A stretch of 64,000 nucleotides of DNA. It comes from Candidatus Stoquefichus sp. (lineage in GTDB: Bacteria > Bacillota_I > Bacilli_A > Erysipelotrichales > Coprobacillaceae). This document shows, piece after piece, positions 1-64,000 of this stretch (position 1 is its first letter; every line of letters begins with the position of its first letter). The notes beneath the pieces are model-generated. The model was not told the origin of the DNA. It worked only from the letters and a program-made list of their open reading frames with translations, and ran no database searches. A program made the position numbers and the translations under genes. The DNA lies in assembly GCA_021768625.1 (NCBI GenBank), contig JAETUM010000007.1, forward strand, positions 1 through 64,000, in the 5' to 3' direction.

Positions 1-40
1 CATTACACAAGCAGTTCAACTTTAACTGCATAAAGAAAAT

Positions 41-63
41 GAAGTTGTCTGCTCGACAACTTC
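41..63. terminator. Perfect 9-10 bp hairpin, probable bidirectional or minus-strand terminator
   Basis: A GAAGTTGTC / GACAACTTC stem with a 5-nt loop. On the minus strand it is followed by TTTTCTTT, so it fits an intrinsic terminator for a leftward transcript or the shared end of a gene lying before the window. On the plus strand the following bases are A-rich and a terminator is less likely. Confidence 0.5.
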
Positions 64-240
64 AATAAAAACAATTTTAATTATTTCATCTGTCTACTTG
101 ACAGGGGCGGTTCAAATTCATCTTCTTTTTATTTGGTTTATTAAAGAAGAACTATATTTTTTGTATAATAATCTTTATATCTCTTTTTCTTTCAACAAAA
201 TCATTGTATAATATAAAATATAGAAACGGGAGGATAGAAG

Positions 241-1134
241 ATGAAAAGATTATTAAATTGTACATCTAGTGAAATGGCTAGTATGACAAAGGAAGAATTA
301 AAACAATCTATTATGGCATGTGAAGGTAGAGTTATTATGACTGAAACAGTTGTAGCAGTTCAACCTTTATTGGGCGATTTAACAAATGCAGAATTGGCAG
401 TATCATTTGGGAGTGATATGATTTTATTGAATGTATTTGATTGTGATAATCCTAAAATAAATGGATTGCCTGAAACAGATGAACCAGTAAAATTATTGAA
501 AAAATTAGTAGGAAGACCTGTGGGATGCAATTTAGAGCCTATTGATGAAGAAGCTGAATTAATGGAAAGTCGTCGTGAAATATCTCATGGACGTCATGCA
601 ACAAAAGAAACATTTATAAAAGCAAAGGAATTGGGATTTGATTTTATTTGTTTGACAGGAAATCCAGGAACAGGTGTAAGTAATGCTTCAATAGAAAAGG
701 CAATAAAACTTGCTAAAGAATATTTTGGTGGAATGATTATTGCTGGAAAGATGCATTCTTCAGGAATAGATGAACCATTAGTAGATTTACCAAGTATTGA
801 AAGATTTATTGATGCTGGAGCTGATATTATTTTAATGCCTGCTGTTTATACAGTACCTGGTTTATCAGAACAAACTGTCATGGAAGCTTGTCAGTTAATT
901 AAATCGAAAGGAGCATTATCATTAAGTTCAATTGGTACATCACAAGAAGGTAGTGATGAAGATACAATTAGAATGATTGCTCTTACAAATAAGCGTTGTG
1001 GTATTGATATTCAACATATTGGAGATGCTGGTTGGTGTGGTATTGCATTACCTGAAAATATTATGGCATTATCAATTGCAATTAGAGGAAAACGTTGGAC
1101 ATATCATACAATAGCATCATCTGTTAATAGATAA
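241..1134 (+). CDS. TIM-barrel-like protein of a PTS-associated conserved family (DUF7916-like)
   Basis: A 297-aa soluble protein starting 7 nt after a GGGAGG ribosome site. Successive beta-strand/glycine segments (AELAVSFGSDMILLN, GFDFICLTGNPGTGV, GGMIIAGKMHSSGI, DAGADIILMPAVYT, CGIDIQHIGDAGWCG) give the look of a (beta/alpha)8 barrel. I recognise it as a family often found beside PTS sugar operons and loosely annotated as a haloacid-dehalogenase-like or phosphonomutase-like protein. No HAD DxD motif is visible, so the hydrolase label is doubtful. A TATAAT box lies at 207-212 and a strong terminator follows, so it is probably transcribed alone. Its sugar-phosphate link is inferred only from the neighbouring GH4/PTS genes. 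Confidence 0.6.
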   Translation: MKRLLNCTSSEMASMTKEELKQSIMACEGRVIMTETVVAVQPLLGDLTNAELAVSFGSDMILLNVFDCDNPKINGLPETDEPVKLLKKLVGRPVGCNLEPIDEEAELMESRREISHGRHATKETFIKAKELGFDFICLTGNPGTGVSNASIEKAIKLAKEYFGGMIIAGKMHSSGIDEPLVDLPSIERFIDAGADIILMPAVYTVPGLSEQTVMEACQLIKSKGALSLSSIGTSQEGSDEDTIRMIALTNKRCGIDIQHIGDAGWCGIALPENIMALSIAIRGKRWTYHTIASSVNR

Positions 1135-1200
1135 ATTGATTTTATAAATAAAGATAATTTTATATAATTTGTGTTTTTCAAGATTGAATTATTGAATAAA

Positions 1201-1228
1201 GTGGGGTAAATTGTACCCCGCTTTTTTT
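1201..1228 (+). terminator. Intrinsic terminator after the TIM-barrel gene
   Basis: Stem GTGGGGTA / TACCCCGC with loop AATTG, followed by seven T residues. It separates the first gene from the RpiR-type regulator. Confidence 0.9.
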
Positions 1229-1393
1229 ACGATAAAACTAAAAAAGTCAAACCATTTTTATATTTGATTCATAAAAGTAAATCTTTTTTTGATAAAATAT
1301 ATAATTATTTTTTAATATGATATAATAAGTAAGGAAATGTCTAGTAGAACCTTTTGTGCTCTTGAGCATTTTCCACTGTTAGGGGTGAAGATA

Positions 1394-2107
1394 ATGAATT
1401 TACAGGATATTACAAAGAAGTATATATTAACAGAAACAGAATTAACAATTCTTGAAACAATTATCAATGAATTAACAAGTGGTAATGAAAGAATTTCCAT
1501 ACGTAGCCTTGCTAATAAAACTTATGTATCTACAACTGTTATTATTAAATTAGCAAAAAAATTAGGTTTTATTGGATATAGTCAAATGATTTATGTTTTA
1601 AATGAAAATATTCATCAAAAGGTTTCACATGAACATACTTATCTTTTGTCAGAATTTGTTAATGATCAAGATGTAACTACATTGATGAAACTCGTAGATG
1701 ATCTATATAAATATAGAAAGCAAAAAATTTATTTAGTAGGTATAGGTTTTTCTGACATTATTTCTCAATACTTTTTAAGACGATTAGCAGAAATTGATAT
1801 ATTTGCTTATGGAGGGGCTCCTATTGATTGTATAAATGCAGATAGTAAGCCTTCTATTATCATTTTATTTTCTAAAAGTGGTGAAACTGAAGATCTTATT
1901 CAAGTCATTAAACTGTCTAAAAAAATGGGACATACAGTATATGCCATAACAACATCCTCTCAATCTACAATATCAAAATTAGCAGATTATCATATCGAAT
2001 TAAAATATAAACATGATAAATTATTTGATATACCTGATTACTATGTAGCTACGAGTATATTTATGATAGAAAATATACTTGCAGAGTTTTTAAAAAAAGA
2101 TAATTAA
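1394..2107 (+). CDS. MurR/RpiR-family transcriptional regulator with SIS domain
   Basis: About 237 aa from the ATG at 1394, chosen because an AGGGGTG ribosome site precedes it and homology-like sequence begins there; an upstream in-frame ATG at 1337 has no such site. Residues 1-75 form the RpiR helix-turn-helix (ISIRSLANKTYVSTTVIIK). Residues ~95-230 form a sugar-isomerase (SIS) fold that senses a phosphosugar, with IILFSKSGETEDLI as the typical phosphate-binding loop. It sits immediately upstream of the 6-phospho-glucosidase/PTS operon and is its probable regulator. The inverted repeat at 2241-2270 is a candidate operator. Whether it represses or activates cannot be read from sequence. Confidence 0.85.
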   Translation: MNLQDITKKYILTETELTILETIINELTSGNERISIRSLANKTYVSTTVIIKLAKKLGFIGYSQMIYVLNENIHQKVSHEHTYLLSEFVNDQDVTTLMKLVDDLYKYRKQKIYLVGIGFSDIISQYFLRRLAEIDIFAYGGAPIDCINADSKPSIIILFSKSGETEDLIQVIKLSKKMGHTVYAITTSSQSTISKLADYHIELKYKHDKLFDIPDYYVATSIFMIENILAEFLKKDN

Positions 2108-2138
2108 AAAAATACTCATAGATTTGTGAGTATTTTTT
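2107..2138 (+). terminator. Intrinsic terminator after the RpiR regulator
   Basis: Stem AAAAAATACTCA / TGAGTATTTTTT with an 8-nt loop. The A-rich and T-rich arms make it usable in both directions. Confidence 0.85.
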
Positions 2139-2160
2139 ATTATATAGAATAGCTTTTTGA

Positions 2161-2270
2161 TAACATGTTTTTTTATAAGTTAACATGTTTTTAAACAAGG
2201 GAGTTTTATTGTGAAGTTTTCTTCATTTTGTTAAAATTTGTTTATCAAATGAAGGCCTAATTTTGATAAA
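2161..2270 (+). promoter_or_regulatory. Control region of the GH4/PTS operon with repeats and candidate RpiR operator
   Basis: Two direct copies of TAACATGTTTTT start at 2161 and 2181 (20-bp period). Further down, TTTATCAAA (2241-2249) and TTTGATAAA (2262-2270) are perfect inverted arms 12 bp apart. RpiR-type proteins bind dyads upstream of the operon they control, so this dyad is a reasonable operator. No convincing -35/-10 pair was found, so the promoter itself is not placed. Confidence 0.4.
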
Positions 2271-2299
2271 AATTTGACAAAAAAAGTGAGGACAATGAA

Positions 2300-3715
2300 A
2301 TGAGTAAGAAAAAATATTCAGTTGTTATTTGTGGAGGTGGTAGTACATATACTCCAGATATGATGGAATTATTATGTATGTTACAAAAGGCTTTTCCCCT
2401 AAAAAAAGTTGTTTTATATGATATTGATGAAGAAAGACAAAGAATAGTTGGTGAATTTGGTAAAGTCATGTTCAAAGAATACTATGAAGGTCTAGAATAC
2501 TATTATACAACAAATAAAGAAGATGCATTTCAAGATGTTGATTTTGCTTTTGTGCAAATTAGAGCGGGTGGAATGGATCAAAGAAATAATGATGAAAAAA
2601 TTCCATACAAATATAATACAATTGGTCAAGAAACATGTGGACCTGGTGGTTTAGCATATGGAGTCAGAAGTGTTATACAAATGATTCAATTAGTCAAAGA
2701 TATTCGTCAATATTCCCAAGATGCATGGATTATCAATTATTCAAATCCTGCTGCTATTGTTGCTGAAGCAACAAAAAGAGTATTTCCAAATGATAAACGT
2801 TTAATAAATATTTGTGATATGCCAACAAGTGTCCTTGATGCTTATTTACCATTAATCGGATTAAAACGTAGTGATATTCAACCAGTTTATTTTGGATTAA
2901 ATCATTTTGGTTGGTTTACTAGACTTATTGATCGTCAAACAGGATATGATCATATGCCAGATTTATTAAAATATGTTCAAGATAACTATGAACAAATTCA
3001 TCAACAATTTAAAAATAAAATTACAGGTCCAGATGATCATTGGGGAATTACTTTCTTGAATCATTTAGAAATGATGCGTGATTTCCCATATTCTCTCCCT
3101 AATACATATAACTTATATTATTTGTATCCAAATAAAAGTCTTGAGCATTATTCGATAAACAGAACAAGATATGATGAAGTTATTGAAGGTAGAGAAACAA
3201 CAGTTTTCCAATATTGCAAACAAGTTGCTGAGTTAGGAAAGATGAAAGGTACAAAGTATGATCTTTCACATCGTATTAATTTAAAAGATAATGCAACAAC
3301 TGATGATATTGATTCACAAACTGTATATGCTGATAATGATGTACATGCTGCTTATCTTGTAGAACTTGTCTTATCTATTATTAATAATAAACAAGATTTT
3401 GGATTAGTCATGGTTAAAAATGATGGTATTTGTAAAAATTTAGATAATGACATGATGCTTGAAGTTTCTTGTCTTGTTGGGGCAAATGAACTTATGCCTT
3501 TACAAGTAGGAGAAGTTCCAGCATTTGAAAAAGGATTGTTAGAAAATCAATATGCATGTGAAAAATTATTAGTTGATGCTATATTTGAACGTAATGATTT
3601 GAAATTATTACAAGCATTTACTGAAAATAGAATTGTTAGAGATGCTGATTTAGCAAAAAAATTAATTAAAGATTTTAAAGAAGCTAATAAAGATTATTGG
3701 CCTAATTTCAAATAA
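2300..3715 (+). CDS. glvA: GH4 6-phospho-alpha-glucosidase (maltose-6'-phosphate glucosidase type)
   Basis: 471 aa, the usual GH4 length. GH4 enzymes hydrolyse phosphorylated disaccharides using NAD+ and a divalent metal, usually Mn2+. The N-terminal Rossmann loop CGGGSTYTP (residues ~11-19) binds NAD+. Family landmarks follow: GQETCGPGG (~109), NYSNPAAI (~146), ICDMP (Cys172) and GLNHFGWF (His202); Cys and His are the metal ligands known in GlvA. CDMP in place of CNVP/CNIP is the signature reported for 6-phospho-alpha-glucosidases, so an alpha-linked substrate such as maltose-6-phosphate is favoured over cellobiose-6-phosphate. The PTS EIIC gene follows 25 bp later in the same operon. Confidence 0.9.
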   Translation: MSKKKYSVVICGGGSTYTPDMMELLCMLQKAFPLKKVVLYDIDEERQRIVGEFGKVMFKEYYEGLEYYYTTNKEDAFQDVDFAFVQIRAGGMDQRNNDEKIPYKYNTIGQETCGPGGLAYGVRSVIQMIQLVKDIRQYSQDAWIINYSNPAAIVAEATKRVFPNDKRLINICDMPTSVLDAYLPLIGLKRSDIQPVYFGLNHFGWFTRLIDRQTGYDHMPDLLKYVQDNYEQIHQQFKNKITGPDDHWGITFLNHLEMMRDFPYSLPNTYNLYYLYPNKSLEHYSINRTRYDEVIEGRETTVFQYCKQVAELGKMKGTKYDLSHRINLKDNATTDDIDSQTVYADNDVHAAYLVELVLSIINNKQDFGLVMVKNDGICKNLDNDMMLEVSCLVGANELMPLQVGEVPAFEKGLLENQYACEKLLVDAIFERNDLKLLQAFTENRIVRDADLAKKLIKDFKEANKDYWPNFK

Positions 3716-3740
3716 TGAATAAGATGAAAAGGAGAAAAAC

Positions 3741-5024
3741 ATGGATACTTTAACAACATGGTTAGATAAAAGATTAATGCCTATTGCAACAAAAATATCA
3801 GAGAATAAGTATCTAAGTGCATTGCAAGATGGTTTAATGTTTTCAATGCCAATACTTATTGTAGGATCAATTTGTATTATTATTGGTGATTTCCCATTAC
3901 CAGTTTTTCAAGATGCAATGTCTTCTCTTTTAGGAGATATATGGGGTAGTTGGTGTTGGGATATTATGGTTCCAGCAACAACTGGATTAGTTTCATTGCT
4001 TTCAATTATAGGAATTGCAAACAGTTTAGCAAAAAAGAATGGTGTTGAACCTCTTTCAGCAGTAGGAATATCTGTTTCAGCATATTTTATATTATTAGCT
4101 CAAATGGAAGATGGAGGCTTTGCAGTTTCAAACTTTGAAGCTCAAGGTTTATTTACAGCTATGATTACAGCATTGCTTGCAACTTCAATTTATAGTTTTA
4201 CCATTCATAAAGATTGGGTTATAAAAATGCCAGATACAGTTCCAAGCTTTGTAGCAAGATCATTTAATGCTTTGATTCCTGCAGCTGTGACATTACCTAT
4301 ATTTCTTATTATAAGAATTCTTGTTTCATTAACACCTTTTGGTACAGTGACAAACTTTATTATTCAAGTTTTACAAATGCCATTAGCTAATATTACAACT
4401 TCATTAATTGGTACATTGTTTGCATCATTTCTTAATTCATTTATTTGGTTCTTTGGTATTCATGGATCATCTGTTGTAGATTCTTTTATGGATCCAATTT
4501 GGTATGCAACTCGTGCTGAAAACTTAGCTATTTATCAAACATCTGTGACAGCAATAAGACCATATATCGTCACAATGGATTTTATTAATTTCTTTGTTTT
4601 TGTAACTGGTTCAGGTATTACACTTCCACTTACAATAATTATGGCATTTAAATGTAAAGCAAAACGTTTAAAAGAAATTGGAAAACTATCAATTTTACCT
4701 GGATTATTCAATGTTAATGAACCTGTTATTTTTGGTTTGCCAATTGTATTAAACCCAATGATGCTTATACCTTTTGTTTTAGCACCGACTTGTTCTGTCA
4801 TTATTGCATATTTATCAATGTATGTTGGATTAGTCCCATTTCCAACTGGTGTTACTATACCATGGACAACCCCAGCACCTATTGCAGGATGGTTAATGTG
4901 TAATGATTGGCGTGGTGGACTTTTACAAATTGTGATACTCATTATTTCGGGATTAATATATTATCCATTTATCAAAGCATTAGATAAGAAATATGTCTTA
5001 GAAGAAAATGCAGAAGAAGTATAA
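3741..5024 (+). CDS. PTS EIIC permease, lactose/cellobiose (Lac) family
   Basis: A 427-aa polytopic membrane protein with about ten hydrophobic segments, beginning with the Lac-family pattern (KYLSALQDGLMFSMPILIVGS). It contains the conserved GSGITLPL and LPGLFNVNEPVIFGLPIVLNP segments that form the sugar/EIIB interface. It would translocate a sugar and hand it to EIIB for phosphorylation. No EIIA or EIIB gene lies nearby, so these must be encoded elsewhere. The AAGGAG ribosome site and 25-bp gap to the GH4 gene indicate co-transcription. Permease type (cellobiose-like) and GH4 signature (alpha-glucoside) do not match in the usual way, so the substrate is left open. Confidence 0.88.
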   Translation: MDTLTTWLDKRLMPIATKISENKYLSALQDGLMFSMPILIVGSICIIIGDFPLPVFQDAMSSLLGDIWGSWCWDIMVPATTGLVSLLSIIGIANSLAKKNGVEPLSAVGISVSAYFILLAQMEDGGFAVSNFEAQGLFTAMITALLATSIYSFTIHKDWVIKMPDTVPSFVARSFNALIPAAVTLPIFLIIRILVSLTPFGTVTNFIIQVLQMPLANITTSLIGTLFASFLNSFIWFFGIHGSSVVDSFMDPIWYATRAENLAIYQTSVTAIRPYIVTMDFINFFVFVTGSGITLPLTIIMAFKCKAKRLKEIGKLSILPGLFNVNEPVIFGLPIVLNPMMLIPFVLAPTCSVIIAYLSMYVGLVPFPTGVTIPWTTPAPIAGWLMCNDWRGGLLQIVILIISGLIYYPFIKALDKKYVLEENAEEV

Positions 5025-5535
5025 GATAAATAGACTGATTGCGTATATTATTGATTGGATTTTAAGTTCATTATTATATAACTTTATTGCTTTGTTGTAT
5101 TATTCTATTATTACGCAAATTCAGTCATCAAAAATTGATTTTTATAATCTTAAACTATCACAAGGAATTGTTGTTATCATAATTTGCTTTCTAGTTTATA
5201 TTGGGTATTTTATTTTATACCCTTATTATAAGGAGCAAACTTTAGGGAAAAAAATGATGCATTTGGAAATTGTAGATTTAAATCAAAAACCTTGTTCTTT
5301 AACAGCATATATTTTACGTTTTATATGTTTGCTTTTGTTAGAAGGATTTATTTTCTATCCTTCATTTGTCATAATTCAATTTATTGAATGTTTTATGAGT
5401 GTTGATATTGCTACAATTATTTATAAGGTCTCTACTACAATCACAATTCTTTCGTTATTTGTTGCAGTTATAAAAAATAAATTTTTTCATGATTATATAT
5501 CACATACGGAGGTCATACTTATTAATGATAAATGA
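5008..5535 (+). CDS. RDD-family membrane protein
   Basis: 175 aa with the RDD pattern: Arg-Leu-Ile-Ala-Tyr-Ile-Ile-Asp near residue 8, a GKKMMHLEIVD segment mid-protein and a conserved FHDYISHT at the C-terminus. Four hydrophobic stretches are visible. The start overlaps the EIIC gene by 17 bp, suggesting translational coupling, although the ribosome site is weak. RDD proteins are poorly characterised and some have been linked to ion transport. A role with the PTS permease is only inferred from the overlap. Confidence 0.75.
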   Translation: MQKKYKINRLIAYIIDWILSSLLYNFIALLYYSIITQIQSSKIDFYNLKLSQGIVVIIICFLVYIGYFILYPYYKEQTLGKKMMHLEIVDLNQKPCSLTAYILRFICLLLLEGFIFYPSFVIIQFIECFMSVDIATIIYKVSTTITILSLFVAVIKNKFFHDYISHTEVILINDK

Positions 5536-5572
5536 TTAATGGATAATTTAGATGATTTATATTTGAGGTTAA

Positions 5573-6061
5573 AAAGGGGCTGTAACGAAATAACTTTTTA
5601 AAAAGTTGATTTTGTTCAGCTTTTTTCTTTTGCTTGAATTTTGACAATTAAAAAACATCTTCAATCTTTTTTTTCAGTAAGATGTGATCTCTTTGATGTT
5701 TTTTATTCGTTTTTAAGCGCAATATCCCTATTTACAGTTAAAACTATTTTTAACAGGAGTATAACATTATCATATCCCTTTCTACCACGACGCTCTTTTC
5801 TTTTTAGATATTTATAAAGATTCACTCCATCTAGCGCCTTTAAGAAAGAAACAACCTCATCATCAGGATCAATTTTTATTCCCAAATCCAGTGGTAAAGA
5901 TAATTGAAATGCGCTATAATTATGACTGTAATTAGATTGTGTAAATGTGGTAGTTTCCATAATCTAATTATACCAAAAAGGACAATGATTATCATTAATT
6001 GATTTCATTGCCCTTTTTGTATTCAAGACTTTCACAAAATATTTATTTCGTTACAGCCTCT
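5573..6061. mobile_element. Internally deleted IS1182-like element (MITE-like), ~0.49 kb
   Basis: Exact inverted ends GGCTGTAACGAAATAA (5578-5593) and its complement (6043-6058) bound ~480 bp. The flanks carry TTAA at 5569-5572 and 6062-6065, a possible target duplication, though the outermost bases of the two ends are not perfectly symmetrical. The interior holds a short reading frame matching only the start of an IS1182-type transposase, far below the ~450-550 aa of the family. It is therefore non-autonomous, and any movement would need a transposase supplied from elsewhere. Confidence 0.75.
5703..5960 (-). pseudogene. Truncated IS1182-family transposase, N-terminal fragment
   Basis: 85 codons. 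Residues ~18-32 (FQLSLPLDLGIKIDPDD) and ~57-72 (ERRGRKGYDNVILLLK) match the N-terminal region of IS1182 transposases. The catalytic DDE portion is absent and the last ~10 residues look like an unrelated or C-terminal tail joined by internal deletion. A TATAAT box lies just before the start, as in intact elements. The product cannot transpose; an inhibitory role is conceivable but unsupported. Confidence 0.75.
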
Positions 6062-6367
6062 TTAATAATACATTGATGGTGGAATACTGATAAATGCTTG
6101 AAAGCCTCCATCAATATAGTATGCTTGATAGTTTTGGTTATTTAATTCTAAAGCTAATTTTTTAGCAATATGCCCACTTTGACACATTAAGTAAATAGGT
6201 TTATTCTTTGATAAAGAAGGTAAGTATGATGAGAATTTTTCATATGGAATATTAACAAAGTTTTTGATATGAAGATCATCAAATTGATATTGATCTCTTA
6301 AATCAATAAAGTAGGCATCTGTATTTATAATGTGTGGTATATCTTGAGGATTAATAAAATAATTCAT
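6062..6367 (-). CDS. Single-domain rhodanese-like protein
   Basis: 101 aa, the size of a stand-alone rhodanese domain. It has the N-terminal DAYFIDLRDQYQFDDLHI segment (CH2A-like), the active-site loop CQSGHIA with a catalytic Cys near residue 75, and the C-terminal YIDGGFQAF strand-loop. Such proteins carry sulfur as a Cys persulfide in the cytoplasm. The stop codon TAA is formed by the TTAA that borders the adjacent IS remnant, so the insertion may have altered the last few residues. No partner gene identifies the sulfur pathway. Confidence 0.85.
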   Translation of the reverse strand: MNYFINPQDIPHIINTDAYFIDLRDQYQFDDLHIKNFVNIPYEKFSSYLPSLSKNKPIYLMCQSGHIAKKLALELNNQNYQAYYIDGGFQAFISIPPSMYY

Positions 6368-6691
6368 TGTATCACCCTATCTTATTATATTCATAAAATA
6401 ATTAGATGTGATATTGTATTTATAATGCTTTGCATTTTTTATAGATGATTATGTTTATAAAAAATAATATTGTATAGAATGGAAGAAATATATTAAAGAA
6501 TATGAAAAAGACGATTTATTTAGAAAAATACTTTTTCTTAATGGTATTTATATTTTCAAATAAAAGCTATATTTATCATTATATTCATAGTGATGAATGG
6601 TCATAATATCATGTGAAACATGTTTCGTCTTTCTTTGATAAAAAATATGATTAAGAGCATGATAATCTATTCACATATCATAAGAAATGAA
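6368..6691. other. Intergenic region between rhodanese and pgk
   Basis: AT-rich and without a supportable gene. It holds the divergent start regions; only the pgk promoter at its right end could be identified. No conserved hairpin or riboswitch was recognised. Confidence 0.5.
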
Positions 6692-6720
6692 TTGAAAATC
6701 ATGTATAAGAATGGTATAAT
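6692..6720 (+). promoter_or_regulatory. Sigma-A promoter of pgk-tpiA
   Basis: TTGAAA (6692-6697), 17-bp spacer, TATAAT (6715-6720), with an extended -10 TG at 6712-6713. The transcript would begin about 15 bp before the pgk start codon. Confidence 0.85.
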
Positions 6721-6742
6721 TCAAGCATGGAGGAATGTTAAT

Positions 6743-7927
6743 ATGGATAAAAAAACAATTAAAGATATTGAAGTTGCTGGAAAAACTGTATTAGTTCGTG
6801 TTGACTTCAACGTACCTAGAGACAAAGAAACAGGAGAAATTACTAACGACAATAGAATTGTTGCTGCTTTACCAACTCTAAAATATTTATTAGAACATGG
6901 TCCTAAAGCTGTTGTATTATTCTCACATTTAGGAAAGGTAAAAACTGAAGAAGACAAAGCTAAAAATAATTTAGCAGTTGTTGCTCCAAGATTATCTGAA
7001 TTATTAGGAGTAGATGTAAAATTTGTTGATTGTACAAGAGGAGAAGAACTTGAAAATGCTGTAAAAGAAGCTAATAATGGTCAAGTTATTTTAGTACAAA
7101 ATACACGTTATGAAAAAGGTGAAAGTAAAAATGATCCTGAATTAGGTAAATATTGGGCTTCATTAGGTGATGTATTTGTTGAAGATGCATTTGGTTCTGT
7201 ACATAGAGCACATGCTTCTACAGCAGGAATTCCTGCACATTTACCATCTGCAGCAGGTTTCTTAGTTGAAAAAGAAATTGCTTATATTGGAAAAGCTGTA
7301 AGTAATCCAGAAAGACCAATGGTTGCTATTTTAGGTGGAGCTAAAGTTTCTGATAAGATTTTAGTTATTGAAAACTTATTAAAAATTGCTGATAAAGTTA
7401 TTGTTGGTGGAGGTATGTCATATACTTTTGCTAAAGCTCAAGGTTTTGAAGTTGGAAATTCTTTATTAGAAGAAGATAGAATCCAAGTTGCTAAAGACTT
7501 AATTGAAAAAGCTGGAGATAAATTATTATTACCAGTAGATACAGTTGTTAATAATGCATTCTCTGAAGAAGGAGATATTAAGGTTGTAGAAGGAGATATT
7601 CCAGAAGGATATATGGGATTAGACATTGGACCTAAATCAGTTGAAAATATTAAGGCTGCTTTAGATGGTGCTAAGACAGTTATTTGGAATGGACCAATGG
7701 GTGTATTTGAAATGGATACATTCGCAAAAGGAACAATTTCTGTATGTGAAGCATTAGCTAATTTACCTGAAGCTAATACTATTATTGGTGGTGGAGATAG
7801 TGCTGCTGCTGTTATGAAATTAGGATATGCTGATAAAGTTTCTCATATTTCAACTGGTGGAGGAGCTTCATTAGAATATATGGAAGGTAAAGTATTACCA
7901 GGTATTGCTGCTATTGATGATAAATAA
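6743..7927 (+). CDS. pgk: Phosphoglycerate kinase
   Basis: 394 aa, standard for bacterial PGK. It transfers the acyl-phosphate of 1,3-bisphosphoglycerate to ADP in glycolysis, in the cytosol. Visible landmarks are [10 protein letters not shown] at the N-terminal substrate domain, [24 protein letters not shown] and the C-terminal nucleotide-site GGGDSAAAV and [10 protein letters not shown]. The ATG at 6743 is used because it has a GGAGG site 9 bp upstream and matches the family N-terminus; in-frame codons further upstream do not. tpiA follows 17 bp later with a shared promoter and terminator. gap is not adjacent here, unlike many Firmicutes. Confidence 0.98.
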
Positions 7928-7944
7928 TTAGGGAGATGGATAAG

Positions 7945-8688
7945 ATGAGAAAACCAATTATCGTAGGAAACTGGAAAATGAATAAAACAATTGCTGAAAC
8001 AAATGCCTTTGTTGAAGCTGTTGATAGTAGTGTAACTGACACTGCTGATTGGGGAATTGCTACACCATATTTATCTTTACAAAGTGCAAAAGCAAATGCA
8101 AAAAAATTATTAATTGCTGCTGAAAATTGCCACTTTAAAGATAATGGAGCATATACTGGTGAAGTTAGTGTTGAAATGTTAAAAGAAATTGGAATTGAAT
8201 GGGTTATTTTAGGACATTCTGAAAGAAGACAATATTTCGGTGAAACTGACGAAACAGTTAACGCAAAAATGTTACAAGTTCTTAAAAACGATTTAACTCC
8301 AATTGTATGTGTTGGTGAAACATTAGAAGAATATGAAGCAGGAATAACAAAAGATGTTGTTAAAACTCAAACAGTTGCTGCATTTAAAGACGTATGTCCA
8401 AATTGTGCTAGTAGAGTTGTTATTGCTTATGAACCAGTATGGGCTATTGGTACAGGTAAAACTGCAACTAATGAAATTGCTCAAGATGTTTGCGCATATA
8501 TTAGAAGTGTTGTTGCTGATCTATATGGACAAGAAGTTGCTGATAAAGTAAGAATTCAATATGGTGGATCTGTAAAACCAGAAGGATTAAAAGCTTTATT
8601 AGAACAACCTGATATTGATGGTGCATTAGTTGGTGGAGCTTCTTTAGTAGAAGATTCATATAAAGCTATGATTGCTGCATTAGATTAA
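7945..8688 (+). CDS. tpiA: Triosephosphate isomerase
   Basis: 247 aa. It interconverts dihydroxyacetone phosphate and glyceraldehyde-3-phosphate. Active-site residues are all present: Lys11 in GNWKMN, His91 in GHSERR and Glu163 in AYEPVWAIGTG; the phosphate loop is GGSVKPEG. The ATG at 7945 is preferred over 7936 because GGGAG at 7931-7935 gives a 9-nt spacing. It is the second gene of the pgk-tpiA operon and is followed by an intrinsic terminator. Confidence 0.98.
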   Translation: MRKPIIVGNWKMNKTIAETNAFVEAVDSSVTDTADWGIATPYLSLQSAKANAKKLLIAAENCHFKDNGAYTGEVSVEMLKEIGIEWVILGHSERRQYFGETDETVNAKMLQVLKNDLTPIVCVGETLEEYEAGITKDVVKTQTVAAFKDVCPNCASRVVIAYEPVWAIGTGKTATNEIAQDVCAYIRSVVADLYGQEVADKVRIQYGGSVKPEGLKALLEQPDIDGALVGGASLVEDSYKAMIAALD

Positions 8689-8695
8689 TGATATA

Positions 8696-8719
8696 GGACC
8701 GCTAAAGCGGTTCTTTTTT
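8696..8719 (+). terminator. Terminator of pgk-tpiA
   Basis: ACCGC / GCGGT stem with loop TAAA, extended by a G-T and a G-C pair, then six T residues. Confidence 0.9.
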
Positions 8720-8771
8720 GTTTAAATAAAAACATCTATCAGTAAAAATAGATAGATGCTTAAGTATATCA

Positions 8772-9083
8772 TTATGACCAATGACTACTACTAGAATAGC
8801 TTGCTACATGAAGACCTTCTTCATTGTTTATTGTTTTCAGTTCGTGCGTTATCCAAAAACCAGAACCACGTTCTTCATCATCTTCGTTATCATAACAGTA
8901 AAGTTTTATATCTTGATATTTATTGATAATTTCTGGAAACAGTTTATCATAAATATTTGCATTAAAAATCTCAGTTTCTTGATAATGAGGATTAATTTTC
9001 CATTCTTTTTTTCCAAATTTTTCTTCAATACATATTTGCGCTTTTTCTCTATTTTCTGCTTTTCCCCATATAACAACTTTCAT
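8772..9083 (-). CDS. Hypothetical cytosolic protein
   Basis: 103 aa, not recognised. An AGAGGA ribosome site precedes the ATG. The sequence is soluble, with an N-terminal beta-strand (MKVVIWGKAENREKA), an acidic middle (CYDNEDDEERGSGFW) and a serine-rich end. It looks like a genuine gene from its start context and codon use. It lies convergent with tpiA. Confidence 0.55.
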   Translation of the reverse strand: MKVVIWGKAENREKAQICIEEKFGKKEWKINPHYQETEIFNANIYDKLFPEIINKYQDIKLYCYDNEDDEERGSGFWITHELKTINNEEGLHVASYSSSSHWS

Positions 9084-9152
9084 ATGATTCCTCTTTTCTT
9101 TGATGAAGATAATGAATATTTTTAATCTTTGTTATCATTATAACATGACTTT

Positions 9153-9353
9153 CTATTCTTGAATATATTCTATAATATCACTTACATTACAATCTAATAT
9201 AAAACATAGTATATCTAATGTTTTGGTTGTAATGGGTTTACCGTGTTTAATACGATGAATTGTATTTGCCGATAATCCATATTTATATATTAAAGCATAT
9301 TCAGTTATATCTTTTTTATACATTGTTTCATATAGAGACTTATAACTTATCAT
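9153..9353 (-). CDS. Small Cro/XRE-family helix-turn-helix protein
   Basis: About 66 aa, a single helix-turn-helix of the Cro/C1 type: TEYALIYKYGLSANTIHRIK is the recognition helix pair and TLDILCFILDCNVSDII the following helices, as in HTH_26 proteins. The ATG at 9353 has AGGTG 6-7 nt upstream; a GTG at 9362 is the alternative. It lies divergent to the sensor genes, with the sensor promoter in the intervening region, so local regulation of that locus is plausible but not shown. Confidence 0.75.
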   Translation of the reverse strand: MISYKSLYETMYKKDITEYALIYKYGLSANTIHRIKHGKPITTKTLDILCFILDCNVSDIIEYIQE

Positions 9354-9389
9354 TTTAATCACCTATTAAACATTAACACACTCAATTTA

Positions 9390-9418
9390 TTGACTATGCT
9401 TAATATATTAACTATAAT
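9390..9418 (+). promoter_or_regulatory. Sigma-A promoter of the sensor-kinase pair
   Basis: TTGACT, 17-bp spacer, TATAAT. The predicted transcript start (~9425) leaves only about 12 nt before the first ATG of the next gene. Confidence 0.75.
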
Positions 9419-9436
9419 TGGGAATATAAATTTGGC

Positions 9437-10297
9437 ATGAAAAAGGAGGAAAAAGAAATAGATAGATTTAATAAAAAACAAAAGATTCTTCTAGTAATTA
9501 TTATTTTACTATTTATTATTATGTATACATCAAATATTTATTATATACTTAATGATAAAATATCAGTTTTTGATACAGATGACATTACTTTAAGTGTTGT
9601 TATTTATTTTTTAGCTTGTACTGGTATAGTTATTACTTTTATGTATTTATTGAATACGATAGCTGATTATAAGAAAATTTATTATGATGAACAATTAAAT
9701 CAAAAGCAAATAGAGTTATTATCTCAAAGAAAAAAGATTTTAGAAGAAAATAGTAAGATTTATCTAGAAAATCATGAAAAACAAGAAATGATATTAAATG
9801 ATATTTATCAAAAGATTATGCAAGGTCAAGATATTTATTTTGAAGATTATGAAACTATTGATCAATATCATATGAAATATTGTGATAATATTTATGTTGA
9901 TACTTTATTATATAGTAAATCTTTATATGCTTTAGAAAAGAATATTTTATTTGATGTTGATGTGATATATGAAGGTGAAACTATAGATGATATAGATATG
10001 AATACAATATTATTTAATCTTATTGATAATGCATTTGAAGCTACTATTTTAACTGATGAAAAGAAGGTTTCATTGAAAATAAGAGAAGTCAAAGGAATTG
10101 TTTATATTTTTATTTCTAATACAAAGAAAAAGGAAATAATAAATCTACATAAAACATCTAAGAAAGATAAAAATAATCATGGATTAGGTATAAAAATAAT
10201 TGAAGATATTATTAAGGATTATCAAGGAAAAATAGAATATCAAGATAATGAGGCAGTTATGAATATTCAAATGACTTTATTTAATAAGAGGGGATAG
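9437..10297 (+). CDS. Membrane sensor with GHKL ATPase domain, AgrC-like
   Basis: 286 aa with two membrane segments (residues ~18-40 and ~50-75), a coiled linker (~80-130) and a C-terminal GHKL ATP-binding domain with N-box FNLIDNAFEAT and G-box HGLGIKIIEDI. At the place of the AgrC phosphoacceptor motif (RHDxxNH) there is ENHEKQE, which keeps a His but not the usual pattern. It likely autophosphorylates or feeds a phosphate to the LytTR regulator gene at 11184. The start is uncertain: the ATG at 9437 lacks a ribosome site, while a perfect GGAGG lies inside the frame at 9445-9449 without an ATG/GTG/TTG after it. The gene ends 2 bp before the next sensor gene. Confidence 0.75.
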   Translation: MKKEEKEIDRFNKKQKILLVIIILLFIIMYTSNIYYILNDKISVFDTDDITLSVVIYFLACTGIVITFMYLLNTIADYKKIYYDEQLNQKQIELLSQRKKILEENSKIYLENHEKQEMILNDIYQKIMQGQDIYFEDYETIDQYHMKYCDNIYVDTLLYSKSLYALEKNILFDVDVIYEGETIDDIDMNTILFNLIDNAFEATILTDEKKVSLKIREVKGIVYIFISNTKKKEIINLHKTSKKDKNNHGLGIKIIEDIIKDYQGKIEYQDNEAVMNIQMTLFNKRG

Positions 10298-10299
10298 AC

Positions 10300-11103
10300 A
10301 TGATTTATACAATATTATTCGTATTAAGTGCTATATATAATTTTTTTCTTTGGATGAAGACTGTAGAATATACTTTTGATATCAAAAAAACAATAAAACA
10401 TCCATATTTAATAAGCTTTCTATTATCTGCACCATATTCTTTATTAAGAATTATGGAAACAATAAGTCAATATTATGTATATGATATAGTATTAGAAGTG
10501 TTTGTCGTTGTTTCAAGGATTATTATCATAAAGATTTTGACTGGTGTTGATATAAAGAAAGATGTCATATTTGTTGTTTTTCAATATAGTGTATATACAC
10601 TATGTAAACCATTTGCAGTATTAGTGACAATGTTATTATCAGTTAGCTTTCATTGTAGCTTTGATATGATTTCAATCATAATAACTTTAATTCAAGCTCC
10701 GTTATCTTATTATATTGCATTAAAAAGTTATTTTCATGTTGTTGATAGATATAGGCTTTATGTTAATAAATATTTTATTATTACTTTTCTTTTATTGGCT
10801 TTTGGGTCTAGTTTTGAAAATATTTGGAGTATATCTTTTGTGTTTGTTGCAGAGATTATTTTTTGTTTAATGACTTCATATAGCATTCAAAATGAACAAG
10901 ATAAATTTCAAAAGTCTTTGGCTATTCAAAAAGAAAAAAATATGATTATTGAAGAATATCAAGAGATAGAAGAAGAACAGTTAAAATTAAGAAAACAAAA
11001 ACATGATTTTCAAAATCATCTATATACAATACAGGTTTTATTAGAGAATAATCAAAGAAAAGAAGCATTAGAATATATAGAAAAATATATTGAGAAAAGG
11101 TAA
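10300..11103 (+). CDS. Membrane sensor ending after the phosphoacceptor helix, no ATPase domain
   Basis: 267 aa with about six hydrophobic segments (residues 1-195), a coiled linker, and at residues ~231-240 a canonical AgrC/ComD-type H-box KQKHDFQNHL. The protein stops about 25 residues after the H-box, and a terminator begins at the stop codon. The GHKL ATPase domain that normally follows is missing. The preceding gene carries a GHKL domain but a degenerate H-box, so the two may form a split kinase. Truncation of a once complete kinase is the alternative. Spacing and the shared promoter make a two-gene operon. Confidence 0.75.
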   Translation: MIYTILFVLSAIYNFFLWMKTVEYTFDIKKTIKHPYLISFLLSAPYSLLRIMETISQYYVYDIVLEVFVVVSRIIIIKILTGVDIKKDVIFVVFQYSVYTLCKPFAVLVTMLLSVSFHCSFDMISIIITLIQAPLSYYIALKSYFHVVDRYRLYVNKYFIITFLLLAFGSSFENIWSISFVFVAEIIFCLMTSYSIQNEQDKFQKSLAIQKEKNMIIEEYQEIEEEQLKLRKQKHDFQNHLYTIQVLLENNQRKEALEYIEKYIEKR

Positions 11104-11127
11104 GAAGGATTTTATCCTTCTTTTTTT
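11102..11127 (+). terminator. Terminator of the sensor pair
   Basis: AAGAAGGAT / ATCCTTCTT with a 3-nt loop and a seven-T tail, directly overlapping the end of the second sensor gene. Confidence 0.9.
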
Positions 11128-11133
11128 AAAGAT

Positions 11134-11168
11134 AAAGGGAGATTAACTACATAGAGTAATCTCCCTTT
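11134..11168 (-). terminator. Terminator of the LytTR regulator gene
   Basis: An 11-bp perfect stem AAAGGGAGATT / AATCTCCCTTT with a 13-nt loop; on the minus strand it is followed by TTTATCTTT. It lies 15 bp past the regulator's stop codon. Confidence 0.75.
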
Positions 11169-11183
11169 AAGAGAAAAAGCACT

Positions 11184-11906
11184 TTACACTTTTAAGAAAG
11201 GATTAAAATATTGGTTTAAAAAGTTTTTTACAACATCTTTATATTTTCTTGTAATAGAAATATTGACAGAGTTAATCATTGTAATACTTGTTGTGCTATA
11301 TTCTTTGATGAATTGAGCGTTAATAACATAACTTGTATGACATCTTATAAAACTTGGGTATGTTTGTAAAATTGTAAGTATATCATCTAATTTTTTATAG
11401 GATTCAATGACAGTATCTGTACATATAATTCTAATTTTATGAAGATTGCTTTCTATATAAATGATTTTATGTGGATCAATGAGAACTGTTTTTCCATTAA
11501 CAGGAATTTGAATGACTGAAGAATGATTCATTTGATTAATAACTTTTTGTATGGCTAATGGTAATTCTTTTTGTAAGTCTTTTTTATAGATGAAGTATGA
11601 ATAATTTGTACGTGATATATGTCTAGAATATTCAAGATAATTTGTTATGTAGATAATATAGCAACTTGGATATTTATTATTTATTGTATCTGCAAGAGAT
11701 AATGATGTTTCATTATTAAATTGTATATCTAATAATATACAATGATAATTAAATTGATTTGAATCAATAATTTGTTTGACATCATTTATGGTATTGTATT
11801 CTTCAATAACAAATTCTTGTTGCTTATTTATTAAAATTGAATTTAAAATTTCTTTTGCTTTTTCAGTATGTATTTTATCATCATCAATTATACATATACG
11901 AAACAT
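11184..11906 (-). CDS. LytTR-family response regulator (AgrA/VirR type)
   Basis: 240 aa. The receiver domain (1-~120) has the acidic pair in IIDDD, the phosphoacceptor Asp60 in CILLDIQFN and a conserved Tyr/Lys late in the domain. The LytTR DNA-binding domain (~140-235) shows IIYIESNLHKI and SFIRCHTSYVINAQFI. It is convergent with the two sensor genes and is their obvious partner. LytTR regulators usually control secreted factors or peptides, and the secreted-protein genes starting at 12195 are candidate targets, an inference from position only. Confidence 0.9.
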   Translation of the reverse strand: MFRICIIDDDKIHTEKAKEILNSILINKQQEFVIEEYNTINDVKQIIDSNQFNYHCILLDIQFNNETSLSLADTINNKYPSCYIIYITNYLEYSRHISRTNYSYFIYKKDLQKELPLAIQKVINQMNHSSVIQIPVNGKTVLIDPHKIIYIESNLHKIRIICTDTVIESYKKLDDILTILQTYPSFIRCHTSYVINAQFIKEYSTTSITMINSVNISITRKYKDVVKNFLNQYFNPFLKV

Positions 11907-12194
11907 AAAAATCCCCCTCTTTTATTGTCATATATTATGATAAAATAATTTCTTTCTTTTGAAAATAGCAAAATATGTAGAAAAATTGGTTAAATATGGT
12001 AAGAACAGCATAAATGTTTATCTATTAAACAAGGAGAAAATGAAAAATAAATAGGTAATCGTTTTCTTATTTAGTTTAGTAAGAGATAGAAGAATAGTTA
12101 ATTATGTTGAGATTTAAGCTGATTATGGAATGAGTAAGATTTTTGTAGAAAGTGATGATATATTGGAGATATAAGATCGAAAGAGGGGGATAAA
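11907..12194. other. Intergenic region between regulator and secreted-protein genes
   Basis: 288 bp of AT-rich DNA containing the divergent starts. No gene and no clear -35/-10 pair could be fixed. LytTR target repeats were looked for but are too degenerate to claim. Confidence 0.4.
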
Positions 12195-13304
12195 ATGAAA
12201 AATATATTTAAGTTTTTAATAATGTTTTGTTTAACATTAACATTTGTAACATTACCTACAAAGGCAGCTACAATATATGATGGAAATAATCATTCTTATG
12301 CAACTGCTAAAAAAGTAGGACTAAATGATACAATGAAAGGGGAATTAAATCATTATAAAGGTGATTATGAAGCTGATTTCTATAAGATAACTGTTCCTAG
12401 TTCATCATCATATAAAATCAATATGAATGTAAAAGTTGTTAATGATTATGTTGATATGTATATTTATAATTCAAAGGGTACATGCATTGGGCAATATTGT
12501 TTTACAGTAGGTGATCTTGGGTTTCAAATTTATAACCAAAATTTTTATTTTGATCCAGGTGTTTATTATATTAAATTAGATACATTCTATTATGCTAGTG
12601 AAGCGAATTATACAATAAAATTAAAATCCACAAGAATAAATAATGTTGATTATAAGTCTAATACATCTTTTAAAAAAGCGACTTCTTTAAAGTTAAATAA
12701 AAAGGTGACAGCTGTAAGTAGTATTTATAATGTCAATAGCTATTATAATTATAATGATGATGATATTTTTAAATTTTATGTTCCTAGTCAAAAGAAAATA
12801 AAGATTGATTTGTCTACATCACATGGGTTTCATTTAGCGTTATATAATTCAAAAGGAAAATGGTTAGATAGTCTTTATAAAGATAAAAGTGGAAGTTTAC
12901 AGAAAACATTAAAAAGGGGTACTTATTATATAGGTATAGATATTAATGATCCTAGTACTGATATTTTAAATGGAGAATGGAATAGTTTTGGTGGAAAATA
13001 CAACATAACATTAGTTGATATACCAAATAAAGTAACAATATCTAGCGTTAAAAGTAATGCTAAGAAGAAAATTACAGTAAAATATAAGAAGGTCACAGGA
13101 GCAAGTGGGTATCAAATAGCATATCAAAAGAGTGGAAGTAAGAGTTGGAAGTATACAACGGTATCAAGTAAGAGTGCATCAAAAACACTCACAAAGCTAA
13201 CAAGCAAAAAGAAATATAAAGTCAAAGTCAGAGCATATAAGACAGTAAGTGGAAAGAAATACTATGGAACATACAGTGCTACAAAGACTGTTAAAGTGAA
13301 ATAA
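12195..13304 (+). CDS. Secreted protein with two pre-peptidase-like domains and a C-terminal FnIII domain
   Basis: 369 aa with a signal peptide (KNIFKFLIMFCLTLTF, cleavage near ALPTKAA-type site at ~25). Two beta-rich repeats (~30-150 and ~155-275), each with EADFYKITVPSS or DDIFKFYVPS, GVYYIKLD or GTYYIGID, and a final TIKL or NITLVD strand, resemble PPC domains found on secreted peptidases. No catalytic domain is present. Residues ~280-369 are an FnIII domain (SGYQIAYQKSG ... VRAYK-type) almost identical to that ending the 731-aa protein at 50245. It starts after GAGGGGGATAAA. The role is probably surface or matrix binding. Confidence 0.7.
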   Translation: MKNIFKFLIMFCLTLTFVTLPTKAATIYDGNNHSYATAKKVGLNDTMKGELNHYKGDYEADFYKITVPSSSSYKINMNVKVVNDYVDMYIYNSKGTCIGQYCFTVGDLGFQIYNQNFYFDPGVYYIKLDTFYYASEANYTIKLKSTRINNVDYKSNTSFKKATSLKLNKKVTAVSSIYNVNSYYNYNDDDIFKFYVPSQKKIKIDLSTSHGFHLALYNSKGKWLDSLYKDKSGSLQKTLKRGTYYIGIDINDPSTDILNGEWNSFGGKYNITLVDIPNKVTISSVKSNAKKKITVKYKKVTGASGYQIAYQKSGSKSWKYTTVSSKSASKTLTKLTSKKKYKVKVRAYKTVSGKKYYGTYSATKTVKVK

Positions 13305-13342
13305 AGCATTCTATAAATATAGTTTTAAAGTAGGTGAAATGA

Positions 13343-14491
13343 ATGCTAAAAGGTAAAAAAACGATTTTATTTGTAGGAATCATATTATTTACAGTGGTTA
13401 TGACTTGTTTATATTTGTTTGATTCTTCGAAAAAAGAACTCAGTGTTAAGTTGATAGATGCAGTTGATTCTTCATATTTTATTGAAAATATTGATGAAAG
13501 TACAGAGTTTGAAATTAATACAAGTAATCCATTTTACTCTATAACAAATATTAATGGAAAGAAAATAAATACAGAGAGTAAATATGAAAATCATATATTA
13601 ATTATTAAACCAAAAGAAAAGTATCAAAGTGATACTATTTATAAGTTACAGTTAAGGGACGGAGATAGTTTTGTAGATAAGAATTTAAAAAAAGTGAAAT
13701 GCATATATTTTAGTTTGAATAAAGAGAAAATGCTACAAGACAAGTTTAATTATGAAGTTTTAAGAACAAACTTAAAAGAAGAATATACTCTAAAGAATAA
13801 ACAATTAAAGTTAGATACTCTTGAAGTTGAATTAAATATGAAAAGTCTTAATAAAAAAGTTATCATAAAGCCTAAAAATTATAAAGTGTTTATTGATAAT
13901 AAAGAACAATCTTTAAAGACTACGAAATCAACTAAAGGTAATCATTCTATAAAAATAGAATTTGATTATGATGGAAAAAAGTATGAATATATTAAGGAAG
14001 TGCACTTTAAAGAGATTTCAATGGATAAGATTGCAAGAGAAATCTATAAAAAATCTTTTGGCGAAGGAGTAATCATAGTTGATATTAATCAAGATGGTAT
14101 ACCAGAGGCTATTAGTCAAGATGAATATTATAATGAAGATGCTGTCACTGGATCTACAAGAATTATGGTGTATTCTATAAATCCAAATAATAATAAAAAA
14201 TATCTTGTCTGTTCAAAATCTATTGAATTTTTGGAAGATATGAAACTGATAAAGGATAGTAGATTATTATTAGTAGGACATATTGCTAGTGATATGAAAG
14301 CATTATATCTTATGAAGTTTGAAATGGTTAATGATAAATTAAAATTAACAAAATATTCTAAGGGATCTTTAATGGAGGATCATACACTAGATAGTGAAGA
14401 TCCTAAATATAGTGATTATTCTATTGATAATCAAGGATTTAATAAAAAAGAGTTTTTTAAAAAATATGTTGTTGTTAAAGATTTGTATTGA
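13343..14491 (+). CDS. Membrane-anchored extracellular protein, paralogue of the phage-split neighbour
   Basis: 382 aa: an N-terminal uncleaved signal/TM (residues ~5-25), then lysine-rich extracellular sequence. Residues ~25-215 align block by block with the neighbouring gene split by the phage (SSYFIENID / HTYFLKNID, LRDGDSFVD / LRDKDLFVD, LNMKSLNKKV / LSIKSLNKNI, KGNHSIKIEF / KGKHKIKIQF). The C-terminal third differs and contains VDINQDGIPEAI, a calcium-loop-like FG-GAP/VCBS motif. Function is unknown. It is 28 bp from the split gene, so tandem duplication followed by divergence of the C-terminal module is likely. Confidence 0.65.
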   Translation: MLKGKKTILFVGIILFTVVMTCLYLFDSSKKELSVKLIDAVDSSYFIENIDESTEFEINTSNPFYSITNINGKKINTESKYENHILIIKPKEKYQSDTIYKLQLRDGDSFVDKNLKKVKCIYFSLNKEKMLQDKFNYEVLRTNLKEEYTLKNKQLKLDTLEVELNMKSLNKKVIIKPKNYKVFIDNKEQSLKTTKSTKGNHSIKIEFDYDGKKYEYIKEVHFKEISMDKIAREIYKKSFGEGVIIVDINQDGIPEAISQDEYYNEDAVTGSTRIMVYSINPNNNKKYLVCSKSIEFLEDMKLIKDSRLLLVGHIASDMKALYLMKFEMVNDKLKLTKYSKGSLMEDHTLDSEDPKYSDYSIDNQGFNKKEFFKKYVVVKDLY

Positions 14492-14519
14492 GATATAAAT
14501 GGTTGAGGAAATAGTGAAT

Positions 14520-15076
14520 ATGAAAAATGATATTATGAAGAGAAATTTATTATATGGTTTGATAGGCATATTGTTATTTGCTTTTTTTGGAATGTTGATT
14601 TATTTGTTCCTCTTTAATAGTAAAGAAATTCAAGTTATAGAAATAGATAAAACAGATCATACATATTTTTTAAAGAATATTGATAATGATTTTTCGTTTC
14701 AAATTCATACTTCATATAATGATTATGATATTTATGATGTAAATAATCATAAAATAGAGGTTGTTAAGAAATATAGCGATTCAGTATTAACAATTAAATT
14801 TAATAATAATTATAAAGAAAATAATATATATTTTATTAAACTTAGAGATAAAGATTTGTTTGTTGATGAAAGATTAAAAAATGCGAGAATTATTTATTTT
14901 GGATCAAATGATACTTTAACAAATGAAAAACTTAATTATGAAGTGGCTCATGTGAATATTAAAGATAGCTATATCTTAAAGAATAATAAAATAAGTTTAG
15001 GTGATTTAACGGCTAAGTTATCTATAAAGTCTTTAAATAAAAATATAAATTTAAAATTAAAAAAATATCGAGTTTT
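14520..15076 (+). pseudogene. Host anchored-protein gene, 5' part, interrupted by the prophage
   Basis: Codons 1 to ~186 of a host gene: a TM anchor (LLYGLIGILLFAFFGMLIYLFLF) and the extracellular N-terminal module shared with the upstream paralogue. The ATG at 14520 has GAGG about 11 bp upstream; an ATG at 14499 is possible. The reading frame runs into the phage end and stops at 15087-15089 after four phage codons. Joining base 15076 to base 48399 restores one uninterrupted frame of 414 codons (557 + 685 nt). The truncated product could still be made as an anchored stub. Confidence 0.9.
15072..15076 (+). repeat. Left target-site duplication GTTTT
   Basis: GTTTT directly before the phage 5'-TGTAAT end, matching GTTTT at 48394-48398 after the other end. 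A 5-bp duplication is characteristic of Mu-type transposition. Confidence 0.9.
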
Positions 15077-15103
15077 TGTAATATTTTAAATAGAATACAA
15101 GAA

Positions 15104-15575
15104 AGTTCCCATTAAAATTTGAACTGAAAAAAACCGTAATAAAACGAAAAGATACGTTAAATACGGTTATTTTTTTGTTAATTTATGAAATTTCTATGAA
15201 ATATAATGAAAAAATAATATTATAAATTTGCAATAGAAATAATGGATATTTTTATTGCTTTTTTAAAATATTAATTTTAATAATTTTTTTAAAATCAAGC
15301 CTTTCAATATCTTTCAAAAACATTTTAAGAAATTTTTAAACAATTAAAAAAACAACGATACAATCAATACTTTTTTAATTGAAACGTGGGTTTCAAAAAA
15401 TTTTTAGTAACTATTTTATCTTGATAAAATATTAGTATTTTGATCTCTTTAATTATTAAGTTAATGGGAACTTTTTTTGGATTTAATGGGAACCAATAAA
15501 AAAGTACCATAATTTCAACGTTTTTTCGATTTTATAATTAAAAAATGAAATTAAGGAGTTCCCATTAAAATTTGA
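15104..15575 (+). repeat. Four GTTCCCATTAA repeats in the phage left end (candidate transposase or repressor sites)
   Basis: AGTTCCCATTAAAATTTGA occurs exactly at 15104-15122 and 15557-15575; inverted shorter copies are at 15461-15472 and 15483-15493. The spread over ~470 bp, with the first copy 27 bp from the end, resembles the attL array to which MuA binds. The same word was not found at the right end, which leaves the exact role open. Confidence 0.65.
15132..15176 (+). terminator. Terminator at the phage left end
   Basis: AACCGTA / TACGGTT stem with a 23-nt loop, then a T-rich run. It would stop host transcription entering the prophage from the split gene. Confidence 0.7.
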
Positions 15576-15612
15576 TAAATTAGTAACATTTTTACTACCT
15601 TTCAAAAATGTT
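15177..15612. other. Phage left-end noncoding region
   Basis: About 430 bp without a supportable gene. It contains three of the GTTCCCATTAA repeats and a small GAAAC/GTTTC hairpin near 15382 followed by an A/T run. Its length and very high A+T content fit the transposase-binding and enhancer territory of Mu-type ends. Confidence 0.5.
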
Positions 15613-15807
15613 TTATAGATCTTTCATTTTTGCTTTTTTAATAGTATTATCCATTGCTTCTCTTATAACATCTGCTTGTGTAATTCCTAAAATTTTACAT
15701 GCTTTCTTGAATTCATCAACAAAATCATTTTTAAAAGTACCTCTAATTGTTTTCATGTTTTGTTTTCGCCATTCTCTTTTATACTCATTTTCATTAAAAT
15801 TTGGCAT
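15613..15807 (-). CDS. Small ribbon-helix-helix-like DNA-binding protein
   Basis: About 64 aa. MKTIRGTFKNDFVDEFKKAC provides a beta-strand plus helix and GITQADVIREAMDNTIKKA the second helix, the Arc/MetJ arrangement. The ATG at 15807 overlaps by one base the stop of the upstream 53-aa gene (TGATG), and GGAGG precedes it, so the two are translationally coupled. It is a good candidate for binding the TAGTA-type palindromes inside the two promoters at 16194-16222 and 16334-16362. Confidence 0.7.
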   Translation of the reverse strand: MPNFNENEYKREWRKQNMKTIRGTFKNDFVDEFKKACKILGITQADVIREAMDNTIKKAKMKDL

Positions 15808-15968
15808 CACTTCTTCCTCCTTTTTTTATATAAATATGATACGATCATAAATATACAAGCTATCCATTTAACATAATCAAAAGGTGTAGGGTTAGAAAAT
15901 TCATTTTCAAAACCTTCAAATAATACAAATACAGTAACAGAAATAACAATAATATCAATATGTTTCAT
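15807..15968 (-). CDS. 53-aa membrane miniprotein
   Basis: MKHIDIIVISVTVFVLFEGF at the N-terminus and a second hydrophobic segment (YVKWIACIFMIVSYLY) before a basic tail (KKRRKK). It is a two-helix membrane peptide of unknown function. Its stop shares one base with the start of the ribbon-helix-helix gene. The ribosome site is weak. Its position in the leftmost phage operon suggests an accessory role such as exclusion or toxicity, which is speculative. Confidence 0.5.
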   Translation of the reverse strand: MKHIDIIVISVTVFVLFEGFENEFSNPTPFDYVKWIACIFMIVSYLYKKRRKK

Positions 15969-16013
15969 TTGTATAAAATAGATGAATGTGATATATTATA
16001 ATTGTTATAGGGG

Positions 16014-16033
16014 AGATGAGGTTTCCCTCATCT
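16014..16033. other. Hairpin overlapping the 47-aa gene's stop codon
   Basis: AGATGAGG / CCTCATCT, 8 bp, 4-nt loop. Only four T residues follow on the plus strand and none on the minus strand, so it may be an mRNA-stability or attenuation structure rather than a terminator. Confidence 0.5.
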
Positions 16034-16171
16034 TTTACCCTTGCGAATTTTTTTAGACTTCTTAGAAGATTTTAAACTTTGCTTAGTCTTAACGATGGCA
16101 CATATCGCTGTGACTATTGCTAGAAATGCTTCTGAGAGGTCTTTTATTATTTCGCTTATTTCATCATTCAT
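16028..16171 (-). CDS. 47-aa peptide with hydrophobic core and basic tail
   Basis: It has a GGAGGGATATAG ribosome site. Residues ~10-27 (DLSEAFLAIVTAICAIVK) form one short hydrophobic helix, followed by a Lys/Ser-rich tail (LKSSKKSKKIRKGKR). It is driven by a near-perfect promoter at 16194-16222. Size and layout recall small membrane toxins, but no known family is recognised. Confidence 0.5.
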   Translation of the reverse strand: MNDEISEIIKDLSEAFLAIVTAICAIVKTKQSLKSSKKSKKIRKGKR

Positions 16172-16193
16172 CTATATCCCTCCTTTCAATTAT

Positions 16194-16222
16194 ATTATAC
16201 CATAGTATGCCTACTATGTCAA
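16194..16222 (-). promoter_or_regulatory. Minus-strand promoter with internal operator
   Basis: TTGACA (complement of 16217-16222), 17-bp spacer, TATAAT (complement of 16194-16199). The spacer is filled by the inverted repeat CATAGTA-TGCC-TACTATG (16201-16218), so a bound regulator would block RNA polymerase. Confidence 0.85.
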
Positions 16223-16333
16223 TAATAAAGTGCAAATTAATCAAGTAAATTCGCTTTTTTTATTAATCTTCTATAATAAATGATGTAAATCATTATTGTG
16301 ATTAAATATAGTACTAAAAAGTTTTATAATTAT

Positions 16334-16362
16334 TTGACAATAGTACCTAAAAGTACTATAAT
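16334..16362 (+). promoter_or_regulatory. Plus-strand promoter with internal operator
   Basis: TTGACA, 17-bp spacer, TATAAT. TAGTAC-(6)-GTACTA (16341-16358) lies in the spacer and -10 box. Another TAGTACTA palindrome sits at 16309-16316. The half-site matches the operator in the opposing promoter. Confidence 0.85.
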
Positions 16363-16397
16363 TTTCTTTGTAAAAAGAAAGAGAGGAAAATATAGAA

Positions 16398-16781
16398 ATG
16401 GAAAGAAAATTATATATAAGTGATGAAGCTATTGAAAAATTTGATTTAGTTGAGTTTGATAGTGTAGAAGTTGATGATTATGTAGGTATTGCAGGTAATG
16501 ATTTTGTAGAATTAGAAAATGGTATATTGGTTACAAGAGATGATATGTACAATATCTATCTGTCAGTAAAAGAAGACGATGAAAGTTTTAATGATATTGA
16601 AGATTTGAGAAATAGTATTTTCATTACTTCCCATGAAAAAGTATTCAATATGAAAGAAATCTGTGAAAGAGCGAGTGTTCCTTATCAATCATATAAGAAC
16701 TGGAAACAGCGTAATTATAAAGGGTTGAGTGATTACAGATTAGAAAGAATTGTAGAAGAAATGAAAAAAGCGTGTGAATAA
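16398..16781 (+). CDS. Phage early protein with C-terminal helix-turn-helix-like segment
   Basis: 127 aa, not assigned to a named family. The N-terminal half is acidic with short beta-strands (DLVEFDSVEVDDYVGIAGND). Residues ~78-125 (NMKEICERASVPYQSYKNWK) resemble a helix-turn-helix. It has its own strong, operator-bearing promoter and is enclosed by a bidirectional terminator, so it is a self-contained regulatory unit outside the repressor/Cro pair. It may regulate the opposing miniprotein operon. Confidence 0.6.
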   Translation: MERKLYISDEAIEKFDLVEFDSVEVDDYVGIAGNDFVELENGILVTRDDMYNIYLSVKEDDESFNDIEDLRNSIFITSHEKVFNMKEICERASVPYQSYKNWKQRNYKGLSDYRLERIVEEMKKACE

Positions 16782-16789
16782 TAAATAGC

Positions 16790-16825
16790 AAAAAAGCCTA
16801 TCACATCATATGATAGGCTTTTTTT
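16790..16825. terminator. Bidirectional terminator
   Basis: AAAAAAGCCTATCA / TGATAGGCTTTTTT with a 7-nt loop, between the 127-aa gene and the convergent repressor gene. Confidence 0.92.
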
Positions 16826-16910
16826 ATTATCTAAATTTGTTACAAAATAACTCATTTTGTTAGATGTTTTGATTAAATGTATAGGTATTGTTATTTTGAA
16901 ATCAAGAAAA

Positions 16911-17375
16911 TTATTTTCGTTCTAATGTACTTTTAATTACTTTGTTTATGCTTGAAATATTTTTATGAGCAAGATCAAGAAACATACTTTTATATTTTTC
17001 ATCCTCTATATTTAAAACGTGTTGAATTTCAACAATTATATCGTAAACAAGTTTTTGGTTATCGTCAGTTTGTTTGAGTATTGATAAAGCAAGGTTTGCT
17101 AATTGATCAGGAAGTCCATCTCTTATTGCTTCCATTATCTCCATATCTTCCCATATCATTTTTTCTTTAATATCAGTTTCACCCCGCAAATAAGCACCAG
17201 AAACATTAAAATAATTTTCTAATATAGCCATACTTTTAGAATTTGGCTCACGTCGTGAATTTTCATAAGCAATAATAGCAGAAAGGCTGATACCAGTTTC
17301 ATCTGCAAGTTTTTTTTGAGTAAGATGTGCCTCATTTCTTAATTTTTTAATAGTTAATGCAATTTTGTTTCCCAT
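16911..17375 (-). CDS. Phage repressor, XRE (CI-like)
   Basis: 154 aa. Residues ~5-65 are a Cro/C1 helix-turn-helix (HLTQKKLADETGISLSAIIAYENSRREPN); the remainder is a helical dimerisation region without the Ser/Lys protease of LexA-type CI repressors, so induction would not use RecA-stimulated self-cleavage. It is divergent from the Cro-like gene across a 150-bp control region with three identical-type operators. It probably keeps the prophage silent. Confidence 0.85.
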   Translation of the reverse strand: MGNKIALTIKKLRNEAHLTQKKLADETGISLSAIIAYENSRREPNSKSMAILENYFNVSGAYLRGETDIKEKMIWEDMEIMEAIRDGLPDQLANLALSILKQTDDNQKLVYDIIVEIQHVLNIEDEKYKSMFLDLAHKNISSINKVIKSTLERK

Positions 17376-17415
17376 TTCATATCACCCTTTTCTCTAAAGA
17401 GTAGTATAACAAATA

Positions 17416-17508
17416 ATTATACGTACGTAAAATATAAAATAAATAATTTATATTTGACTTGTACGAAGGTATAATGTATAATACAATTAAGTTAGACGAA
17501 CGTATAAT
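17416..17508. promoter_or_regulatory. Lysogeny switch: three operators and early promoter
   Basis: The 13-bp word ATTATACNTNCGT occurs at 17416-17428 (plus) and, inverted, at 17463-17475 and 17496-17508. The early promoter TTGACT-17-TATAAT (17454-17482) contains the second site, and the third lies at the transcript start. The first site sits toward the repressor gene, where it could serve autoregulation. This layout matches a CI/Cro switch. Confidence 0.8.
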
Positions 17509-17525
17509 AAAAAGAGGTGATTTAT

Positions 17526-17732
17526 ATGTTAGTGGCAAAAAAGAATGAAATAAGAAAAAAAAGGATATCTTTACGTTTAAGTCAACGTCAATTATCAATT
17601 AAAGCTGGTTTACCAGATAATGCAATATGTAGAATTGAAAATGAAAATTTTAATTCAATTTATCCAATTAGAGCGAAAGCAATAGCTGAGGCATTGAATT
17701 GTTCTATACATGAATTATTCGAGGAAATATAG
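17526..17732 (+). CDS. Cro/Ner-like XRE protein
   Basis: 68 aa, a single helix-turn-helix (LRLSQRQLSIKAGLPDNAICRIE) with a short C-terminal dimer helix. The ATG at 17526 follows GAGGTGATTTAT; a GTG at 17517 is in frame. It is the first gene of the rightward early operon and the expected counter-repressor. Confidence 0.8.
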   Translation: MLVAKKNEIRKKRISLRLSQRQLSIKAGLPDNAICRIENENFNSIYPIRAKAIAEALNCSIHELFEEI

Positions 17733-17746
17733 AAAGGAGTAAAAAA

Positions 17747-18523
17747 ATGATTATTTTTTATGCTGATAGTGTAAACGATGCTTATCAAAAATTAAATGCA
17801 AAAGAATTTAATGAAGATATTAGAGGTTATTTATTAAGTAATAGAAATTGCATTGATAAAAATAATATTCTAAATCACTTTGAGTTGGATGCCTATGATG
17901 TTCATATTCAATCAAATGACTTAATTACTCAAAGTTCAAGATTAGCAATAGCATTTAAAACAGTGATTCTAGATGAATTTGATAAAATGTTTAATTCACT
18001 AACTTCAAATATTAGTTTTGAAAGTGAAAAACTCAACTATTCAGAAATAAATTTGAAAATAAATACTTTTAAGGAGAACTTAAAAATATTGAGGAAAGAA
18101 TATTCTTTAACTCAAAGAGAATTAGCAAAACAGCTCAATTTATCTGAGGAAACTATAAAAAATTATGAAGCAGGCAGAAGAGAACCTACTGGAAAAATTT
18201 TATGTAAATTATCTATTTTCTTTAAAGTTAATCCAATAGAGTTTATAGGTTTGTCGTTAGAAAATGATATAGATGATAATATCATTAACTTAGAATTTAT
18301 GGATATTGGAACGAAAATTCGTAATCAGCGAAAGAAAATGAACTTAAGTCAAATAGAGTTAGCACAATTATTACATATAGATCAAACAGCAGTTAGTCAG
18401 TGGGAAACTGGTAGAACAAAACCTAGTATGAATAGTTTGATTGAATTGGCTGAAATTTTAGAATGCGAAATTAGTGATTTAGTTGGGATAGATAAAAATC
18501 AAAGAAAGAGGAAAATAGAATGA
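17747..18523 (+). CDS. Regulator with tandem XRE helix-turn-helix domains
   Basis: 258 aa. An N-terminal ~95-residue region of unknown fold is followed by two complete Cro/C1 domains at ~107-165 (EYSLTQRELAKQLNLSEETI) and ~188-250 (KMNLSQIELAQLLHIDQTAV). Two domains on one chain would allow binding of adjacent half-sites. It is in the early operon 14 bp after the Cro-like gene and overlaps the next small gene by ATGA. Its target is unknown. Confidence 0.75.
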   Translation: MIIFYADSVNDAYQKLNAKEFNEDIRGYLLSNRNCIDKNNILNHFELDAYDVHIQSNDLITQSSRLAIAFKTVILDEFDKMFNSLTSNISFESEKLNYSEINLKINTFKENLKILRKEYSLTQRELAKQLNLSEETIKNYEAGRREPTGKILCKLSIFFKVNPIEFIGLSLENDIDDNIINLEFMDIGTKIRNQRKKMNLSQIELAQLLHIDQTAVSQWETGRTKPSMNSLIELAEILECEISDLVGIDKNQRKRKIE

Positions 18524-18666
18524 AAATATATGGAACATATAGAAATAAGACAGTTAGCAGAACAGTTTTTAGCAAGATTCAAGCATATGCAACTATTAAT
18601 CAAATGATAAGAGATGGAATAATAGATATTAATTGTGATTTTAGTCAATTAGATCAGTTACTTTAG
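18520..18666 (+). CDS. 48-aa early phage protein
   Basis: MKIYGTYRNKTVSRTVFSKI and onward to DFSQLDQLL. The ATG overlaps the previous stop (ATGA) and follows an AAAGAGG site. Not recognised. Its stop codon touches the first stem of RNA motif copy 1. Confidence 0.55.
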   Translation: MKIYGTYRNKTVSRTVFSKIQAYATINQMIRDGIIDINCDFSQLDQLL

Positions 18667-18737
18667 ACATTGGATTAATACCAATGTCAGCCTTAATGCA
18701 ACCAAAGACGGTCACAAGTCCGAAAAATGCAGAGTGA
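18666..18737 (+). ncRNA. Repeated structured RNA-like motif, copy 1 (upstream of MuA)
   Basis: Hairpin GACATTGG / CCAATGTC (18666-18688), then TGCA (18697-18700) pairing with TGCA (18728-18731) around an inner CGG / CCG stem (18709-18711 / 18720-18722) that closes the loop TCACAAGT. A conserved GAGTGA follows and the MuA ribosome site is 4 bp further on. The same architecture with compensating changes occurs at 21987 and 24805. Confidence 0.75.
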
Positions 18738-18753
18738 GGTGGGAGGTGTTGAT

Positions 18754-20688
18754 GTGGAGACATTAAGTGTAAATGAATATGCAAACATTAAAGGATGTAC
18801 TCCTAGAAATATCCGAAAGTTGATAACAAAAGGAAAAATAAAGGCTATTCCAACAATTAATCAAAAAAATAAAAAAGTGTTTCAAATTCCATTTGATTTC
18901 TTAAATGATGAAGAACAGGCTAAATATTATGAATCAAAAGGAATCATTAAAAGCGAGATTAAAGTATCTAGTACTGAAGCACTTGAAGATATGACTCCTG
19001 AAGAAAGAGAAGAATGTATTTTTTGGGAAAAGGTTGTTAAGGAGTGGCAATTATACAGGAGTAAAGAAGGTGTAAAGAGTAAGGAAGATGTTGATAATCT
19101 GTTCATTACAAAGATGAAACTTGAATATCCTAGCATTGATATTTCTTATGATATTTTACGAAGAAAATACATTGCTTTGAAAAATGAGGATTTAAAAGGT
19201 CTTATTGATAAAAGAGGAAAAGCCAAAAAAGGTTATTCTAAAATCAATAATGAAGTTATACGAGTATATTTAAGTTTTTATTTAGATCAAGCTAATCATT
19301 CTCAAAAGAAATGTTATGAGTATACAAAAGATTTTCTTAGAGGTGAAGGAAAAGATGAACTGGTGGATAGCATACCATCCTATACAACCTTTACAAGATA
19401 TATTAAAAATAAAATACCTGATGGACTTATAATTCTTGGAAGATATGGAGAAAAAGCCTTTGATGATAAATGTGCGCCTTACATTGTAAGAAGTTATGAT
19501 GATATGGAATCTAATGATTACTGGATTGGTGATAACCATACAATAGATGTCCTTATTGGTGACACTGGAAATCAATTTAAATTATATTTAACAGCTTTTA
19601 TGGATGCACGAAGTGGAGTTATTACTTGTGTATATTTAACAGATAATCCTTCATCACAAGCTTCCATATATTCTTTGAGAAGAGGGATAATTAAGTATGG
19701 AATACCTAAAAATGTATATCTAGATAATGGTAGAGAGTTCTTAACTTTTGATTTTGGTGGTAGAGGTCACAGAGCAAAGAAAAATGATGATAGATATGCT
19801 CCTCCTCCAATACTTGAACGTTTAGGGATTAATATGGTCAATGCCATTGTAAGAAATGCAAAAGCCAAAACTATTGAAAGAAGATTTCTAGATTTTAAAA
19901 ATAATATTTCTAAGCTATTTACTACTTATATTGGTGGAAATGTAATAGAAAGACCAGAGATATTGAAGGTTGAGTTAAAAAATGGAAATATTCCTGATAG
20001 AGAAACATTCATTAAACAGATAGAGGATCTTATTGAATATTATCTTAATTATGAACCGTATAATGGCTCAGTGGCAAAAGATAGAGGTAAGAGAAAAATT
20101 GATGTATATAAAGAAAACTTACATACTAAGATTATGGCTACTGATGAAGATTTAAGCTTAATGATGTTAAGGTCTACAAGAACTCAAAAGGTCACAAGAA
20201 ATGGAGTGCATCTTAATATTAAAGGAGCGAAAATCAACTATAGAAATAATGATTTAGTTATGCAGTGTTTAAATAAAGAAGTTTATTTAAGATATGATCC
20301 TGATGATTTAAGCAAGGTAAGAATTTATGATCTTGATGATAGATTTATTATAGAGGCTGAAAGAATTACACCATTACCTTATGGGGCTAGTCAAGAAGAT
20401 GTTAAAAAAGCAATGGCTGAAACAAGGTCTGTCAAGAAAGCAACTAAACAAGTTCTCAAACATAGTGTTATTGAAGGAATCGATAGGAATACAGCACTTG
20501 AATTAATACTTAAAAAAGTTGAAGAAAATAAGAAAACTGATGTTGCAGATGCTGGATTAAAAGATATTGTTGTTAAAAGTGCAGATGAAACACCATTACT
20601 ATATCAAATGCCAGTCATTGATCTAGAAAAAATGAATAAAAACTCGTTGATAAGAAAGGGAGGATATGAAAATGTCAACAACAGTTAA
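18754..20688 (+). CDS. MuA-like DDE transposase
   Basis: 644 aa from the GTG at 18754, chosen because GGGAGG lies 7 nt upstream; the ATG at 18727 is inside the RNA motif. It catalyses integration and replicative transposition. Residues ~5-50 form the Mu-type winged-helix end-binding domain (SVNEYANIKGCTPRNIRKLI). The RNase H-like core has Asp260 (GDNHTID), Asp324 (YLDNGREF) and Glu375 (AKTIERRF), with spacing close to MuA. The Mu C-terminal beta-barrel (~455-540) and a helical tail that contacts MuB follow. The MuB-like gene overlaps its last 17 bp. Confidence 0.95.
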   Translation: METLSVNEYANIKGCTPRNIRKLITKGKIKAIPTINQKNKKVFQIPFDFLNDEEQAKYYESKGIIKSEIKVSSTEALEDMTPEEREECIFWEKVVKEWQLYRSKEGVKSKEDVDNLFITKMKLEYPSIDISYDILRRKYIALKNEDLKGLIDKRGKAKKGYSKINNEVIRVYLSFYLDQANHSQKKCYEYTKDFLRGEGKDELVDSIPSYTTFTRYIKNKIPDGLIILGRYGEKAFDDKCAPYIVRSYDDMESNDYWIGDNHTIDVLIGDTGNQFKLYLTAFMDARSGVITCVYLTDNPSSQASIYSLRRGIIKYGIPKNVYLDNGREFLTFDFGGRGHRAKKNDDRYAPPPILERLGINMVNAIVRNAKAKTIERRFLDFKNNISKLFTTYIGGNVIERPEILKVELKNGNIPDRETFIKQIEDLIEYYLNYEPYNGSVAKDRGKRKIDVYKENLHTKIMATDEDLSLMMLRSTRTQKVTRNGVHLNIKGAKINYRNNDLVMQCLNKEVYLRYDPDDLSKVRIYDLDDRFIIEAERITPLPYGASQEDVKKAMAETRSVKKATKQVLKHSVIEGIDRNTALELILKKVEENKKTDVADAGLKDIVVKSADETPLLYQMPVIDLEKMNKNSLIRKGGYENVNNS

Positions 20689-21616
20689 ACAAAGATTAGA
20701 AAATCACATGAAAGAGAGTGGAATTTCTCAGGCAAGAATTGCTCCACTCATGGGAGTGAGCATGTCAGCATTATCTCAGTACCGTAATAATAAGTATAAA
20801 GGTGATGAGAAAGCAATAGAAGTGAAAATTGTAGAGTATCTCAACACTGTTGAACAACAAAAGACAATGCAAGAGAAGATTAAAGAGTATAAGGGGGATG
20901 AAGATTATATTCCAATATCCACCAGTGAAGATGTTTACAAAATGATTAGATATGCTCAATTGAATGGTGGTATTGCAGTAGCACATGGAGATGCTGGAAT
21001 AGGAAAGACTAAAGCTGCACAGAAATTTGTAAGAGAGAATCCAACACAAGCTATTTACATAGAAGCGTCTCCTATATCTGGAACACTTACAAATATGTTA
21101 AGAATGTTAGCAAGAGCTTTAAAGCTCCCACAGTCAACAAATAAATTCAATCTGATGATGGATATTAGAGATAAATTGGAAGGAACAAACAGAGTCATCA
21201 TTATTGATGAGGCTCAACATTTAAAACTATCTGCAATAGAGCAGATAAGAACACTTGCTGATCCTAATAGTATAACAGGAACTAAGGGTGTAGGGATTGT
21301 TTTTATAGGAAATACAGAGGTTTACTCACGTATGAAGGGAAAACAAGAGGCACAGTTTGCTCAATTGTTTTCTAGGATAAAGATGAGTAGATACTATACA
21401 ACATTTAATGTCAAAGAAGAGGATGTTGAAATGCTTTTTCCAACATTAAAGGAAAAAGGAATGAAAAAAGAATTAGGCTTTCTAATGAGTGTATGTAAAT
21501 CAAAATGGGGAATCAGAGGAGCAACTAATGTATATGAAAATGCTATTAATAATGAAGATATCAGTTTTGATGGCTTGTTTGCAATGGCTAGAACATTAGG
21601 AATAGAGGTGATTTAA
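20672..21616 (+). CDS. MuB-like AAA+ target-DNA ATPase
   Basis: About 314 aa. An N-terminal XRE-type helix-turn-helix (~18-40, SQARIAPLMGVSMSALSQYR) is followed by an AAA+ domain with Walker A GDAGIGKT (106-113), Walker B RVIIIDEAQH (~178) and a sensor-like GNTEVY. MuB polymerises on DNA, directs target choice and confers immunity. The ATG at 20672 has GGGAGG 8 nt upstream. Overlap with the transposase gene indicates coupled translation. Confidence 0.93.
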   Translation: MSTTVKQRLENHMKESGISQARIAPLMGVSMSALSQYRNNKYKGDEKAIEVKIVEYLNTVEQQKTMQEKIKEYKGDEDYIPISTSEDVYKMIRYAQLNGGIAVAHGDAGIGKTKAAQKFVRENPTQAIYIEASPISGTLTNMLRMLARALKLPQSTNKFNLMMDIRDKLEGTNRVIIIDEAQHLKLSAIEQIRTLADPNSITGTKGVGIVFIGNTEVYSRMKGKQEAQFAQLFSRIKMSRYYTTFNVKEEDVEMLFPTLKEKGMKKELGFLMSVCKSKWGIRGATNVYENAINNEDISFDGLFAMARTLGIEVI

Positions 21617-21703
21617 ATGGATTGGAGAGTTCAAATTACTTTGATTATAAGTGCTACGATTGTTACTTTGTGTATTTTAGGAAATAGAAAGGAAAATAAA
21701 TAA
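21617..21703 (+). CDS. 28-aa membrane miniprotein
   Basis: One TM helix (VQITLIISATIVTLCILG) with GAGGTGAT ribosome site directly after MuB and a 1-bp gap to the next gene. Function unknown. Confidence 0.45.
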   Translation: MDWRVQITLIISATIVTLCILGNRKENK

Positions 21704-21704
21704 G

Positions 21705-21998
21705 ATGAAAAAATTAAGAGTAAAAAGTAATGTCATATTAATGCTTTTAGGAATTATAGTTGGATTTTTGATTTCAATGATTCTCAAAGAGCTATCAATG
21801 AAATATATATTTATGTTCATAGCTTTGCTATTTCTAATGACTATGAGTTTGTCATGGGTTATTACAAATGAATTTGATCTAAAAATTATGAATGCATATG
21901 AAAGAGGAATACAATCTGCTAAAAACCTATCTCCTAAACATATGAATTGTAAATGTGGTCCTAATCCATATGCTAATGAGGATAAAGAGAGCATTTAG
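21705..21998 (+). CDS. Two-helix membrane protein of the early region
   Basis: 97 aa with two TM helices (~9-27 and ~32-51) and a cytosolic tail with a Cys pair (NCKCGPNPY). It follows an AAGG site. Not recognised. Its stop codon lies in the loop and stem of RNA motif copy 2. Confidence 0.6.
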   Translation: MKKLRVKSNVILMLLGIIVGFLISMILKELSMKYIFMFIALLFLMTMSLSWVITNEFDLKIMNAYERGIQSAKNLSPKHMNCKCGPNPYANEDKESI

Positions 21999-22053
21999 CT
22001 CTCCAGTAATGTAGCCAACGAAGGTCACAAGCCCTTGAGTAATACAGAGTGAT
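21987..22053 (+). ncRNA. Repeated structured RNA-like motif, copy 2
   Basis: Hairpin GAGAGC / GCTCTC (21987-21992 / 21998-22003) includes the stop codon of the 97-aa gene. TGTA (22010-22013) pairs with TACA (22043-22046), a double compensating change relative to the TGCA/TGCA of the other copies. Inner stem AAGG / CCTT closes the loop TCACAAGC. GAGTGA and the GGAGGTGAGG ribosome site of the next gene follow. Confidence 0.75.
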
Positions 22054-22066
22054 GGAGGTGAGGAAA

Positions 22067-22225
22067 ATGAAACGTTCATGTTTAAATTGTACACATTGTA
22101 AATATGTTGGATTGTTTTGTAATTCAAGTTTTAAGTGTGCAAAGAAAATTATCTTCTTTGATAATCATACATTTATAAGAAGTATATTTTGTAGATTTTA
22201 TAAACTAAAGGAGCATATAAAATGA
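22067..22225 (+). CDS. 52-aa cysteine-rich miniprotein
   Basis: Six Cys residues (5, 8, 11, 18, 24, 42), beginning CLNCTHCKY, suggest a small metal-binding fold. It has a strong GGAGGTGAGG site right after RNA motif copy 2 and ends in an ATGA overlap with the next gene. Not recognised. Confidence 0.55.
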   Translation: MKRSCLNCTHCKYVGLFCNSSFKCAKKIIFFDNHTFIRSIFCRFYKLKEHIK

Positions 22226-22311
22226 CAGTAATAACAGATGATTTTATAGCATCACAGAGTGAATACAACAATCATATATGGATAGAGATAAAAGTAAAAA
22301 ATGTACTGTAA
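22222..22311 (+). CDS. 29-aa short gene
   Basis: It starts in the ATGA overlap with GGAG 9 nt upstream and encodes MTVITDDFIASQ to VKNVL. It is too short to classify and may be a coupled miniprotein or a decayed gene. Confidence 0.3.
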   Translation: MTVITDDFIASQSEYNNHIWIEIKVKNVL

Positions 22312-22386
22312 AGAATATAGGATAAAAATTATTTACTGACAAAATATGCAAATAACAGAATTTGTTATAAATGTGGAGGAACAAAA

Positions 22387-23088
22387 ATGAATAAAGATTT
22401 TGAAATGATGTGGAAGAAGATATTTGAAAATCATGTTGCTACTGTACAAGAAATAGATAAAGATACACAAATTCTTTCATGGAAAGAAGATGGAACTATT
22501 GTTTACTCTTTAGAATTCATATTTAGAGAAAATAAAGTCTATGTTGGTGGAGATTTAGGTTATGGAACATTTTTTACAACATGGATTCCAAGATGGAATT
22601 CAGATTGGGAACATATTAATCCTAGTTACTTTGCAGAAAAATGTGTATGCATTAAAAATGAAAGGTATGTATGGGATGAAGAACAAGCATTATCCAATTT
22701 AAAGAAAGAGTATGAAAGTTCATTATCTGACAAATATAGTGAAAGTGAATTTGAAGGAATATTCAATCAAGTTGAGGAGCTAGCTGATAGTTGGAATGAT
22801 GATTGGGTATTAGTAGAAGATGAAGATGTGTTTATTGAAAATGAGAATAACATTGAATATTTAAAACAAATGTGGTGTGTAATTAAAACTTTAAGATGTA
22901 CTAGTACACAAGAAGAGTATGTATATACATTACAAAATGATCATGATTTTAGTGACTTTAATGATTTTTGGGAATGGGGATATAATGTTGGACGAAAACT
23001 TAATGGATATTTTTCAATTTGGATTATTGCATTGAGAATGGCAAAACAACAACTTCTAAATAATCATATGAAGATAGAGGACATGTAA
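22387..23088 (+). CDS. Hypothetical early phage protein, Trp/acid-rich
   Basis: 233 aa with strong TGGAGGAAC site. Rich in Trp, Asp and Glu (FFTTWIPRWNSDWEHI, DSWNDDWVLVEDEDVF); the low charge balance is typical of DNA-mimic or host-takeover proteins, but no family is recognised. The stop is adjacent to the HAD gene start, so expression is coupled. Confidence 0.55.
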   Translation: MNKDFEMMWKKIFENHVATVQEIDKDTQILSWKEDGTIVYSLEFIFRENKVYVGGDLGYGTFFTTWIPRWNSDWEHINPSYFAEKCVCIKNERYVWDEEQALSNLKKEYESSLSDKYSESEFEGIFNQVEELADSWNDDWVLVEDEDVFIENENNIEYLKQMWCVIKTLRCTSTQEEYVYTLQNDHDFSDFNDFWEWGYNVGRKLNGYFSIWIIALRMAKQQLLNNHMKIEDM

Positions 23089-23448
23089 ATGGATAAAAAA
23101 ATATATGCATTTGATTTTGATGGAACACTGGTAAGAAATTGTTTCCCAAATATAGGTACACCTATATCAAGTGTTATAAACTTAGCCATAAACTTAAAAG
23201 AAAAAGGACATTATATTATTCTCAATACGATGCGTGAAGGAAGATATCTTGATGAAGCATTGATATTTTGTAAAAAAATGGGATTAGAATTTGATGCAGT
23301 TAATGATAATTTGCCACATATGAAAAAATTCTATAAAAACAATCCAAGAAAGATATTTGCAAATTACTATATAGATGACCATAACTTATTCATAGAAGAA
23401 ATTAATAGATTGCTTCTTTTAGATGATTTTGAAAAAGGGGATGTTTAA
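23089..23448 (+). CDS. HAD-superfamily phosphatase-like protein
   Basis: 119 aa. The first motif FDFDGTLV (residues ~5-12) gives the nucleophile and acid/base Asp; a motif II-like LNTMRE and the late acidic pair in YYIDDHN complete a minimal HAD core without cap. Such small HAD proteins in phages act on nucleotides or 3'-phosphates; the substrate is not deducible. Confidence 0.75.
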   Translation: MDKKIYAFDFDGTLVRNCFPNIGTPISSVINLAINLKEKGHYIILNTMREGRYLDEALIFCKKMGLEFDAVNDNLPHMKKFYKNNPRKIFANYYIDDHNLFIEEINRLLLLDDFEKGDV

Positions 23449-23450
23449 AA

Positions 23451-23681
23451 ATGGAAGGTAAAGAATTTGTAACAAGACTTCTTAATGTAGAAAAATATAA
23501 AAAGATATATGAAGAAAATGCTTATTTTAGAAGACAAATAAATAATCTTAAAAATAAAGCTCGGATACATACACAGGACTTAATTGAATGTATGGTTTAT
23601 TTAAGTAATGAGCTTGTAGAAAAAGATTTTGACATGATTGATCATGCAGAACAAAGTTATTTGATGGAGGATATATTATGA
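23451..23681 (+). CDS. Hypothetical helical protein
   Basis: 76 aa, wholly helical and charged (YKKIYEENAYFRRQINNLKN), probably a short coiled coil. The start is 2 bp after the HAD stop and it overlaps the next gene by 4 bp. Not recognised. Confidence 0.5.
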   Translation: MEGKEFVTRLLNVEKYKKIYEENAYFRRQINNLKNKARIHTQDLIECMVYLSNELVEKDFDMIDHAEQSYLMEDIL

Positions 23682-24088
23682 GAATTAGAGATAGGATGTA
23701 TTTTGAACCAAGAGTTGTCACTGAGACAGGATATTTGAACTGGTATAACGAAAGATATTCAAGCAATGAACTTTTGCATCATGCTGAATCAACTGTTTAT
23801 GTAAGAGACAGTGGAAAACGTTTGTATATTTATGCTTTAACAAAAGATGATGGGACAATCGCAATGCTTAAAATTATTGATGAGATTGAAAAGAAAACAG
23901 AAAATACCTGTTATGGTTATAAATTTGGTGAAATTAATGTAGAAAAAGAACAAGAACTATTAAAAAAGATTAATCAATGCAAAACAGATTTACAATCAAC
24001 ATCATCTGCAAAAAGACAGAGAGATCTAAATAAGAATTTAAAAAGATTATATAAGCAGTTAAAGAAGGTACGTAGAAATGTTTCTTAA
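23678..24088 (+). CDS. Hypothetical protein with basic C-terminal coiled coil
   Basis: 136 aa. An N-terminal alpha/beta region is followed from ~90 by a Lys/Gln-rich helix ending in KRLYKQLKKVRRN. ATGA-type overlaps on both sides place it in the early operon. The basic tail may bind nucleic acid. Not recognised. Confidence 0.5.
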   Translation: MRIRDRMYFEPRVVTETGYLNWYNERYSSNELLHHAESTVYVRDSGKRLYIYALTKDDGTIAMLKIIDEIEKKTENTCYGYKFGEINVEKEQELLKKINQCKTDLQSTSSAKRQRDLNKNLKRLYKQLKKVRRNVS

Positions 24089-24683
24089 AAGAAATGTCTT
24101 ATTTAATATTATAGTTGTAGTAATTATGTTGATAAGTTGTTCTTATGTATGTTACCAATGTGAATTGTTAGAAGAAACGAGGGCATTAAGTAATATACAG
24201 TTTTTAAAGGATGTTATTAGTTATCATAAAACAATAAACTATTATGATATTCCTTTAGATCAAAAACATCAGGATTATATTATTTCAAAATGTAAAGAGA
24301 AAGATATTGATGTTGAGCTTGTACTGGCAGTGATGAAAGTAGAAAGTAATTACAATTTTGATATTATATCAAGAACGAATGATTATGGTGTGATGCAAGT
24401 CAATAAAATCAATCATAAATGGTTAAAAAAAGAATTAAATATAAATGATTTTCTTAGTTTTTATGATAATACAAATGCAGGCATACATATATTAAGTCAA
24501 TATAAGTGGTGTGAAAGTGAAACGCAAATGTTGATGTGTTATAACATGGGAGTTTCTGGAGCAAAGAGATTATGGAAAAAGGGAGTATATGAAACAACTT
24601 ACACAAAAAAAGTATTACAAGCAAAAAAAGAGATAGGAGATAAAAAATATGAAATCAAGATATTTTGTGGTAAAAACGCTTAA
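24078..24683 (+). CDS. Membrane-anchored lytic transglycosylase (SLT/goose-lysozyme fold)
   Basis: 201 aa. An N-terminal TM (VLFNIIVVVIMLISCSYVCY) precedes an SLT domain (~70-190) with catalytic Glu in VMKVESNYNF, the glycine turn DYGVMQVN, and MLMCYNMGVSGAKR. It cleaves peptidoglycan glycan strands outside the membrane. The gene is unusual in lying among early genes, 20 kb before holin and endolysin, which argues against a simple lysis role. Confidence 0.85.
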   Translation: MFLKRNVLFNIIVVVIMLISCSYVCYQCELLEETRALSNIQFLKDVISYHKTINYYDIPLDQKHQDYIISKCKEKDIDVELVLAVMKVESNYNFDIISRTNDYGVMQVNKINHKWLKKELNINDFLSFYDNTNAGIHILSQYKWCESETQMLMCYNMGVSGAKRLWKKGVYETTYTKKVLQAKKEIGDKKYEIKIFCGKNA

Positions 24684-24816
24684 TGGTGAAAAGAAATTTG
24701 CAAGAGTAAGTGATGAAATGACATCAGATGAGTTTAAAAAAATATTTATTGATGTTGCTAAAGAGGTGCATCCAATCACAAAAGAAGAATATAAAGCGTG
24801 TACTGGAGAGGAGTAA
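24649..24816 (+). CDS. 55-aa hypothetical protein
   Basis: Overlaps the transglycosylase gene by 35 bp and has GGAGATAAAAAAT upstream. Acidic, small (MKSRYFVVKTLNGEKKF...). The stop codon is in the loop of RNA motif copy 3. Not recognised. Confidence 0.5.
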   Translation: MKSRYFVVKTLNGEKKFARVSDEMTSDEFKKIFIDVAKEVHPITKEEYKACTGEE

Positions 24817-24873
24817 ACTCTCCTGCTTAATGCAACCAACGGAGGTCACAAGTCCTCGTATAATGCAGAGTGA
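24805..24873 (+). ncRNA. Repeated structured RNA-like motif, copy 3
   Basis: Hairpin GGAGAG / CTCTCC (24805-24810 / 24818-24823) with the upstream stop codon in the loop; TGCA (24831-24834) pairs with TGCA (24864-24867); inner GAGG / CCTC (24842-24845 / 24854-24857) closes TCACAAGT; GAGTGA follows. The AAGGAGG site of the AbrB-like gene is 12 bp further. Confidence 0.75.
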
Positions 24874-24899
24874 GCATATAAGAAAAGGAGGAAAAAAAG

Positions 24900-25172
24900 A
24901 TGAATAAACCAATGTATAAAAAGGTTTCAAAAGTTGGTGGTATCACTATTCCGTCACAATTAAGACATTCATTGAATATTCCAAAAGGTACTGCAGTTGA
25001 GATTAGAACTACACCAGATGATGAAATCATTATTAAAAAGCATATTCCTACTTGTTTGTGCTGTGGGGCTGCAGATAATGTTAAAGTCATCAATGAAGTT
25101 GAGCTTTGTGATGAATGTGCAAAAAAATTTGTAATAGGAGTTGATACTGATGGAAATGACAATGAGAGATAA
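24900..25172 (+). CDS. AbrB/SpoVT-like DNA-binding protein with zinc ribbon
   Basis: 90 aa. Residues ~5-50 (KKVSKVGGITIPSQLRHSLN, GTAVEIRTTPDDEIIIKK) are a swapped-hairpin AbrB domain. Residues 54-76 carry CLCCG and LCDEC, a C-x2-C / C-x2-C ribbon that probably binds zinc. AbrB proteins are transition-state regulators; the fused ribbon suggests an added protein or nucleic-acid contact. It lies immediately after RNA motif copy 3. Confidence 0.8.
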   Translation: MNKPMYKKVSKVGGITIPSQLRHSLNIPKGTAVEIRTTPDDEIIIKKHIPTCLCCGAADNVKVINEVELCDECAKKFVIGVDTDGNDNER

Positions 25173-25788
25173 AGTTGATCGTTATGCTGTTCTTCAGACA
25201 ATTATTGAAAATTCTAAAAAGGAACAGGATTCATTAAAATCATTTTTCGAAACGCAGGCTGAAGAAGATCTAGAAAATACTAAACTTAAGACTGTTGAAT
25301 ATTGGGGAAGTAAAAGCAAGATTGTTGTTCAAAACTCTGCAACCGTTAAACCAATTTCATGGGTAGCAGTAAAAGAAGTTTTAGGTAAAACAGCGAATGA
25401 TTTTATTAAAGAAGAAACAAAGTATACGCTTAATGATGTTGCGAAAACAATGCTTGCAAATATGTTTAAAGGTGATTATATAGAGGATAGTCTTGAAAAT
25501 GTTGTTTCTAAAATAACAGAAAATAAAAAGAAACAAAATGTTCTTATGAAGAGACTAAAAGGTAAATATAAGCAAGATATGAAAAATATCATTAAGTATG
25601 CTGAGCTTGATGAATCAGAAGCAAGTGATTATGCGTTTATGATACAAGAAGTTATGGCATATCAAATGATATTAAGAATTATAGAATCCTCAGGTTTTAA
25701 AGGAACTGTAGAGGAAGCAGTATCTAAAGTTAAGAGTGCTTTGATTGTTGATGAAGGAATTAAGGTAACTTTAGAAACAGAAAAATAG
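25150..25788 (+). CDS. Hypothetical early protein in the position of Mu Gam
   Basis: About 212 aa from the ATG at 25150, which has GGAG 9 nt upstream and overlaps the AbrB-like gene. An N-terminal coiled region precedes KTVEYWGSKSKIVVQNS. Its place before GemA corresponds to that of Gam in Mu, but no convincing sequence match is seen, so a DNA-end-protection role is only positional inference. Confidence 0.45.
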   Translation: MEMTMRDKVDRYAVLQTIIENSKKEQDSLKSFFETQAEEDLENTKLKTVEYWGSKSKIVVQNSATVKPISWVAVKEVLGKTANDFIKEETKYTLNDVAKTMLANMFKGDYIEDSLENVVSKITENKKKQNVLMKRLKGKYKQDMKNIIKYAELDESEASDYAFMIQEVMAYQMILRIIESSGFKGTVEEAVSKVKSALIVDEGIKVTLETEK

Positions 25789-25802
25789 AAAGGAGCGATT
25801 TT

Positions 25803-26252
25803 ATGAGGGCTGTTGAAAATTGGCAAAAGAAAAAAATATATGCAATTGCTGGAGCATTAAAATTTGTTGATAAAACCGATAAAGAAAATGATATCTTACA
25901 TATGATCATATTTAATATGACAAATAAAGAGTCAGTCAAAGACCTCACTTATAACCAAGCAAATAAAGTTATTGATTATCTCAAACAACAGCAGGATAAA
26001 TCGCTTGTTGAAAATATGAGTGAGGGGCAAAAGAAAAAAGTATTTTCATTAATGTATCAGTTAAAGGATTTAGATGGTGAGCCTAATATAATCCCAATAG
26101 GCGAAAGGTTGTCAGGAATTATTGAAAGACAGTTCAAGGTTAGATCGACACCTAAGTACCTTTTCACTAACCTTTCAAAAGATGATGGAAATAAACTTAT
26201 TGAGATATTGAAAAATTATATTGGAACTGCAGAAAGGAAGTATATGAATTGA
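25803..26252 (+). CDS. gemA: GemA-like (Mu gp16, DUF1018) regulatory protein
   Basis: 149 aa. It has the DUF1018 outline: N-terminal helix QKKKIYAIAGALKFVD, the central LTYNQANKVIDYL, a second helical repeat GQKKKVFSLMYQLK and C-terminal LSKDDGNKLIEILKNYIG. In Mu, GemA modulates host gene expression and DNA supercoiling. Start after AAAGGAGCGATTTT. Overlaps the Mor-like gene (TTGA). Confidence 0.75.
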   Translation: MRAVENWQKKKIYAIAGALKFVDKTDKENDILHMIIFNMTNKESVKDLTYNQANKVIDYLKQQQDKSLVENMSEGQKKKVFSLMYQLKDLDGEPNIIPIGERLSGIIERQFKVRSTPKYLFTNLSKDDGNKLIEILKNYIGTAERKYMN

Positions 26253-26566
26253 CAGAATTTGAAATTAATGATCTAAACAGTGAACAAAAGGATCTAGTAG
26301 ATATTATTGGTCTAGAAGCATTCAATAAGTTAGTGTTTCATTATGGAGGATCTCAAATATATATTCCAAAAACTGATACAATAGAAAGACAGAGAAGAAA
26401 TGCTAAAATATGCAATGAATACAGGCATGGAAAAGCATTGAAATTTCTAGCAAATAAATACAATTTAACAGAAACACAAATAAGAACGATTCTATCTGAT
26501 GTATATGTAAAGAAATGTGATCATACAGTTATCGGACAGATGTCATTAGACTTCAATGAAATGTAA
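26249..26566 (+). CDS. Mor/C-type transcription activator
   Basis: 105 aa, probably from the TTG at 26249 (GGAAG upstream, overlapping the gemA stop). It matches the Mor family: IIGLEAFNKLVFHYGGSQIYIPK (dimer domain) then a helix-turn-helix with HGKALKFLANKYNLTETQIR. Mor activates the Mu middle promoter by contacting RNA polymerase at promoters lacking a good -35. A terminator follows, so the next operon likely depends on this protein. Confidence 0.85.
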   Translation: MTEFEINDLNSEQKDLVDIIGLEAFNKLVFHYGGSQIYIPKTDTIERQRRNAKICNEYRHGKALKFLANKYNLTETQIRTILSDVYVKKCDHTVIGQMSLDFNEM

Positions 26567-26614
26567 ATAAAGTCTTTGGGAAATAACCATTTTTCTCAAG
26601 GGCTTTATTTTTTT
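26565..26614 (+). terminator. Terminator of the early operon
   Basis: AAATAAAGTCTT / AAGGGCTTTATTT, with an inner AAAT/ATTT pairing, followed by a seven-T run. It separates early genes from the gp25-27/NusG operon. Confidence 0.85.
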
Positions 26615-26665
26615 GTTGATTTTAAATTAGGTAAAATGTGAGTTGTAATAAGCGAGGTGGATATT

Positions 26666-26977
26666 ATGGCAAATATTGATGTTGTTGGATATGTTGTGAC
26701 TGGTGCAATTGCTGTTGTTGGTTTCTTTTTAAAGAGGACAATGAATAGATTAGATACAACAGAAAAAGATGTACAAACGATTAAAGAAAATTATGTCAAA
26801 GAAACAGATCATAAAGAATCACTTCAAAATATTAATGATGAAATAAAGGAAGTCAAGAGTGATATTAGAACAATTAATGACAAATTTCTAACCAAGGAAG
26901 ATTTTTTCAGGGAACAACGAAAAACTGAAAAACAGTTAGAAAAGATTATAAACATTTTATTAAAAAGTGAGGGATAA
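26666..26977 (+). CDS. Membrane coiled-coil protein (DUF2730, Mu gp25-like)
   Basis: 103 aa from the ATG at 26666 (GAGGTGG upstream). A single TM (VVGYVVTGAIAVVGFFL) is followed by a long heptad helix. This is the arrangement of Mu gp25/DUF2730, whose function is unknown. It is first in the operon after the terminator; a TAAAAT box at 26632 without a matching -35 could be the Mor-dependent promoter. Confidence 0.6.
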   Translation: MANIDVVGYVVTGAIAVVGFFLKRTMNRLDTTEKDVQTIKENYVKETDHKESLQNINDEIKEVKSDIRTINDKFLTKEDFFREQRKTEKQLEKIINILLKSEG

Positions 26978-26979
26978 AA

Positions 26980-27318
26980 ATGGATAATGAAGCAATGAAA
27001 AGAAAGTTATATGCTCAAAACTTTAAAAGTAATAATGGACTTGTTCTAAGAACAATCAACATTCTTAGATATCAATATCATAAATTAACAGATATTGAAA
27101 AAGTTTTAGAAGGAGAAGGCATCGAGCAATGGGAATTTATAGATGCAATCAATTATTTATCTATGTCTGAATATATAAAGATGAAATCATTAAAGACTCA
27201 TGATGAAGTTAAAGAAATTTCTCAATATACAGATTATAGAATTTTAGAAGCTAAGCTATCTCCCAAAGGAATAAAAATATTATCAGGAACAATTGTTGAT
27301 GAAGATGTTGAGGTTTAG
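26980..27318 (+). CDS. Winged-helix protein, Mu gp26-like
   Basis: 112 aa. LVLRTINILRYQYHKLTD, EQWEFIDAINYLSMSEYIKM and AKLSPKGIKILSGTIVDEDV follow the helix-helix-wing pattern of the Mu gp26 family (winged helix ending in LTxKGxxxxxG). It lies between gp25-like and gp27-like genes exactly as in Mu. The role is unknown. Confidence 0.65.
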   Translation: MDNEAMKRKLYAQNFKSNNGLVLRTINILRYQYHKLTDIEKVLEGEGIEQWEFIDAINYLSMSEYIKMKSLKTHDEVKEISQYTDYRILEAKLSPKGIKILSGTIVDEDVEV

Positions 27319-27320
27319 CT

Positions 27321-27860
27321 ATGGCTAATAGAAAACATTCCAAAATAGATGCACTTCCTGATGAGTTGAGATTAGCAGTTGAAGATATGTTGATGACAGG
27401 CAGTACGTATAACGATATTGTAAAGTTTCTTAAGGAGAATGAACAAAGTGTTAGCATAGCTGCAGTTTGTCGATATGCTAGAGCATTTAATGCCAATCTT
27501 GAACAATTGAGAATGGCTAATGAAAATTTTAGAAATATGATGGATGAGATCAATCGTTATCCAGATCTTGATACAACAGAAGCTATCATACGTATTGCTT
27601 CAGGTAATATGTTTAATCGTTTAGCAAATGCCAAAGAGGAGGATTGGGATAACTTTAAGTTGGATAAGCTCTTAAAAGAAACGAACGGTTTGATTAGAGC
27701 GACGGCTTACAAAAAGAGAATTGATCTTCAAAACAAAGAAATAAAAGATGCAGCCATTGATGAAATGAAAGGATTAATGTTTCAGGAGATGGCGAAAGAC
27801 AATCCACAGCTTTATAAGACGGTTGTCGAGTATCTTAATTCTAAAAAGAATAAGGAGTGA
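27321..27860 (+). CDS. Small terminase-like protein (DUF3486, Mu gp27)
   Basis: 179 aa. SKIDALPDELRLAVEDMLMT and SIAAVCRYARAF form the helix-turn-helix seen in DUF3486 proteins, thought to be the small terminase subunit of Mu-like phages, which recognises the packaging end. It overlaps the NusG-like gene. The large subunit follows beyond the structured leader. Confidence 0.8.
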   Translation: MANRKHSKIDALPDELRLAVEDMLMTGSTYNDIVKFLKENEQSVSIAAVCRYARAFNANLEQLRMANENFRNMMDEINRYPDLDTTEAIIRIASGNMFNRLANAKEEDWDNFKLDKLLKETNGLIRATAYKKRIDLQNKEIKDAAIDEMKGLMFQEMAKDNPQLYKTVVEYLNSKKNKE

Positions 27861-27865
27861 TAATT

Positions 27866-28378
27866 ATGTGGTATGTCTTACAAGTCGCAGGGAACAAAGA
27901 AGAAAGAATAAGAGATGATTTAATATCAAAAGGTTATCAAGCTTTAGTTCCATGTGAAAATAGATTAATTAGAAGCAAAGGTTCTTGGATAAAGAAAAAA
28001 TATATTATTTTTCCTAACTATGTCTTTGTGAAACTGGATAAATATAAAGCAGAGCATTATTACAAGATTACTAATATAGAAGGGGTTGCTAAATTCTTAG
28101 GCGATAAAAGAAATCCTTCAACATTAACATTTTTAGAAAGTGAATGGATTAGAGTTTTAGGAGCGAATGGGATTATTGAACCTACAACAGTAGAAATTGT
28201 TAATGGTAATTTGAAAGTTGTGAAAGGTGTACTTGAAAATTTTAAAAGCAGATTTAAAAGTTTTGATTTAAGACATAAAAAAGCAGAGTTTGAAATAACA
28301 ATCTGTAATGAAATCAAAAAAATTACATTAAGTATTGAAGTTATTAATAGTGATGAACAAGATATTGAAGATGATTAA
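27866..28378 (+). CDS. NusG/LoaP-family transcription elongation factor
   Basis: About 170 aa from the ATG at 27866 (GGAG 9 nt upstream). Residues 1-~100 are an NGN domain (WYVLQVAGNKEERI, FPNYVFVKL, GVAKFLGD); ~115-170 a KOW-type barrel (NLKVVKGVLENFKSRFKSFD, EITICNEIKKITLSIEVI). The host surely has its own NusG, so this is a specialised paralogue, as LoaP in Firmicutes operons. LoaP suppresses termination after recognising an RNA hairpin in the leader of its target. Here a hairpin starts within the stop codon and two terminators lie ahead of the late genes. Confidence 0.85.
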   Translation: MWYVLQVAGNKEERIRDDLISKGYQALVPCENRLIRSKGSWIKKKYIIFPNYVFVKLDKYKAEHYYKITNIEGVAKFLGDKRNPSTLTFLESEWIRVLGANGIIEPTTVEIVNGNLKVVKGVLENFKSRFKSFDLRHKKAEFEITICNEIKKITLSIEVINSDEQDIEDD

Positions 28379-28401
28379 GGGTTGATTCGTCCCCTTGATC
28401 A
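28372..28401 (+). promoter_or_regulatory. Leader hairpin 1, candidate antiterminator (LoaP) recognition element
   Basis: TGATTAAGGG pairs with CCCTTGATCA (one T-G pair, 10 bp) around a 10-nt loop. No T run follows. It overlaps the stop codon of the NusG-like gene and is the first element of the late leader. Confidence 0.6.
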
Positions 28402-28406
28402 AATTC

Positions 28407-28472
28407 AAAGGACATAAAAAAGCTTAATTCAATTTAAAAATAAGATTGAATCGGCGAAGCATGTCCTTTTTT
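28407..28472 (+). terminator. Leader terminator 1
   Basis: AAAGGACAT / ATGTCCTTT closing stem, inner GCTT / AAGC and ATTCAAT / ATTGAAT stems, then six T residues. A strong intrinsic terminator before the late operon. Confidence 0.85.
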
Positions 28473-28573
28473 ATAAAAAAGATATTCATTCAATCGTGAA
28501 TACCTTTTAAAAAGCACAAAAACCCTTTCAATTTTTGTGTAAATAAAATAAACAAGTTATTGAGGGTGCTTAT

Positions 28574-28611
28574 AAAAAAGTCGCTTAAAATTGAAAATTT
28601 GGCGATTTTTT
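28574..28611 (+). terminator. Leader terminator 2
   Basis: A-run plus TCGC / GCGA plus T6, with a 17-nt loop, ending 8 bp before the terminase ribosome site. Confidence 0.7.
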
Positions 28612-28633
28612 AATTTGGGAGGAAGTGAGAAGA

Positions 28634-30400
28634 ATGAGTAAGTCTAAAAACAGTGCTTTAGATGTGCTTTTGGGGGGGATATTTGAAGCTGAAAGAATAG
28701 AACTTGATGATGAAGATACTGAAAAAGAAGAGTATGAAGCATATCTTAAAAACCTTTTAAAAGAATTTTTACAAAAAGATAGTAATACTACAAGAGTAAA
28801 ACTTTTACAAGATTTTCAAAATGGAGCACCTCTTACAGGAGAGAATGGATTAAGAAAAAAACTGGCTTCATTTGACATGGAGTTTTTCGGACGAGCATAT
28901 CTTCCACATTATTTCGTTAGAAAATCTCCTAAATTTCATGAGGAATTAGATAACATCTGGAGTGATGGTGTTTTAAAGGGAAATATTCCTTTAACGAGAG
29001 CAGTTAGAAAAAAGATTTCACGATTGAAAGGTTGTAAGAGAGCTATTGCAGCTCCTCGTGGACATGCAAAAAGTACGACTCTTACTTTCAAAGGATCTCT
29101 TCATGCAACATTATATGAATACAAGCATTACATTATTATTTTATCAGACAGTTCCGATCAAGCTGAAAGTTTCCTAGATGCTATAAAAACTGAGTTAGAG
29201 GAAAATGAGCATATTATTGAAGATTTTGGGATTCTTGAAGGTAATAAGGCTTGGAGATCTAATGTTCTTTTAACAAAAAGTAACATAAAGATTGAAGCTA
29301 TTGGATCAGGTAAGAAGATTCGTGGTCGTAAACATAAGAATTGGAGACCGGATCTGTTAATTCTTGATGATATTGAAAATGATGAGAATGTTAGAACTTT
29401 GGAGCAAAGAAAAAAGCTTTCAAATTGGTTTTACAAAGCAGTATCTAAAGCTGGTGATGATTATACTGACATCGTGTATATTGGAACAATGCTTCATTAT
29501 GATAGCTTATTAGCTAATGTTATGAAAAATCCCAGTTATAAAGCTATTAAGTATAAAGCTGTCCTTTCTTTTTCGCATAGTGAATTATGGGATGAATGGG
29601 AAACGATATATACAGATATATCTAATAGCAATCATGAGCAGGATGCTTTGGATTTCTTTAATGATCATAAACAAGAAATGCTTGATGGAACTGAAGTACT
29701 TTGGGAAGATAAGCTATCTTATTATGATCTGATGACAATTAAGGTGTCTGAAGGTGATGGATCATTTAACTCAGAACTTCAAAATGATCCAATAAATCCA
29801 GAAGATTGTTTGTTCAATCCAGAATGGTATGACTTCTATAATGAACTTGAAACTATCTTTAACTCAAAAGATTATAAGTTTTATGGTGCAGTTGATCCAT
29901 CATTAGGAAAAAGTAATAAATCAGATTATTCAGCAATCATTACAATTGCTAAACATAAAGTCACTGGTTATATGTTTGTCATTGATGCAGATATTGCAAG
30001 AAGACATCCAGATAAGATTATTAATGATATTTTAGAAAAACAAAAGTGGTTGCGTTTAACATATGGTGTAGGTTATGAAAAGTTTGGTTGTGAAACAGTA
30101 CAATTTCAGTGGTTTTTGAAAGAAGAGCTTGCAAAAGCTTCAGCAAGAGCAGGACTTTATCTTCCTATCGAGGAAATTAATAGCACTGCTGATAAAGTGT
30201 TAAGAATTCAAAGCTTACAACCAGATATTAAAAATAAGTACATTAAATTCAATCCAAAACATAAACTTTTACTTGAGCAAATGAGCCAATTTCCTATGGG
30301 AAGCCATGATGATGGAATTGATTGTCTCGAAATGGTTCGTACTATTGCCAAAAAAGGTAAGAGGTTCAGAATACTTGATAAGAGTCTGTTTGGAATATAG
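28634..30400 (+). CDS. Terminase large subunit
   Basis: 588 aa from the ATG at 28634 (GGAGG ~10 nt upstream). It packages DNA into the prohead. ATPase motifs: Walker A AAPRGHAKST (~residues 138-147), Walker B DLLILDDIEN (~246) and a coupling motif YIGTML. The nuclease half has GAVDPSLGKSNKSDYSAI (first acidic residue) and the late acidic DDGIDCLEM. It resembles Mu gp28/SPP1-type terminases. First gene of the late operon. Confidence 0.93.
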   Translation: MSKSKNSALDVLLGGIFEAERIELDDEDTEKEEYEAYLKNLLKEFLQKDSNTTRVKLLQDFQNGAPLTGENGLRKKLASFDMEFFGRAYLPHYFVRKSPKFHEELDNIWSDGVLKGNIPLTRAVRKKISRLKGCKRAIAAPRGHAKSTTLTFKGSLHATLYEYKHYIIILSDSSDQAESFLDAIKTELEENEHIIEDFGILEGNKAWRSNVLLTKSNIKIEAIGSGKKIRGRKHKNWRPDLLILDDIENDENVRTLEQRKKLSNWFYKAVSKAGDDYTDIVYIGTMLHYDSLLANVMKNPSYKAIKYKAVLSFSHSELWDEWETIYTDISNSNHEQDALDFFNDHKQEMLDGTEVLWEDKLSYYDLMTIKVSEGDGSFNSELQNDPINPEDCLFNPEWYDFYNELETIFNSKDYKFYGAVDPSLGKSNKSDYSAIITIAKHKVTGYMFVIDADIARRHPDKIINDILEKQKWLRLTYGVGYEKFGCETVQFQWFLKEELAKASARAGLYLPIEEINSTADKVLRIQSLQPDIKNKYIKFNPKHKLLLEQMSQFPMGSHDDGIDCLEMVRTIAKKGKRFRILDKSLFGI

Positions 30401-30411
30401 GAGGTGAAATG

Positions 30412-31785
30412 ATGTCTGTTATATACATGGATAAAGAATCGTTTAATACGATTGATGAAAGTGATATCAAAAGAATATATCATGAAAATAAAATGAATAT
30501 TAATAAGTTTAAAAAATTAGAAAAACAATATTTAGGAGAACATAAAATTAGCCATAAAACACAAAACAATGCTAATGATCCTAATAATAGATTAGTTAAT
30601 AACATGTGTAAATATGTAACTGATATTATGACTGGATATTTTATTGGTGAGCCAGTTGTTTATTCATCAGATAATGATGAGTACATGGAAAAGATAAGAA
30701 ATATTTTTGAATACAATGATGAAGAGGATGAAAATTCAGAATTAGCAAAGAAAACTTCAATACATGGTGCATGCTTTGAACTCCTTTATATGGATGAAGA
30801 TGCGAATATAAGGTTTTCAAAAGTTACACAAGATGAAGGAATCCTTATTAAAGATGCCTCAAAAGATGATGGATATTTAGGATTTATCAGGGTCATTAGA
30901 TATAAGGATAAAAAGAAAAATAAAAGATTAAAGGTTGAATTCTATACAGCTAATGAAGTTTGGTATTTTAGTTCAAAGAGTGGAGAAGCTTTAATGCTTG
31001 ATGATATCATCGAGCATTATTGGAATGATGTTCCTGTTGTTGAATACAGAAATAACAATGAGCGTGTTGGAGATTTTGAAGGGATTATAAGTTTGAACGA
31101 TGCTTATAACACTGTTCAAAGTAATACTGCCAATTTGTTTCAGTATAACGATGAGGCATTGCTTAAAATCACAAAATTAGGTGAGGTAACGACAGATGAT
31201 GTTAAGGATATGAGAAAAAAAGGTGCTGTTATACTTGATGATGGTGGAGATGTTGATTGGTTGTTGAAACAAATTAATGATACTGCGATTGAAAATTACA
31301 AAAAAAGATTATATCAAGATATGCATACTTTTTCAGGTGTTCCTAATATGAGCGATGAATCTTTTTCAGGGAATTTATCTGGTGTTGCTATCGCATATAA
31401 AATGTGGAGCATGGATCAAATTGTTAAGATCAAAGAGAGAAAGTTCAAAAGAGGACTTCAAAGAAGAATTGAATTGATTACGAATATCCTTAATCTTTTT
31501 GGTTCGAATTATGATTATCGTGATATAGATATTAAATTCAATAGAAATAAACCACAAAATAAATTAGAAAATGCTCAAATTGTACAAATGCTTAGTACTC
31601 TGTTATCACAGCAAACTGCTATAGGAATGATTGATGGTATCAATGATACACAAAAAGAAATTGATAGGATCAAACAAGAAGAACAAGATGAAGAAGTTCC
31701 GCAGGGTGTTTATGCGAATTTAGTGAATGCTTTTGAATTAGAGGATAAAGAAAATGAACAAGAAGCAGAAACAACGACAGCTTGA
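30412..31785 (+). CDS. Portal protein, SPP1 gp6 family
   Basis: 457 aa; ATG at 30412 or 30409 after GGAGGTG. NRLVNNMCKYVTDIMTGYFIGEPV and the later SGNLSGVAIAYKMW are typical of Firmicutes SPP1-like portals. The dodecameric ring forms the DNA channel at one vertex. It overlaps the head-morphogenesis gene by 32 bp. Confidence 0.92.
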   Translation: MSVIYMDKESFNTIDESDIKRIYHENKMNINKFKKLEKQYLGEHKISHKTQNNANDPNNRLVNNMCKYVTDIMTGYFIGEPVVYSSDNDEYMEKIRNIFEYNDEEDENSELAKKTSIHGACFELLYMDEDANIRFSKVTQDEGILIKDASKDDGYLGFIRVIRYKDKKKNKRLKVEFYTANEVWYFSSKSGEALMLDDIIEHYWNDVPVVEYRNNNERVGDFEGIISLNDAYNTVQSNTANLFQYNDEALLKITKLGEVTTDDVKDMRKKGAVILDDGGDVDWLLKQINDTAIENYKKRLYQDMHTFSGVPNMSDESFSGNLSGVAIAYKMWSMDQIVKIKERKFKRGLQRRIELITNILNLFGSNYDYRDIDIKFNRNKPQNKLENAQIVQMLSTLLSQQTAIGMIDGINDTQKEIDRIKQEEQDEEVPQGVYANLVNAFELEDKENEQEAETTTA

Positions 31786-32767
31786 TGTCGCTAAAGAATG
31801 TCTTCTTGATGAAGCAAAAGAAAATGATGATTTTCTTGATGAGCTTTTTCTTGTTTACGATGAAGCAGCTGAAAGAATTAAAAGTGATATTCAAAAAATC
31901 TTGATTAAATTTACAGATGAAAATGGTCTTTCTTTAGAACAAGCTGCCGAGATGCTTAAGGGTAAGGAATACTCAAGATGGAAAAAGAGTATTAAAAAGT
32001 ATCTTGAAGAAATAGAAAAAGAAGGAGCTGAATCAAAGATAGCTCTTGAACTTAATACTTTATCAGCAAAGTCAAGAATAAGTAGAAAAGAACAGCTTTT
32101 AAGCGAAATCGATAAAGAAATGGCTACACTTGCATCAACAAGTAATAAAGAGATAAAAAAGCATTTAACAAATGTTCTTGTGACAAATTATTATAGAGGA
32201 CATTATTCTATTCAAAAAACCTTTCAATTAGGATTCAATGTTTCAAAGATCAATAAGGATTTAGTGAATAGCATTCTTGATTATCCTTGGAGTACCAAAA
32301 AATATTCACGAACAATTTGGGATAATATTGATCAATTAACTGAGACATTAAGAAAGGAATTAGCTTCTGGTTTTATTGATGGTAGTTCAATACAACAAAT
32401 GACAAAACGAATAGATAATGTTTTAAAAAAAGGAAAGTATGTTACTGAAAGACTTGTACGAACAGAAGCAAAATACTTCGCACAACAAGCACAACTTTTA
32501 TCTTATAAAAAGATGGGAATAAGCAAGTATATCTATAAAGGAGCAGGATGTTTGAAATGTGCTGCAATAAATAATAGAACATTTAAATTAGAAGAAGCAG
32601 AGGTTGGAGTGAATTGTCCACCAATGCACCCCAACTGTAAATGTATGGTTATTGCATACAGTGATACGAGCATCTTTAATTTTAACAAAGATGTTGTTCC
32701 ACTTGATCAGAATATCAAGTTCAAAGAGTGGAAAGAAAGATTTATTAAAGATAATAAAGCTAAATAG
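31754..32767 (+). CDS. Minor head / head-morphogenesis protein (SPP1 gp7, Mu gpF domain)
   Basis: 337 aa. A helical N-terminal half is followed by the Mu-F domain (~200-320) with LVRTEAKYFAQQAQ and a Cys/Pro-rich end CLKCAAINNRTF and CPPMHPNCKC, metal-binding in appearance. It enters the prohead with the portal. The frame starts inside the portal gene. Confidence 0.88.
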   Translation: MNKKQKQRQLDVAKECLLDEAKENDDFLDELFLVYDEAAERIKSDIQKILIKFTDENGLSLEQAAEMLKGKEYSRWKKSIKKYLEEIEKEGAESKIALELNTLSAKSRISRKEQLLSEIDKEMATLASTSNKEIKKHLTNVLVTNYYRGHYSIQKTFQLGFNVSKINKDLVNSILDYPWSTKKYSRTIWDNIDQLTETLRKELASGFIDGSSIQQMTKRIDNVLKKGKYVTERLVRTEAKYFAQQAQLLSYKKMGISKYIYKGAGCLKCAAINNRTFKLEEAEVGVNCPPMHPNCKCMVIAYSDTSIFNFNKDVVPLDQNIKFKEWKERFIKDNKAK

Positions 32768-32804
32768 CTTTGTTATAAAAAATGAGATTAAAGGAGGAAT
32801 GAAA

Positions 32805-33404
32805 ATGGAAGAAAAATCTCAAGTTGACAATGTTAAAGAAGAAAAGAAAACATTAGGACAAAAGATAACAAGTATTTTTGGCAAGGATAAAGCTGAAGAA
32901 CCAGCGGTTGAAGAACCTACTGCTGAAGTTAAAGTTGAAGATCCTACTGAAGAAAGTTATTCTAAAGCTCAGTTTGATGAAGCTATTGAAAAAGCAAAGG
33001 CAGATGCAGTTGCTGAATATCAAAAACAGCAGGAGGAACAAGCTCGTAAGGAACAAATGACTCCTGAAGAGGTAAAAGCTGAAGAAGATGCAAAAAAGGA
33101 TAAAGAACTAGAAAAGTTAAAACATGATATTCTAGTTCGTGATTGTAAAGATAGTGCAGTCAAGAATTTAAGTACTGCAGGACTCCCTGTTGAATTAGCA
33201 GATGTTCTTGATTATACATCTGAAGAAACAGTTGAAAAATCTCTTGGAGTTGTGAAAGATGTCTTTGTGGCATGCCTTGAAAAAGGAATTAAGGAAAGAT
33301 TAAAAGGGAAAACACCTGTAGGTTTAAATGCAAATAAAGACATCACAGAAATTGGTGATAGAAAAGCACGAATGCAAAAAATCATGGGAATCAATAAAAA
33401 ATAG
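32805..33404 (+). CDS. Capsid scaffold protein (DUF4355-like)
   Basis: 199 aa from the ATG at 32805 (GGAGG 8 nt upstream). Acidic, Lys/Glu-rich N-terminus (residues 20-100), coiled middle and a folded C-terminal part (SAVKNLSTAGLPVELADVLD, SLGVVKDVFVACLEKGI). Its position before the capsid gene and composition fit a scaffolding protein that is lost during maturation. Confidence 0.8.
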   Translation: MEEKSQVDNVKEEKKTLGQKITSIFGKDKAEEPAVEEPTAEVKVEDPTEESYSKAQFDEAIEKAKADAVAEYQKQQEEQARKEQMTPEEVKAEEDAKKDKELEKLKHDILVRDCKDSAVKNLSTAGLPVELADVLDYTSEETVEKSLGVVKDVFVACLEKGIKERLKGKTPVGLNANKDITEIGDRKARMQKIMGINKK

Positions 33405-33416
33405 GAGGTAAGAATA

Positions 33417-34295
33417 ATGAATTCAGAAGTTGCAGAATTATATTTAAGTGTGTTGGATGATTTGTATCAACAAGAATCATTAACTATTGATTTAGAAGGA
33501 AATGAAAATCAAGTAATGGTGGACGGGTATGGAAACTTCCATGTTGCAAAAATCGATATGGACGGTCTTGGAGATTTCAATCGTGGTGAAGGTTACTCGC
33601 AAGGAAATAGTAAATTTTCATGGGAAAAAATCACAATGGAAAAAGAACGTTCTCAAGAATTGAGGATTGATCGTTTGACTAATGGTGAAAACTTAGATTT
33701 ACCATTCTCAATGTTAGGTGGAGAATTTATCAGAACTAAGGTTATTCCTGAAACTGATGCAGCACGTATTGCTAAATTATATGGTTATGAAGGTGTGAAT
33801 TTAGTAGAGGAAACATTATCTACAGCCGAGGAAACAATCAAAGCATTAAGAAAAGCATTGAATGCTATGGATGATGCTGAAGTACCTAAAGAAAATAGAA
33901 TATTGTATATTAAGACATCTTTATACTCAGCTATTGATGATTTAGATACAATTAAGTCAAAAAAAGTTTTAGAACGTTTTTCAAAAATTGTGCCAATGCC
34001 AAGTAGAAGAATGTATACATCTATCAAAATGAATGATGGAAAAGACACTGCTGGCAATAGTAAATTTGGTTATGAAAAAGCAGAGGGAGCTCATGCAGGT
34101 AACTTCTTGATTGTTGATAAACAGGCAGTTATTGCTAAAACAGCTCAATTCTTGAAGTACTTTACACCAGAAGAAGATCAAAAAGCTGATGATCATGTGT
34201 TCAAGTATCGTAACAACAACTTATATGCTTATATTTATGAAAACAAAAAATCAGGAGTTTATGGATCATACGCACCTGATCAAGGAGGAGAATAG
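33417..34295 (+). CDS. Major capsid protein
   Basis: 292 aa with GGAGGT site. N-arm then HK97-like core: FSWEKITMEKERSQEL, LDLPFSMLGGEFIRTKVIPETDAARI, and C-terminal FKYRNNNLYAYIYENKKSGVY. This is the capsid type following DUF4355 scaffolds in Firmicutes phages. No protease gene is near, so N-terminal cleavage is unlikely. Confidence 0.88.
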   Translation: MNSEVAELYLSVLDDLYQQESLTIDLEGNENQVMVDGYGNFHVAKIDMDGLGDFNRGEGYSQGNSKFSWEKITMEKERSQELRIDRLTNGENLDLPFSMLGGEFIRTKVIPETDAARIAKLYGYEGVNLVEETLSTAEETIKALRKALNAMDDAEVPKENRILYIKTSLYSAIDDLDTIKSKKVLERFSKIVPMPSRRMYTSIKMNDGKDTAGNSKFGYEKAEGAHAGNFLIVDKQAVIAKTAQFLKYFTPEEDQKADDHVFKYRNNNLYAYIYENKKSGVYGSYAPDQGGE

Positions 34296-34297
34296 AG

Positions 34298-34507
34298 ATG
34301 GCTACAGTTATTGGATTAGGAGCTGAATCAAAGAATTCAGATAAAGAGAAAATTGAAAAAGCAAATATTAAATTGTTAGAAGAAAACAAAGCATTAAAAG
34401 AAAAAATCAAAGACTTAGAAACTAAGTTAAAGGAGGCTAATAAAAATGGAAAAAAATCAGCTTCAAAGGATAGTTCAGGAGGTTCTGGAACATCCGAAAC
34501 TAAGTAG
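34298..34507 (+). CDS. Small coiled-coil protein after the capsid gene
   Basis: 69 aa: a heptad helix (EENKALKEKIKDLETKLKEA) and a Ser/Gly tail. Overlaps the connector gene by 62 bp. Similar small proteins follow capsid genes in related phages; role unknown. Confidence 0.6.
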   Translation: MATVIGLGAESKNSDKEKIEKANIKLLEENKALKEKIKDLETKLKEANKNGKKSASKDSSGGSGTSETK

Positions 34508-34823
34508 TGACGATGAAAGAATTGTCACTCGTTATACAAAAAGAGTGATATTGCAGATTCAGGCACATTGTAATCGTGATGATTTGCCTGAAGCACTAGA
34601 AGCAGTTGCTTCTCAAATTGTAGAAGATATGTTAATAGCAGATGGATATATTCAATCCAACAAAGATGTAGCAAGTATCACAAGAGGAGATACAAGTATT
34701 ACATATAAAGATCAAGCATCAACATATCAAAATACAGTAGAATTCATGAAAAATTATGAATGTCAACTTGTTCATTTTAAAAAAATTAAGCTTCCAACAG
34801 ATTCAAAAGATGGACGAGGCTGA
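34446..34823 (+). CDS. Head-tail connector (DUF3199/gp6-like)
   Basis: 125 aa, helical: VTRYTKRVILQIQAHCNRDDLP, then EALEAVASQIVEDMLIADG, the usual four-helix adaptor below the portal. Gene order (capsid, adaptor, closure, gp10, terminator) supports the call. Confidence 0.75.
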   Translation: MEKNQLQRIVQEVLEHPKLSSDDERIVTRYTKRVILQIQAHCNRDDLPEALEAVASQIVEDMLIADGYIQSNKDVASITRGDTSITYKDQASTYQNTVEFMKNYECQLVHFKKIKLPTDSKDGRG

Positions 34824-35175
34824 AATTTTAGAAACTACATATTATGATGTAATGAACGTTTATAGACCTTTTAAAACTGTTTTACCAGAAACTGGTGAAA
34901 CAGTTTTTAAAAAGGGACTTGATGGACAAAAGATATATGAAAATGTTTCATGTGCTTTATCATCTTTTGGTGGAGGAAAGCCACAAAGGAAGACACCAGT
35001 TGTAAATGTACAGAGTGATTATAAACTATTTTATAATCCACGTTACAGAATTGAAAAAAATGATACAATCGAATGTTTTTCTTGTGGTAGAAAATTCATT
35101 TTAACTGCTGGAAAAGAGAGAGCTTTCAGTTCTCATTGCGAGTTGCCTGTTAATGAGGTTGAAAAAAATTCATGA
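34810..35175 (+). CDS. Head closure protein
   Basis: About 121 aa from the ATG at 34810, inside the end of the connector gene. Beta-rich with a C-x2-C ribbon (IECFSCGRKF) and a second Cys near the end. Position suggests the head-completion stopper protein. Confidence 0.65.
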   Translation: MDEAEILETTYYDVMNVYRPFKTVLPETGETVFKKGLDGQKIYENVSCALSSFGGGKPQRKTPVVNVQSDYKLFYNPRYRIEKNDTIECFSCGRKFILTAGKERAFSSHCELPVNEVEKNS

Positions 35176-35570
35176 GTAGCACAGATATTATTATTGAGGG
35201 TCTTGATGAATTTGAAAGAAATTTGTCAAAATTGATTGAACATGATTATCCAGAAGAATTTAAAAAAATGGTTATACAAATAGCTAATGATTTAAGAGAT
35301 ACAGTAAAGGATAAAACTCCTGTTAAAACAAGTCATTTACAAGATAATTGGTTTGTCGGAGATATTGTAAAAAGAGGAAATGAATATGTCATTGAGGTAT
35401 ATAACAATGTTAAATATGTGGAACCAGTTGAACATGGACACCGAACTAAAAATGGTGGCTTTGTTGAAGGAGCGCATATGATGGAGATATCAGTAGAAGC
35501 ATTAAATGTTCTATTGCCTTTGCATCTTAGGAATTGGTTAAGTAAATTTATTGGTGAGCATGAATTATGA
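35172..35570 (+). CDS. HK97 gp10-like tail-completion protein
   Basis: 132 aa. GLDEFERNLSKLIEHDYPEEF, RDTVKDKTPVKTSHLQDNWFVG and VKYVEPVEHGHRTKNGGFVEG are characteristic of the gp10 family. It joins head and tail. ATGA overlaps on both sides. Confidence 0.9.
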   Translation: MSSTDIIIEGLDEFERNLSKLIEHDYPEEFKKMVIQIANDLRDTVKDKTPVKTSHLQDNWFVGDIVKRGNEYVIEVYNNVKYVEPVEHGHRTKNGGFVEGAHMMEISVEALNVLLPLHLRNWLSKFIGEHEL

Positions 35571-36022
35571 TTAGTATAACTAAGATAAGAAAATCTATTA
35601 CAGGTTTATTGAAGGAAATTAAAGATATTGATGTTTATTATGAGGATGTTGAAAAAACAGATTCAGAAAATAATGATTTTATTATAGATGAATTTTTTCA
35701 TGTTGCTTTGATACCCATAACGACGAATATCTTTGATGAAAATTACAATGATAAAGTCTTTTTGGTTGATATATCATATGTTTCTAAAAGTCCAAGCAAT
35801 ACTCTTTACTATTCTTGGAATGAAGAAATGATAGCTACTTTTCTTCCATACATAAATATAGATGATCGTTACATTACGATATATAGTAGTGAATTTAAAA
35901 TCGTTGAACAAGTTGGACATTTTATATTTACAATTAAATTTAGTGATATCTCGTATGCATATGAAAATAAGAGAGAAGAAGATGTTGCTGAAGAATTAGA
36001 TATTAATTTTGAGGAGGTATAG
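35567..36022 (+). CDS. Tail terminator-like protein
   Basis: 151 aa, alpha/beta; KIRKSITGLLKEIKDIDVYYEDVE then a beta meander. Position between gp10-like and sheath genes matches the tail-terminator or neck protein of myophages. Confidence 0.65.
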   Translation: MISITKIRKSITGLLKEIKDIDVYYEDVEKTDSENNDFIIDEFFHVALIPITTNIFDENYNDKVFLVDISYVSKSPSNTLYYSWNEEMIATFLPYINIDDRYITIYSSEFKIVEQVGHFIFTIKFSDISYAYENKREEDVAEELDINFEEV

Positions 36023-36024
36023 AA

Positions 36025-37077
36025 ATGGGATTACCACAAATAAACATAGAATTTGAAGCTAAGGCTCAATCGGTTATGATTAGATCTGAACGAGGAGTCG
36101 TTGCTGTTATTTTGAAAGATGATAGTGAAACCGCAGAGAAATTTAAGATTTATACAAGCCTTGCTGAAGTAGATTTTTCAAAAATGAATGAAGCTAATTA
36201 TGGTTATATGAAATTGATTTTTGAAGGATCACCATACAAGGTCATTGCTATGACTATTTCTAGTGAGGAAACAGTTGCAGATGCACTAAAGATACTTAAA
36301 AACTACAAATGGAATTATTTAACAGTGCCATCATGTGATAAAGAGATGTCTACAATTATAAGTTCGTTTATAAAAGAACAAAGAAATGATAAGAAGAGAT
36401 TTAAAGCAGTTTTACCAGATACACCAGCAGATGAGCAAGGGATAATTAACTTCACTACTAAAAATATTGTTTCTACAATTATTGAAGGAAAAACTTTAAC
36501 AACTGCAGAATATTGTTGTCGTATTGCTGGTATTGTTGCTGGACTAAGTCTTGAAAGATCTGTGACTTACTATGAACTAAGTGATCTAGTAAGCTGTGAA
36601 ATTATAGATGATTCAGATAGAGCAATTGATGGTGGAGAGCTGATTGTAATTTTTGATGGTGAGAAATATAAGATTGCTAGAGGAGTTAATAGTTGTACAT
36701 CTACAACTAGAAATGATTTAAAGAAAATCAAGATCATTGAAGGAATGGATTTATTCAATGATGATGTCAAGAGTGTTTTTGAAGATAGCTATATAGGAAA
36801 AGTCGCTAATAGTTACGATAACAAACAATTATTAGTTGCTGCTATTTTAGAATATATTGAAACATTAAAAGGAACAGTTTTAGATCCAGATGGAGAAAAT
36901 GAATGTTCGGTTTCAATAGCCAAAAATAAAGCTTATTTAGAATTGATGGGAATTGATACTAGCGAAATGGATGAAACAGCAATTTTAAGGGCAAATACAG
37001 GAAGTCATGTTTTCTTGGAAGGAAAACTTCGTTATTTAGATGCTATGGAAGATCTTGACTTCCATATAGAAGTTTAA
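36025..37077 (+). CDS. Contractile tail sheath protein (XkdK-like)
   Basis: 350 aa. GLPQINIEFEAKAQSVMIRSERGVVAVILKDD at the start, a protease-resistant middle (IAGIVAGLSLERSVTYYEL) and a C-terminal GSHVFLEGKLRYLDAMEDLDF. Mark of a myovirus tail; assembles on the tube and contracts at infection. GGAGG precedes the ATG. Confidence 0.9.
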   Translation: MGLPQINIEFEAKAQSVMIRSERGVVAVILKDDSETAEKFKIYTSLAEVDFSKMNEANYGYMKLIFEGSPYKVIAMTISSEETVADALKILKNYKWNYLTVPSCDKEMSTIISSFIKEQRNDKKRFKAVLPDTPADEQGIINFTTKNIVSTIIEGKTLTTAEYCCRIAGIVAGLSLERSVTYYELSDLVSCEIIDDSDRAIDGGELIVIFDGEKYKIARGVNSCTSTTRNDLKKIKIIEGMDLFNDDVKSVFEDSYIGKVANSYDNKQLLVAAILEYIETLKGTVLDPDGENECSVSIAKNKAYLELMGIDTSEMDETAILRANTGSHVFLEGKLRYLDAMEDLDFHIEV

Positions 37078-37089
37078 GGAGGATAGATT

Positions 37090-37527
37090 ATGGCATTAGA
37101 TGGAAGACGTACGTTAAGCGGTACGTGGGGACAAATTTGGATTGATGGAGTGTTGGTTGCTGAAATAAAAAAAGCTGAGTTTAAAACAACAGTTAATAGA
37201 GAAGATATTCAATTAGGAATTGATGTTGACAGTAAAATGACTGGATTGAAAGGTGAATTTACTTTGACAGTACAAAAGACATATACAATGTACAATACAT
37301 ATGTCAAAAAGTATAACAATGGTGAGGATTTGAGAGTTCAAATTATTTCTAACTTAAAAGATCCAGATGCAGTAAAGAAACAAGCTGATAGATGGAGTTT
37401 TCCAAATTGCTGGTTTAATGAGTTACCTTTAGTAAATTGGGAAAAAGGTGGAGTTATTGAAGATGAGTTGTCTGGAGGATTCCCACCATCATTAGCAAAA
37501 AATTTAGATGAAATTAAAAGGGTATAG
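37090..37527 (+). CDS. Tail tube protein (XkdM-like)
   Basis: 145 aa. ALDGRRTLSGTWGQIWIDGVLVAE and LKGEFTLTVQKTYT show the XkdM-type beta-barrel ring. Directly follows the sheath gene. Confidence 0.92.
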   Translation: MALDGRRTLSGTWGQIWIDGVLVAEIKKAEFKTTVNREDIQLGIDVDSKMTGLKGEFTLTVQKTYTMYNTYVKKYNNGEDLRVQIISNLKDPDAVKKQADRWSFPNCWFNELPLVNWEKGGVIEDELSGGFPPSLAKNLDEIKRV

Positions 37528-37539
37528 GAGGAAAAAATT

Positions 37540-37992
37540 ATGGCAGATAAAGAAACTAAACTTACACTTGAAATTTTTGCACAAAAAGCTACAAATGCAT
37601 TAAAAAGAAATCGAAGTATAAGAAAATTCAAGATAAAATTTGAGTCTTTTTCTCAAGATGATGATGGTGAACCTATCGAAATTGAATTTAAGACTTTGAC
37701 TGATTCAGAAGTTAATGATTGTGTTGCTCAATCTAATGAAGATGATGTCTCAGGTCGAAAAGGAGATAGGTATGCAGTTTATATTGCATCAATTAATCCA
37801 AGCCTTAAGGAACTAGGACAGCAATTGATGTCACAAGGTGTCATTGATACTCCATTAGAGGTGATGGATATGTTTGAACCATATGAAATAAGTCAAGCTG
37901 CAGGTATTATTATGGAAGAAAGTGGTATTAGTCCGAAAAAAGGAAAAAATGTTTCTCTTGTTGAAAGAGGAATTAATAACTTAAAAAACTAA
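37540..37992 (+). CDS. Tail assembly chaperone, short form (XkdN-like, G)
   Basis: 150 aa, helical, acidic (FSQDDDGEPIEIEFKTLTDSE). It binds the tape measure during tail assembly. The last codons carry the slippery A AAA AAC heptamer just before the stop, allowing a longer form. Confidence 0.85.
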   Translation: MADKETKLTLEIFAQKATNALKRNRSIRKFKIKFESFSQDDDGEPIEIEFKTLTDSEVNDCVAQSNEDDVSGRKGDRYAVYIASINPSLKELGQQLMSQGVIDTPLEVMDMFEPYEISQAAGIIMEESGISPKKGKNVSLVERGINNLKN

Positions 37993-38168
37993 TAAGAACT
38001 AATGGTGAATTTAATCTTCTTCACCATTACGTTCAACTGGGCTGGAAAATTGAGGATTTCCTCAACCAGCCTTTTTATTATAAGCTTTTTTATAAAGCCT
38101 CACAGGAAGTTTATTATGAGGATATAGAGAAAAGTATGAAGGTTAATGAAAAAGGAGCTGGGAAATAA
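37540..38168 (+). CDS. Tail assembly chaperone, frameshifted long form (G-T)
   Basis: -1 slippage at A-AAA-AAC (37983-37989; zero-frame codons TTA AAA AAC TAA) continues for 59 codons from CTA at 37989 to TAA at 38166-38168, adding an aromatic-rich domain (GWKIEDFLNQPFYYKLFYKA). A hairpin ATGGTGAA / TTCACCAT (38002-38009 / 38020-38027) begins 12 nt after the slip site, a typical stimulator. The end overlaps the tape-measure start by one base. Confidence 0.88.
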
Positions 38169-40471
38169 TGCCTATTATTGAAAAAATTAAAATCACAGAT
38201 GAAGGTATAGCAACTCTTAAGAAATATCAAAAAGAGCATCGTTCGTTTGTTGAAGAGGTCAAAAAAACACGATCAGAATTAAAAAACACATGGAATAAGA
38301 CATATAAACCAGTTATTGAAACATCACAAGCAGGAAAAGCTATCAATCATTTGAAAACACAAGCTGATAATTTAAAAAGCAGGTTGAAAGCAAAATTAAA
38401 TGTTGATAATTCTCAAATATCAAAATTAAGACAGGCAAAGGAACAGATGCGAACATTTTCGAAGATGGTTGCATCTGCAACTATTAATGTTAAAGATAAT
38501 ACAAAGAATAAAATCAATAATATATACAATCAACTATTAAAAATTGGTAAGAAGACAATTTCTCCTATAGTAAAAGTCAAAGATAATGCAATGACAAAAA
38601 TAAGGAGAATAAAAAGCGAAGTCTCCTATTTGGCTAAAACAGTAGCAAGACCTGCAATTGTTTTAAAAGACAATGCAATGTCTAAGATTTCACAGATATC
38701 ACAAAAACTTTTAAGTATTTCAAAAAAACCATATAACGCAATTATAAATGCGATTGATAAGACAGCATCAGGAATTGCAAGTGCAGGAAAGAAATTAGCT
38801 TCTGTTGGTAAGAAGCTTGTTATACCTATTACAGCTGCAGTTGCTGTTTCAACTGCAGGAATTGGGGCAGCTGTGAAATCTGGTATGGATCTAGAAAATC
38901 AGCAAATTTCCATTAAACATTTTATTGGTGCAACCAATAAAGATTATACAAGTCAACAGATAGATCAAGCTGCAAATTCTTTTACAGAAGCATTGAGAAA
39001 GAATGCTAATGCAACTCCATTCGAAACAGGAGAAGTCATTCAAGCAGGTTCAAGAGCAGTAGCTATTACACAAGGAAATACAAAAGAAGCTATGAATCTA
39101 GTTACGTTGGCTGAAGACATGGCAGCTGCAAGTGGTGGAACGAAATCTGTAAGTGATGCGATGGAAGCACTAGCAGATGCTAAGCTTGGTGAGATGGAGC
39201 GTCTAAAAGAATTTGGTTTTAAGGTTTCTGCAGATGACTTTAAGAAAAAAGGTTTCAAAGGTGTTTCAAAAGATCTTAGTGATTTTTATGGTGGAGCTGC
39301 ACAAAAATTAGCTACATCAGGTTCTGGACTACTATCAACAATTACAGGTAAGTTAAAGTCTGGAGTTGCAGATTTTGGGCTTAAAATTGTTGATCAATTA
39401 AAACCAGTTCTTACAAATGTAATTGGATTTATTGATAAAATTATGCCTTATATTGATGAATTTGGTACAAAGTTTGGAACAAGTCTAGGAAAAGGAATAC
39501 AATATATATCTTCTGTTATCCCAACTTTTATAGATGGTTTTAAACAGATGATGCCAACATTTCAAACAATTATAGGAGGAGTTCAACAAATTTTACCTCC
39601 GATTATGGCTGTTGGTAGCACCTTGATTAATACAATACAAAATGTTGTTATACAAGCAACACCTGTTATTGCTCAAATTATTTCAACAATTAGTCAAGTA
39701 TTGCCTGTTCTTCAGCCAATATTTGAAACAATAATTACAACAATAGGAAATATTGTAACCACAGTTCTCCCACCTTTATCGTCAGCAATACAAATGATAG
39801 GAAGTGTAATTGTAGCAGTTGCTCCTGTTGTAAGTGAAACATTTGGTATTATAAGTGATGTTATAACGACAGCAGTTGGAGGTATAGCTTCTATTATTCA
39901 AGGAGCATTAGATCTTATCAGTTCAGCTTGGAATGGAAACTGGTCAGGAATGGTAAGTGCTTTTAAAACTATTTTTGGAGGTATAGCCAAAATATGCAAA
40001 GCACCTATTAATGCAGTAATAAGTATAATTAACAAGGCAATTGATGGTATTAATTGTATTGCGATAGATATTCCTGATTGGGTACCTTTTGCTGGTGGAA
40101 AGCATTTTGGCATGGATTTAGGACATATTCCACTCCTTGCACAAGGTGGAGTTGTTTCTCAGGCAACGATGGCAGTTGTTGGTGAAGCAGGAAAAGAAGC
40201 TGTTATGCCACTTGAGAGAAATACAGGGTGGATAGATAACTTAGCAGGACAACTTGTAGGAAAAATGTCTCCAAATAATTTTGGAGGAACAAATCAGATT
40301 CCATTGATGAATGGAAATGGAGTACCAGCACAGAACTATACAGAGATAAAAAATACTACAATTAGAGTTGAGAAGCTTGCTGATCAAATTGTTGTTAAAA
40401 ATAAAGATGATATTGATGATGTAGCAAGTACAGTAGCTGAAAAGATAAAAGAAGTTATTGATAACATGTAA
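38168..40471 (+). CDS. Tape measure protein
   Basis: 767 aa. A helical N-terminus with repeated VKDNA-type units (ATINVKDNTKNKI, PIVKVKDNAMTKI, PAIVLKDNAMSKI, NAIINAIDKTAS at ~35-residue period), hydrophobic segments at ~215-235 and ~470-580, and GEAGKEAVMPLER near the C-terminus. It sets tail length and lies in the tube lumen. Confidence 0.92.
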   Translation: MPIIEKIKITDEGIATLKKYQKEHRSFVEEVKKTRSELKNTWNKTYKPVIETSQAGKAINHLKTQADNLKSRLKAKLNVDNSQISKLRQAKEQMRTFSKMVASATINVKDNTKNKINNIYNQLLKIGKKTISPIVKVKDNAMTKIRRIKSEVSYLAKTVARPAIVLKDNAMSKISQISQKLLSISKKPYNAIINAIDKTASGIASAGKKLASVGKKLVIPITAAVAVSTAGIGAAVKSGMDLENQQISIKHFIGATNKDYTSQQIDQAANSFTEALRKNANATPFETGEVIQAGSRAVAITQGNTKEAMNLVTLAEDMAAASGGTKSVSDAMEALADAKLGEMERLKEFGFKVSADDFKKKGFKGVSKDLSDFYGGAAQKLATSGSGLLSTITGKLKSGVADFGLKIVDQLKPVLTNVIGFIDKIMPYIDEFGTKFGTSLGKGIQYISSVIPTFIDGFKQMMPTFQTIIGGVQQILPPIMAVGSTLINTIQNVVIQATPVIAQIISTISQVLPVLQPIFETIITTIGNIVTTVLPPLSSAIQMIGSVIVAVAPVVSETFGIISDVITTAVGGIASIIQGALDLISSAWNGNWSGMVSAFKTIFGGIAKICKAPINAVISIINKAIDGINCIAIDIPDWVPFAGGKHFGMDLGHIPLLAQGGVVSQATMAVVGEAGKEAVMPLERNTGWIDNLAGQLVGKMSPNNFGGTNQIPLMNGNGVPAQNYTEIKNTTIRVEKLADQIVVKNKDDIDDVASTVAEKIKEVIDNM

Positions 40472-40483
40472 GGAGTGAATGCT

Positions 40484-41170
40484 ATGAAAAGAAGAGTAGT
40501 AGAAATGAGTGCAAAAAATAGAAAAGAGGTTTTAAAACTCATTGTTAATCCTAAAAAAATCGAATTTACTGATCCTCAAAATAATCAACAGGTTCAATTG
40601 TTAGATGTAGGAACGGTCAATTTGTTAGGAGAAAAAGGTGTTATTTCTATCACGTTATCTAGTTTCTTTCCATCTCAAAAGTCCCCAATCTATAAAAGAT
40701 TAGGAGGAAAAAAGACACCAAAAGAATGTAAAAGGTTAGTAAAAAAATGGAAAGATAATAAGACTATTGTTAGATTGATTATAAGTGATTTAGACATCAA
40801 TCTAGCAATGTCTATCGATGAGTTTAGTTATAGTCAAAATGAAGGTGACTATGATATATACTATTCGATAAAATTAACAGAGTATAAAAAGCTAAATGTA
40901 TCATCTGTTAAATCATCTAAATCAAAAAAAGGAAGTATAAGCAAAAGACCGTCAAGTCGTTCTTCAAAAGGAAATAACAAGATATATACAGTGAAACGTG
41001 GAGATACCTTGTGGGCTATTGCTGTTAAGTATTATAAAAAAGGATCACAGTATAAGAAGATATATAATGCTAACAAAAAAGTAATAGAAGCAACTGCGAA
41101 GAAGCATAAAAGAAAGAGTTCACAAAGTGGACATTGGATATATTCTGGTACGAAGTTGGTGATTCCATGA
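40484..41170 (+). CDS. LysM-containing tail/baseplate protein (XkdP-like)
   Basis: 228 aa from the ATG at 40484 (AAGGAG 8 nt upstream). N-terminal beta domain, a Ser/Lys linker (~145-165) and a C-terminal LysM (IYTVKRGDTLWAIAVKYYK ... GTKLVIP) that would bind peptidoglycan. Overlaps the next gene by ATGA. Confidence 0.88.
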   Translation: MKRRVVEMSAKNRKEVLKLIVNPKKIEFTDPQNNQQVQLLDVGTVNLLGEKGVISITLSSFFPSQKSPIYKRLGGKKTPKECKRLVKKWKDNKTIVRLIISDLDINLAMSIDEFSYSQNEGDYDIYYSIKLTEYKKLNVSSVKSSKSKKGSISKRPSSRSSKGNNKIYTVKRGDTLWAIAVKYYKKGSQYKKIYNANKKVIEATAKKHKRKSSQSGHWIYSGTKLVIP

Positions 41171-42210
41171 AACTTATAGTCAATAAGAAAAACATCATTG
41201 AGCTTGTTCGTGATATGACGTGGTCTGGTGATACAAAAGAAGTATCAAGAAAATTGAACTTTACAGTTTATCAAAATCTAGCTGATAAAAATATGCCTAA
41301 AATTGCTATTACTATAGATAGTTCTGTTACATTAAAAGATGATGATGGAAAAGTTCTATTTGTAGGTGTTATCAAAAAAATAGATAAGAAGTCTAATGAT
41401 AAGACTTTAACATATTTAGCGTATGATCTTCTTTTCTATATAAATAAAAGCAAAATAAGTAAAGTATTTAAAAATACTCCTGAAGCAATCACAAAAAGTG
41501 TTTGTAAAGAATTAGGAGTGTCTGTTGGAACTTTGGCAAAAGCAGGAAAGAAAATATATTATCCCTGTTTGGATAAAACAGGATATGAAGCGATTATGAT
41601 TGCATACAGTCAAGCTTCTAACATAACTGGTAAAAAGTATATTCCGTTAATGGAAAAGAATAAACTAACTGTTATAGAAAAAGGAAAGTACTGTGGAGTT
41701 ATTATCAAAGGAACATTCAATCTTACTGATGCAACTTATACAGTATCAAGTGAGAATGTTGTTAATAAAGTTAAGATCACAGATAAAAATGGTAAAGTTA
41801 TTAAAACTGTTAAGAATGTAACATCTATCAAAAAACGTGGAACAATGCAAGCTATCTACAAAAAAGAAGATGGGAAAAATGCTACTAAAAATGCAAAGAA
41901 ATTGTTTCACGAGTTGGATAGATCAGCAAGCGTGAATGCATTAGGGGATGTTCGAGCTATATCTGGTTATGCAGTTACTATACAAGATAAGAGAACAGGT
42001 CTTTATGGATTGTTTTATATAGAAAGTGATTCACATCAATTTTCACAAGGTAAACATGATATGTCACTGACGTTATCGTTTGTTAAAACTATGGATTATA
42101 AAGAATTGCCTGCTGATACATCTAAGAAGAAAACAACCAAGAAGAAAAAGAAAACTTCAAAAAAGACATCAAGCAAGTCAAGTAGTGTTAAGGCTACTGT
42201 TACAAAGTAA
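41167..42210 (+). CDS. Baseplate hub protein (XkdQ-like, gpD/gp27 fold)
   Basis: 347 aa. KLIVNKKNIIELVRDMTWSGD, TLTYLAYDLLFYINKSKIS and a basic Lys/Ser tail. XkdQ-type proteins form the trimeric hub above the spike. Confidence 0.82.
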   Translation: MKLIVNKKNIIELVRDMTWSGDTKEVSRKLNFTVYQNLADKNMPKIAITIDSSVTLKDDDGKVLFVGVIKKIDKKSNDKTLTYLAYDLLFYINKSKISKVFKNTPEAITKSVCKELGVSVGTLAKAGKKIYYPCLDKTGYEAIMIAYSQASNITGKKYIPLMEKNKLTVIEKGKYCGVIIKGTFNLTDATYTVSSENVVNKVKITDKNGKVIKTVKNVTSIKKRGTMQAIYKKEDGKNATKNAKKLFHELDRSASVNALGDVRAISGYAVTIQDKRTGLYGLFYIESDSHQFSQGKHDMSLTLSFVKTMDYKELPADTSKKKTTKKKKKTSKKTSSKSSSVKATVTK

Positions 42211-42221
42211 GGAGAGATAAT

Positions 42222-42491
42222 ATGGCTACAGATACAAAAATAGTAGAAATGTTAGAAGCGTTTAAAAAACTTCTATCTATTAAAGATAACTATATTATTG
42301 CTGAAGTATGTTCAATTGATCCTCTTAAAATAAAGGTCAATGATCTTGTTATAGAGCAGCATATTTATGCTGATCCAATTTATATTCAATCATCTTTACC
42401 AGATATGAAATTCTCTATTGGGGATAATGTGATTGCATTTCAAGATGATGTGTCTTTTTACATTATAGAAAGGATTAAGAAAATAGTATGA
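42222..42491 (+). CDS. Baseplate protein DUF2577 (XkdR-like)
   Basis: 89 aa, OB-like beta protein (AEVCSIDPLKIKVNDLVI, FSIGDNVIAFQDD). Small hub-associated spike protein by order; overlaps the next gene. Confidence 0.8.
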   Translation: MATDTKIVEMLEAFKKLLSIKDNYIIAEVCSIDPLKIKVNDLVIEQHIYADPIYIQSSLPDMKFSIGDNVIAFQDDVSFYIIERIKKIV

Positions 42492-42952
42492 ATGATGAAG
42501 AAAGTATCTTCCCGTTCATTGAGTTCGAGGAAGAAGATGATGAAGAGGAAGATGAATTAGAGGAATTATGTGAATATGCATATGACTTTGAGAATAATTG
42601 TCTGTTAAAAAATGAGTCAGGACAAAATTATTTTGTATATAGGAATGATGCTTTAAAGATTTGGATTTATAAAGTATTAAATACTTCTAGATATCATCAT
42701 CTTGCCTATACAGAAGAATTTGGTAATGAGAATGAAACAATCATAGGACAAACATTAGACATAGATATTGCTTGCTTAGAAATCAAAAGGTTCATTACAG
42801 AAGCATTGATGAATAACGATTATATAAATGAATTAAGTAATTTTAATTTTGAGTTGAACAACGATAAAGTTATAGTGAGATTTACTGTTACATCGATTTA
42901 TGATGAATTTGAATATGAAACAGTTGTTGATGGAGGTGATACTTATGGATGA
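42488..42952 (+). CDS. Baseplate wedge protein (XkdS/DUF2634, gp25-like)
   Basis: 154 aa. Very acidic start (EFEEEDDEEEDELEELCEYA) followed by a gp25-like domain (ALKIWIYKVLNTSRYHHLAY). Connects sheath and baseplate wedge. Confidence 0.82.
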   Translation: MNDEESIFPFIEFEEEDDEEEDELEELCEYAYDFENNCLLKNESGQNYFVYRNDALKIWIYKVLNTSRYHHLAYTEEFGNENETIIGQTLDIDIACLEIKRFITEALMNNDYINELSNFNFELNNDKVIVRFTVTSIYDEFEYETVVDGGDTYG

Positions 42953-44057
42953 TTTTTCAAGTATTTATAATGAAGATAATGAGAATATAGAAATATTAAG
43001 TAGTGAAGATTTTGAATTTGAGAGTATTGTAGAGAGAATGAAAAATGATCTAACTAATCCAACAAGTAAAATTGAAGGTTCGTTTGCTATGGATGTGATT
43101 CAAGCTGTTGCGATGGAAATATCAAGAGCTGTCACAATGAGAGTAATTGATTATATGGATCAAATGATGCTTGATACATCTGAAGGGGAATTTTTAGATA
43201 GAAAAGCATTAGATTATGGAATGGAGAGGATTCCATCTATACCTTCATCAGGATTAGTTACATTTTATGGAGCCGATGGAACAATCATTCCTGAAGGAAC
43301 TAGGGTTGAATCTGAAGAATTCACATTTGTAACTAATAATGAAGCTGTAATAATTGATGGAACAATTGATGTTCTATGTACTTGTAGTGAAGGAGGAAGT
43401 GAAACAAATATTATTGCTGAAAGTATAACAGTAATTACAGATGATATTGAGGGTTTAGATGGCTGTAATAATCAATATGCATTTAGTGGTGGAAGCGATG
43501 AAGAGGAAGATGATTATTTTAGAAATAGAATTATAGAAAGGATACAGCTTCCTATTTCTTCAGGAAACGTAAATTCTTATGTTTATTGGGCAAAACAAGT
43601 CAGTGGAGTTGGAAGTGTAAGAGTTATTCCACTATGGCATGGTCAGGGGACTGTTAAGGTTATAATTATAGGAAATGATGGTCTTTCTCCAAGTGAAGAA
43701 ACAATTTATAATGTACAAAATTTCATTGAATCTCAACGCCCTATTGGTGCATTAGTAACTGTTGAAGGTGCAAAAGCAAAGGGAATATACATAAAAGCAA
43801 ATATAGTTATAGATAGTGAATATAAGATTGAGGATATTAAGAATAATATTTTTCAATCAGTCAAAATATATTTATCAACAATAGCTTTTGACAGTAATAA
43901 TAAAAAATTGTCTTATTATCGTTTAAGTGATCTTATTTTTTCTGTTACAGGGGTAAGTGATATTATAGATTATACTATTAATAATTCTAATCAATCTATA
44001 ATGGCAAATGATGATGAGTTTTTTGAACTTGAGGAAGTGATTTTAAATGAGAATTGA
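42945..44057 (+). CDS. Baseplate J protein (XkdT-like)
   Basis: 370 aa from the ATG at 42945. TPQ-free N-terminus, a DQMMLDTSEGEFLDRKALDYG helix, beta-sandwich middle and the C-terminal GVSDIIDYTINN strand, as in gpJ of P2/XkdT. Wedge component; overlaps genes on both sides. Confidence 0.9.
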   Translation: MDDFSSIYNEDNENIEILSSEDFEFESIVERMKNDLTNPTSKIEGSFAMDVIQAVAMEISRAVTMRVIDYMDQMMLDTSEGEFLDRKALDYGMERIPSIPSSGLVTFYGADGTIIPEGTRVESEEFTFVTNNEAVIIDGTIDVLCTCSEGGSETNIIAESITVITDDIEGLDGCNNQYAFSGGSDEEEDDYFRNRIIERIQLPISSGNVNSYVYWAKQVSGVGSVRVIPLWHGQGTVKVIIIGNDGLSPSEETIYNVQNFIESQRPIGALVTVEGAKAKGIYIKANIVIDSEYKIEDIKNNIFQSVKIYLSTIAFDSNNKKLSYYRLSDLIFSVTGVSDIIDYTINNSNQSIMANDDEFFELEEVILNEN

Positions 44058-44589
44058 TAGTGTATATTTTTTTCCAGAATTTATGCTAAAAAACAAAGAT
44101 GTTGATGAGGTTTTAAAGGTCTGTCAAAAAGAACTTGACAGATTTTTTAATTATCTTGAGAATTTGAGAAATCAGATGACAATATCAGAAGCTTCTTTAT
44201 ATCTTGAGAGATATGAGAGAATGTTTGGTATTGTAGTAAATAATTCTTTAAGCAATGATGAACGGATAAAACGTTTGTTAGTGAAGTTTAATACAAGAAC
44301 TAATGCAACTGTTTATACGATTAAGAAACTTGTTGAAACAATTACTGATTGTTCAGTTAAAGTTATTGAAAAATATGATGATTATGAATTTGATATTGAG
44401 ATAACTAGAAATAGAGAAACTTTTGTAAATACAACTGAAGTTGAAAAATCAATAAATATTATAAAACCATCTCACATGTCTTATAAGATGCATTTAGCAG
44501 ATAATGAAGATGTCGTAAATAAGTTTGCAGTAGCAATTGTTCATTCAAGAATGATCTGTTTTAAGGAGGTAGAAAAAGATGTCATTTAA
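44047..44589 (+). CDS. Baseplate/tail protein DUF2313 (XkdU-like, gpI)
   Basis: 180 aa, helical (LERYERMFGIVVNNSLSNDERIKRLL) then alpha/beta DFDIEITRNRETF. Follows gpJ as in PBSX, where it attaches the fibres. Confidence 0.85.
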   Translation: MRIDSVYFFPEFMLKNKDVDEVLKVCQKELDRFFNYLENLRNQMTISEASLYLERYERMFGIVVNNSLSNDERIKRLLVKFNTRTNATVYTIKKLVETITDCSVKVIEKYDDYEFDIEITRNRETFVNTTEVEKSINIIKPSHMSYKMHLADNEDVVNKFAVAIVHSRMICFKEVEKDVI

Positions 44590-45916
44590 AGGTATTGTGC
44601 TTACAAATCAAGGAAAAATACTACTTAATAAAGCTCATGAAAGTAAGATATTTAAACTCAAATGTCTACGAATTGGTGATGGATTTTATACAGATGATCA
44701 TGAGAATTGTGAATCTGTTGTTCATTCACTGTTTGATGTTCCAATTAATATAAATCGTGAAAATAATAAAATTATTATTGATGCAGATGTTATTAATTAT
44801 GAGCAAGAAGAGTGCTATATGAGAGAAATAGCAATAATTGCATTAGATGAAAATAATAATGAAATTGTCTACGCTTACGATAATGCAGGGAATGATGCAG
44901 AAATTTTAGCAAGAAGTAGTCAGGTGATTTATGAAACAAGACTTCGATTTTATTTCATAATTGAAAATGATATATCTGTTCATATTTCAGTTTCTAGTAA
45001 TATGTATGCTTTGAATGCAGATTTACAAGTTTTAAATAGCAAGTTAGATAAAATGGTACTTCATCCTAATTTGATTATTAATGCAGATTTTTCTAATTGT
45101 ATAAATCAAAGAGCCATGAATGAATATGGCCAAATGGGTGATGGAACAACTCAATTAAAAACTTATTACACTATTGATAGATGGTGTAAGGGACATGAAA
45201 CAACATCTATTATTGTTTGTGATGATTATGTAAGATTTAAAAGTAGAGTTGGAACAGATCAAGCAACGTTTGGACAGGCTTTAGAGTTCCCAAAAATGTA
45301 TGCAGGTAAAACATTAACATTGTCTTGTAAGATTAAAGAAATAGTAGGATCAGTAGAGTTTGGATTATTTTATGGATCTAATAATTATCTTTCAAAACCA
45401 TCATTGAATAGCATTAATATTAATGCCACTGGAATACATCATGTTACTGTAAGAGTACCAGAAAATTTTAATGAAGATTTATTAGTTGTATTATTTTATA
45501 TGCATAATGAACTTAATCAAGGAGATTATGTTGACATTGAATGGGTTAAGCTAGAACATGGTGAAGTAGCAACACCATTTATTCCTAGATTAAGAGGAGA
45601 GGAGCTACAATTGTGTCAAAGATTTTATGAAAACTTTTTACACAGTATGTATTGTATTGTTCCAACAAACACTAGCAAAGTAGCAACACCTTTGATGGGA
45701 TTTAAAGTTAAAAAGAGAACTATTCCCAAAGTTACAACTGAGGGATTCTATTCTCATACTAACTCAGCTACTAAGCTTGCTGCAGAACAAGAAAGTGTAG
45801 TTGTTAGTACAAACGGAATAACATATATACAGCTAACAGAGGCTGTTGGAGCCACAATGTGTTATGTTAAAAATTTAGAGATTGACTCTGAGATATATTT
45901 TAACTGTTCTTTTTAA
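44579..45916 (+). CDS. Tail fibre / receptor-binding protein
   Basis: 445 aa. N-terminal attachment domain (FKGIVLTNQGKILLNKAHES, LRIGDGFYT, YMREIAIIALDE) of the tail-collar type, a short coiled linker (~155), and a C-terminal carbohydrate-binding-like beta domain starting NLIINADFSNCINQRA. It probably determines host range. No separate fibre-assembly chaperone is seen. Confidence 0.85.
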   Translation: MSFKGIVLTNQGKILLNKAHESKIFKLKCLRIGDGFYTDDHENCESVVHSLFDVPININRENNKIIIDADVINYEQEECYMREIAIIALDENNNEIVYAYDNAGNDAEILARSSQVIYETRLRFYFIIENDISVHISVSSNMYALNADLQVLNSKLDKMVLHPNLIINADFSNCINQRAMNEYGQMGDGTTQLKTYYTIDRWCKGHETTSIIVCDDYVRFKSRVGTDQATFGQALEFPKMYAGKTLTLSCKIKEIVGSVEFGLFYGSNNYLSKPSLNSININATGIHHVTVRVPENFNEDLLVVLFYMHNELNQGDYVDIEWVKLEHGEVATPFIPRLRGEELQLCQRFYENFLHSMYCIVPTNTSKVATPLMGFKVKKRTIPKVTTEGFYSHTNSATKLAAEQESVVVSTNGITYIQLTEAVGATMCYVKNLEIDSEIYFNCSF

Positions 45917-45981
45917 GCCCTTTATTTTGTAACGGTTTTATATAAAGTTATAATTTCTTTAAAAGAAGAGGAGGTATTATT

Positions 45982-46317
45982 ATGGAAAATACAAGTATTT
46001 TTTCTGTATTAGTTTTAATTATCATTTTTGCAGTTTTAATTCAATTTTTAGTAGATAGAATTAAAACAATTTTAGGAAAGAGATTAATGAGATATATTCC
46101 AGCAGATATCTTGTCTGCATTTCTTGGAATTATGTTTGCATTTATGTTCCAGATTGATATTTTTGTAATAGTTGGTTTATGTTCAACTATTCCTTTTGTT
46201 GGAATAGTCGTGTCAGGTTTGATTATATCAGCAGGTGCTCCAGCAATCCATGAGTTGATTGCGAACATCAGAGAACAAAGAACATTGATTCAGGATATCA
46301 ATGTTAGTGAGGAGTGA
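45982..46317 (+). CDS. Putative holin
   Basis: 111 aa with three hydrophobic segments (~7-25, ~45-65, ~68-90) and a charged C-terminus. GGAGG upstream, and the endolysin follows directly with an overlap, so a holin role is likely though no named holin family is recognised with certainty. Confidence 0.7.
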   Translation: MENTSIFSVLVLIIIFAVLIQFLVDRIKTILGKRLMRYIPADILSAFLGIMFAFMFQIDIFVIVGLCSTIPFVGIVVSGLIISAGAPAIHELIANIREQRTLIQDINVSEE

Positions 46318-46321
46318 AAAC

Positions 46322-47098
46322 ATGACAAAATATATTGCACATGCTTCGATTGATGAAAGAGGTAAAACTTCAGGTGGAAAAGCTGGAGATCAAACAAAAA
46401 AAGAAGTTTGTATAAGAAATTGGTATGATAAAACTTGGAATTATGTTTTAAGGATTAAAAATCAAAAAGTAAGATATCAATTTGCAAACAATATGATTGA
46501 TATTGCAAATAATGAATGTGTTGGATATGATCAAAGTCAGAGAAATACTTTATTAACACAAGCTATAAAAGTTAATTTTGATTTTGCAAAAATCAAAGAA
46601 AAATGTGAATGTGATTGTTCTTCTATGATAACAGTTGCTATTCTAGGTGCTATCTATAAAGTACTAGGAAAAGCACAATATGATAGGGCATATAAAGTAT
46701 TATATGCTAATAAAAATTGTAAGACTACAAGTACTTTAAGAAGTGGACTAACACAATTAGGCATGATTGATGCTTATAAGGATAAATCGTATACAAGATC
46801 TACATCAAAATCTGCTTATGGAGATATATTTATAAAAGAAGGTAGTCATGTTGTATGTTTTATCGACGATAAGAAAAAAAGAAGTGTGAAAACATCTACT
46901 ACTAATTATTATAAAAGGTATACTGGAAAGTCACTTAAAATTGATCAAGTATTTAAAAGTATAGGAGCACCTTATGGAAATGTTACAAAACGTAAACCAG
47001 TTGCTCTTAAAAATAGTTGTTCAAATTATAAAGGCTCAGCAGTACATAACCTCAAATTAATTGCATTAGCTAAACTAGGAAAATTAAAAAAAGTTTAA
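46322..47098 (+). CDS. Endolysin (NlpC/P60- or CHAP-like amidase)
   Basis: 258 aa from the ATG at 46322. The N-terminal HASIDERGKTSGGKAGDQTK and CDCSSM (probable catalytic Cys) are typical of Firmicutes phage lysins with a papain-like fold; SHVVCFIDD may carry the His. The C-terminal ~60 residues contain a TGKSLKIDQVFKSIGAPYGN segment, perhaps cell-wall binding. It degrades peptidoglycan at lysis. Confidence 0.82.
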   Translation: MTKYIAHASIDERGKTSGGKAGDQTKKEVCIRNWYDKTWNYVLRIKNQKVRYQFANNMIDIANNECVGYDQSQRNTLLTQAIKVNFDFAKIKEKCECDCSSMITVAILGAIYKVLGKAQYDRAYKVLYANKNCKTTSTLRSGLTQLGMIDAYKDKSYTRSTSKSAYGDIFIKEGSHVVCFIDDKKKRSVKTSTTNYYKRYTGKSLKIDQVFKSIGAPYGNVTKRKPVALKNSCSNYKGSAVHNLKLIALAKLGKLKKV

Positions 47099-47178
47099 GA
47101 TGATAGAGGATTGTTTTTTCAGAGCATCCTCTACAACTCCCTTCATAGCAATTCCCTTGTTTTGAAAGGAGAATATTT

Positions 47179-47931
47179 ATGAATAGTTTTATACCTTGGA
47201 TTGGTGGAAAAAAATTATTAAGAAATGAAATTTTGAAAAGATTTCCTGATGAAGTACCATCTAAATATGTTGAAGTGTTCGGTGGTGCTGGTTGGGTTCT
47301 GTTTGCTAAAGAGTCCTTAAGTAAACAACAAGAAATATTCAACGATTACAACAGTGAGTTAATTAATCTATATAGATGTGTTAAATATCATTCAGAAGAA
47401 CTCAAAAAAGAGTGTGATTATCTTTTAAATTCTAGAGAGATATTTAATTCATACAAAGAACAGATTACCACAAGAGGATTAACAGATATTCAAAGAGCAG
47501 CGAGATATTTATATCTTATAAAGATTTCTTTTGGTGCAGATGGGAAAACATTTGGTTGTACTAATAGAAACATATATTATGCAGTTGATATGTTACGAGA
47601 AGTTAGTGAAAGATTAAGAAAAGTTACAATTGAAAATCAATCTTATGAAAGGCTTATAAAACATTATGATAATGAAAATGTATTGTTTTATATTGATCCT
47701 CCATATTATCAAACGGAAAAATATTATGGTGATTTATTTAATATAGAAGATCATGAAAGATTGAATAACATTCTTATTAATCTAAAAGGCAAGTTTATAC
47801 TTTCTTATAATGATTGTGATTATATAAGAGAATTATATAAAGGATTTTATATAGAAGAGATTTCAAGGAATCATAATTTAAAATCGAATGGTGAAAAGTA
47901 TAAAGAATTGATTATTAGAAATTTCAAGTAG
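47179..47931 (+). CDS. D12-class DNA adenine methylase (Dam-like)
   Basis: 250 aa. The SAM site PWIGGKKLLRNEI and FGGAGWVLF (motif I), and the catalytic DPPYY (motif IV) are present, in the order of D12/Dam enzymes that usually methylate GATC. No restriction gene accompanies it, so it probably protects phage DNA or modulates transcription. An 8-bp hairpin TAGAGGAT / ATCCTCTA (47104-47133) lies between it and the endolysin gene, after which AAAGGAG starts the gene. Confidence 0.88.
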   Translation: MNSFIPWIGGKKLLRNEILKRFPDEVPSKYVEVFGGAGWVLFAKESLSKQQEIFNDYNSELINLYRCVKYHSEELKKECDYLLNSREIFNSYKEQITTRGLTDIQRAARYLYLIKISFGADGKTFGCTNRNIYYAVDMLREVSERLRKVTIENQSYERLIKHYDNENVLFYIDPPYYQTEKYYGDLFNIEDHERLNNILINLKGKFILSYNDCDYIRELYKGFYIEEISRNHNLKSNGEKYKELIIRNFK

Positions 47932-48011
47932 AATAACAATTTAAGTTATTTTATAACAAAAGAACATTATTATATGACATAGTGATAAAATCCATTAAAA
48001 GGGGAATTGCT

Positions 48012-48215
48012 ATGTCAATCAAAATTCATTTAGCAGAAATGCTTGGTAAGAGAAAAATGTCACAAGCAGAACTTGCTAGAAGAACTGATATTCGACCTAA
48101 CACAATCAATGAGTATTATTGGGAATTAGTAGAAAGGATTAATCTGGAGCATTTAGAAAAAATTTGTAATGTTTTAGATTGTCAAATTGGTGAGTTGTTA
48201 GAAATAGAAAAATAG
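48012..48215 (+). CDS. XRE-family small regulator at the phage right end
   Basis: 67 aa from the ATG at 48012 (AGGGGAATTGCT). KMSQAELARRTDIRPNTINEYYW and LEKICNVLDCQIGELLEI give a YozG/Cro-like helix-turn-helix. Last phage gene; may control the methylase or lysogeny genes in cargo fashion. Confidence 0.8.
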   Translation: MSIKIHLAEMLGKRKMSQAELARRTDIRPNTINEYYWELVERINLEHLEKICNVLDCQIGELLEIEK

Positions 48216-48256
48216 TGTTTTATTTGACTTTCAAAGTTCATTTAAAACACTTTTTT
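48214..48256 (+). terminator. Terminator at the phage right end
   Basis: AGTGTTTTA / TAAAACACT, inner ACTTT / AAAGT, then six T residues. It overlaps the stop of the XRE gene and ends late transcription before the host. Confidence 0.88.
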
Positions 48257-48347
48257 CTATTTGTTTTCTTGAAAGGTAAATAGTAAAATAGTTGGAAATA
48301 AAATAATATGAAAAAAGGTTTTTGAAAGTTTTTTTTAAAAAGATAAT

Positions 48348-48393
48348 TTGTATTTTATTTGCAACTTTTTTGCAATTTGTCTGCAACATTACA
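48348..48393. repeat. Phage right end with phased TTGCA repeats
   Basis: Read inward from the end: TGTAAT, then GTTGCA, TTGCA and GTTGCA spaced about 10-11 bp, followed by AAATAAAATACAA, which resembles AAATAGAATACAA near the left end (one mismatch). The helical phasing suggests binding sites for the transposase on one DNA face. Confidence 0.5.
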
Positions 48394-48398
48394 GTTTT
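48394..48398 (+). repeat. Right target-site duplication GTTTT
   Basis: Second copy of the 5-bp duplication next to the terminal CA of the phage. Confidence 0.9.
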
Positions 48399-49083
48399 TA
48401 TAGATAATAGTGAAACGACAGCTTCTGCTATAAAGGTATTAAAGGGAAAACATAAAATAAAAATTCAATTTAATTATGATAATAAGAAATATAAATATGA
48501 AAAAGAAATAAATGTTAAAGAATTATTTGGAGGCTTATCAGATAAACAGTTGTTATCTCTAGCAAAGAAGTATTATAAAAGAGCATATTATTTAAGTGAT
48601 TATGAAGAAGCTATTACAACAAATGAAAATGATACAAAATATTATGACTTATGTCATAGAATTTTAACCTATGATGGAAAGAAAGTATCATCAAAAAAAG
48701 ATTTACAAAATGTGTATTATCAGTTTTTTGACAAAAGTGTTCCTTTTGAACAAGCATATGTTTATACATATGTTCAGTATTATGATGGGAAGCCATATCA
48801 TATGCTAGCAGAAGGATCGTTAGAAGGAGTTGGAGACTTAACTTATTACAAGGTTACTCGTATCAAAAAGAAAACAGAGAATACTATAGTATTTAATGTT
48901 GAACTTAAATTGGAAAATATTTCATATATAAAAAAAGGTAGTAATATAGTGATTTTAGATAGTCCAATAATATCTAAAAAATATAATGATGAATTTACTA
49001 TGAGATATGTTGATGGTAAATGGAAGGTTAGTCAATTTAAGATGAGAGGAAGAGGGGATTGGGATTTTTATAAAAAATATTAA
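48399..49083 (+). pseudogene. Host anchored-protein gene, 3' part, separated by the prophage
   Basis: Continues the gene broken at 15076: VF/IDNSETTASA and KGKHKIKIQFNYD align with VFIDNKEQSLKT and KGNHSIKIEFDYD of the paralogue at 13343. The remaining ~190 residues are a helical-beta module (DKQLLSLAKKYYKRAYYLSD) not shared with that paralogue. A TTG at 48322 inside the phage end could start a 253-aa hybrid with a hydrophobic leader, but it has a poor ribosome site. Confidence 0.88.
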
Positions 49084-49115
49084 AATATATTAATAAATAG
49101 AATGGAGGAGATATT

Positions 49116-50222
49116 ATGAAACATAAGTTTTTAAAAAGTATTTTAATTTGTACCACACTTGCAATTGGGACAATGGTTATGAGTCCATTAGAAACAAATA
49201 TTATACAAACTGTTGAAGCAAAATCAAATATTAAGCTTAATGTTAAAAGTAAATCAATTTATAAGGGTAAAACATATACACTTAAGGTACAAGGAACAAA
49301 GAAGAAAGTAAAATGGTCAAGTTCAAATAAGAAAGTAGCAACAGTTAATTCAAAAGGAAAAGTAACTGCTAAGAAAAAGGGATCATGTTATATATATGCA
49401 AAGGTATCTGGAAAAAAATTAAAATGTAAGATAACTGTAAAAAACAAACCAAGTTCATATGTTTCAAATTTAACATTTGGAAAAACTTATAAAAATTTTG
49501 ATATTACTGGTGATAAAAAGAATGACACTATAAAACTTTATAAACATAAAATAACTGGATATGATGAGTTCTATAACTATGACAAGGTCATTGTTTATGT
49601 TAATGGGAAGCAAAAGATTCTATCTGTAAAAAATGGTAAAAGCTTATCAATGGAAGCGAAACTTATTAAATTAAATAATAAGATATTTCTATTAATTAAT
49701 GGATACGCTGAAAATTATTGTGATAATTGGCAAGTTCTTTATCAATATAAGAATAGTAAATTTGTAAAAGCGTATGATTTTAAAAATATTACATCTAAAT
49801 ATGGATATGCTCCTCATACATCTATTGCTAAAGTATCAGAGAACAAGATATATGTAGAACATTCTTTAATAAGTGATTCTTTGGGTTGTGTAAATTTTCA
49901 ATATATTTATCAATATAAAAATGAAAAAGTATCTAGAACTTCTAATACAGCTAATGTCAGTTGGGAAGGAGTAAATGATGATTATCAATCAGTAAAATAT
50001 GGTACTATGGCAGTTAATAAAACTATGTATACTTCACCTACAAGTCATAAGAAGAAAGGTGTCATTAAAAAAGGAACCAAGGTAAAACCTACAAAAATAT
50101 ATATGACAGGTAGTCAAATATATATTCAACTAAAAACAAAATCAGGAAAGACAGGATGGGTAAAAGGAGTTAAAGGTATTCATAGTAATCCTTTAATTAA
50201 AGAAAGTTTATTTGTAGGGTAA
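49116..50222 (+). CDS. Secreted protein with Big2 and SH3-like domains
   Basis: 368 aa: signal peptide (KSILICTTLAIGTMVMS, cleavage near VEAKS), a Big2 immunoglobulin-like domain (~38-112, VKWSSSNKKVATVNSKGKVT), a beta-propeller-like middle and a C-terminal bacterial SH3-like domain (GTKVKPTKIYMTGSQIYIQL). SH3 and Big2 modules bind cell wall or surface polymers. GGAG precedes the ATG. Same secreted cluster as the split gene. Confidence 0.75.
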   Translation: MKHKFLKSILICTTLAIGTMVMSPLETNIIQTVEAKSNIKLNVKSKSIYKGKTYTLKVQGTKKKVKWSSSNKKVATVNSKGKVTAKKKGSCYIYAKVSGKKLKCKITVKNKPSSYVSNLTFGKTYKNFDITGDKKNDTIKLYKHKITGYDEFYNYDKVIVYVNGKQKILSVKNGKSLSMEAKLIKLNNKIFLLINGYAENYCDNWQVLYQYKNSKFVKAYDFKNITSKYGYAPHTSIAKVSENKIYVEHSLISDSLGCVNFQYIYQYKNEKVSRTSNTANVSWEGVNDDYQSVKYGTMAVNKTMYTSPTSHKKKGVIKKGTKVKPTKIYMTGSQIYIQLKTKSGKTGWVKGVKGIHSNPLIKESLFVG

Positions 50223-50244
50223 ATTTATGTAGGAGGAACAATAT

Positions 50245-52440
50245 ATGAAACGAAAATCTATTATTTTATTATTTGTGATATTAATATCTATCATAATTAA
50301 CTTCACAATTGTTACAACACAAGCTGTATCAGGTGTAGAAAGTAAATTAAATTCTTTAAGAATTAAATATCCAGATGGGGCGTTTTGGAATCATTATGGA
50401 TCGAATAATCCAGATGGATATACTTGGAATCCATGTCAAACTCATGCAGGGAATGGAAGTCCTGATTGCAATAGCTTTGAAGGTTCTATACAATGTGATG
50501 GATATGCTCGAAAAATTTTTTACGATATATTTGGGCAATATACAAGAAGTTTACAACAAAGAACGGATAAAAATAATGTGCAAATTGGAGATTATGTTAG
50601 ATTGAATATAGGACATTCAGGAGTAGTATTAACGAAAAGTGGAAACTATATTACATTGGCAGAAGCTAACGTAGGAAATACACCTAGTACATATTGTAGG
50701 ATTAAATGGGGGAGTATAACATATAATATTAGTCAAATCTCTTATTTTATTCATGCAAGCAACTATAATAGTATAAATGTTGCAAAACCATCTAAATCAA
50801 CATTAAATGTAAATTCAAGCAATAATACAATTCCTGTAAAGTTTACATGGAATGCAACTGCTAATACACATCATTATGATTTAAGGATATTTAAGTCAGG
50901 AGCTAGTGAAGCTTTCTTTTATAAGAAAGATATAACATCAAATTCTTTTTCGTATACATTACCTGCTGGTAATTATTATGCTAATGTTGCATCTGTAGGT
51001 TCAGATAGAAATAATTATACATTTAGTAATAATGTCTCATTTACTGTTAAGCAAGCAATTCCACAACCTGGAAAGCCAACATTAAAGGTTGTGCCAGGAA
51101 CAGCTTCATATAAAACAACGTTTAGTTGGAATACAACTACAAATACAGATTATTATGCAATAAGAATATATAAGTCTGGATCTACTGATGAATATAAACT
51201 TATTAGTAATATTAAAGGGAACTCATATTCTTTAGTATTACCAGCAGGAAGTTACTATGCTAAAGTTAATTCATCTAATTCAACTTATAAAACATATACA
51301 TTTAGTGGAAATGTGAATTTTAATGTTATGAAAACTCCAACCAAAAGTTCTGATGGTTGGTATTATGTAGATCAATTACCTTCTTATGTAAATGGAAGTA
51401 ATTACACAATTCAATATAAAAATATAATACAGAAAGTTTCTAAGACATCACCTGGTAGTGGTTATGTAAAAGGTGCATTGGAAAAGAGTCAGTATGAGAA
51501 TAAAGGAAGTACTTATTGGTCTAGAATAGAATTACCAACTTCTAAAACAAGAGTTTTAGTTTATTATGATTATTATCATTGTTGTGGAGCAAATGCAGGA
51601 GGATATTCTAATTATGAGCTTGGTGGTAATTTTGTTCATGAAGATAGAATTACAGATATAAATTCTGTTTATGTAGACTATACAATACCAGATGGCGATT
51701 ATAAAGCATATGTATTGAAGTGGAAAAGTAATAATCAAACTGTATATTGTCAATCTGGTGTTACATGTGATGGTGCATATGGTACCCATGGAAAGAGAGG
51801 GTATACATGGTATAGAAATAATCAATATCAAGATAAGCAATTAGTTAATTATTATAAGTATACAAAAACATCAGGTTGGGTAAATAGTAAAGATTCTACA
51901 GCAACAACAGTTAAGTATAGATATAAGCCTAAAGCAAAAATAGCTATATCTAAAACAACTGCAACAGTGAAGAATGCGACTTATACAGGAAAACAAATTA
52001 AGCCAAGTATAACAGTAAAGTATAATGGAAAGACTTTAAAAAATGGAACAGATTATACATTATCTTATGGAACAAATAAGTCAACAGGAAAAGCAACAGT
52101 AAAGATTACAGGAAAAGGGAATTATACAGGAAGTGTAACAAAAACATTCTATATTGTTCCTAAGAAAGTGACAATATCAAGTGCAAAGAGTACAGCTAAA
52201 AAGAAACTTACAGTAAAATATAAGAAGGTTACAGGAGCAAGTGGATATCAAATAGCATATCAAAAGAGTGGAAGTAAGAGTTGGACATATACAACGGTAT
52301 CAAGTAGTACTGCATCAAAAACACTAACTAAGCTCACAAGTAAAAAGAATTATAAAGTGAGAGTCAGAGCATATAAGACAGTAAGTGGAAAGAAATATTA
52401 TGGAACATATAGTGCTACAAAAACTGTTAAAGTGAAATAA
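50245..52440 (+). CDS. Secreted CHAP-like amidase with FnIII-type repeats
   Basis: 731 aa with signal peptide (IILLFVILISIIINFTIV). Residues ~35-170 resemble a CHAP/papain-type hydrolase: CDGYARKIF (Cys), GHSGVVL (His), ITLAEAN (acid). Two FnIII-like units (~182-275 and ~280-365), a lectin-like middle with CCGANAGGY, a repeat domain (YTGKQIKPSITVKYNGK) common in surface proteins, and a final FnIII (~640-731) nearly identical to that of the 369-aa protein at 12195. Likely a surface peptidoglycan or matrix enzyme. Confidence 0.72.
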   Translation: MKRKSIILLFVILISIIINFTIVTTQAVSGVESKLNSLRIKYPDGAFWNHYGSNNPDGYTWNPCQTHAGNGSPDCNSFEGSIQCDGYARKIFYDIFGQYTRSLQQRTDKNNVQIGDYVRLNIGHSGVVLTKSGNYITLAEANVGNTPSTYCRIKWGSITYNISQISYFIHASNYNSINVAKPSKSTLNVNSSNNTIPVKFTWNATANTHHYDLRIFKSGASEAFFYKKDITSNSFSYTLPAGNYYANVASVGSDRNNYTFSNNVSFTVKQAIPQPGKPTLKVVPGTASYKTTFSWNTTTNTDYYAIRIYKSGSTDEYKLISNIKGNSYSLVLPAGSYYAKVNSSNSTYKTYTFSGNVNFNVMKTPTKSSDGWYYVDQLPSYVNGSNYTIQYKNIIQKVSKTSPGSGYVKGALEKSQYENKGSTYWSRIELPTSKTRVLVYYDYYHCCGANAGGYSNYELGGNFVHEDRITDINSVYVDYTIPDGDYKAYVLKWKSNNQTVYCQSGVTCDGAYGTHGKRGYTWYRNNQYQDKQLVNYYKYTKTSGWVNSKDSTATTVKYRYKPKAKIAISKTTATVKNATYTGKQIKPSITVKYNGKTLKNGTDYTLSYGTNKSTGKATVKITGKGNYTGSVTKTFYIVPKKVTISSAKSTAKKKLTVKYKKVTGASGYQIAYQKSGSKSWTYTTVSSSTASKTLTKLTSKKNYKVRVRAYKTVSGKKYYGTYSATKTVKVK

Positions 52441-52915
52441 AATTTTTAATGAGTAGAATCTCAAAGTAAGAGAAAATATAGTTTATAAATATAGTAAATG
52501 TGTAATAAATAATATGGATTATATTGGAAGTATATATAATCCATATTTAATACTTTATACATTGTTGATAACTTAATAAATTGAGAAAGGTAGAAATAAG
52601 CAAATTTATATATCTTTAAATCATTCAAAAAGAAAAATGCTTATTAATGGAAAACAATATTTATATTTAAGCAATATAGAAAAGGTAATAAATGATAGAT
52701 TCCCTATATATCCTATTATCCAAAAATTTTATATACGTTTCTAATTTCTAAATTTATAAAAGAAATTGAATTTAATATTTTTTTGCAAACATACCCTAAA
52801 TAATATATGTTTGTAAAAAAGTGATTTGATTGAAGGTCAATAAAGAAAAATATTGACAGATTATTTAAAACATATTTTTAAAACTAAATATAAAAAAGAT
52901 GAGGGAGAAGAAAAA
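52441..52915. other. Intergenic region before the AAA+ cluster
   Basis: About 475 bp, AT-rich. A hairpin CAAACATA / TATGTTTG with flanking T6 and A6 (52777-52818) can act as a bidirectional terminator. A 36-codon frame near 52638 (MLINGKQYLYLSNIEK) could be a gene remnant but has no support. Confidence 0.5.
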
Positions 52916-54637
52916 ATGTCAGATAGAGTTATATCACAAGCAAATTTAAGTTATATTGAAAGGAATCTGAGTGCAATTCATGGTGAAATACAAGCATTAG
53001 AAAATGACGTGGATGCAGTAAATAACAATGTCAAAGTTGTTTATGATCAGGTTGGTGTGCTAGCAAATGAATTTCATGAATTTGTATATGAACAAAAGAA
53101 AGCAAATAGACTTGGGCAAGCGGAAATAAAATTAGTGCAAATTAGACAAGAATTAGAAAAAAAGTATGGACATTATGATATTGTCAGAAGAACAACTACA
53201 GGTATTCTTCAAGCAGATGATTTAGGTATTGTAAAGAAAACAACAATATCAAATGCTACAGAAGAATTAATGATATCTACACCAAATTATTGGTTGGCTC
53301 CATGTCTTGTAGCATTATCTGCATGGATTAGTGATCAACCTGAGTTAGCAGAAAAAGCACTTAGAGAGGGTATTAAAAGAAATGATGAAAAAACTTCATT
53401 ATTTTTTGCAATAATTTGTATGCGTGCAAATAGAAAGAGTGCTTGTTTAAAATGGGCACAACGCTATTTAGCTAATCAAGATGAAGAAAATTTGGACAGA
53501 AAGGCTATCATTGTGATAGATGCATATGCCAATGGATTAATGGGTGCAGATACTGAAGGCGTGATTTCTAGAGAAATGACTAAATGGCTAGAAGAATTAG
53601 CGGAGAAACCAGGATTTGTTGAACAGCAAACAACACAATGGACAGAAGCAATTAATTTAAAAAGAGAACCTATAGAAAATAGTGGATACACATATTTGCC
53701 AAAGTATAGTAACACTTGGCCTGTATTGGAAGATATATTAGAAGGTGCAAATTTACATGCAAATATTTTAGCATATCTTATGGATATTTTTGAACAAGAA
53801 TCTTCAAGTGCACCAATCAAAGCGCAGTTAGACAAAATTTTAACAAGTTTAGTTACTGATTTTGATGATGAAGAACTTCCTTTGAGAAAAAAAGAAAAAT
53901 TTGAACAATTTGTTGTTGAATTTTGTGGTGATGAAGATAGAGCACGTCAAAGCATGGCGATTGAAGAAACTGCATTTGAAACACATAAAGATTTTACACA
54001 ATTACTTACTGATGCAGCTATGAAACCTGAAAGCTCACACGCAAGTGTTGCAACACAAAAATTTGCTATTGCGTTATCAAAGGAATGGATATTGAATGCG
54101 TATAATGATGTTATTGCACAGAATAGAATGAAAATACCAACTGAAATTGAGATTAATGTTGACACATTTAATAGTAAGACAACTGATGGTCAAAATGAAG
54201 CACAGTTAGTTAATGAATTTACTCAATTAGTTACAAAAGAAAAAGAAGCAGCTTTAGCTAAAAATGTATTAACTGGTTTTGATAAATTCTTATTAATTGG
54301 TGGTGCAATTATAGCAGTTTTAGGAGTCGGAATGATTTTTGGGAATCCACTTGGAGGTTTTATTGCTGTTATTGCTGGTATTGGAATGGTTATAAAACAC
54401 TTTAATAAAAAGAAACAACTTGTTATAAATGAAGAAAATATAAAAAAGAATTATGAACAAAAACTTGAAAATGGTTTACAAATTATTCGTGCTATATTAG
54501 CAGAAGTTGTTGATTTTAGAATTGAATTTGCTGAAAAAGATGACGAAAGTGCAAAGGTTGTTGATTTCTTAGAACAAATAACGCCAGATCAATATGTGAA
54601 AAATTTGTCTACTTCAAATAGAAGAATTAAGATGTAG
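52916..54637 (+). CDS. Large membrane-linked coiled-coil/helical-repeat protein of the AAA+ cluster
   Basis: 573 aa from the ATG at 52916 (GGGAGAAG upstream). N-terminal coiled coil (~10-80), a helical repeat region (~120-440; NYWLAPCLVALSAWISDQPE is TPR-like), a two-part TM hairpin (~455-495, FLLIGGAIIAVLGVGMIFGN) and a C-terminal helix. No family name recognised. It heads a five-gene cluster with a Ycf46-like ATPase, for which it may be a membrane platform. Confidence 0.6.
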   Translation: MSDRVISQANLSYIERNLSAIHGEIQALENDVDAVNNNVKVVYDQVGVLANEFHEFVYEQKKANRLGQAEIKLVQIRQELEKKYGHYDIVRRTTTGILQADDLGIVKKTTISNATEELMISTPNYWLAPCLVALSAWISDQPELAEKALREGIKRNDEKTSLFFAIICMRANRKSACLKWAQRYLANQDEENLDRKAIIVIDAYANGLMGADTEGVISREMTKWLEELAEKPGFVEQQTTQWTEAINLKREPIENSGYTYLPKYSNTWPVLEDILEGANLHANILAYLMDIFEQESSSAPIKAQLDKILTSLVTDFDDEELPLRKKEKFEQFVVEFCGDEDRARQSMAIEETAFETHKDFTQLLTDAAMKPESSHASVATQKFAIALSKEWILNAYNDVIAQNRMKIPTEIEINVDTFNSKTTDGQNEAQLVNEFTQLVTKEKEAALAKNVLTGFDKFLLIGGAIIAVLGVGMIFGNPLGGFIAVIAGIGMVIKHFNKKKQLVINEENIKKNYEQKLENGLQIIRAILAEVVDFRIEFAEKDDESAKVVDFLEQITPDQYVKNLSTSNRRIKM

Positions 54638-54649
54638 GAGGACAATACA

Positions 54650-54958
54650 ATGGATGCAAAGACAAAAGTAAATTTTATTAATTCTATAAAAGCTGTAAAA
54701 GAGAAAAAGGAAATGGCATGTCCGAAATGTGGAGCGATGAATGAAGCAGAATCAATTTATTGTATGTCATGTGGCTCTCCAATTAAACAAGATACTGATG
54801 TAGTTTCTGAACAAGATGATTTAAAAGTCAATGAATATACTATTGAGAAAAAAGAGAAAGAAATTGTATATGAGGAACCTAATAATATTTTTGCAGAAGG
54901 CTTACCTTCATGGAGTATTGAGCCTCCACATCTTGTTGTAAGGAGAAAAAGAAGATAA
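54650..54958 (+). CDS. Zinc-ribbon protein of the AAA+ cluster
   Basis: 102 aa. A basic helix, then CPKCGAMNEAESIYCMSCGSP (zinc ribbon; ~24-43), an acidic stretch and an aromatic C-terminus. No TM, so it probably binds a partner. Its stop overlaps the next start (AATGA). Confidence 0.65.
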   Translation: MDAKTKVNFINSIKAVKEKKEMACPKCGAMNEAESIYCMSCGSPIKQDTDVVSEQDDLKVNEYTIEKKEKEIVYEEPNNIFAEGLPSWSIEPPHLVVRRKRR

Positions 54959-55407
54959 TGATAAGTGTTCCAAGTACATATTCTGAATGGATAAAAGTAA
55001 TTACTTTATTAAAGGAAAAGAAAGATGATGAGAATGTTTTAAAAGTTATGCAACAAGGTACTATCGAATGGCAAACTGGAGTTGCTGAACGTTTTGCAAA
55101 AAAACTTATTGAAGCTGTTAATTATAGAATGAATTTAGCAAGTGACAGATTTCAAAAGAATTTAATGAATGCTAGAGGACAAGAAAGCGCGATAGTTAAT
55201 GCTTTATTAGGGTTGCGCAAAGAAATGATGTTTTTATCACAAGTTGTCAATATTCCAGTTTTACCAGAAAAAGAGAGACAACATTATGTTCAATTGGTTA
55301 TTAGTCAAGCTAATAGTATGCAATCTTCTTTGGAGGATTCAGCAAAAACTGATAGAACAGGTAAACTGGCAAGTATTGTTAGAAATCATAAAGTAAATTC
55401 ATTTTAA
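54958..55407 (+). CDS. Small helical protein of the AAA+ cluster
   Basis: 149 aa, soluble, all-helical (YSEWIKVITLLKEKKDDENV, RFAKKLIEAVNYRMNLASDR, SAIVNALLGLRKEMM). Not recognised. Tight overlap with neighbours indicates obligate co-expression, perhaps as substrate or adaptor of the ATPase. Confidence 0.6.
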   Translation: MISVPSTYSEWIKVITLLKEKKDDENVLKVMQQGTIEWQTGVAERFAKKLIEAVNYRMNLASDRFQKNLMNARGQESAIVNALLGLRKEMMFLSQVVNIPVLPEKERQHYVQLVISQANSMQSSLEDSAKTDRTGKLASIVRNHKVNSF

Positions 55408-55419
55408 GGGGGATTATAT

Positions 55420-56997
55420 GTGAGTGATATAGTAAAAACAAAAGAATTATTGAAAAGATATTCAATAGCAAGAATACCTTTTATAGCAATCAATACTATT
55501 GAACGTGGAAGGACGCTAGATGTATTAAAGGGGATAGCTGAAGAGTTAAGTTTACCTTTTTATGTACATACTCTTTCAAAAGGAATTTATGATATTGTTA
55601 CAGATAAAATATTAAATGATGATAGATCCATATATGGTGCATTAGATTTTATGGCAGAACAAATGAAAAAAAAGCAATATCTTACACTTGTTCTTACTGA
55701 AGTTCCAGATTTGAGTTCTGATAATGACAGTTCAAAACAAATATTGGATTTGGTTAATTTAGCTAATGAATCTGGTGGTGTTGTAATTGTTCTCACAAAT
55801 AACTCTGTTTGGAATCAATTACAAAGACAAGGGATGGTTATTAAAATGGATCTACCTAATGAAGATGAAATGTATTCAATCATTAAAGAATATGTAGACG
55901 ACTATCGTAATGAAATACCCATTGAGTGGGATAACACAGATATAAGAGAAGCAGCTTCTACCCTTGCAGGTGTAACAAGAATAGAAGCAGAAAATGTTAT
56001 AGCCGCTTTAATTGCGAATAAGTGTATTGCAAAATCGGATATGGACGAAATTCGCTTTGCTAAGGATAGATTATTTTCAGATATTTCAGGATTAGAGAAA
56101 ATTGAAGTTGATGATAGTGTAAAAGAAGTAGGTGGTTTAGAAGGATTACGTAAATGGCTAGATGAAAAAAAGGAATTATTATCTCCTGAAAAAAGGGATG
56201 AACTAAAAGCTAAGGGATTGCAACCTCCTAGGGGTATCTTGTTGGTAGGAGTTCCTGGATGTGGAAAGTCATTATCTGCTAAGTCAATATCTGCAAATTG
56301 GAAACTCCCACTATATAGATTGGATTTTGCCACAGTTCAAGGTAGTTATGTGGGACAGTCAGAACAACAATTAAAGGATGCTTTAACAACTGCTGAAAAT
56401 GTATCACCATGCATTTTATGGATTGATGAAATTGAGAAGGGACTCTCAGGAGCAAATGGTAATTCAGGAGATGGTGGTGTTTCGACAAGAATGGTTGGAC
56501 AATTCTTGTTTTGGTTACAAGAATGTAAAAAACAAGTTTTTGTTGTAGCAACTGCTAATGATGTTTCAATGCTCCCATCAGAGCTTTTAAGAAGAGGTAG
56601 ATTTGATGAATTATTTTTTGTGGATTTACCTACAGCTTCTGAACGTAGAGATATTTTATCTTTATACATGAAAAAATATCTTAATATAGATTTTAATGGT
56701 GAGTTTTCAAATAAAATAGTTGAAATGAGTGAGGGATTTACAGGTGCTGATTTAGAATCGACAGTTAGAGATTTAGCATATCGCTCTATAGCAAATAAAA
56801 ATTTTGAAATGAATGAGGAAAATATAATTTTGACTTTTAATAATGTTGTTCCATTATCACAAACAAGTCCAGAAAAAATTGAATATATACGTGATTGGGG
56901 AAAAGAAAGAGCAGTACCTGCATCAGGAAAACCTATTGGTGGGGAAGGACGTGTAGAAAAGAAGAATGGTCCAAAAACTCGTAAAGTGTTAGTATAA
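55420..56997 (+). CDS. Ycf46-like AAA+ ATPase
   Basis: 525 aa from the GTG at 55420 (GGGGGATTATAT). The N-terminal ~240 residues form the Ycf46-type regulatory region with a degenerate ATPase fold (IPFIAINTIERGR, TLVLTEVPDL). The AAA+ module has Walker A GVPGCGKS (~277), Walker B CILWIDEIEKG, sensor-1 ATAND and RRGRFDELFFVDLP (arginine fingers). Phrases such as GGLEGLRKWL and WKLPLYRLDF identify the Ycf46 class, whose role in bacteria is unknown. It presumably forms a hexamer remodelling a cluster partner. Confidence 0.85.
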   Translation: MSDIVKTKELLKRYSIARIPFIAINTIERGRTLDVLKGIAEELSLPFYVHTLSKGIYDIVTDKILNDDRSIYGALDFMAEQMKKKQYLTLVLTEVPDLSSDNDSSKQILDLVNLANESGGVVIVLTNNSVWNQLQRQGMVIKMDLPNEDEMYSIIKEYVDDYRNEIPIEWDNTDIREAASTLAGVTRIEAENVIAALIANKCIAKSDMDEIRFAKDRLFSDISGLEKIEVDDSVKEVGGLEGLRKWLDEKKELLSPEKRDELKAKGLQPPRGILLVGVPGCGKSLSAKSISANWKLPLYRLDFATVQGSYVGQSEQQLKDALTTAENVSPCILWIDEIEKGLSGANGNSGDGGVSTRMVGQFLFWLQECKKQVFVVATANDVSMLPSELLRRGRFDELFFVDLPTASERRDILSLYMKKYLNIDFNGEFSNKIVEMSEGFTGADLESTVRDLAYRSIANKNFEMNEENIILTFNNVVPLSQTSPEKIEYIRDWGKERAVPASGKPIGGEGRVEKKNGPKTRKVLV

Positions 56998-57005
56998 ATT
57001 ATTAT

Positions 57006-57060
57006 ACAGGTACAGTGATAACATAAAGGTTAAAGTCATCTCTGTATCTGTTTTATTTTA
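57006..57060 (+). terminator. Terminator after the AAA+ gene
   Basis: ACAGGTACAG / CTGTATCTGT (one G-T pair) with a 26-nt loop and a T-rich tail. Confidence 0.75.
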
Positions 57061-57072
57061 ATCGATATAAAG

Positions 57073-57102
57073 TTGACATTATATTATTTTCAAGAATATA
57101 GA
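57073..57102 (+). promoter_or_regulatory. Candidate promoter of the 165-aa gene
   Basis: TTGACA, 18-bp spacer, TATAGA. It would start a separate transcript after the terminator. Confidence 0.5.
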
Positions 57103-57189
57103 TTAAATTTAAAATTGAAAATATATTTTATAATAATTAAATAAGAATTTTGGAAGTAGAAATAGTCTAATGTGAAGGAGAAAGTTAGA

Positions 57190-57684
57190 ATGCCAAAACC
57201 AATGCTAAAACGATCTGTACAACAAACACAAACAAATAATGTTTTGAGTGTGACAGGTAATCAAAAACAAAATAATCAAAATCAGCAAATGAATAAAATG
57301 AAGATTGATAAATTATTACGTCAAAAACGTTCTAAAGAATATATGGATGCATTACACAAACTTGATGTTGGTGGGCATGTACATAATCAAAATAAAGTTG
57401 ATGAAATAACTAATGCTATAAAAAGGGAATTTCCAGAAGTAGAAATATCAGGTATATTATTAGGATACGTTTCAATATGTTATTTGGGAAAACCTTATGA
57501 AGTGCATACTTTAGATATTGCTAGCGGAATTATTGAACATTATAAATCAGGAGAAACACTTCCGAATGGAATGGAAAAAGCACGTGGTATTGCTTTGCAT
57601 GGTGGATATGAGTTTATTGAAGTATATGTGGATTGTTGTAGAGCGGTTTCTTCAAATGGTACAGTATCAGTTATATCAATATAA
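57190..57684 (+). CDS. Hypothetical protein accompanying the AAA+ cluster
   Basis: 164 aa from the ATG at 57190 (AAGGAG upstream). A Gln/Asn-rich low-complexity N-terminus (~10-40) precedes a folded domain (~55-164: VDEITNAIKREFPEVEISGI, GKPYEVHTLDIASGIIEHY, VYVDCCRAVSS). It is not obviously the Ycf35/DUF1257 partner often found with Ycf46-like ATPases. Function unknown. Confidence 0.55.
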   Translation: MPKPMLKRSVQQTQTNNVLSVTGNQKQNNQNQQMNKMKIDKLLRQKRSKEYMDALHKLDVGGHVHNQNKVDEITNAIKREFPEVEISGILLGYVSICYLGKPYEVHTLDIASGIIEHYKSGETLPNGMEKARGIALHGGYEFIEVYVDCCRAVSSNGTVSVISI

Positions 57685-57738
57685 TATATAGTTATTTATA
57701 TTATGTTTTGTATTTTATAAGATGAAGGAGTGAGAAAT

Positions 57739-58419
57739 ATGAAATGTAAAAAATGTGGTTATGAATTACCTGATGGTGCAAAATTTTGTAATAAGTGTGG
57801 AGGTATGGTGGAAGACATAGAAGATTCAAGTGAAACTAACTTGCAAGATGATAATAATATGTGTGAAAATGCTGAGGATAAATCAACAAATATAAAACCA
57901 AAAGTGAAATGGAAAGATCAATATACAATCGGTATTATCGTTGCAGCAATGATTGTAGTAGGAGCAACAAGTTTTTTAACAAGTCTAAATAAAAATGATT
58001 CAGATAATCAAGATGATTATTATGAGGAAAAGCAGATTACTGAAAAATATAATGATGAATCCGAGAATGATAATCTTTATGATGATGGATTAGAGAATGA
58101 TGATTATTATGAGGATGATTATATTGATGAATCAAATGATGACTCAATGATTTTTCCAAATAGTGATAGTGTTTATTTAACAGAAAGTGATTTAGAGGGC
58201 TTAACTCAATTTGAACTAAGGATTGCTAGAAATGAAATATATGCACGTCATGGATGCGTTTATACAGATGAAACATTAAAAAATTATTTTGAAAGTTGTT
58301 CTTGGTATAATCCTATAGGTGTACCGGCTTTAGAGGGCAATGATTTGCTTAATGAGATTGAAAAGGAAAATGCAAAATTTATTAGAAATTTTGAAAAGAA
58401 AAAGGGTTATTTAAAATGA
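57739..58419 (+). CDS. Zinc-ribbon, TM and YARHG-domain protein
   Basis: 226 aa from the ATG at 57739 (AAGGAG upstream). CKKCGYELPDGAKFCNKCGG (zinc ribbon), a TM (IIVAAMIVVGATSFLT, ~75-90), a long acidic linker, and at the C-terminus the YARHG domain with ARNEIYARHGCVYTDETL. YARHG proteins are extracytoplasmic and of unknown function. Its stop overlaps the amidase gene. Confidence 0.8.
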   Translation: MKCKKCGYELPDGAKFCNKCGGMVEDIEDSSETNLQDDNNMCENAEDKSTNIKPKVKWKDQYTIGIIVAAMIVVGATSFLTSLNKNDSDNQDDYYEEKQITEKYNDESENDNLYDDGLENDDYYEDDYIDESNDDSMIFPNSDSVYLTESDLEGLTQFELRIARNEIYARHGCVYTDETLKNYFESCSWYNPIGVPALEGNDLLNEIEKENAKFIRNFEKKKGYLK

Positions 58420-59186
58420 AAATAAAATTATTAATAGTAATTGCTTTAATGTTTTCTATATCAGGATGTCAAAAAAGTAAAAACGAGAAAAAAGAACAGA
58501 ATGTTCAAATAGAAAATAATAACTCAAAAAAAGAACAAAATGAAAATAAAATTGTTTTTAAAAATAAATTAATAGTTATAGATGCTGGACATCAACAAAA
58601 AGGGAATAGTAGTCTTGAGCCTGTTGCTCCTCATTCAAAAAAGAGAAAAGCTAAAGTAGCAAGTGGAACTTTTGGAAAATGGAGTAAGCTTAATGAATAT
58701 GAATTAACTTTACAAATTGCTTTGAAATTAGAAAAAGAATTAAAATTAAGGGGATATAAAGTTATAATGATTAGAAGAACAAATGATGTTGATATTAGTA
58801 ATAGTCAAAGAGCTAAAATAGCTAATGAAAATAAAGCAGATGCTTTTATAAGATTACATGCAAACGGAGCATCAAATTCTAATAGTCATGGAGCAATGAC
58901 AATATGTCAAACATCATCAAATTCAAATAATAAGCAATATTACAAACAAAGTAAACATTTATCAGAAATGATATTAGACAATTATGTAAAGGAAACTGGG
59001 ACACGAAAAGAAAGAGTATGGGAAACTGATACAATGAGTGGGATAAATTGGTGTCAAGTCCCAGTGACTATATTAGAGATGGGCTATATGACTAATAAGA
59101 AAGAAGATTTAAATATGGCTAGTGATAAATATCAAGAAAAGATGGTTAAAGGAATAGCTAATGGACTAGATAAGTATTTTGATTAA
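58416..59186 (+). CDS. Lipoprotein N-acetylmuramoyl-L-alanine amidase (Amidase_3)
   Basis: 256 aa with a lipoprotein signal (LLIVIALMFSISGCQ, lipobox Cys). Amidase_3 zinc ligands: His in VIDAGHQ, Glu in LNEYELTL and His in IRLHANG; catalytic Glu in ILEMGYMTN. It cleaves the amide bond between muramic acid and the peptide. Coupled to the YARHG gene. Confidence 0.9.
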   Translation: MKIKLLIVIALMFSISGCQKSKNEKKEQNVQIENNNSKKEQNENKIVFKNKLIVIDAGHQQKGNSSLEPVAPHSKKRKAKVASGTFGKWSKLNEYELTLQIALKLEKELKLRGYKVIMIRRTNDVDISNSQRAKIANENKADAFIRLHANGASNSNSHGAMTICQTSSNSNNKQYYKQSKHLSEMILDNYVKETGTRKERVWETDTMSGINWCQVPVTILEMGYMTNKKEDLNMASDKYQEKMVKGIANGLDKYFD

Positions 59187-59208
59187 AGTTATTATTAGGG
59201 GGATTTTT

Positions 59209-60207
59209 ATGAAAAGAATTGTTAATATAATTGTAGTGTTTATTTTAGGAATATGTATTGTTTCTTGCAAGAAGGAGCCTCTTATATTCAAAAGTAAAAA
59301 AGTTGATTTAGAGTATGGTGATATGGTTTCAGAGAATCTTGAGGATTATATAAATATCGAACAATCAGATCAAGATGTATTAAAGAAAGTGAAACTAGAT
59401 TTATCACAAATAAAAAAAGTAAAGGATAAAAATTATCCTGAATTAGGAATACATATTTTAAAAATTGGATATGATGATGAAAGTTATGAAATAGAGATTA
59501 ATGTGAAAGATACAAAAAGTCCTGTGTTTGAAGATTTTAATAGTACTTTAAAATTTGTGAAAGGACAAAAATCTAAGAAAAAGGAACTATTAAAATCTTT
59601 TAAAGTAACAGATGTTGATTCAGTTAATATTGTTATTGACGATAGTCAAGTTAATTATGATAAAGAAGGTGAATATAAAGCAACTGTATGTGCAAGTGAT
59701 TCTACAAATAATAAGACAATAAAAAATTTAAAGATATTCATCGTTAAACCTGCTGTCCAGTTTGTAAATAATCAAGTTGAGTTAAAACTCTGGGATCGAA
59801 AGAAACTTCCTGTTAAAGTTAATACTAAAAATGGGAAAGTCAATTATCGTTCTACTGATCGTAGTATTATTTCAGTGAATAAAAATGGGGTTGTAACTGC
59901 TAAAAGAAAAGGTACAGCAACTGTCATTGCAACAGTAAATGGAGAAGAGGCTAGATGTAAAATAACGGTTAGTAAACCAAATATTACTAATTCCCAACAT
60001 GCAACAAAATATTTATTAAATTATTTAAAAGCTAATGGAAAGTCTATACCATCATTTAATGAATTTGAATATGTATCAGAATATGGATATGTTATTCATG
60101 GATATAACATGGGATTAGATTTTACTTTTACAAGTTATTGGTATGCTATTTCTAAAAATGGTGATATATATGATGAAATGCTTTTTGAATATGTTTATAA
60201 AAGTTAA
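59209..60207 (+). CDS. Lipoprotein with Big2 domain
   Basis: 332 aa from the ATG at 59209 (GGGGGATTTTT). Lipobox (GICIVSC), two Ig/cadherin-like domains (~20-185, including NVKDTKSPVFEDF and GEYKATVCASDSTNN), a Big2 domain (~190-262, VNYRSTDRSIISVNKNGVVT) and a C-terminal ~70-residue domain. Function unknown; last in the cell-envelope group. Confidence 0.72.
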   Translation: MKRIVNIIVVFILGICIVSCKKEPLIFKSKKVDLEYGDMVSENLEDYINIEQSDQDVLKKVKLDLSQIKKVKDKNYPELGIHILKIGYDDESYEIEINVKDTKSPVFEDFNSTLKFVKGQKSKKKELLKSFKVTDVDSVNIVIDDSQVNYDKEGEYKATVCASDSTNNKTIKNLKIFIVKPAVQFVNNQVELKLWDRKKLPVKVNTKNGKVNYRSTDRSIISVNKNGVVTAKRKGTATVIATVNGEEARCKITVSKPNITNSQHATKYLLNYLKANGKSIPSFNEFEYVSEYGYVIHGYNMGLDFTFTSYWYAISKNGDIYDEMLFEYVYKS

Positions 60208-60657
60208 TATTAATTTTATTTGTGAACTTAATATATTGTAGTAAATTAGATTATAATGTGTATGGTAAGGATATTTAAAAATATATGATTAGTAGAATAA
60301 TTGAATAAAAATAATTTGTACTGAGGATATTTGTGATATAAAGTAAAAAACTTAATTTTTATATTTTTTGATAAAGAATAATTCTTTATTCAAGGCATAC
60401 TAATGGAAACAGTGAAACCTATAGATGTGATTATGATGGTAAGAATTAATCTATACATATAGTGATTGGTGAGAAAAAACTTGTACAATATAATTGAGGT
60501 TAAATCGTTGTAATAAGGATAAAAAAGAAGAATGATATTTTGTTGAAAGAAAGGGAAAACTTTCTATAAAGTGTATATAAAAATTGTTTTCTTTTTATGA
60601 AATATTTTTATAAATAGATATGAGTTGATATATACTTATTGCAAGGAGAGATAAGAA
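60208..60657. other. 450-bp intergenic region with possible decayed gene
   Basis: No open frame of note. A stretch near 60412-60445 reads N-S-E-T-Y-R-C-D-Y-D-G-K before a stop, reminiscent of the FDYDGKK/NYDNKK segment of the split-gene family, so degraded duplicate sequence is possible. The AEC gene's AAGGAGAG site lies at its end. Confidence 0.35.
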
Positions 60658-61587
60658 ATGGAATTAAGTTTTTTATTAATGCAACAAATATGTCAATTAT
60701 TTATTATGATATTTTTTGGCTTTTTATTAGTCAAGACAAAAACATTATCAACAAGTGATAGTAAAGTTTTATCAAAGTTATTATTATTTGTTGTTTCACC
60801 ATGTGCTATTATTACATCTTTTACAATAGAATATACTCCAGATAAATTAATGGGTTTAGGATTAGCCTTTTTAGGAGCATTTATCGTACATATTGTTTAT
60901 ATCCCATTAACTGAGTTATTAGCAAAAGTATTTGGATTTGCTCCAATAGAAAAAGCAACAATTATTTATTCAAATTCAGGAAATCTTATTATTCCATTAG
61001 TAGGTGCAATACTAGGGAAAGAATGGGTATTATATACAAGTGGTTATATGGTTATTCAAACAATCTTATTGTGGACACATGCAAAAAGTTTAGTATGTAA
61101 TGAAAAAAATTACGATATAAAAAAGATTTTTCTAAATATCAATGTTATAGCTATTATTATTGGATTATGTATATTTTTCTTTCAATTTCAATTACCTGGT
61201 CTTGTTTTAACAACTATTGATAAAGTAGGATCTATGATGGGACCTGTTGCTATGATAGTTATTGGTATGCTTATTGGTAATATGAATTTTAAAGATATTT
61301 TTAGTGAGAAGAGAACATATTTGATATGTTTTATGAGATTGATTGTTTATCCACTCATCATTATATTTATATTTAAGTTAAGTGGATTAACATACTTAAC
61401 GACTGATGCAACACAGATTTTACTTATTACCATTTTAGCAGCAAGTGCACCAGCAGCAGCAACAATTACACAATTTGCACAATTGTATAATAAGCATCCT
61501 GGATATGCGAGTGTTATGAATGTTATGAGTGTTATTTTTAGTATTATAACGATGCCTTTGATGGTAATGCTTTATCAAATTTTGTAG
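60658..61587 (+). CDS. AEC-family (auxin efflux carrier-like) transporter
   Basis: 309 aa with about ten TM segments in two fivefold halves. IIYSNSGNLIIPLVGAILG and ASAPAAATITQFAQLY match the two broken-helix regions of AEC permeases, which export organic acids such as malate. The substrate cannot be fixed. Confidence 0.88.
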   Translation: MELSFLLMQQICQLFIMIFFGFLLVKTKTLSTSDSKVLSKLLLFVVSPCAIITSFTIEYTPDKLMGLGLAFLGAFIVHIVYIPLTELLAKVFGFAPIEKATIIYSNSGNLIIPLVGAILGKEWVLYTSGYMVIQTILLWTHAKSLVCNEKNYDIKKIFLNINVIAIIIGLCIFFFQFQLPGLVLTTIDKVGSMMGPVAMIVIGMLIGNMNFKDIFSEKRTYLICFMRLIVYPLIIIFIFKLSGLTYLTTDATQILLITILAASAPAAATITQFAQLYNKHPGYASVMNVMSVIFSIITMPLMVMLYQIL

Positions 61588-61619
61588 AAATTATTGATAT
61601 CATAGTTTAACAAATAGAC

Positions 61620-61647
61620 TTGATTTTATAGATATTTATGATATACT
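61620..61647 (+). promoter_or_regulatory. Promoter of the riboswitch/antiporter unit
   Basis: TTGATT, 16-bp spacer, TATACT, about 12 bp before the aptamer. Confidence 0.65.
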
Positions 61648-61658
61648 ACTTTCATATT

Positions 61659-61745
61659 AAAGGGGAGTAGCTTCTTCGTACTTCATTCGTCATCACGTTA
61701 AATAACCGGATGGAGTGGACACATTTGTGGTTAGCAAGACCTTTA
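61659..61745 (+). promoter_or_regulatory. yybP-ykoY (Mn2+) riboswitch aptamer
   Basis: AAAGGGGAGTAG at the 5' side and GTTAGCAAGACCTTT at the 3' side are the conserved yybP-ykoY strands; AAAGG pairs with CCTTT to form P1. The class senses Mn2+ and commonly precedes cation transporters, as here. Confidence 0.88.
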
Positions 61746-61788
61746 TATCATTGTTTTTATAATGATATAAAAGTCTTGTTTTATTTTT
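61736..61788 (+). terminator. Riboswitch expression platform (terminator)
   Basis: AAGACCTTTATATCATT / AATGATATAAAAGTCTT (16 of 17 paired) then a T-rich run. Its 5' arm includes the CCTTT of P1, so metal-stabilised P1 would prevent the terminator: an ON switch. Confidence 0.85.
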
Positions 61789-61808
61789 GAAAAATAGGAG
61801 GGAAAAAG

Positions 61809-62750
61809 ATGGTCTTAAATATTGTTTTATTAATTGTAGGATTTGTACTTTTAATTAAAGGTGCTGATGTTTTTGTTGAAGGGGCATCAAAAGTAGCAGC
61901 AATGTTAAAAATCCCACAAATTGTTATTGGGTTAACAATTGTAGCTTTTGGGACAAGTGCGCCAGAAGCAGCTGTTAGTATTACATCTTCCTTTAAAGGA
62001 ACAGCAGGGATTGCAATTGGAAATATTATAGGGAGTAATATTGCCAATGTATTATTAATTTTAGGTGTTTCTGGAATGATTGGGACATTAGTTGTTAAAA
62101 AGAATACATATATGATTGAAACACCTTTTGTAATATTAATCTCAATTGTTTTACTAGTAGTGGGATATTTAGGTGGAAATATTTCTCGTATAGATGGATG
62201 TGTTCTGTGGGTATTTTTCCTCGCTTTCTTATATTATTTATATCGTTTAACAAAAAAAGGTGATGATACAGCAATAGACGATATTCCAGAACTAGATGAA
62301 AATGATCGTTTATGGAAATTGGTTATTATGATAATATTAGGGATTATTTGTGTTGTTGTTGGAAGTCAGGTTACTGTTGATTCAGCAAGTTATATAGCTA
62401 AAGAGTTTGGAGTGGCTGATCGTATTATTGGATTGACAATTGTATCTATTGGAACATCTTTGCCTGAATTAGTTACATCAGTGAGTGCTTCATTAAAAGG
62501 AAAAAATGATATTGCTATAGGAAATATTATAGGAAGTAATATTTTTAATATTCTTTTTGTATTAGGTACAGCTGCTTTAGTTGCTCCAAACGGGATACCT
62601 TTTGCAAATGGATTTATCATAGATGGAATTATTTCTATTGGAGCGGTCCTTTTGTTTATGTTATTTATAGGGAAGGACATGAAGTTAAAGAAATATGGGG
62701 CGTTTATTATGTTAGTTTCATATGTCTGCTATATTATATATATCTTATAA
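61809..62750 (+). CDS. CaCA-family Ca2+(Na+)/H+ or Na+ antiporter, YrbG-like
   Basis: 313 aa with ten TM helices in two inverted halves. Each has an alpha-repeat: AFGTSAPEAAVSI with GNIIGSNIANVLLILG, and SIGTSLPELVTSV with GNIIGSNIFNILFVLG; the Glu residues coordinate the cation. GGAGGGAAAAAG precedes the ATG. Control by the Mn2+ riboswitch suggests Mn2+ or Ca2+ export. Confidence 0.92.
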   Translation: MVLNIVLLIVGFVLLIKGADVFVEGASKVAAMLKIPQIVIGLTIVAFGTSAPEAAVSITSSFKGTAGIAIGNIIGSNIANVLLILGVSGMIGTLVVKKNTYMIETPFVILISIVLLVVGYLGGNISRIDGCVLWVFFLAFLYYLYRLTKKGDDTAIDDIPELDENDRLWKLVIMIILGIICVVVGSQVTVDSASYIAKEFGVADRIIGLTIVSIGTSLPELVTSVSASLKGKNDIAIGNIIGSNIFNILFVLGTAALVAPNGIPFANGFIIDGIISIGAVLLFMLFIGKDMKLKKYGAFIMLVSYVCYIIYIL

Positions 62751-62775
62751 AGAAAGTTATTTGCTTTCTTTTTTT
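62749..62775 (+). terminator. Terminator after the antiporter gene
   Basis: AAAGAAAG / CTTTCTTT with a 7-nt loop and continuing T run. Confidence 0.75.
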
Positions 62776-62832
62776 ACACAGAATTTACATAAATAAATAT
62801 TAAAATAAAAAGAGAGAGGGGGGGTAGTTTGT

Positions 62833-64000
62833 ATGAAGAAAATATTAATAGTTGTAATCTTAATTATTGGAAGTATTGGAGGGTATTTTTTCTATTCATC
62901 TCAAAAAGATCCATATCGTCAAAAGCAAGCAATTACAGAATTAACTTGTTTAAAAGGTAATGATATTCCTCAAATTGAAAGTTTGGGTAATGGCAAGATT
63001 TTAATATGGAAGGATGCTTTTAATGAGAAAACAGATAAAAGTCAGAGCACTTTTCAAATTATTGACATTATAGAAGATAAAATATTATATACTTTAAACT
63101 TTCATAAGTATTATCAAGTTAAAAATATATATCCTAATAAAATTATTTTAGAAGATGATATGGGAAATTATGAAATATATGATTTTGAACTAAAAAAGAT
63201 AGATGTGATTCAAGTGGATTATAGTGGGGGCTTCTTTGATTCTCATTTAGATTATTATTATTTGGATCATAATGCCTTATTTGTTTTAGATATAAAGACT
63301 AAAGAAAGTCATCAGGTTGAATTAGAAAATAATTTAAGATTTTCTAATTTAGTAGGTATTTATGATCATTATTTAGTATGCAATCTTAATACAAATTATT
63401 CGCAAATACCTTTTTGTATAGCTACTATAGATTTAGATAATGGAACATTAACTGTGTGTAATGAAAAATATTCTGAGTTAAATGCAACAAATCATTTTCA
63501 ATTTTTTACAAGATATGATGAGAAAGATGGACAAATTTATCATACTTATAATGTAGAAGAGAAATATTATACATTTTCAGAATCATTATTATCAACTCAA
63601 ATGAGAGATTTCTATTTGATACCAAAAACATCTTATTTTTGTGATTTAGGACCATTGATGGAAGGCGATTTTCAAAAAAATGAAGATTTGAGAACTGAAG
63701 AGACTGTTATATACAAATTAGGAAAAACAATAACATCATGTCATTTAAAAGATTATGGATATAATCATGGTTTCTATACATTAACATATTTAGAAGATGA
63801 AAATTTAATTGTTGGTTATCATCATTCACTTATTATTATTGATCCTACATACTTAGCTTTTGATAATTTTAAGGAAGTAAAAACAGAAGATATGCAATTA
63901 AAGAATCAAAAAATAATAGATCAGTATTGTTTAGAACCAAAATCAAAAGTTAAAGGTTTAAATAATGCTAAAAAGAAAATAAAAGAATTGGAAAAAACAT
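62833..64000 (+). CDS. Membrane-anchored hypothetical protein, cut by the window end
   Basis: At least 389 codons, still open at the edge. N-terminal TM (ILIVVILIIGSIGGYFFY), then extracytoplasmic beta-rich sequence with repeated short strands (ILIWKDAFNEK, FQIIDIIEDKILYTL, TIDLDNGTLTV), propeller-like. A GAGAGGGGGGGTAG site precedes the ATG. Not recognised. Confidence 0.6.
   Translation, partial: MKKILIVVILIIGSIGGYFFYSSQKDPYRQKQAITELTCLKGNDIPQIESLGNGKILIWKDAFNEKTDKSQSTFQIIDIIEDKILYTLNFHKYYQVKNIYPNKIILEDDMGNYEIYDFELKKIDVIQVDYSGGFFDSHLDYYYLDHNALFVLDIKTKESHQVELENNLRFSNLVGIYDHYLVCNLNTNYSQIPFCIATIDLDNGTLTVCNEKYSELNATNHFQFFTRYDEKDGQIYHTYNVEEKYYTFSESLLSTQMRDFYLIPKTSYFCDLGPLMEGDFQKNEDLRTEETVIYKLGKTITSCHLKDYGYNHGFYTLTYLEDENLIVGYHHSLIIIDPTYLAFDNFKEVKTEDMQLKNQKIIDQYCLEPKSKVKGLNNAKKKIKELEKT

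Follow-up and report, generated by a model that had tools for sequence, protein, structure and literature searches.

On the evidence of their sequences, three RNA elements in a Mu-like prophage within the window (the whole 64,000-nt stretch of Candidatus Stoquefichus sp. DNA analyzed here) are type-P1 twister self-cleaving ribozymes, self-cleavage itself being a prediction. Each is preceded by a hairpin, P0, whose presence among viral twister and hammerhead ribozymes depends on ribozyme permutation, i.e. on which end cleavage leaves bare. Ribozyme and dedicated hairpin probably form a "cut and cap" module that would process an operon without terminating transcription.

An earlier note on this DNA had reported three copies of a structured motif, and all three are present where it placed them. 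A repeat search of the window groups them into one repeat family of 46 nt, and strong motif matches in the host genome (138 contigs) are confined to these three loci. The copies lie at stop/start junctions, each directly before the ribosome site of the next gene. On the + strand, mechanically called ORFs follow in the order two-domain XRE regulator, small ORF, MuA, MuB, membrane protein, Cys-rich miniprotein, several small proteins, SLT lysozyme, and AbrB/MazE protein; Pfam and the ORF list agree with the earlier naming of the genes behind the copies as MuA, a Cys-rich miniprotein, and a MazE/AbrB-domain protein. No + strand terminator-like site is found from 17300 until 26565, making a single transcript across this gene run plausible.

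The P0 hairpin of the first copy (GACATTGG/CCAATGTC, 18666..18688, + strand; 8-bp stem, -10.7 kcal/mol) opens on the G that ends the preceding gene's stop (TAG 18664-18666). The ribozyme occupies 18690..18740 (+; RF03160, 44.5 bits, E 3.1e-7, with covariation of relatives), its P1 helix joining 18690-18693 to 18737-18740, and cleavage is expected between U18694 and A18695. Behind it lies a MuA-like transposase gene (18754..20688, +; Mu-transpos_C and HTH_Tnp_Mu_2, from the ORF list), whose likely start, judged from GGAGG at 18743-18747, is GTG 18754. In the second copy, P0 (GAGAGC/GCTCTC, 21987..22003, +; 6-bp stem, -9.2 kcal/mol) carries the stop TAG 21996-21998 at its loop, and its final base is also the first base of P1. 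The ribozyme at 22003..22055 (+; RF03160, 39.8 bits, E 6.7e-6), with cleavage expected between U22007 and A22008, is followed by the Cys-rich miniprotein gene (22067..22225, +; ORF list, with a presumed ATG start), for which no Pfam match was found. The third P0 (GGAGAG/CTCTCC, 24805..24823, +; 6-bp stem, -10.2 kcal/mol) holds the stop TAA 24814-24816 in its loop and precedes a ribozyme at 24824..24876 (+; RF03160, 41.5 bits, E 2.2e-6; cleavage expected between U24828 and A24829) and an AbrB/MazE-domain gene (24900..25172, +; PF04014). The upstream hairpins described earlier are real in all three cases, as is their contact with the stop codon, which touches the first hairpin and lies in the loop or at the loop edge of the other two. 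The extent originally drawn for the copies holds except at the 3' end, which lies 3 nt further 3' (P1' = 18737-18740, 22052-22055, and 24873-24876).

The motif had been called undescribed and without an Rfam family, a view contradicted by an E-value threshold scan against all Rfam, in which positions 1-68 of the twister-P1 model RF03160 are matched in 3/3 copies (E 3e-7 to 7e-6); the ribozyme core is thus part of a known family. A default-threshold Rfam scan returned nothing at the three copies because the RF03160 gathering score is very high, at 67.2 bits, and the copies score 39.8-44.5 bits. That cut-off is a curation threshold and no structural feature. A relative with a full P3 stem scores 62.5 bits, likewise under the cut-off, and the deficit of the window copies is largely due to absence of this optional stem, which is missing in about 20% of twisters (PMC5408937). 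Rfam scans gave no glmS match, and no hammerhead match at the copies, where the CUGANGA plus GAAA core was not found.

The architecture of the copies is that of type-P1 twisters (RF03160, PMC5408937), with which they share P1, P2, P4, the pseudoknots T1 and T2, the U-A cleavage step, and the conserved loops. P1 is formed by the 4 nt that precede TAA and the 4 nt that follow GAGTG, P2 by TGCA/TGCA or TGTA/TACA, and P4 encloses the TCACAAGY loop. T1 pairs CAC of this loop with GTG of GAGTG (L4:L1, 3 pairs), and T2 (L2:L4, 2 pairs) joins L2, through AC or GC, to GT or GC in the same loop. The TAA cleavage-step string, TCNCAAG, and GAGNG are found in all copies, and by analogy with the twister family (PMC5408937) the predicted cut separates the U from the first A of TAA, beside P1. 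The conserved strings and co-changing paired segments recognized in the earlier note are real: its outer TGCA/TGCA and TGTA/TACA correspond to P2 and its inner CGG/CCG, AAGG/CCTT, and GAGG/CCTC to P4, whereas P1 and both pseudoknots had been overlooked. The window copies differ from a typical twister in having no P3, in a T1 of CAC/GUG instead of CCC/GGG, and in the P0 hairpin, which lies beyond the Rfam model.

P1, P2, P4, and both pseudoknots covary among 40 relatives. The underlying search required P2 to pair and the L1 and L4 strings to be present, and the later extraction behind the 40 sequences also required the T1 and T2 pairs, so that evidence proper for the pseudoknots comes from a count of 107 distinct copies among the matches listed in viral-contig scans, extracted with a pattern that tested P2 pairing only. 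Among these 107 listed copies, T2 joins GCC to C in 95 and ACC to T in the other 12, with no mixed case, and the middle pair of T1 is A-U in 99, U-A in 4, C-G in 3, and G-C in 1, with no mismatch. P1, never required in extraction, is 74, 94, 93, and 73% paired in register and 33-48% overall when slid. In the formal count of 40 sequences, a kind of count that relatedness of the sequences inflates, 96.6% of cells are paired vs 75.0% in shuffles and 21-43% in slid registers, and 139 cells are changed on both sides vs 34.6 in shuffles, for a covariation of 0.548 vs 0.134. Together with the Rfam E-values, this pairing goes well past anything that chance would give. Pairing reaches 86% of cells in P1, 100% in P2, and 99% in P4, with double changes in all three helices, and 100% in T1 and T2 (T1 middle AU/CG/UA/GC, T2 outer GC/AU). 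A protein-coding reading was rejected, as each copy falls in the gap from a stop codon to the next start codon and the covariation is that of an RNA. The earlier conclusion that they are no simple duplication stands: P0, P1, and P4 differ between copies, and the slots are conserved across phages.

Of all parts of the module, the P0 hairpin, which the earlier note had called sequence-unrelated and seen at every copy, has been described least and tells most. Immediately upstream of P1, a 34-nt segment folds strongly (mean -9.4 kcal/mol, z -1.8); other segments within about 160-190 nt are mostly near z -0.2, with a lowest value of -0.6. Stems of at least 5 bp abut P1 in 51/58 copies with a near stop vs 186/621 stop-matched control segments (p 3e-18); P0 overlaps the stop codon in 20 of those 51 and comes after it in the other 31. 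At the AbrB and MuA slots a hairpin is retained although its sequences are unrelated, indicating that it is kept as structure. About a quarter of twister copies lack P0 or have a weak one, and it is weak (4 bp) at some slots of the phages L084 and L160. The tail from P0 to the predicted cut site is short, with a median of 5 nt in twisters and 6 nt in type III hammerheads; because P0 abuts P1, the upstream mRNA should end after cleavage in the hairpin plus about 5 nt. An intrinsic terminator was considered for P0 and rejected, there being no + strand terminator-like site at the copies; a U-tract follows P0 in 2/140 relatives.

When a twister of type P1 or a hammerhead of type III cleaves, its 5' product is left with a bare single-stranded end. 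Type I and II hammerheads leave a 5' product that finishes with the closed stem III of the ribozyme and one further base. A P0 acting on behalf of the 5' product should be found only with twister P1 and type III hammerheads. The hammerhead sets, enlarged by three further viral scans, consist of pattern-derived matches listed rather than curated alignments; the locus rules never look upstream of the ribozyme, and copies with >60% identical upstream DNA were removed before stems were counted. Among the matches listed, upstream stems of at least 6 bp accompany 74/128 twisters and 32/52 type III hammerheads, compared with 44/198 type I and 25/147 type II hammerheads, the latter two rates (22% and 17%) being a slight excess over shuffles (14% and 11%); for these stems, twister vs I gives p 1e-10, twister vs II 2e-12, III vs I 2e-7, and III vs II 5e-9. 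The shuffles, which preserve base composition only, have an overall stem rate of 11-14%. Mean upstream z among the same listed matches is -1.76 for twisters and -2.36 for type III, vs -0.53 for type I and -0.43 for type II. The contexts are comparable across ribozyme types, since placement after a stop codon is similarly frequent among the matches listed (twister 77%, III 75%, I 83%, II 90%). On 13 contigs that carry both kinds, stems of at least 5 bp are present at 14/16 twister or type III copies vs 8/24 type I or II copies (p 0.001), and equal weighting of contigs yields 0.76 and 0.84 (twister, III) vs 0.34 and 0.35 (I, II). At the MuA slot, P0 accompanies 5/5 twisters vs 0/5 type II hammerheads, and smaller earlier samples agree with the same dependence on permutation.

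The ribozyme places are kept across Mu-like phages whose MuA identity spans 37-99.7%. The slot before the AbrB gene is occupied by a twister in 10/10 phages examined (window, L134, L084, L160, L121, L189, L138, L150, L265, and L266). Before MuA, a twister is found in the window, L162, L134, L084, and L160, and a type II hammerhead instead in L121, L138, L150, L265, and L266; at the third slot, after MuB, a twister is present in the window, L134, L084, L160, and L121. The swapping of unrelated ribozymes at one slot suggests that what is conserved is the cut itself. Copies fall just after stop codons in 75% of cases vs 19% for random positions. Viral contigs were chosen as the sample because same-family genomes gave weak, partial MuA matches only, and, at the threshold applied, few class- or phylum-level genomes contained either a twister or a type II hammerhead. 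An initial loose pattern, GGTCNCAAGNCC...GAGNGA, produced many chance matches among those listed, and tighter patterns were then used. The first 17 kb of the Bacillus Mu-like phage BalMu-1 contain no Rfam match.

In the proposed cut-and-cap mechanism, the twister would cut the early transcript in the interval that separates a stop codon from the next ribosome site, at the U-A step of the UAA directly following P1. The upstream mRNA would then end in P0 plus about 5 nt and a 2',3'-cyclic phosphate, and the downstream mRNA would begin with a 5'-OH and the remaining ribozyme fold just before the ribosome site. Bacterial 3' exonucleases are stopped by hairpins with short tails, and PNPase should act poorly on an end that carries a 2',3'-cyclic phosphate. 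The P0-capped 3' end would thus resist 3' exonucleases as a terminator hairpin does while transcription continues, and the operon would be split into segments with separate fates: the regulators; MuA, MuB, and the membrane protein; the small genes and lysozyme; and AbrB onward. Cleavage in vivo, protection from exonucleases, and separate mRNA fates are what we infer from this arrangement.

On balance the downstream gene may be affected negatively, because in B. subtilis the 5'-OH product of the glmS ribozyme is degraded by RNase J1 (PMC3997798). Each ribozyme might accordingly serve to lower the gene behind it by offering RNase J1 an entry, as in glmS, with P0 merely sparing the upstream gene, a tentative possibility that fits the position of every copy directly before a ribosome site. 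Such down-regulation is compatible with P0 but by itself leaves the hairpin unexplained; moreover, one of the genes so placed is MuA, required by the phage, and no ligand-sensing domain is seen. Less probable still is a role for P0 as a folding aid that keeps upstream coding RNA from interfering with the ribozyme or stabilizes a short open helix (P1 or stem III) by stacking on it. Its abutment on P1 at fixed spacing and the mere 4 bp of P1 are what such a role would call for, yet hammerheads of types I and II, whose open helix is likewise short and lies beside coding sequence at the same kind of junction, do without P0.

Two further readings concern the ribozyme itself and are both improbable. 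That the copies are twister remnants without activity, retained by chance or as spacers, is very doubtful: their scores do fall under the RF03160 cut-off, but the shortfall stems largely from the absent optional P3, all columns invariant among the 40 relatives are kept in 3/3 window copies, with P2, T1, and T2 intact and P1 paired apart from end pairs, and slots and P0 are kept over wide divergence. The earlier note was right to see structured RNA at gene junctions and to list an RNA-processing site among its options; its reading of an unknown motif gives way to the twister-P1 match. A new translational operator, protein-binding site, or reinitiation signal, as it also offered, would suit a position between stop codon and ribosome site, but full-length twister-P1 matches in 3/3 copies, the kept pseudoknots, and occupation of the same slot by unrelated hammerhead ribozymes make this the least credible reading of all.

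Among known self-cleaving RNAs, glmS has a 5' product that is no coding mRNA. It likewise cleaves itself before a coding sequence and leaves a 5'-OH mRNA in a Firmicute, but its fold is different, it is ligand-dependent, and its downstream mRNA decays (PMC3997798). Also related are clustered prophage hammerheads, for which phage transcript processing was proposed in 2011 and cleavage shown in vitro and in E. coli; there, too, several ribozymes flank genes of one phage transcript and processing into gene-length mRNAs was proposed, but the ribozyme class is another and the text describes no upstream cap hairpin (PMC3088659). Part of a 2023 paper describes twister and hammerhead ribozymes as enriched near Mu-like phage genes for a reason it calls unknown; the gene setting matches the one here, several ribozyme classes occur at comparable places, and a permutation-dependent hairpin is not mentioned in that part (PMC10085705). 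Prior knowledge thus covers twister ribozymes as such, the P1 type, and the enrichment of twisters and hammerheads around genes of Mu-like phages. No mention of a permutation-dependent cap hairpin was found in the literature searched, whose scope did not include the twister discovery papers, and the novelty of the ribozyme-P0 module is provisional.

On balance, we lean toward viewing phage self-cleaving ribozymes in general as cut-and-cap devices, with selection acting on the 3' end of the upstream mRNA and each permutation either supplying its own hairpin (hammerhead I and II) or recruiting an adjacent one (twister P1 and hammerhead III). If true, this would provide terminator-like 3' ends inside an operon without loss of transcription and would explain the exchange of unrelated ribozymes at the same slots. 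The permutation dependence gives a predictive rule for other ribozyme classes, and the ribozyme with its P0 may be a portable part for splitting bacterial operons. A hairpin tied to the bare end points to protection of upstream mRNA 3' ends and suggests why Mu-like phages carry ribozymes.

A near-identical phage, represented by L136 and L162 (IMG/VR 3300006217_002236), shares 93–99.6% DNA identity across most of the region and keeps both the twister ribozyme and its 5′ P0 hairpin just before the MuA transposase gene. In a separate viral contig of 92.7 kb from the hammerhead-pattern scans (L328), at least five hammerhead-pattern matches fall within ~4.3 kb of the plus strand (1892–6179).

A strong terminator-type hairpin (AAAAAAGCCTATCA...TGATAGGCTTTTTT) occupies window positions 16764–16867 and can be read on both strands, each of which gives weak, sub-threshold matches in an Rfam scan run with an E-value threshold. 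On the plus strand between 17300 and 28700, the only terminator-like site is a 19-pair structure at 26565–26610, directly following an ORF that ends at 26566; it possibly marks the end of the early operon.

Farther downstream, the default Rfam scan places a RAGATH-28 RNA (RF03052) at 28376–28460 on the plus strand, scoring 54.5 bits, above the cut-off. A phage NusG-like gene lies directly 5′ and a terminase gene 3′, and the order relative to NusG is the same in five related Mu-like phages (L121, L134, L160, L265, and L266). Its loop UUCGUC could form a pseudoknot with a 3′ GGCGAA. The NusG paralogue may recognise RAGATH-28 as its target in the transcript, with LoaP-like antitermination of the late genes as a candidate role.
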